Source of the DNA: Nephromyces sp. MM_2019
Taxonomy: Eukaryota; Apicomplexa; Aconoidasida; Nephromycida
Direction of reading: 5' to 3'
NCBI GenBank assembly: GCA_015657535.1
Contig: JADHZB010000291.1
Span: forward strand, 1-29,751
DNA length: 29,751 nt
In this document: in pieces, positions 1-29,751 of the stretch
Position numbering within the stretch: the stretch's first letter is position 1
How the letters are laid out: every line of letters begins with the position of its first letter
The notes under the pieces: model-generated
The model's database searches: none
The model's input: only the letters and a program-made list of their open reading frames with translations
What the model was told of the DNA's origin: nothing
Position numbers and translations under genes: made by a program

Positions 1-138
1 TATATATATATTTACATACATATATATTTGCATATATTTTTAAGAACTATGAAATTTTTTCGAATAAATAGTCAACACATGTCCCTTATGTTTTGAAATA
101 AGTTAATTACCCACTTCTGTACCACATACTTACATCAT

Positions 139-1149
139 TTAAGACCATTTGGTTTGGTCTGTATAACCACCCCACTCTTCAAATGTGTCATTTCCGGTGG
201 TCTTCCACTCTTCTGTGGTTTGTTCGACGGTTAAATCTGGGGCGGCCTTGGACCAATCTTGTTCAGCGGGTTGTGCAGCTTCTGGCTGTTGTTCTGGTGT
301 AGCCTCAGCTTCTGCCTCCTCTTGTTTAGCCTTCTGTGCAGATTCTTCAACATGCATAAACATCTCAACCATCATGGGCCAATCATCAGTACGATCTATC
401 TCCTTTCTCAAGTACAACACCTCACGAGTGAGTAGCCAGTACATCATAGCGATGGACATTTTTCCCTTGTTATTACAGGGGATAGCTAAATCTACACACT
501 CAAGAGGTGAGTCAGTGTCACATAAGGCGATAACGGGGATATTGGCATATGAAGACTCGGTAACAGCTCGGTTGTCCGTGCGGGGGTCAGTGACAATCAA
601 GAGGCGTGGCTCCATGTATTGCTTATCCTTTTGATTGGTAAATATACCTGGTGTCCAACGGCGGGCTATTGGGTGTGCGCCTACACACTCACAAAATTTG
701 AGGACTGCACGTGTACCATAGGGACGGGCAGAGACTACCACAATATCTGCGGGGTTATTTATAGCGACAATCACACGAGCTGCCAACATTAATTTCTCCC
801 ATGTTTTTTTGAGGTTAATGAGGTGGATTCCATCGGGAGTACGCTTGAATACATACTTCTTCATCTTGTGTTCGACATTCTTTGTACCAACATGTGTCTG
901 AATAATAGGTGTGTAGAGGGTGAGAGGGGTTAAGTGGATGTGTTGGTATGTGTGTGAATATACTTAAGATAGATATGTTTTGTAGGTAAGCATATTCTTA
1001 GAAGGGAGTTGTGATATGTATATGTAATCAATATATACCTGGCAAAAAACCATACGAGAAATGCCATCTTCAATGCTGCCGGGCTTAATAACCTTTCGGT
1101 TTTGGGCCACGGGGTCGATTTGTTTGGGTTGAGTAGCAAGGGCTGACAT
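139..1149 (-). CDS. RPSA: 40S ribosomal protein uS2 (RPSA, laminin-receptor family), 2 exons
   Basis: Structural protein of the small ribosomal subunit in the cytosol. Exon 1 is 1149-1039 (37 codons from MSALATQ; donor CAG|GTATAT) and exon 2 is 897-139 (acceptor ATTCAG|ACACAT; stop TAA). The 141-base intron is phase 0 and the join gives 289 residues, normal for the family. Recognisable family blocks follow in order: [92 protein letters not shown], then an acidic Glu/Gln/Ala tail with several Trp and a final TKWS. Start 1149 was chosen because the longer in-frame extension (to 1197) reads as intergenic sequence. Oddities: the nearly invariant AGR.TPG is ARRWTPG, and the usual FYRDPEE stretch is missing. 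It lies head-to-head with the candidate gene at 1758. Confidence 0.93.
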
Positions 1150-1757
1150 GACTAATATCTGTGTTTGTAATGCATAGAAATATATATGCAGATACATACA
1201 CAGATGTGTGTGTTAATTTATATATTAAAATCTAAAACTAGATACACCTTATATGACCTGAAGTGAATCTATATAGAAATATATGCATATGATATAGTTC
1301 GTAGATGTAAAGGATGAAATTTCTGGGAGTAAACATCAACTGTTATTTATGGTGTTACTTGGAATCATAAGGTGTTAACAAAATTATTTGTAAAACTTTA
1401 TATTCCTTAGTAAAAGTAGTTGCAAACACACAAACACTCAAATATATGTAGCAATGTTTTCTTTTTCTAAACCACCTATCTCTCAGTAACGTATTATTTC
1501 TTTAATTTGTCGAGTTTAATATAACTATCGGAGCATGTGTGGGTGTGTTTGTATGCGTAGAAATGCAGAAATATATTAAATCGATGTTAGAGTGTAGTGT
1601 TTGAGTTACCAAAGATATGTGCCCTACATTTTCAACTTTTACCAATATATATCTAATGCAGCCTTAAGGGGTTATTGGTATACACACACATATATATGTA
1701 CATATACACACTCACTCTGTATCTCACACCTCCTTATAAACAAGTTAATTTGGAGAA
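1150..1757. other. intergenic, shared 5' region of two divergent genes
   Basis: This stretch separates the RPSA start from the candidate plus-strand start. It is AT-rich with scattered TGTG (left) and a short ACACAC/TATATA run (about 1680-1710). I see no gene, RNA or clear promoter motif in it; by position it should hold promoter elements for both directions. Confidence 0.5.
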
Positions 1758-3004
1758 ATGAAAAAGATATATAAAACAAAGAGGAAGATGAAAATGAATT
1801 CAAATGTCTATAAAATTACTAACCTGTTAAGAATTGTATGTAGGAAGAAGAGTTGAGTGTGAAGAAAATATGAAAAAATTAAATAAAAAAATTTAAACAA
1901 ATCAAAGAAGAGCGTAGAAGATAACAGAAAATGAGGAGATAGATATATGATATAGTAAATTGGGGTTGATTATAAATTTAATAGTCAACGTTAATCACTC
2001 TATAAGAAATATACACACACACTACATAGTTGACCAAGTATACACATAAAAATCAGCTTAAACTTGGGCTTAAACACACACACACACACGTAGATATACA
2101 TTCAACCAAATACATATAAGATGCATAAAGATTTAAACAGCATAGATTAACACACAAAAACAGAAGGTGTACTAGAAATATAAAAAACATACCCTCAAAT
2201 ATACATATAAACACAGTTGTAGATGTATGCACAAGCATATGTATAAACACAGCTGTAGATACCAACACAAGCGTACACATACAAGGATAGATATAGGAAC
2301 AAACATAAATATAAATGCATAGTTATAACCAGAACTATATACAAATGTATTACACACACACAAGCAAATACACACATAAACACATACATTCATGGGCATA
2401 CACACGCATTGATATACACACATTCATGTGTATATGTGTGAAATTATTTCTAGGCATTACATACGCACTCTCACTCGGCCACATTCACACATGTTCACCA
2501 CGAACTCAAACCTATTACACAAACATGGCTTACAGTGAAAACATCTATTTTGGTACACTATGTACACACGTTTGTATACTTATGTATAAAAACTTGTTTG
2601 TGTATGTATAAGCCTTACAGCAATTGTAATATTTGATCTACATTAGGGTAAACTCGCAAGTTTGTACACTGAAAGTGTACATAAATAGTAGCTTCAGATA
2701 AAACCTAAAAGCTCAATAAACAATTTCAGACATAATTTACCTTATAAGCAAATACCATAGACAACCTATACACATATTTTAATTATTCTAGGCTCACACC
2801 CCAGTAATAATCACACACCAAAGTTATCAAACATATACACGCTCACAAGCCTCCTACACCTATCGCAACCCACATCCAAGCTACCACCAGAACCACTTAC
2901 CTCAGCAAACCGTTCCCTACAGCCCCCCCAATAGTACCAATTATACCCAAAAAACTCTACCACACCACACCTCCCCACCCCCACATAAATACACTACACT
3001 ATAA
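1758..3004 (+). CDS. candidate 4-exon gene, Tyr/His/Pro/Gln-rich C-terminus, unknown function
   Basis: Not recognised. Proposed exons: 1758-1835 (starts MKKIYKTKRK, donor ATT|GTATGT), 2454-2552 (acceptor TTTCTAG, contains HHELKPITQTWLTVK), 2647-2676 (GKLASLYTES) and 2792-3004 (acceptor ATTCTAG, 70 codons, stop TAA). All joins are phase 0, giving 139 residues. The last exon is the best evidence: it is richer in C than its surroundings and stays open for 71 codons, with Tyr, His, Gln and Pro-rich text such as YRNPHPSYHQNHLPQQ and a PHHTSPPPHKYTTL end. Such tails are common in low-complexity nucleic-acid-binding proteins, but I see no folded domain. Caveat: ACAC-rich DNA has few stops, so 2454-2552 and the last exon can be read in a second frame (ITYALSLGHIH..., GSHPSNNHT...). 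Strand and last-exon existence are likely; exact exon set is not. Confidence 0.42.
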
Positions 3005-4518
3005 CCTTGCGCCAGCTATGATAACAAATGGCAAGTGGTGTAGATACATTAAACAAAACGTTCTAGTTACGAATAATATAGAGTAAATATAATTACCTAG
3101 CGACGGAGCGAGCTAACTCTTGACAAGATAATAAGTAAAATAAAACAAAAAGTAGTAAATTAAAATCCAAAAACAGGGAAACAAGAATTCTTATGAAAAT
3201 CGAAAATTCTCGATGTAGAATTATTGAATTATCTCTGAAGCATTCGAACAGAATTCATGAGGAATTAAATAATGAATTAAAAAACGGAGCTATTTCTTTA
3301 TATTCTCAACTATTGTATTTTTACATCAACTATAAAATCAAACAAGACCAAGTGCTGCAAATTTTGAACAATAAAAATAAAATTGATAGAATTACTTTAG
3401 GTGTTTAATAATTAAACTTTACGTTGGATAATAAAAATGGAAGCGTATTTTTTTCCTCTAAAATTTTGCTCAATAAAAATTGAGATATGTACTATTTGGA
3501 ACTTACAGAGCCTTACCATATCCCTAACTTTGAGTGCTTTGCTAAGCTCTATAACTGCTTTCAGTGTGACATATACATCATTACTCCCTATCACTATCGA
3601 TATATCTCAAACATCTTTCATATATTCTATTTACGATTCTTCACTTGTCTTCATTTAGATAAGTAGTGCGAAAGATAGTAAGAAATAATATGCTTTATTC
3701 ATTGTTTAAGATATAGGCTTAAACAAACCAAGAGCACTCACACGAGAGTACTCACATATATGTGTATATTTATTGCTTAATTTAAATTTAGATACATCAC
3801 CCAATTAAGTCGATTTATCAAATACAAAGTTGATTGCATTTATAAGCTTAAAATAGTTAAATAACAAAACTTAAAATTGCTCTCTAATTATGGTTAATTG
3901 GTGTAAGTTATAGATTATAATTCATTAATGTTTGTAAATTGTTATTTTTAGCTAATTTTCTGTATATAAAATAGTTAATGATTAGCTTTTTTTGTGTTTG
4001 GAACTATTAAGTCAGTCAATTATATTGTGAATCTAAATTTCAGTAACTCCTTAAAGAGTATAAGAATTTATGTTAGTCATTAAGTATTTTAAACCTTACT
4101 AGTATTATTTATAGAGATAAAAATACTCAAGTTTATTTAAATCTAAAAATTTCTTTATGTAATTTTTCCATAGAATTTCAAACAAAAAAAATCGAATTGA
4201 AGTATAATAATTACAATCACAAGTGTGTTTGCATGTGTTTTACTTTAGTTAAAAATGTGTGTGTTCAGACACGTTTTCAGTGGTTTGAGTGGCCTAAGTA
4301 AAATGTTTAGTTTTATTGTATATATATAATATATATAGTTATGTTATATAAAATGAGAGATACAATTGTGTAGTAGCATGCATTAAGCTTGTTGGTATGT
4401 AGCCCATGTGAGTTAAGTTCGTATGTGATGAAGCAGTAAATGTGTGTTTAAAATATATATTTCGAGTTTGTGTTTGCTAAGTGTGTGTGTGTTATGCTCA
4501 TTTTTGTAAATTGTGAAT
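3005..4518. other. unassigned AT-rich stretch
   Basis: Between the end of the plus-strand gene and the next possible coding start. It is unlike most of the window in having few TG/CA tracts. Chance-length open frames occur (3193-3408 plus, 71 codons, Asn/Lys/Ile-rich; 3437-3658 plus and 3412-3594 minus), but none has family motifs or convincing splice partners. (TA)n runs near 4320-4340. Confidence 0.5.
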
Positions 4519-4560
4519 ATGGCACCCAAACCAACTGATGTGAGGCTCAAAGAAATATAG
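4519..4560 (+). other. possible first exon of an unmodelled plus-strand gene
   Basis: A short frame starts ATG and reads MAPKPTDVRLKEI before TAG. Its text is unlike the surrounding AT-rich DNA and it contains a donor-like GAT|GTGAGG and a TATA|GTTTAG. A nearby island, about 4768-4791, has AG and GTAAGC borders. I could not assemble a convincing chain or recognise a product, so this is only a flag. The rest of 4561-5454 shows no other supported feature. Confidence 0.2.
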
Positions 4561-5454
4561 TTTAGGGTATTAGGTTTGCTTTTCACCTATCCGAGTTTAG
4601 TTACACTTTGCTAATATTTTATCCAATGCATAAACACATTAAACACTCCCTATATTTTCTTTCGAGACTTTTTCAACTTAACTGTTATTGCTAATATCTT
4701 AATTATCTATGCCTTAAGTCCAGTTTTGTCCTTTAAATGCTAAATATTAGCCTTTGATTTTCGAATAGAAAGATCTGTCAGGACTTATGAGCTAGTAAGC
4801 ATCTCAGTGGTAGCTGTAGGTGAAGTGTGTAAGCTTATGCTTGAATAACTCTCAAGAGTTAGCAGCGTTAAAATATAAGATCCTCAATTGTTTTTGATTA
4901 TAAAACAGGCATATAAGTTGTTATATGGGCATTTTCGTGTTTATAGCTTTCTTAATTATCTTTATCTAGTATCAAATTGTCAATGATTATCTATATAACT
5001 AAAATTCATATATATATATGCATTTATATCTAATTGTGATACAAATATATATGTTTATATTCAAAGAGAAAGTTATTATTATTTTTTATTTTTACAGTTT
5101 AGCAGTATATAATTGTATTATATGCTAATGGTTATAAATAATATATGTTTTTTTAGTTGAGTTTATAGATTGTATTTTAATTTGTTAAAACTTTTTGTTT
5201 ATTTTTGTGTAAAAAACTACAATTGACGTCTCCAATTATCACCCTTTTTCCAAAAGAAATTATAAACAAATTTTCCATTCCTATACACACCATAGAGCCT
5301 ATATCGATCTCCTCTCTCCCTTAGCCTGATATTAAGAATAACACACAGACATTGATTCATTTGATTTACAAGAATATGATGCACTCAGAATACATAACTT
5401 AAAGCAAGTGAACTCAAAGTTAGTTGATATTATCTTTACCCCACAAAGCATACA
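4561..5454. other. unassigned AT-rich 3' region of the J-protein gene
   Basis: Downstream (3') of the minus-strand J-protein gene. AT-rich with (TA)n tracts near 5010-5030 and long T runs near 5080-5160. Apart from the exon-like islands at 4519-4560 and about 4768-4791, nothing here is supported as a gene. Confidence 0.4.
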
Positions 5455-7587
5455 TTAACATAGGATTAAAATTATAAAAAAAGTTTCCATTATACACACA
5501 CATAAAAAGACGTTCAAATATGAAATACTCTCAAATGATTTATAAATCCTGATTTCACAAACACATTTGACAAACCATTTAACTATAACATCCTCTGTTA
5601 AAAAAAATACATTTTCTATACGATTTCCATATGATTTATTTTGTGGGTGCATGAGAGGAGGGTGTGCGGTCATTTTGGGGTGGAAAACTCTAGAGGCAAG
5701 ATTGAATACGTTACAGAATATAGAGGGTTTATCATTATGAGTAGATTCTGTAGATGATGTATTTCTATGTTGTTTATCTTCTCCACCTCTTGTGTAGCCT
5801 GTTTCAGTTTCATATGTAGATTGTTGTGTGTTGTTTGTGTTGGTGTAATAATAGTCATCACGGTACCCATCATAGCCTATGTGTGTGTATTATGTACAAT
5901 CGAGGATTGGCTTATTTGATTTCTGAAAGTGTATATATTTTCATGATGATTTAAGGATCATAGATACTATGTGTAACTGTTATCCTTAGGTTAGGTTAGA
6001 TCTAAATAGCATATAAATCAACACATAAAGAAACTTATACACATAGAACCGAAAATATTTAAGGGTGTTAGCCTGAATATATATATGTATATACCTAATA
6101 TACATGTTTGTAAAATATACGTGAAAAAAAATTATATATCGAGAGAATTAAAAATATAAAAGTGTAAAGATTTACGCGAAAATATTTAAATATATAGGTA
6201 AAATAAGATTTATGTATCTGTATATATAGGAATAAATCATGTATTCAAGCTTAGAATGATCAATATCTACACAAACATACAGGTGTTATCTGATTTATTT
6301 CTTGAAGCCTTTTTTGATTGTGTTTGACTTGTCTTTGTGTTGTTATCATCATCTGTCTTAGCTTGGTATTTTTCTCCACTCTGGCCCTTATTATACTCAG
6401 AAGAATTAGAATCACTTTTTGTGTTGTTATATTTTGTGTGTGATTTCTCATCTGGTGTGTAATTAGGAGATCTTCTCTTCTGCTGTTTCTTGTGTTTGTA
6501 TACATATTGATATCTGATAAATAAATTTAGAAATGTGATCTCAATTAACTTGAGATCATTTAACTAAATTCCTATTATATAAACTATGATTTGATAATAT
6601 GTGTGTAGGTGGAATTTTGAATAAGTGTGAATTATGTTTAGATATGTGTTTGTAAGATATAAACTATTATCTATATGCTTTTAGAAATTTTTAAATTTGT
6701 GTGTGTGTATTAGGTAACTGCTTATACCCATAAAAATCTTCTAACTCCTCATCTGAGTCAATAAATGCTCGATTATATGAGCTCTTTGACTTTTCATTTA
6801 GCCCCATATCAGACCTGGAAATAAAGTAGATAATGATTTTTAACTATCTCTAATTAGCTAACAAAAAAGCACTGAAAAATATATAAGATGACCATATGTT
6901 ATGTAAATTGTTGCCTATAAAAGCAAATTCTAAATCATAAAGATAAAATCATGATTTATAGATAGAGTCTCATAAATTAAATACAAGCCTTTCATACATC
7001 TATATACCATATAGGTATCGTCTACCTATATACACACCAGGTGCTTGTCTCGCTCAAAGCACACAAACAAAGGTATAATAAAGCTAAAATTCATATATTG
7101 GCAACCCAAACATACAATACATGCACGCAACTCATTTGTACACCTCACACACACATTAGCACAAAGTACATAACCCACCTCCTCCAAACAACGAACACAC
7201 ATCACGCACATAAACAACACAATAATATGGGTCGTACCAAACGCTGGAAAAGCTCCATGGGTTTGTATGTCGACGTGAATCTGTAGTATGTGAGTTGTCC
7301 TTCCAAAATGAGAATTCAAGATCTTCAAAATTCTCATTCCTGTACTTTTTATGGTATGATTTTTGGTTGTGATAGCTGTAGTGGATGTCGTAAGTATCTC
7401 TATCATTCAATAAGGTTTGATAGGCCTCTTGGATTGCTTGGAATTTGTTAGTAGTATCTTCAGGTGCGTTCTTATTCAAGTCTGGGTGGTATTTTTTGGC
7501 TAATTGGTAAAAAGCCTTCTTAATTTCATCAATGCTTGCGCGTGGTGTAACACCTAAAATTTTGTATTGGTTGACGAATGATTTCAT
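5455..7587 (-). CDS. J-domain (DnaJ/Hsp40) co-chaperone with C-terminal hydrophobic tail, 4 exons
   Basis: J-domain proteins stimulate Hsp70 ATPase activity. Exons: 7587-7238, 6814-6728, 6513-6281, 5876-5455; phases 2, 2, 1 all close, giving 363 residues. The J domain is residues 8-70: YKILGV near its start, a basic helix II (DEIKKAFYQLAKKYHPD) with the HPD triad at 34-36, then FQAIQEAYQTLLN. No G/F-rich region or zinc-finger CxxCxGxG repeats follow; residues 118-300 are polar, rich in Lys, Asn, Ser, Thr and Tyr. The last exon stays open for 139 codons and ends in a strongly hydrophobic stretch (about 343-363, YLNVFLCVCIMETFFIILIL plus Cys), which could be a tail anchor. Start 7587 gives MKSFVNQYKILG; an in-frame Met at 7677 would add 30 residues. 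The exon 1 donor (TTTG|GTACGA) is the least certain border; GTGTGTTCG about 40 bases on is an alternative of the same phase. Confidence 0.8.
6536..6558. repeat. 9-bp perfect inverted repeat (hairpin) in J-protein intron 2
   Basis: TGATCTCAA and TTGAGATCA flank a TTAAC spacer. It lies in the intron 6514-6727, 23 bases upstream of exon 3 in plus coordinates, so in the transcript it forms a potential hairpin just after the splice donor side. No known function. Confidence 0.6.
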
Positions 7588-8981
7588 GTTGGTAAGTGTT
7601 GTGCTTACATACCAGTGTATATTTATTGGTGATTTTGAATAAAATTTTAAAAAGACACCAGAACAAAACACCTCCAAAACATAGTATATAAAGTTTAGTA
7701 TGCTAGAGTTTTAAAGTAGCTCACCTATACAAAAGTGAGATTGTTGTTTCTAAATTATACAAGTTGTGATGTTTTATCAAAAAGAAATTTCGCTCTGTTA
7801 CAATGAAACGAGTTCTAATGATTAAGCCGAAGGTTAATATAGTGGCAAATTTGTTTAAATGTATGTGTTTATGGAAGTTGTGCTGTATTGTTATTAAGGT
7901 ATGTAGGATTAGGCTAATGTCAATAATTTTATTTCAATAAGAGGTTATAACACAAATCATGGACAACTTATTGATCAAGTAAACTTGTATGATCATATCT
8001 TCATGCAATTAGATGTATTGTGTTTTGATTTTATGAGATGAAAATTTTCTTTATCCTGTGTCTGCTTGTCACATATAAATCTCGTAGCCATAGCACTCTG
8101 ATGAGATGCATAAGCATGTACGCGTTTGGTTATATAAATACTACCGAATCATAATTACCTACTAGTAATCATTTCGTACAAGCTCCTCATACATAAGTTG
8201 ATATAAACAATGGTAAACAATGAGCTATGTATATTGCAAACGAAGCATGAAAGAAGCACATTGTAATAGTTTATATTCTCTAGTTATATTAGCTAGGGCT
8301 TGTTATCAAACTGCACATTTGTTTCATTTTGTGAACGTTGTGTTCAAATAAAGTGTAATGATGTTTTTAATACAACTATTTCGTTCAAATTCGGTTCAGT
8401 GATTGAAGTTTATGAATTTAATTTCATCAAGTGTATACAAACAACTAAAAAAATGCAAATATTGTTATTTGGTACCAAACAAATCTTAATCGTCGTTTAA
8501 ATAAATATATAAAAAGCAGTTAACATTAAAGTTAACCAAAATGAATTGTAAGAAATTTTCACTCAATAAAAGGAAAATAAGGAAAATTTACATCTTCCCT
8601 GTTCGACGTTTATCATTAAACATCTGAAGAAACATCAAACATAAATAAATCTTATGTGTATCAAAAAGTTGTCGAGAAAATGTATTATTTTTATATGCTT
8701 TAGTTTCCAAAATTATTCATGCAAAGGGAAACGAATTCATGGAAAATTTAGTACAGGAAATATTTTTCTCCTAGGATGAATGTTTAGGTATGTTAAAGAA
8801 TTGAAAAATCTTACAAAATAAAATTTTAATAATTAGTTATCAAGTTAAGATTAGAATGTATTTATTATAAATTTCAACTGTATCTCAAGATTAATTTGTC
8901 AAGGAAAATTGTTACATAAGAATTCTCTATTCAATGTTAAATGAGTAATATATATCATGTAATTTATTAATTATTTTTGTT
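7588..8981. other. intergenic between J-protein and peroxidase genes
   Basis: Holds the 5' region of the J-protein gene and the 3' UTR of the peroxidase. AT-rich with few TG/CA tracts. A plus-strand open frame at 8300-8500 is of chance length and unsupported. If the peroxidase is a selenoprotein, its SECIS RNA hairpin should lie here on the minus strand. I looked for an ATGA...AA...GA stem by eye in 8520-8980; the best partial is near 8700-8740 (GTTTCC pairing with GGAAAC after an ATGA), but it lacks a proper 3' GA, so I do not call it. Confidence 0.5.
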
Positions 8982-9799
8982 TCATCTATAACAAACCTCT
9001 ATCACAGATTCCTCCATCTCACTAGGTGCTATTCGAGGTCCAAAATATTGAACCTTTGTAGCATCACTGTTGACTAGGAATTTCCCGAAGTTCCAACCAA
9101 TGGGGCGTAATTTAGTATTCGAAGACTATAAAATATACAATCAATTGGGTTTAATAATGAAGTTGAAAAGAGGATAAAGTCTTTTTTATATTTATAAATG
9201 TGTTAAATTATCCTATCTAGCATATATTTTTACCTCTATGGTAGGTAAAGATCCATAGTTGTAAACATACTTCAAGAATTGAAATACCGGATGTGCATCA
9301 TCACCATTGACTTTAACTACGTCATAGACGTCAAATTGGGTGGAAAATGTGTCAAAGTAATTGACTAGAGTTGTACCAGAATTAGGTTCTTGATTAAATT
9401 GATTAGATGGGAAAGCTAAGACCTATACGAAAATATAAAGAAAACAAATTGTAATTCTTTAAAGAGTCTTCATTATTATTGTTATGGTACAAAGATAGTT
9501 ATCCACATTAGAAAATTCAATCGTGACCGAATTATCGTTTCTCAAAGACATGGAAACAATAAAAATACTATAAAATATCTTCCTACCTTTAATCCCTTAG
9601 GTCCATATTGTTCTTGTAAATCGACGAGTTCAGTTATTTGTTTGGTAGCTAAGCCTCATTTTGAGGCAGTATTGACAACAATAAACGGGTTTCCTTTGTA
9701 TTTGGACATAGATACTGGATTCCCGAGTATATCAGTTGCCGTTATATCGTAAAAATTAGTAATTGCTTGAGTCATTTTTGAAGATTTGATGTTTCCCAT
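8982..9799 (-). CDS. glutathione peroxidase, probable selenoprotein (TGA at the active site), 3 exons
   Basis: Thiol-dependent peroxidase that reduces hydrogen or lipid peroxides. Exons: 9799-9587, 9422-9234, 9125-8982; all joins are phase 0, giving 181 residues with Sec as U48. The family order is intact: FYDITATDILGNPVSMSKYKG, IVVNTASK then TGA then GLATK (the catalytic position), LQEQYGPKGLKVLAFPSNQF (catalytic Gln about 79), VNGDDAHPVFQFLK, and IGWNFGKFLV (catalytic Trp about 145, Asn 146). The coding frame resumes perfectly after TGA, where homologues have Sec or Cys. FPSNQF carries Ser where many family members have Cys. The only other Cys is three residues from the end. Start 9799 gives MGNIKSSK, a good N-myristoylation signal; an in-frame start at 9928 would add 43 residues with a hydrophobic segment. 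Alternative explanations for TGA are a base error (TGT or TGC) or a recent nonsense mutation. Confidence 0.85.
9656..9658 (-). other. in-frame TGA, probable selenocysteine codon of the peroxidase
   Basis: The codon sits between NTASK and GLATK, exactly where the peroxidatic selenocysteine or cysteine of the GPx family lies. Exons before and after it are in one frame and conserved. Recoding needs a SECIS element, not identified here. Confidence 0.7.
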
Positions 9800-10718
9800 A
9801 GTGATGACACAATAAAAATATACAACGAATAAAAATGCTGTAGAATAAAACCAGAAGTTAGATGTGTTATAGTTCCTGTGTAAGAAATCCACTCCTTGAA
9901 TGCATTTTATTAAGATTTTATACCACATAGCTACTCTTGGATAAAGGTTAAGATAATGCTTTTAATATTATCTCCTATCTAATTAAATAAAGAGGGCATA
10001 ATATTTAAGATTATAATTAATAATTTCATTTCATAAAATTTTATGTATGAAGGATGATATGTGCACCTATTTTATCAAGCAATTTATAAAATTTAATAGT
10101 CTTACTATGATTCGTTCAATACAAACTTTTCCTCAGCTTGTGTTAAACTAATTGTGTTATGAAATTATGAATATTATTTACTTAATTTTATGAAATGTTA
10201 CTAGTACTAACAGCAGCTTATGTGTGATATACTACTGTTACTTCAAACTTGTAATTCACTTATGTTCTTAATACACACGTGTAGCGCGTGGTTAATTTTA
10301 TCTCAACAAATTTATTGCACTAGTGTCAAATTTCATTGTGTTGTCTACACATCAAATTTTTACACATCCACTTTCAATCAAATGTCCTATCTTAATCAAC
10401 TATATACACATCTAACTTCTATTAAACTAGATACACCTATGATTTCAATATATTCTATACATATCCAATTTTATAAATATCAACTTTAATGTATAACATA
10501 ATACACATATCAAATTTTCAAGTTATCAGCTAAACACCAATTTTTCAAATATTTCGAATACATACCATATATATTTCAAATTTCATATACATAGTTAAGT
10601 AATCACCAAATGAATTGTCATTGAATTTTTTTATGTTTCTATTTACCATATAAAGAACATTAACTCATTTATTATAAATCAATAAAAAATATATATTAAA
10701 TATATATAAGTAAATTTA

Positions 10719-10762
<44 letters not shown>

Positions 10763-10973
10763 ATTATTGGTTTAGATAGAAATAACTTTTTTAAGTATAA
10801 GTTCAACATTAAATGAATAAGTTTTTAATAATTGAAAAATTTTGGAGTAATTTTGTAAAGTTCAATCTAGCTAGATCAAATGATTTAACTTTTTAAAAAT
10901 TATAGATATTTATTATATGATGTATTAACACGCACACCCATTAGATTTAAGTATATTATATATGCTTTATATT
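9800..10973. other. 5' region of the peroxidase gene and unassigned AT-rich DNA
   Basis: Contains the possible N-terminal extension of the peroxidase (to 9928). Around 10330-10520 a degenerate motif close to ACACATCAAATTTT recurs several times on the plus strand. The plus-strand open frame 10220-10489 covers this and lacks any recognisable feature, so I do not call it a gene. Confidence 0.4.
10720..10759. repeat. (AT)n microsatellite
   Basis: About 19 uninterrupted AT units followed by TAATAATTATT. It lies 215 bases from the assembly gap. Confidence 0.9.
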
Positions 10974-11028
10974 NNNNNNNNNNNNNNNNNNNNNNNNNNN
11001 NNNNNNNNNNNNNNNNNNNNNNNNNNNN
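10974..11028. other. assembly gap (55 N)
   Basis: A run of N, followed at 11029-11048 by AAAAA and two G runs of seven and six broken by AGA. The G runs are foreign to the local composition and may be an assembly-edge artefact. Confidence 0.97.
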
Positions 11029-12041
11029 AAAAAGGGGGGGAGAGGGGGGAAGACTTGATTGCCTACTTATTGAAAGCCATTACTACACAGGAAAATTCAC
11101 ACATTTTGTGAATACATACAAAAATAACAAACTAAAAGATGAAAAAGAAAAACTTGTTTCTTAGTCAAATAACGAACAATATGTTCTTCGACGAAAAATG
11201 GTTATTAATTGAAGTATTATATATACAAGTACAACATAGCTCTTACAAATAATATTTACTTATAAAAGAGAGCTAAATATAATGTTTGGTTTATCTGAGG
11301 ATTTGACTCAAAAGTTATAAGTATATATATATGTACATATGAATTAGATAAATCTAAGATTCTTTTACAGATAATAATAAAATGATCATTGTGAAATCTA
11401 ATTTACACATTCAATATGAGAATATAATAATATTGAGTTATTATTACTATCAATCGAAGTCAACTCAATTATACTCTTGTTAATTTATATATAATTGAGT
11501 GTAAAAAAAAAATAAATGAAATGGGTTAACTGTTAATAGATGTTATTGAATATTCCCTTGAACTATATAATGAATAAAGCTTAATTTTGTTTTCGTATAG
11601 ATATATATAAATGTAGATGTGGAAGGTGTGTGTGTATCTTTATCGGTCGAAATTATATTTGATATATATCACCCAAAACTTCCAAGTGCTTAGGAAGATT
11701 TATTGTGTGTAATTATGGTAATTATAGGTATTGGATTTGATATGTATCTGAAACTTAGTGATCCAATTTTCGATGATTTGTTAAGTTAGGTGTGTTTAAT
11801 GTATAATGTGTGTAACTTATGATGGTTTGAGATAAAACTTTTAACATCATAAATTTAAGGTGTGTAAATTTTTCACTTGCTAATAATCTTTTGATGTGTA
11901 ACCATCTATTAAGTGAAATTTATGGGTGTTAATAACAAACTTTTGAGATATAAGTATACCAATAATCTATATATCATTTGTATTACTTTTGTAGATTATT
12001 TATTATAACTTATAATATATATATATGCATATGTATGGTTG

Positions 12042-12072
<31 letters not shown>

Positions 12073-12118
12073 CTGTATGTGTCAATATTTATGATATTGT
12101 ATATATAGATATATATAG
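11029..12118. other. 3' region of the phosphatase gene, no gene seen
   Basis: AT-rich, with TGTG tracts increasing towards 12118, including a (GT)n of about 28 bases at 12044-12072. I find no supported exon. It should include the 3' UTR of the minus-strand phosphatase gene. Confidence 0.5.
12044..12072. repeat. (GT)n microsatellite
   Basis: Fourteen GT units, interrupted after this by GTCTGTATGTGTC. It lies about 50 bases 3' of the phosphatase stop codon on the minus strand, probably within its 3' UTR. Confidence 0.9.
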
Positions 12119-12551
12119 TCAAACGTTCAATTCGTTTTTTGGTTGTGACTCTCTAAGTTGTTTCTTGAATTGTGTAATCTCTGCTGCATTTTTCTTATAA
12201 ATTTTGTAAGACTTGATAATTACAGGGACCTTTGATGAGCTCAAATTAAATAATAGATCAATTTGCTGTGTGAATTATGTGTGTAAAATTATTAAAATCA
12301 TCGAGTAGTATGTATATAGATGTTTGCAAATGGATACATATGTGTAGTATAAAAAAGAAACTTAATTTATCTGATAGCCTATAAGTGTGTGTTAAATGAT
12401 ATATATATATATATATATATATTATTATGTGTGTAAATTTTAGTATTTGAGATATAATATAGGGCTGTGACGATTACTCGAAAATCTATTAGGAGTTCCA
12501 ACCAATTTTGTGAAATAATCGGAAAGGCCATATCATCCAGATCAAAGATGG

Positions 12552-12591
<40 letters not shown>

Positions 12592-15500
12592 TTAAACACA
12601 TTGTCATACCATATACATACATACACTGCAATTACATACTTATACACAAACACACACACATTATAATTGCATAGATATACACACTACAATAATATATAGT
12701 AAATAAATTTATATTTAAAAAATTGTTTACTTGGACAGCTACACGAATAACTCCAAGGTTACTGAGTAAGCCATATCGGTAGGCCATTTCAGCTGCCTTT
12801 ATATAAGTCCTAATAAAATTATATGAATACATTAATTTACACACACACACACATACAAAATATATATGATATGTTGGAATTTTATGTGTGCCTCTGAAAA
12901 GGTGTATTAAGTGTATGTAAATATCACTATGTGTGTATGGTTTCTTAGTGATGTTAGTGTTTAAAAATGATATATGTTTTTGTAGAGTATGTGTGGTTTT
13001 TTGTGATTTTATTTTATAAAATGAATTGTGTGAGGTGTGTGTGTTCAATGTCTTGGAGTGTAAATATCAGTGTGTATGTAGCGTGCTTATGTATTGTTAA
13101 TGGCTTGGTATATAAATGGCAATGTATATGTAGGGTGTGTAAGCTTTGCTAATGTTTTGGTGTGTAAATATCAAAGTATATATACTTGTAATGAATAAAT
13201 GGTACACCATTAACTTCATAGTTATCAGGAAGTGTTCTGTTTTTGATAGTACGGTCGGCTACATAATGCATAAAAATAGCCCTATACACAAATATCGATT
13301 ATTTCTATTTGGGAAATTGTAGCAATAAGATCTACACAGAAGAGTAGAACTCAATTTACACATGTTGGAGGTGTTATTAAAAGAGAAGGGATGTATAATG
13401 TGTGTATATATATATTGTTAAGAAGAATGGATCTATAATAAGTGTATATGCCATGAATGTGTATTATGTATGTGTAAGTAATTTGTAATATAATAGTGAA
13501 ATAAAGTGTGTATATAATTAATGTGTGTTGCAATTCGTGTGTAAATTTACTTAATCTTATGTGGCATAAGATTAGCCATGGCCTCTCCAACCTGTCTATC
13601 CATCTCTCCAGTATCACCAATCCAAATATAACTAAAAATGTGTATGTGTGTATAGGTTGGATATGATATATCGAGTCTATATAGGTAGTATTTCTATGAG
13701 CAACAAATTTTGCTATGAAGGCATGTGTGTGTAAAAAATAAATATATTAGGCTTTGGAAAGCTATAGATAAGTTTACTGAATTATTTTTTAAAATTAAGA
13801 TAGTGTATATGTACAAAATGATATATTCATTTGTGTGAAATTATTTCAATAGAAACAGCATTCTTTATTATACGGTACATAGGGATCGAACTCTAAAAAC
13901 TATATACACATATATAGCTACCACACATAATTATACAAACGTATATTGATACCACACGCAAGTACACACACATATTAAAAAACAAGCATATACATATATA
14001 TTACTAATACACACAAATATACACATATATAACAATACCACACACAAATGTGCACACATATAATAACACACACAAATCTACACACATAAGCACTTACATA
14101 CAAATGTAGCTAACACACACAGGTGTACATATATATATAAACAGCCGATCCTCACATGTATACATAAATAAATTTAGTCACTTATCATGTTTCCCTTTTA
14201 GTCTTACAAATAAGGTATCTCACTAAAAATTATATATATATATACACACCTCCCTAGTAACAATATATAAACCATAAAATTTACACACACTTCACTTACT
14301 TCACATTATAGTTTGCATTTTTCATATGTTTATCAAGTAGTAGAAAATTTTCAATTTTCTTTTGGGCCTTTGTTTCTTGAAATAGCCATTCATTAATTGT
14401 TGAGTACATTACTCTATAAATACATAAATAAAAATGATTAAGTTGCACACATATTAGCATATATTTATATATATGTGTGTATAGTGTATGTTTGGTATAT
14501 ATATATGTATGAATTTCGCTGATTGTATATTTAGGTTGAGTCTAGTGTTGTCTTGCTTTTGTATATTCTAGTGTGCGTTTGTGTATGATAAGGTTTGTTT
14601 GTAAGGTTATGGTTAGTTGTGTTTGTGATCATGTGTGTGTGTGGTTATGTGTGTGAATGGTTATATGTGTGTCTGTTATAAGTGTGTACTTGTTTTCACA
14701 ATCAATTCCCCAGTTTGGAAAGCCATGTTTATATGCAGTATTTTTAAGTGAAGTATTTAATTTTGAGTCACTCTTTATAGGTACCTGTGCATATATGTAA
14801 AAAGTTATATGTTTTAATCATACAAACTCACACAAACATTTATATTATATAATTGTGCACATGTGTAGGGCCATATCTATTATAAAAATATATACATAAT
14901 TATATATATATATATATCTATATATATATGTAATGTGAATCGTGCCTTTTACTCAGATATATCTTTATGTGATTTATTCTAAATAAATACACAAAAGTTG
15001 TTTATGTATGTGTGCGTTGTTTATGTGTGTGTGTGTATATGTGTGTGTGTTTGTGTAGGGTTGTACTTGGGGTAAACGAGCAGTCAAAACGGCTAAGCTA
15101 AGAGGGTCAATCTTAGATGGGAGTTCGTGTATGGATAGCTCAAGTAAAAATTGAATAGCACCTGATGAATTAAATTTGTGTGTAGAGATCAAATCAAAGA
15201 ATATATTATATGAATTAGTGTGCAATTTATATTTAGGTGGGATATATAATGTGTAAGCTTAGTTTTATATCTTTCTCATTATTAATAGCCCATATAATAA
15301 ATATATATATATATTTGTGTGTATGTGAGTTGTACGTGTTTACGTACTCTTGTTTGCACATGTAAAAGTATGAGTTTTTAAGTAATTGGATGCGTGCATG
15401 TGTGCGTGTGTAATTGTGAGTGTAATGTTTACATATTTTTGTGTGTGGATGCAATTATGAGTTATGTAGGGATAAGTTGTGTGTGAATATGAATTTGTGT

Positions 15501-17180
15501 TTGAGCATGAGTTAGTGTGTAAGTGCTTATATGTCTTTGGGTGTAAGTAATATATATGTGTTTGTAATATATATTAACCTGGGTAAATTAAACCTCTTGA
15601 GTATTGTTGATCAATACCACCTATACTCATATTAAATACTCTAATACCCCCACTTGAAATTACAGTATCGTCAATGTCGATTAATAGCTACAAATGTGTA
15701 ATTATAAATTATTTTATGTGTGTGTAAATTGTTATACGCTTAAACTTGTTTATATAGGGAATGTGTATATATAAAATTATCTTCTACGCTGTGTATAGTT
15801 GTGTGTGTGTTTCAGTGCAAATTTATTTCGTATATACATATATATATATAATATACTTGGGTTTGTTTGATTCTTCTAGTGTGTTGATGATGTGAAGATG
15901 TAGGTGTGTTATTTTGTTCATTAAAAGTGACCTGTGTGTAGTATATATAATTTTATGTGTGCATATCCTATTATAATATATATATATATATATATATAGG
16001 TGTGTACTAGATATATAGGGTCTTTAAATATCAGTTTGTAGCTAATAGTCTACACTACTTAGCATAGTTGGCTAATATTTTGTGATTTGGAATTGTGAGT
16101 AAATACAAATACAAATGATTCATACACATATACACACAAAAACAATTCATACACATGTACACACGTATGCATATATATTGAGCTAGTTCATATACGCATT
16201 GACATATATAGATACATATATAAACAAATACTTATAAACTTATATATGTATATTGATACACATAAACACATTCATAGACATATACAAACATGTGTGTAAA
16301 CACATACAAATATACACACTTGTACAAAATTATATACACATAGAAACAATTGTGTATACGGACATATCTTATGTATATACACATATATAATTATATAAGG
16401 GAAAGTGTATGCAGGCATAAATAAATGTACTGGAGAAGTAATTGAAGAGTTTTCGCCAATGTCATCATGTATATCTTCTGTGGTAGAGTCTTTATGTGTA
16501 TAAGTGTGTTGTATGTGTGTGTGTAAAGTATCTGAGGCTATATATTGATTAGGCTTAAACTCTGATGAAAAATCAGTTGAGATTGAAGCTCCTATAGTTT
16601 CGGTGTGTGTGTAATTATGTGAATTTGTGTGTGGTGTGTGCTTCATTTGGTTATTATTAGGTGCATATTGTTGATGTGATTGATTATTATTGATTGTGTC
16701 TTGATTGAGTGTGTGTATTGTTTCTGGGTTATGTGTCTGTACTGATTCTGGGTTATGTGTGTGTGTTGTGCCTGAGTTGTAAGTGTGAGTGGTGCCTGAA
16801 GTGCGTGTGTGTGTTATTTCTGGAGTGTGTGTGTGTGTTATTTTTGGAGTGTGTGCGTGAATTGTTTCTGGAATGTGCATGTGTATTGCACTTGAATTGT
16901 AGTTGTGTCTTGCACTTGGGTTGTGTGTAAGTGCGGTGTCTTGGCTATCTATATGTTTAAGGCCTTGGCTGTGTGTATTTGTGGGGTCTTGGTTGTGAAT
17001 ATGTGCAGAGTCTTGAATGTATGTGTGTATATTGTCTTCTTTATATTTTTGATTTATTTCTGGTAGTGGTGTTATATAGCGATGAGGAGCCTCTCCCATC
17101 ATTTTTAACTTAATTGAAAATTTTGGTTGTGTGTATTTGGGTTGTGTTGTGTGTGGAGATTCAGAAGATTCAAAAGACAT
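12119..17180 (-). CDS. DIDDT-motif HAD-superfamily phosphatase (APP1/DUF2183-like) with His/Thr-rich N-terminus, 11 exons
   Basis: Probable HAD-fold phosphatase. Exons: 17180-16431, 15931-15857, 15687-15579, 15161-15067, 14784-14690, 14413-14300, 13631-13551, 13281-13186, 12809-12731, 12552-12478, 12265-12119 (stop TGA). Every phase closes, giving 571 residues. Motif I is LLIDIDDTV (residues 276-284, nucleophile Asp in DxDxT); YPGAIQFLLELS and LAVLTARLP (about 335-342) supply the second motif; YIWIGDTGEMDRQVGEAM (414-431) is the metal-binding C-terminal motif; then AIFMHYVADR and YIKAAEMAYRYGLL. DIDDT, YPG, LTAR and GD.G..D resemble APP1-type phosphatidate phosphatases, so a lipid substrate is possible but unproved. 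Residues 1-250 are disordered-looking, rich in His, Thr, Asn, Pro (repeats like THTHNPE), encoded by CA-rich DNA. Introns of 107 to 667 bases hold TG, CA and TA tracts. Confidence 0.85.
16640..17000 (-). repeat. degenerate coding repeat, His-Thr/Pro-Glu type
   Basis: Within exon 1 of the phosphatase gene. The protein text repeats a unit of about 8 residues such as THTHNPE, THTHTPE, THTRTSG and THTYNSG, roughly fifteen diverged copies. The DNA is the same CA-rich material seen in introns but kept in an open frame. Confidence 0.8.
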
Positions 17181-17606
17181 TTTGCTTACTTATTGTATGT
17201 ATATAAATATATATATATATATGTATTTGTATGTTTGTGTGTATTTGTAAGTGTGTGTGTATATATGTGTGTGAGTATATACATGCTTGAGTATATATAT
17301 ATTTATATATGTGTGTGTGTATTTATAAGAATTTTATATAAGTGTGTATGTAGATATGAGTGTGTGTGTAGATGTGAGTGTGCGTGTAGATATATATGTA
17401 TGTGTGAATGAATATATATGTGTTTACTTATATGAATGTGCGTATGTAAATGTTTATAGATATGTGTGTTTATATATAAATGTGTGCAAATATATAAATG
17501 CGTAAAATAATATAAATAAAATGTGAATTAAGTTTATAAGTATATATATATATATTCTATAGTGGGGATGGTGTATGATGTGATATAAAAAAATATTGCA
17601 TGTAAA
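17181..17606. other. 5' region of the phosphatase gene, TG/TA-rich
   Basis: Dense TGTGTG and TATATA tracts on the plus strand. No exon, RNA gene or clear promoter motif. Plus-strand open frames here are Cys/Val/Tyr repeats of the microsatellite and are not coding. Confidence 0.5.
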
Positions 17607-18505
17607 TTATATATCGGTTGCATACCAAGCTTCGAGTTTGTGTGTGTGTACGTTCCTAATTATTCAATATAAGCCAGAAGTTGTATTTATTTATTCAATA
17701 TATAGTGTGTGTATACAAAGATATTTAATTGATTAAGAAATGATTGTGTGTGAGACGGGTTGTGTGAATGTTGTGCTTCCTTGTATAGGATAATTTATGG
17801 GTAGAATGTGTGTAGCTTTGCGTGTGTAATAAAATAAGGCACATTTTAAAATAGTGCCTATTAATGTCAAATACTTAACAGGCATTTACACTCACATACA
17901 AATCTTATGTAATTCGGTTCCATGGTTTTGTCAGGGTCAATAATTGTATCAAGCTTTTATAGTTGTATATACTGAGTATGTAAATGTATATTGCCACGAT
18001 GAGCTAATTATGAGCTGTAAATATATACACACAGGTGTAACATAAAAATTTTTACAGACACATACATAAGACACATACATATGCCCATACACATAATCAC
18101 ACACATCTGCACGCTCGTACATACGCACAAGCAGACACATGTTTATACACACATGCAAAATAAGCATACACACGTGTACACACGCACTTACACACTACAG
18201 ACATAAAAATACACATGTACAAACACAAATACACATATGTAAACAAATAAACACGTGCATGTACACACAGACACATACATGCGCACACGCACACTCAGGT
18301 ATACATAAGCACAAACACATACACACAAGTACACATATACACTATTGCTATAATTTAGTTCGAAATATACATGTACGCATACAGGTCTGTGTGCACAAAC
18401 ACACACACACACATAAATGGAAGCTAAACAAGCTGGGCGAGAAAGCTTACATTCGTGTGTGGATATATATCGTTGATATTTAATTGAATAAGCTATGTGT
18501 GTGTT
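17607..18505 (-). CDS. candidate minus-strand 3' exons, unknown product
   Basis: Not recognised. Last exon 17655-17607 reads NVHTHKLEAWYATDI and stop TAA after an AATTAG acceptor; exon 17953-17892 reads LDTIIDPDKTMEPNYIRFVC and joins in phase 2 (GA|G). Two further islands fit in phase 0: 18014-17973 (LIISSSWQYTFTYS) and 18505-18413 (contains KYQRYISTHECKLSRPACL). The residue mix is protein-like and the C-terminus is clean. Doubts: the 17972-17954 intron would be only 19 bases, the 5' start is not found, the reverse strand of 17881-17958 is also open, and 18413-18505 overlaps the plus-strand candidate below. At least one of the two models is wrong there. Confidence 0.33.
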
Positions 18506-19263
18506 CTTTAATATGTGGGAATGTAAAGAAGATCAAGAAACAACATATAGTGTGTAAGTGGGTTTGGTTGCTGATTAGTTGTGTAATTGTGGGTGTGTGT
18601 GCAGGGGTTGATGTGTTGGTGAGCGTGGTGGGCGTATTGGTATTTGGTATTTTATGTGTGTGTGCATGTGTGTTTGTGTGTGTTTAGGCGCTCCAAAATT
18701 AAACCTTCCTTGGGTGATTAGAGTAGAGTTATATATATATATATGTATGTAAAAATTTATATACAGTATCAAGAATGGGGTATATGAGAGTTATAAAAGC
18801 AAAATTCGAACTTTGTGTGTGTATAGGTATGTGTCAGAGTAGCTGCAGAAATGTGTGTGAGATTAGGGAGATGATGTAAAATTTTGAATAGTTACTTCTT
18901 GAATAGAGAGTATACATCCAATTTTTTTTTGGGGTATGTGCGTGTATATATATATGTTTTTGTGTATGTGAGCATTTTATGAAGGTGAAGTGTAGGAGTC
19001 ATGTAGATGTGTGTAAGTATTATAAATTGGCCACAGCAGTGTGTCACAAAAAAAGCGAAAAAGTCTATCTAACCGAAATATATATATATATATATATATT
19101 CATATATATATGTATATGTATATGTAAGTGTCTGAATGTGTGTGTATCTGTGTATATAAGTGTGAGTTTTTTTTGCGAGATGCTAATTATGTCTATAGTA
19201 GTACGAGGGTAAGTACAAATTTGTCAGTAAGCTTTTCTAGGTTAATCAATTTTGGTTATTACT
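18385..19263 (+). CDS. candidate plus-strand multi-exon gene, unknown basic protein
   Basis: Not recognised. Phase-compatible islands: 18385-18454 (ends WKLNKLGEKAYI), 18529-18553 (DQETTYS, donor GTAAGT), 18688-18713 (RSKIKPSL), 18767-18814 (SRMGYMRVIKAKFEL), about 19037-19111 (VCHKKSEKVYLTE, running into a TA microsatellite), about 19180-19208 (ANYVYSSTR, donor GTAAGT) and 19241-19263 (VNQFWLL). The strongest part is the 134-base intron 18554-18687, with a perfect GTAAGT donor and TTTAG acceptor. Introns of 53 and 32 bases are implied. An alternative start is ATG at 18494 or 18512 (reading MWECKEDQETTYSV). Exon ends after 18814 are uncertain, and the first exon overlaps the minus-strand candidate. 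Confidence 0.38.
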
Positions 19264-21243
19264 GTGTGTATGTTTAAGTTTACATTTGTGAATGTAAGTT
19301 AGTTTGTAGTCGTGTATTTATTTGAGTTAAACTAATTTTATCTTTTCACATATTTCAATATTGTGCTTATGCTACTTTGCTTTTGTGTGTGCACAAATCC
19401 ACTCTTCGTGTGTTATGTGTGTGTGTATGTGTGTCCGAGTGTGTATGTGTGTCCGAGTGTGTATGTGTGTCCGAGTGTGTATGCATGTCTGTGTGTGTAT
19501 ATATGTGTTCATACTGATACGGGTTTGTGTGTATATGCAAGTAGGTTTAGAAGTGCTGTTTTGAGTGCGTGCGTTTTTGTTGCCGTGTGCGTCTGCGATT
19601 AGTGCGTTTGTGCTTTTTAGTGTGTGAGTTTGCTTAATTTGTATATGTTAACCTAGTATGCGCGTGTTGTCCTAAGTGTGTGCGTGCCTAGTTTGTAAGA
19701 GTTTGTGGGTGTATTTAGTGCATGATTGCATTAAGTACGTGAACCTTGTGTTTGTGTGCGTGTTTAGTGTGTTTATTGTCTGTGATGTGTTTTGTATACC
19801 TACTGTCTAATTTAGTTAGTGGGTTAATTATATTTAGTGTGCTTAGTGAGAATGTGTGTTTAAGTTTTTAAGAGTTTTGAGATGCTAGTTTATCTATGTT
19901 TTTGGAGTGTTTGAGTGTGTGTGTAAATGTATATTAATGGTGGCAATAAAAGTTTTATTAATTAAGTTGTTAGCTACAATTGTTTGGGATGCATCAAAAA
20001 GAAAATACATAATTTGGTAGATGTGTGTGCAAGTTCATGTGTATAAATAAGATGCCTGTATGAAATTTAATTTGATATACAAGTTACTTATTCATTTTTG
20101 TATAGATGTATTAATGTGTCATATACACATTCATTAAAAGTGTGTATTATGATTGCGTAACATTTCTTTCTTATGTGTTCAATATTAGCGAGTAATTTTT
20201 ACATGAAGTTTTTGTATGAAATTACTATGTGTAACTTTTTTGAGTAAATCTTGTGTGTAATTTTTGTTTTTAGTTTACATATATTGTAAATCCTACTACA
20301 CATTTATCTAAATCATAATAAAATTACATTTGCGCGTATATGTAACAAGGGATTTAATCTCTCATTGAAAAAACATAATATACACATATGCTACTTGCTA
20401 TATATGTGTTTATGATAACAATTTGTTGACTAAATATGTAAATAACATTTATATATACGAAAATTCTTTCCAGTAGCCTATATATGTGTGTCTGGATACA
20501 TATATATTATATAATTATGGGCAAAGTTTGTGAATTTGGGTAAATATATACTAATTTGGGTATATATATGAACATATTAGCTTGTTTGTACACTTAAGAC
20601 TTGTGAACAACTCAATGTATGTATAGATACATAAATAAGCTACAAGCCGGGTAGACCTTTAATGTCAATTGTTTTTCATATACTTTCTGAATAAAGGCAT
20701 ACAGAAAAGCATATATACTTTCAATTACACAGTTTTATATGCAAGTATAATGTGTGGAAATATTAAAAGTATAATATTTTTAAATAACCTTTAATAAAAT
20801 AATTATCACCAAATTATTTGACCAACTATATATATATTAGAATGAGTAAACCTTCCTAGTTAACAGGCTATACATTTCATTATTACGTTGAGGTATAAAT
20901 TCAAATCAAATTCAAAGATAATAAATATGTTACATTTTCATTTTCCAAATAGACTCATAAGCTCACAAACCAACACATACACACATCTTATTACAATCCA
21001 TTCAATAACCTGACAAAAAATCATACGCTCAATCTTATACAGTTCTCAGTTAAACCTTTGAAAAACACACTAACCAAAAGACTATTTTATTATTGTCATA
21101 TAAGCATTTCAATACAATTGCATATAGTTGGGATCCCTAAGGGCTATTGAGCCTTACACTATCCAGCATACACACACCTACACATAAATTCAAAGTTAAT
21201 TTCTTTCAATGGTGTGTGGGATGAAGAATAACAAGCTAAAGCC
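19264..21243. other. TG-rich then AT-rich intergenic stretch upstream of the RCC1 gene
   Basis: 19264-20480 is dominated by TGTG tracts on the plus strand; 20500-21243 switches to AT-rich and then CA-rich DNA leading to the RCC1 start. It may hold the 3' part of the 18385 candidate. I see no other supported exon, RNA gene or clear promoter. Confidence 0.45.
19421..19492 (+). repeat. 18-bp tandem repeat, TG-rich (3 perfect + 1 degenerate copies)
   Basis: Unit GTGTGTATGTGTGTCCGA at 19421-19438, 19439-19456 and 19457-19474, then a diverged copy to 19492. A period that is a multiple of three makes overlapping open frames, which explains the Cys-Val-rich frames here; they are not genes. Confidence 0.92.
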
Positions 21244-24200
21244 ATGAACTCATCTCCAATCAATGAGGCTGACACCAGTCACCTAAAGGTAAGACACACC
21301 AGTATAGCATTTCAATTGATAAGATTTAAACAACCTATGATATAAAAAGGGAAAAACAACTCTATATTAATATGGATCGGCAATATGTTCTACAATTTAT
21401 CATTTCTTAAATATCTAATTCGAATGATATGATATTTATAAACGAAACGTATTTAACAACCATCCGTAACGACATATTGCTTGATAAGCTCAGGACATAG
21501 TCATCCCATTGATGATTATCTATACTCGAATTTTTTTCTCATTGAAAAATTATACATAAAAACATTGAAAAAAATTTACTTTAAATGAGTGATTTAGCTT
21601 TACATAAGATTTTTACATATAAATGCATATAAACCATATATAAATTCTTGGCCACTATGGTTTTTATTAGGATAACTCATGCTCTATTCTTTTCTTGTAC
21701 TGATATCACAATCAGATAAATACTTATATATATACATAGAGATTGCACAAGGACATTTTTTTTACACCTATAAGGCATGTATCAATTACTCGCATATTAT
21801 AACCATTATGCAAAAATTTAAACTTTACACCATCTATTAATCAGAAGAGTATATATATATATATATACTTTTAATACAATAAGCATTTATATAAATACAT
21901 ACACACCTATGTTTTCTTTCTAGACTTCTACACAAAATGAGGATAAACTGATCATTTCTTCGAGATTTGGTAAGTAATCTTATCTACACACACAAATACA
22001 AAGAGGTGCATATTTAATCACACATACAAATATCTGAACAAAACAAACAATATTTTAAATTCAAGATTTATACAACTTGGGAAATCTTGACTATATGTAT
22101 TCTATTATAATTATACCCATATTTGTTATTAATTTCTTTTTATATTACATATATACAGTTAAATCTGGGCCAGATGATTCTCAGACACCATCTACCATTT
22201 ACATTTGGGGGAGTAAGTTATATATATATATATATATACATTTTAAATGTGTGTGTACTTTATCTATGCATATAATTTATTTTGTGTATATCTACGTATT
22301 TACTTCTAAATATACAACATTTTTGTTTAGTTGTGTCTGTTTTTATTTATTAATGCGTGCATTGGCCATATATCTGTACTTATGAGCTAGGTATTTATGT
22401 TTAAATGTATATATAATATAAATATGTGTGCCACTAGATAATTATTTATCTAATTATACATGTAAGCATACATTTATCCAAGCCCTTACCGTATATACAC
22501 TATCCTTGGGTTGAAAAAGTTGTTTATTGGCAATTTACACACAATTATACGTATTTACTGCACTTTGTCATCTTGTATTCATACAAACGCAACTTAATAT
22601 CTAATTTAACTCCATATAAATAAAATTACGCATCCATACACATCCTTGAATGTGGCATTATATTAGATTTCATAGATGAAAGGTTGGAGGGGCCTATCAT
22701 TATTAAGGAATTGTTTAGCTTTACAATTAGGAGCGTTGCCATTGGAAATACACACATTTTATTTCTTACACACACTGGTGAACTGTTTAGTTATGGTGAA
22801 GGATTTGATGGTCAATTAGGATTAGGTCACCACCAAACAGTTGCAAACACACCCCAATTAATTAACATACCAAATACTATCAAAGAAATAGCCTGTGGTC
22901 ATTCACACTCTATAGCCTTAACACATGATGTCTGTAACTTTGTGTGTATTTGCTTTATATATTGGTCCCATTCAAATTGACTTTTGTTACATCTATGCAT
23001 ATTTTACATGAGTAGCTTTACACGTTTTATCAAACACATGAAATCCTATAAATGATTTAACTCAAATATAAAACTACAATTTATCACACATAAGATACAC
23101 ACATTCTATCCAATACACATGTAAATGAACACAATATTTCAAATAGACACACACAATAACACCCTTTTTGCACATTTAAATAAATAGACACACTATACAT
23201 CAACTACAGACGCACTCTATACCGAACTGAAACACACTCTACATCAAATATACTCGCACTCTATATCTACTATACTCACACTCTATATCTAATATACGCA
23301 CACTCTATATCTAATATATGCACACTATTTTTCAAATATACACTCACATATATATTTACTTAATATACGTCAGTTTAAAATGAAATATACATTGTGTTCA
23401 GGGTCAGGTATATATATGGGGCTCAGGAGAGACAATCGGGGAAGAATGGTCAAATTCACATTACACACCCATTTTAATGTCATATTTTACACATTATAAA
23501 ATTGTGTGTGTAGCTATTTATTCATATAATTTAACCAGTATAATAGCTTCTTCAGATGGAAATGTATATGCTTTTGGCAATTATTTTACACACAATTTTT
23601 ATCGTACACCTACACACCTCTTTAAATTGGATGAAATTGATAACTCTATACGCCAAATAGCTCTTGGACATATGTTTGGAATTATTTTAACAAGTGTGTG
23701 TGTGTGTGTGTTTACGTGTGTGTAAAATATATCTTTGTAAATTCATATATGTATACATGTGTATGTGAGTATGCTTTAACTTATTCATTCTTGTAAATAA
23801 ATAAATATATATATATATACATTTGGATGTGCAAGTATGTGTAAAAACTCCCACATGTTTGTAATTGCATATTTATATATATGTATATACATGTGTGTGT
23901 GTGACTTCAGTGCTTGTAGCTGCTATATATATATATATATATATATGTTTAAAAATATTGAGGTGTGTGCATATGTATCTATTTGTATACAAATACATGT
24001 ACTTACGACTATATCTGTAAATAGTTATTTCAATATCCATAGATATGTCTATTATGAGTTTATATCTATAGCTATATGAATGTAAGCCTGTGTGTGAATA
24101 TTTAGCTTTCTGATGACACAAGTGTGGTCTCATTTCGTATGTATAAGAATAGTAATATGGCTATAACTGTGTATGTATATTTATCTATGCGTATAAATTG

Positions 24201-26974
24201 TCAGCGTGTGTGTATATTTATATATGCAAATAATTGTCTATGTGTGTATATATTTATCTGTGTGTGTGCAATTGTATTTTCTCTTGATCTAAAACATATT
24301 TGTAGATAGTGGAACGATATATATCTGGGGTGATGGGACGTATGGTGAATTATCTTCCATACATAGAACTTTAATTAGTAAGAAATTGCTACCACAGTAT
24401 TTATTTGAAGTACCCACACACCTATAATGAATTATACAAACTCATAATAAATTACAGATACTTATAACAAATTATACATACCTTTACCCATTACTCCTAT
24501 TTAGAGATATATGCTTAATAACATCATAGTAATGCTCTAATAAATACACACATTGCCGATCTACAATTTAACCATTATATCCCATGAACATTATAAATAC
24601 ACACACTCATTTCTATCAACAAACAACTCTATATAATGTGTGTGTGTGTATATATTTTGTATATATATAATTTTGGTTAGATACACAGCACTGTGGATGG
24701 GCAGAACGACCTTGTAAATTACCCCTATTTAGTTTTACAGGAGAACCACTACCCTTAATAATAAATATATCTGTTGGTTATCGACATATATTATTATTAG
24801 GAAATAATGGAAGGTAATATATACATGTGTGCATATATATATATGTATTTTGTATGGAGTTGTGTGTGTGTGTGTTATCTATTTCTATATTGGATTGCAT
24901 TTATGTGTGTGTGTGTTCTCTATTTCTGTATGAAATTACTTTTGTGTGTGTATATGCATCTCTGTGTCGGATTATGTTTCGGTGTATGTATGTGTGTTTA
25001 TGTAGCTATGTTTTTCATAGAGTGTGTTGATATTTGTGTGCGTGTATTTTCTTTGTGCGTTTTAGGTATGCATTTTCTATGTGTATTCAAGTGTATCTTT
25101 TCTGTGTGCGTTTTGTGTGTGTATATATATAGCTAATATCTATAATAAATGTGCGACTAATTTGCTTTCACTACATTTATTAGGGTTTTTGCATTTGGAA
25201 ATAACAACTGTGGCCAATGCGCATCAAAAGAAACTGAACGAAGTGTTACAATGCCAATGGTATGCTGTGTATGCGTGTGTGTATATATACATATGCTTAA
25301 AAGTGATTCAGATTACACATTTTAATAATTTGACACCACACACATTAAATTATCTGTATATGTTCCTTCATATGCACTCGCTGTTGAAATAATTCTAAAG
25401 ACCTTAAAGCACACACTTTGCTCGATAGAATGTCTACACACAAAGACACACATTTCTTTTATAGATAAATGGCTCACACATACAATTTCTTCCTAGATAG
25501 ATTTCTCACACCTACAAACAAATTCACTTTGATAGAAACATTAAAACATAAACAAACACATTTTGTAATTTTATTTCGCTATCCTTGCACACACACATCT
25601 CACGCTATTTTAGATTATATAATTATATTATTTCATTTAACAGCCAATCCAATATTTTGGTTCATCACCTCATGCAGTAAAAATAATGAGTGGGAAATAT
25701 CACTCAGCTTGTATAACAAGTAAACTCACGCAATATTACACACACACGTATATACAAATATACATGTTCAAAACCACTTGCACACATATTTAAAACAGCT
25801 CCTTCAATAAACCCACTCATATATCTAAGATTATAGACTTACAGATTTAAGAAACACTAATTTTCTTCAAACACTACAACAAAACACATATAATTAGGTA
25901 TATAAATACTAACTTGCACACACACACATTCAAATAAATGAACGCGCAATGATAATCTCAAGAAAAAATCCTAAACACACACACATAAATGCAAATCACA
26001 TACACAATTTATAACTTATATATAGGTAATGGACAGCTTTACACATGGGGCCACTCTGGAGGTCATAAATTAATTACAACTTATTACTCTGACAAACATT
26101 TATCTCAAATGTGTAAACTTGGGACATCCAAACGCTCAGGAATACACAGCTGTATCCCCAAAGTATTTGTGTGTGTATATACTTTGTATGTGTATTGTGT
26201 GTGTGTTGTATGATGTCTTTGTATATTGTGCGTTTGTAAACTTTATTTGTGTGTGTGTATGTGTGTGTGTTTATTGTATCTGTATACGTATATTGTATAT
26301 ATATGTGGATTGTATATATGTATGTATTATATATATTTGTGTATTGTGTTTTTTGTATGTATTAAATATATCTATTATTGGGAAAGAGTTCTTATTGCGT
26401 GTTTATGTATAATGGGATGTGTTATAAGGCAATATTCTTCATGCGTAAAGTGTATTACTATCTTTATCATGTGTGTGTATTGTATATATGTATAATTAAA
26501 TTATATATATGCTTTAAGATTATATAAACATACGAAATTGTGTGTACTTGTACGAAATATATGTGCTTTTGTTTATTATATGTGTGCATTTTATGTGTTT
26601 AAGTACATATCATATATTTCTCTAAATGTGTCTGTATAATTTGAAATACTACAGCTTGTGATAATTAAATATGAATATTTTTTCTGAGTATTTCAATTTA
26701 AAATGTGTATATACTATGTGTATAATTTATTTTACGAATTCTTAAATACATTTTTTGACAAATTTTTTACACTCATAAATCACATATATATATATATATA
26801 TATATTCATAGGTACAACTTTTTATATATCCATGCACACACACATATATATTTATGTTGTTTGAATTAGGCACATTTGATTTATTCACTTGTAAATGAAC
26901 GTGTGTCTGTTGCTTCACTCGGTGAAGATTGCACTGTAGTTGTTGTTGGGACAGGACAGACACACAATAATTAA
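21244..26974 (+). CDS. RCC1-repeat beta-propeller protein, 11 exons
   Basis: Protein of the RCC1 superfamily; members act as Ran guanine-nucleotide exchange factors or as protein-binding propellers, and the sequence alone does not decide which. Exons: 21244-21288, 21924-21969, 22159-22212, 22667-22929, 23402-23693, 24306-24377, 24681-24813, 25184-25259, 25644-25719, 26026-26162, 26870-26974 (TAA). Phases close throughout, total 432 residues, close to RCC1 length (about 420). Repeats are visible as IYIWG / LFSYGEGFDGQLGLG / EIACGHSHSIALTHDGQVYIWGSG / IALGHMFGIILTNSGTIYIWGDG / ISVGYRHILLLGNNGRVFAFGNNNCGQC / IMSGKYHSACITSNGQLYTWGHSG / VASLGEDCTVVVVG. Short N-terminus (MNSSPINEAD) has no signal peptide or transmembrane segment. 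The start has a purine at -3 (AAAGCCATG). Exon 4 may instead begin at 22676, dropping three residues. Introns are 189-707 bases, full of TG, CA and TA tracts. Confidence 0.92.
23205..23345 (+). repeat. imperfect ~25-bp tandem repeat in RCC1 intron 4
   Basis: About six diverged copies of a unit close to CACACTCTATATCTAATATA follow one another in the CA-rich half of the intron, 55 bases or so before exon 5. Likely simple expansion; no known function. Confidence 0.7.
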
Positions 26975-27930
26975 TTTTTATTGTGTGTATGTATGTAACT
27001 TTAATTTCAAGATAAACCCTTGAACTAAATAGTTTCCAAATAAATAGAACTTTATAATTTTCTATATATACATTATATATATATATATATATGTAAATAT
27101 TGTAATTGTGGAAATACATCAGAATTAAGGTTACATGTATACTCGTATCAACATAAGTATGCACACACACTTGAATATAAACTCATTTTGTTTTAGACAG
27201 CAATAATGTGTGTGTAAATTTTGTTCAATATCAACTTTTTATATTACACACATTCTCACTATAAAACTTGCTATGTTATACAATTTACAACACCTTTGCT
27301 GAAATAATATTTATAACTGATCTATAACTAACTATACATACAATATATATATATATCTTATAAACACACATATACACAATTTAGTCATATTGAAATATAA
27401 GCGTGTGTGTTCTGTCATATTGGAAATATATGTGCTGTCGTATTGAAATATGGTTGTGAAACATAAAATATGAAGTAATGGATAATGAGTTTTTCGTATA
27501 AAACACATATATATAAATATATGTGAATACTTTATATTCATTTAAATTTTTTTATTTGATTTGGTTTTGTTTAAAAAATTTTAATTTTATACATATATCC
27601 GTTTTTTATATAAAAATATGTACAAGAGTGTTTGGCTAAATAAAAAGAAGTTTAGTTATAGATTTATTTGTGCGTGTGCACAAGTATTTATTAGTGCATG
27701 TGTGCACACGTGTTTATTGGTGTGTGTGTACTTATTGGTGTGTGTGTACTTATTGGCTTGTGTGTACTTATTGTATTGTATCTGTGTATGGTAGGAGCAT
27801 GTTTGCAAATATATTTATAAGATGTGATTGTCAAAGGGTTTAGATTTATCTTATGTTTGCATCTAAGATTATGTTGTGTGTGTTTGTGTGTGTAGTATGA
27901 TTTTATATTTATTAATAGTACTGTTTTAAG
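26975..27930. other. intergenic, repeat-bearing
   Basis: 3' region of the RCC1 gene. A 15-base motif close to GTCATATTGAAATAT occurs three times (about 27383, 27414, 27437), and TG-rich 18-bp repeats lie at 27721-27774. An island at 27851-27890 could be an extra upstream exon of the next gene (reading IYLMFASKIML) but its borders are not settled. Otherwise nothing supported. Confidence 0.45.
27721..27774 (+). repeat. 18-bp tandem repeat, TG-rich (3 copies)
   Basis: Unit TGTGTGTGTACTTATTGG at 27721-27738 and 27739-27756, then a copy with three changes at 27757-27774. Looser copies of the TTATTGG end precede it from 27690. Confidence 0.9.
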
Positions 27931-29751
27931 AGAATATTAATTCAAATAATAAAAGATTTTGATGGAGAAATATTTTGTTTTCTTTTAATTCGTGTGTGTG
28001 TAAGAAAATTTTTCTCTTAAGATTTAGTTATATATTTTCATGAATTTTCATGTATGTTTTGTGTGTATATATTTTTATATAAATTTTGCTTATACTTGAT
28101 CGAGTATAAAAATATATATAACTCTTGTATGTATATGTGTGTATTTGTTTGGTGCGTGTGTGAATTATTGTGTTACAATGTGTATATATGCGCTTATTTC
28201 GAGAGTGTATTGTTTGCTTGATTTTGGAGTGTAGTATGTTTGAGTGTAAAGTGAATCAGTGTGTTTGCTTGTGTGTAGAGCGGGTCAAAGTGTGTTGTTG
28301 TTCATATATGTTTGCTTATGTGTGTGTGTTTTTGTATGTGTGTGTGTTTTTGTATGTGTGTGTGTCTGTATGTGTGTGTGTGTGTGTCTGTTTCTGTCTA
28401 TATATGATTAGTAGTGTTTGTTAACTGCTTAGAAAGTACCTAAAATTTATATTAGTTTTATTGAGTGAAATTTCCAGTTCCAGATTATACAAAATTATAT
28501 TCTCAAAATGTATAACTGATTATTGCTTAGTTGGATAAGATTTACAATAGTTGAAAGGTTGTCATTTTAAACATATATTTTATGTAATTCTGTTTTTTGG
28601 TTTAATTTGTTATTTTGAATACATTTATTTTACAGTTTCTTAAGGAGAATATGTCAAAATTTAGTTTATATCTATAAATGTGTGTATAATAGACCATATA
28701 AATTGTTTAAAATTTTTAATTAAATTGATCAAATTTATTTTTACTTTTTTAAGATAATTTTAGTATTAAATATATATATATATATATGAATATAAATACA
28801 TATATATATTATAAATGCATGTATTATTATATAGATATAAAAATATCTATATATACATTTGTGTATATAGAAATGTGAGCATTTATATATATTTATTTAT
28901 GTATATGAATGCTCAATGATGGGTTATAGTAAAGTCGTTGTTTTTAAATAATAAATTCTTTGATACTGAATTTTGTTGTACTTTATTATATTTTTATTTC
29001 CTTAATGTTGAATAATTTTATTTTATATCAAAAAGCTTCTAAGTGTGTTTATTAACTATAAATACATATATTATATATATATATATTTGTGTGTATGTGT
29101 GCATGTATATGTATGTAGGTAAAAGTCTCTGTGTATAAATATCTTAAATTATATAATGATTTAAATTACAATTTATCAAAATAGTCGTTTTAGTGTGTAT
29201 AATGTAAATGTTTAAGGAACGAGGGAAAAACAAAATGAAGGGAAAAACAAAATGAAAGAAAAAATAAAAGAAAACAGAAAAAAAAAAAAGAAAACAAAAA
29301 ATAATATTAAAACAATCAAACAGAGTTTGTGTTTTCTATGGATAATTTCTTATTTTTTAAAAGAAATTATATCCAGTGTAAAATCATACAATTACTTCTG
29401 TGTGTATAGTTAATAATATCTTATTTTATTTTATAGCCCTGTGTGTTTGTGCTTATATATTAATGTGTATGGAAAATATTCCTTTTGATTATTTCCCTGA
29501 TAACTTCTACATACATCAAAAATTTTTTATTATATCAGAAATCATGTAAGGTAATAAGCTTATTTCTGTATACAGGTATAATATTATGTTAGTGTCTATG
29601 ATATTTATCATTTATAAATCTCTATGATTAATATATATATGTATATATTTAAGTGAATATATATGTCAAATTGTAATTTTTGTGTATATATATCATATTA
29701 TTGAGCAAGTTTACGTTATATTTTTATGTGTATATATGTTATCTTTCGACG
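27931..29751 (+). CDS. candidate multi-exon gene, hydrophobic protein, 3' end outside window
   Basis: Not recognised. Phase-compatible exons: 27931-27993 (reads IKDFDGEIFCFLLIR), 28478-28509 (FQIIQNYILK), 28636-28679 (FLRRICQNLVYIYK), 29437-29545 (contains LCVCAYILMC and MENIPFDYFPDNFYIHQKFF) and from 29576 (YNIML). Junction codons complete as Ile, Ser and Met. Acceptors are TTTTAAG, TTTCCAG, TTTTACAG, TTTATAG and TATACAG; donors include AAT|GTATAA and CAT|GTAAGG. The last modelled intron would be only 30 bases. The text is rich in Ile, Leu, Phe, Cys and Tyr with interspersed charges, so membrane segments or a helical-repeat protein are possible. No start codon was fixed; extra exons may lie upstream (27851-27890). 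A minimal model could begin at ATG 29463. Confidence 0.45.
28319..28370 (+). repeat. 18-bp tandem repeat, TG-rich (2 perfect + 1 shorter copy)
   Basis: Unit TGTGTGTGTGTTTTTGTA at 28319-28336 and 28337-28354, then TGTGTGTGTGTCTGTA to 28370, followed by plain (TG)n. It falls within the first modelled intron of the candidate gene at 27931. Confidence 0.9.
29222..29317 (+). repeat. polypurine tract with a 17-bp direct repeat
   Basis: AGGGAAAAACAAAATGA occurs at 29222-29238 and again at 29239-29255, followed by about 60 bases of almost pure A/G. It lies in an intron of the candidate gene at 27931, on its sense strand, about 120 bases before an exon. Confidence 0.85.

Follow-up and report, generated by a model that had tools for sequence, protein, structure and literature searches.

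The glutathione peroxidase (GPx) gene on the minus strand of the window, by which is meant the whole stretch of 29,751 nucleotides that was analysed, is probably an apicomplexan gene for a selenocysteine (Sec) GPx, its in-frame TGA being read as Sec. Contig C150, which the window covers in full, belongs to a 48.28 Mb assembly of 1127 contigs. The TGA (9656..9658, minus strand) is the peroxidatic (Sec/Cys) codon, residue 48, in the context NTASK-TGA-GLATK. A Sec-GPx in an apicomplexan-like protist had been proposed in a sequence-only reading of this DNA, and the proposal is supported by the TGA codon, by the intact active site and by the presence of tRNA-Sec and eEFSec genes in the assembly. 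The weak links of this reading are the SECIS and the species assignment.

The GPx gene was modelled by joining exons at GT-AG sites, which gave 567 nt in frame and a protein of 188 aa with exactly one internal stop, the TGA at 9658-9656. Exon 1 (9587..9799), running from MGNIKSS to GPKGLK, was defined by its reading frame, its GT donor and its match to Pfam GSHPx. It is followed by intron 1 (9423..9586, GT-AG), exon 2 (9234..9422), which has the FPSNQF motif with the active-site Gln, intron 2 (9126..9233, GT-AG) and exon 3 (8997..9125), which has GWNFGKFL with the active-site Trp-Asn. A third GT-AG intron is predicted by its splice motifs only (8624..8996), and without it the GPx frame would stop at a TGA near 8982. 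Exon 4 (8588..8623; MFNDKRRTGKM-TAA), placed by its frame and acceptor, and the stop TAA at 8588 are likewise predictions from splice motifs. The frame had been described as continuing through three exons; its continuity was upheld, but the model has four exons, the fourth predicted.

The whole protein matched GSHPx with 98.5 bits over residues 16-122 (cut-off 27), and the part following the TGA (residues 54-188) scored 58.2 bits alone. The active-site residues Gln79, Trp145 and Asn146 were all present (motifs FPSNQF and GWNFGKF), so that the earlier description of the GPx motifs as intact, the Gln and Trp included, was borne out. The gene model contains no Cys codon. With TGA at the catalytic position and no Cys codon elsewhere, the pair of peroxidatic and resolving cysteines of the Plasmodium-type GPx is absent. 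The database matches listed were 33-44% identical to the window protein.

The position of the TGA at the catalytic codon was confirmed by alignment. The alignment and tree comprised 36 rows: the window GPx, a second GPx found in the assembly on contig C568, and 34 database proteins chosen from 344. In the column of the TGA, all 35 other rows have Cys. The highest identity to the window GPx in this tree was 44%, to an archaeal row. By simple arithmetic, the chance that a single nonsense change would land on the catalytic codon is about 1 in 188. An intron concealing the TGA was rejected by eye, as a GT...AG pair around it would delete the conserved strand and the active site.

Two tRNA-Sec genes, with the anticodon TCA, were found in the assembly on contigs C252 and C263, each scoring 72 bits (cut-off 47) and differing from one another at 12 of 86 positions. 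In this family search, 53 of 1510 candidates were scored; among the 15 matches obtained, these two were above the 47-bit cut-off, and several of the others read as tRNA-Ser or tRNA-Leu. An exact pattern search of the assembly recovered the same two tRNA-Sec genes and no further ones. Two eEFSec genes were also found, on C230 and C244, the latter truncated by the contig end. The joined C230 protein passed the cut-offs of both euk_SelB_III and eEFSec_4th, and its best match among solved structures was eEFSec (7.5e-93). These assembly searches gave no tRNA-Sec or eEFSec match on the window's own contig. No candidate for SepSecS (PF05889) or for SelD (TIGR00476) was obtained when the assembly was searched exon by exon, some of the sampled stretches consisting of N. 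Of the machinery that the sequence-only reading had suggested looking for, tRNA-Sec and eEFSec were recovered, in two copies each, but in these searches neither SepSecS nor SPS2/SelD. A genome lacking tRNA-Sec and eEFSec would have counted against a Sec-GPx; both are present at the level of the assembly, which holds several genomes. The assembly contains a Sec-decoding system, and the link of the window to this machinery is probable, but not proven, because the assembly mixes several apicomplexan-like genomes.

A search of the assembly for the Rdx family gave three exon matches, each under the cut-off before rejoining. The genes were rejoined by guess, after which all three passed the Rdx cut-off and two of the three also passed that of CXXU_selWTH. 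All three, a SelT-like gene (C647) and two SelW-like genes (C1006 and C564), carry a CGG-TGA motif. Both SelW-like frames have a second TGA at or near their end, which is presumably the stop codon. On the evidence of their sequences, these are probably three further selenoprotein genes.

A SECIS had not been found by eye in the earlier reading. A candidate is now placed in the 3' UTR of the window GPx gene at 8371..8435 on the minus strand, starting approximately 150 nt past the stop, with the order AUGA, 12 nt, AAA, mini-stem and GA. When positions 7100-9000 were searched, Rfam SECIS_1 matched 8435-8371 over all 64 model positions with 17.9 bits, which is below the cut-off of 35; at gathering scores, Rfam gave no match in the window. 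The E value was 4.6 over 4227 families, or about 0.001 for one family by division. The score was reached by 8 of 2000 dinucleotide shuffles of the 1001-nt 3' UTR, and by 1 of 2000 when the N12-AAA layout was required. In 336,656 real bases (both strands), which included some loci that had been picked as SECIS or selenoprotein matches, nine ATGA-N12-AAA places scored at least as well, the candidate included. This corresponds to an expectation of about 0.02 such places per kb of a single strand in real sequence. Two TG-repeat places of the window outscored the candidate. Its folding energy was ordinary (z +0.20; 113 of 200 shuffles folded at least as well), and it was not among the five SECIS_1 matches listed for the whole genome, where 133 of 957 candidates were scored. 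The candidate has the right place, strand and layout, and is plausible but weak as a SECIS.

Elements downstream of the other probable selenoprotein genes were obtained in the same scan, with the layout ATGA-N12-AAA for C647 and C1006 and GTGA-N13-AAA for C564. Their scores were reached by 6, 5 and 12 of 500 shuffles, respectively, compared with 0 of 500 for the corresponding element on C568. Rfam listed no SECIS_1 match in the stretches downstream of the three SelT/SelW genes; either Rfam is insensitive there or these candidates are not SECIS elements. A MAFFT alignment of the five candidate SECIS elements did not keep register.

The GPx gene on C568 is the only other one found in the assembly, and its catalytic codon is TGC (Cys). 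The two proteins are 43% identical and were grouped in the tree with support of 90/88, below the tool's 95/80 mark, on long branches. By reading of the frames, they have two intron positions in common, one after GLK in the window gene (intron 1) and ALE in the C568 gene, the other before the GWNFGKF exon; the C568 gene appears to have an extra exon. Past the likely end of this gene, at a distance of about 0.9 kb and on its strand, there is a SECIS-like element (C568:265074-265009, minus). It was the second of the five SECIS_1 matches listed (21.6 bits, E 2.5), and is not significant by score alone. With its flanks (91 nt), the element had a folding energy of -29.8 kcal/mol (z -3.81), which was equalled by 0 of 200 shuffles; for the 66-nt core alone, z was -1.48 and 20 of 200 shuffles were as good. 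As no other convincing coding frame was seen by eye between the GPx gene and the element, the gene may have changed from Sec to Cys and retained its SECIS. The Cys gene together with the SECIS-like hairpin suggests Sec/Cys exchange.

The alternative that survives best, although it is unlikely, is an error of base calling or assembly, the true codon being a sense codon, for Cys (TGT or TGC) or for another amino acid, in an ordinary Cys-GPx. TGA is one base away from TGC or TGT, and the related C568 gene carries TGC at this place. Such an error would, however, need to strike this one codon of 188. As the gene lacks any Cys codon, the protein has no residue to serve as resolving Cys, a state more fitting for a Sec enzyme than for a Cys enzyme, and TGA is also found at the redox codon of three other genes in the assembly. 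A recent pseudogene, with the TGA as a genuine nonsense mutation and the gene in decay, is less likely than such an error. The weak SECIS evidence favours decay, but the four-exon model has no further stop or frameshift, its splice sites are GT-AG, the sequence past the TGA still scores 58.2 bits, and the stop falls exactly at the Sec position.

The species of the window was addressed through the gene for ribosomal protein SA (RPSA; 139-963, minus), which is largely one open frame and gives 241 aa with the N-terminus missing. Its best match, first of 7865, was Cardiosporidium cionae, with 61% identity over 100% of the query. At this identity, the window species is a relative of C. cionae and not C. 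cionae itself. The single RPSA match points to a Cardiosporidium/Nephromyces-like group. The C. cionae assembly is given as 57 Mb with a GC content of 34.4% (PMC7737231). No Babesia or Theileria was present among the named rows in the best 120 of the 7865 RPSA matches. The earlier guess of a piroplasm lineage therefore fails for the one gene tested, RPSA being nearest C. cionae. Piroplasms are reported to be without tRNA-Sec, SelB and SelD (PMC10813123). An origin of the GPx gene in the animal host was rejected, since the RPSA of the same contig is nearest an apicomplexan and the window GPx lies outside the five animal rows of the tree (tunicates and vertebrates were not represented in it). 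A second RPSA copy, on C816, is split over three matches.

Other features of the window are a gene for a small protein with a J-domain (DnaJ), which directly follows the GPx gene (7586-7156, minus), RCC1-repeat sequence (22624-23725, plus) and a gap of 55 N (10974-11028). CA/TG repeats are denser to the right of this gap, so the two halves of the window could have separate origins.

Three distinct plastid tufA genes (C1009, C1112 and C318; 69-75% identity) show that at least three plastid-bearing organisms contributed to the assembly, and RPSA, GPx, tRNA-Sec and eEFSec are each present on two contigs. This bears on the possibility that the source of the window is one of the mixed species that has no Sec machinery, in which the TGA could not be decoded as Sec. 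Besides the number of plastid lineages, the CA/TG repeat content speaks for such a species, as the window is richer in these repeats than the sampled tRNA-Sec stretches. In this content the window is more like C244, which carries an eEFSec gene. The mixture also showed in composition groups drawn by eye from 34 sampled stretches, with C200, C950 and C1100 dropped as mostly N. When repeats were masked, the GPx piece of the window was nearest to C1006 (59; SelW), C198 (63) and C230 (64; eEFSec), compared with 78 for the neighbouring piece of the window, 82 and 102 for C244, and 90 for C252 (tRNA-Sec). The margins in this comparison are small, and the genome of origin of the window is not settled by composition alone. 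Its assignment is unproven, but C244, of the other, CA-rich kind of contig, also has eEFSec, so that both kinds resembled by the window carry this gene. With the four genes on two contigs each as well, an origin in a species without the machinery is even less likely than a pseudogene.

Reassignment of TGA to a standard amino acid in the nuclear genome is barely credible: the C1009 tufA has an in-frame TGA, so TGA may be a sense codon in that plastid, but Trp is coded by TGG once in the GPx gene and eight times in the RPSA reading (taken stop to stop, hence TGA-free by construction), on which grounds TGA as Trp was rejected, while a tRNA-Sec with anticodon TCA is present and in the CGG-TGA genes the TGA stands where members of their families have Sec.

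Under the preferred reading, that of a Sec-GPx, a 3' UTR hairpin of the SECIS type, for which the element at 8435-8371 is the weak candidate, would recruit eEFSec together with Sec-tRNA, and Sec would be inserted at residue 48. The resulting Sec48-Gln79-Trp145-Asn146 site would reduce hydroperoxides. Lacking any Cys codon, the gene is not expected to yield an enzyme that runs the two-cysteine thioredoxin cycle known from the Plasmodium-type GPx. In GPX4-type enzymes, the selenol is regenerated by glutathione or another external thiol, and by analogy the same may hold here.

The window gene resembles the Sec-GPx of the GPX4/PHGPx type of animals and algae in its GSHPx domain, its catalytic TGA and its Gln and Trp-Asn site. 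Among solved structures, GPX4 chains were its best natural matches, after two designed proteins. It differs from this type in being apicomplexan, in its 33-44% identity to the listed database matches and in its weak SECIS candidate. The GPx-like thioredoxin peroxidase of Plasmodium has the same domain and is also apicomplexan, and Plasmodium rows were among the nearest to the window GPx by tree path; the Plasmodium rows, however, have Cys at the catalytic column, in contrast to the TGA of the window gene, which is free of Cys codons. None of the selenoproteins of Plasmodium or Toxoplasma is known to be a GPx. Algal GPX is described as chiefly the Sec-containing form (PMC7539508), and the Plasmodium GPx-like enzymes as reliant on thioredoxin (PMC12486841). 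The selenoproteomes of Plasmodium and Toxoplasma likewise use an apicomplexan tRNA-Sec (PMC10813123); in the same paper Cryptosporidium, like the piroplasms, is reported to be without tRNA-Sec, SelB and SelD. These selenoproteomes are reported to be small, with at least four selenoproteins given for P. falciparum (PMC12486841) and fewer than four for Plasmodium (PMC7539508). Strong reduction is described for apicomplexan selenoproteomes, and reduction for that of Plasmodium (PMC2375036).

Literature searches covering listed entries and text passages of openly licensed papers gave no report of an apicomplexan Sec-GPx. Sec-GPx is a known kind of protein which appears to be new in Apicomplexa. 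The case is evenly balanced that apicomplexans of the Cardiosporidium/Nephromyces kind kept a Sec-GPx, with SelT and SelW, that was lost in their parasitic relatives, and that GPx is switching between Sec and Cys from one sister species to another, with an intact SECIS still present beside the Cys copy on C568. If the Sec-GPx is real, some members of the phylum have kept a selenium-based peroxide defence. The Cys homologue and the SECIS-like hairpin near it would give a direct view of Sec/Cys exchange, the direction of which could be tested.
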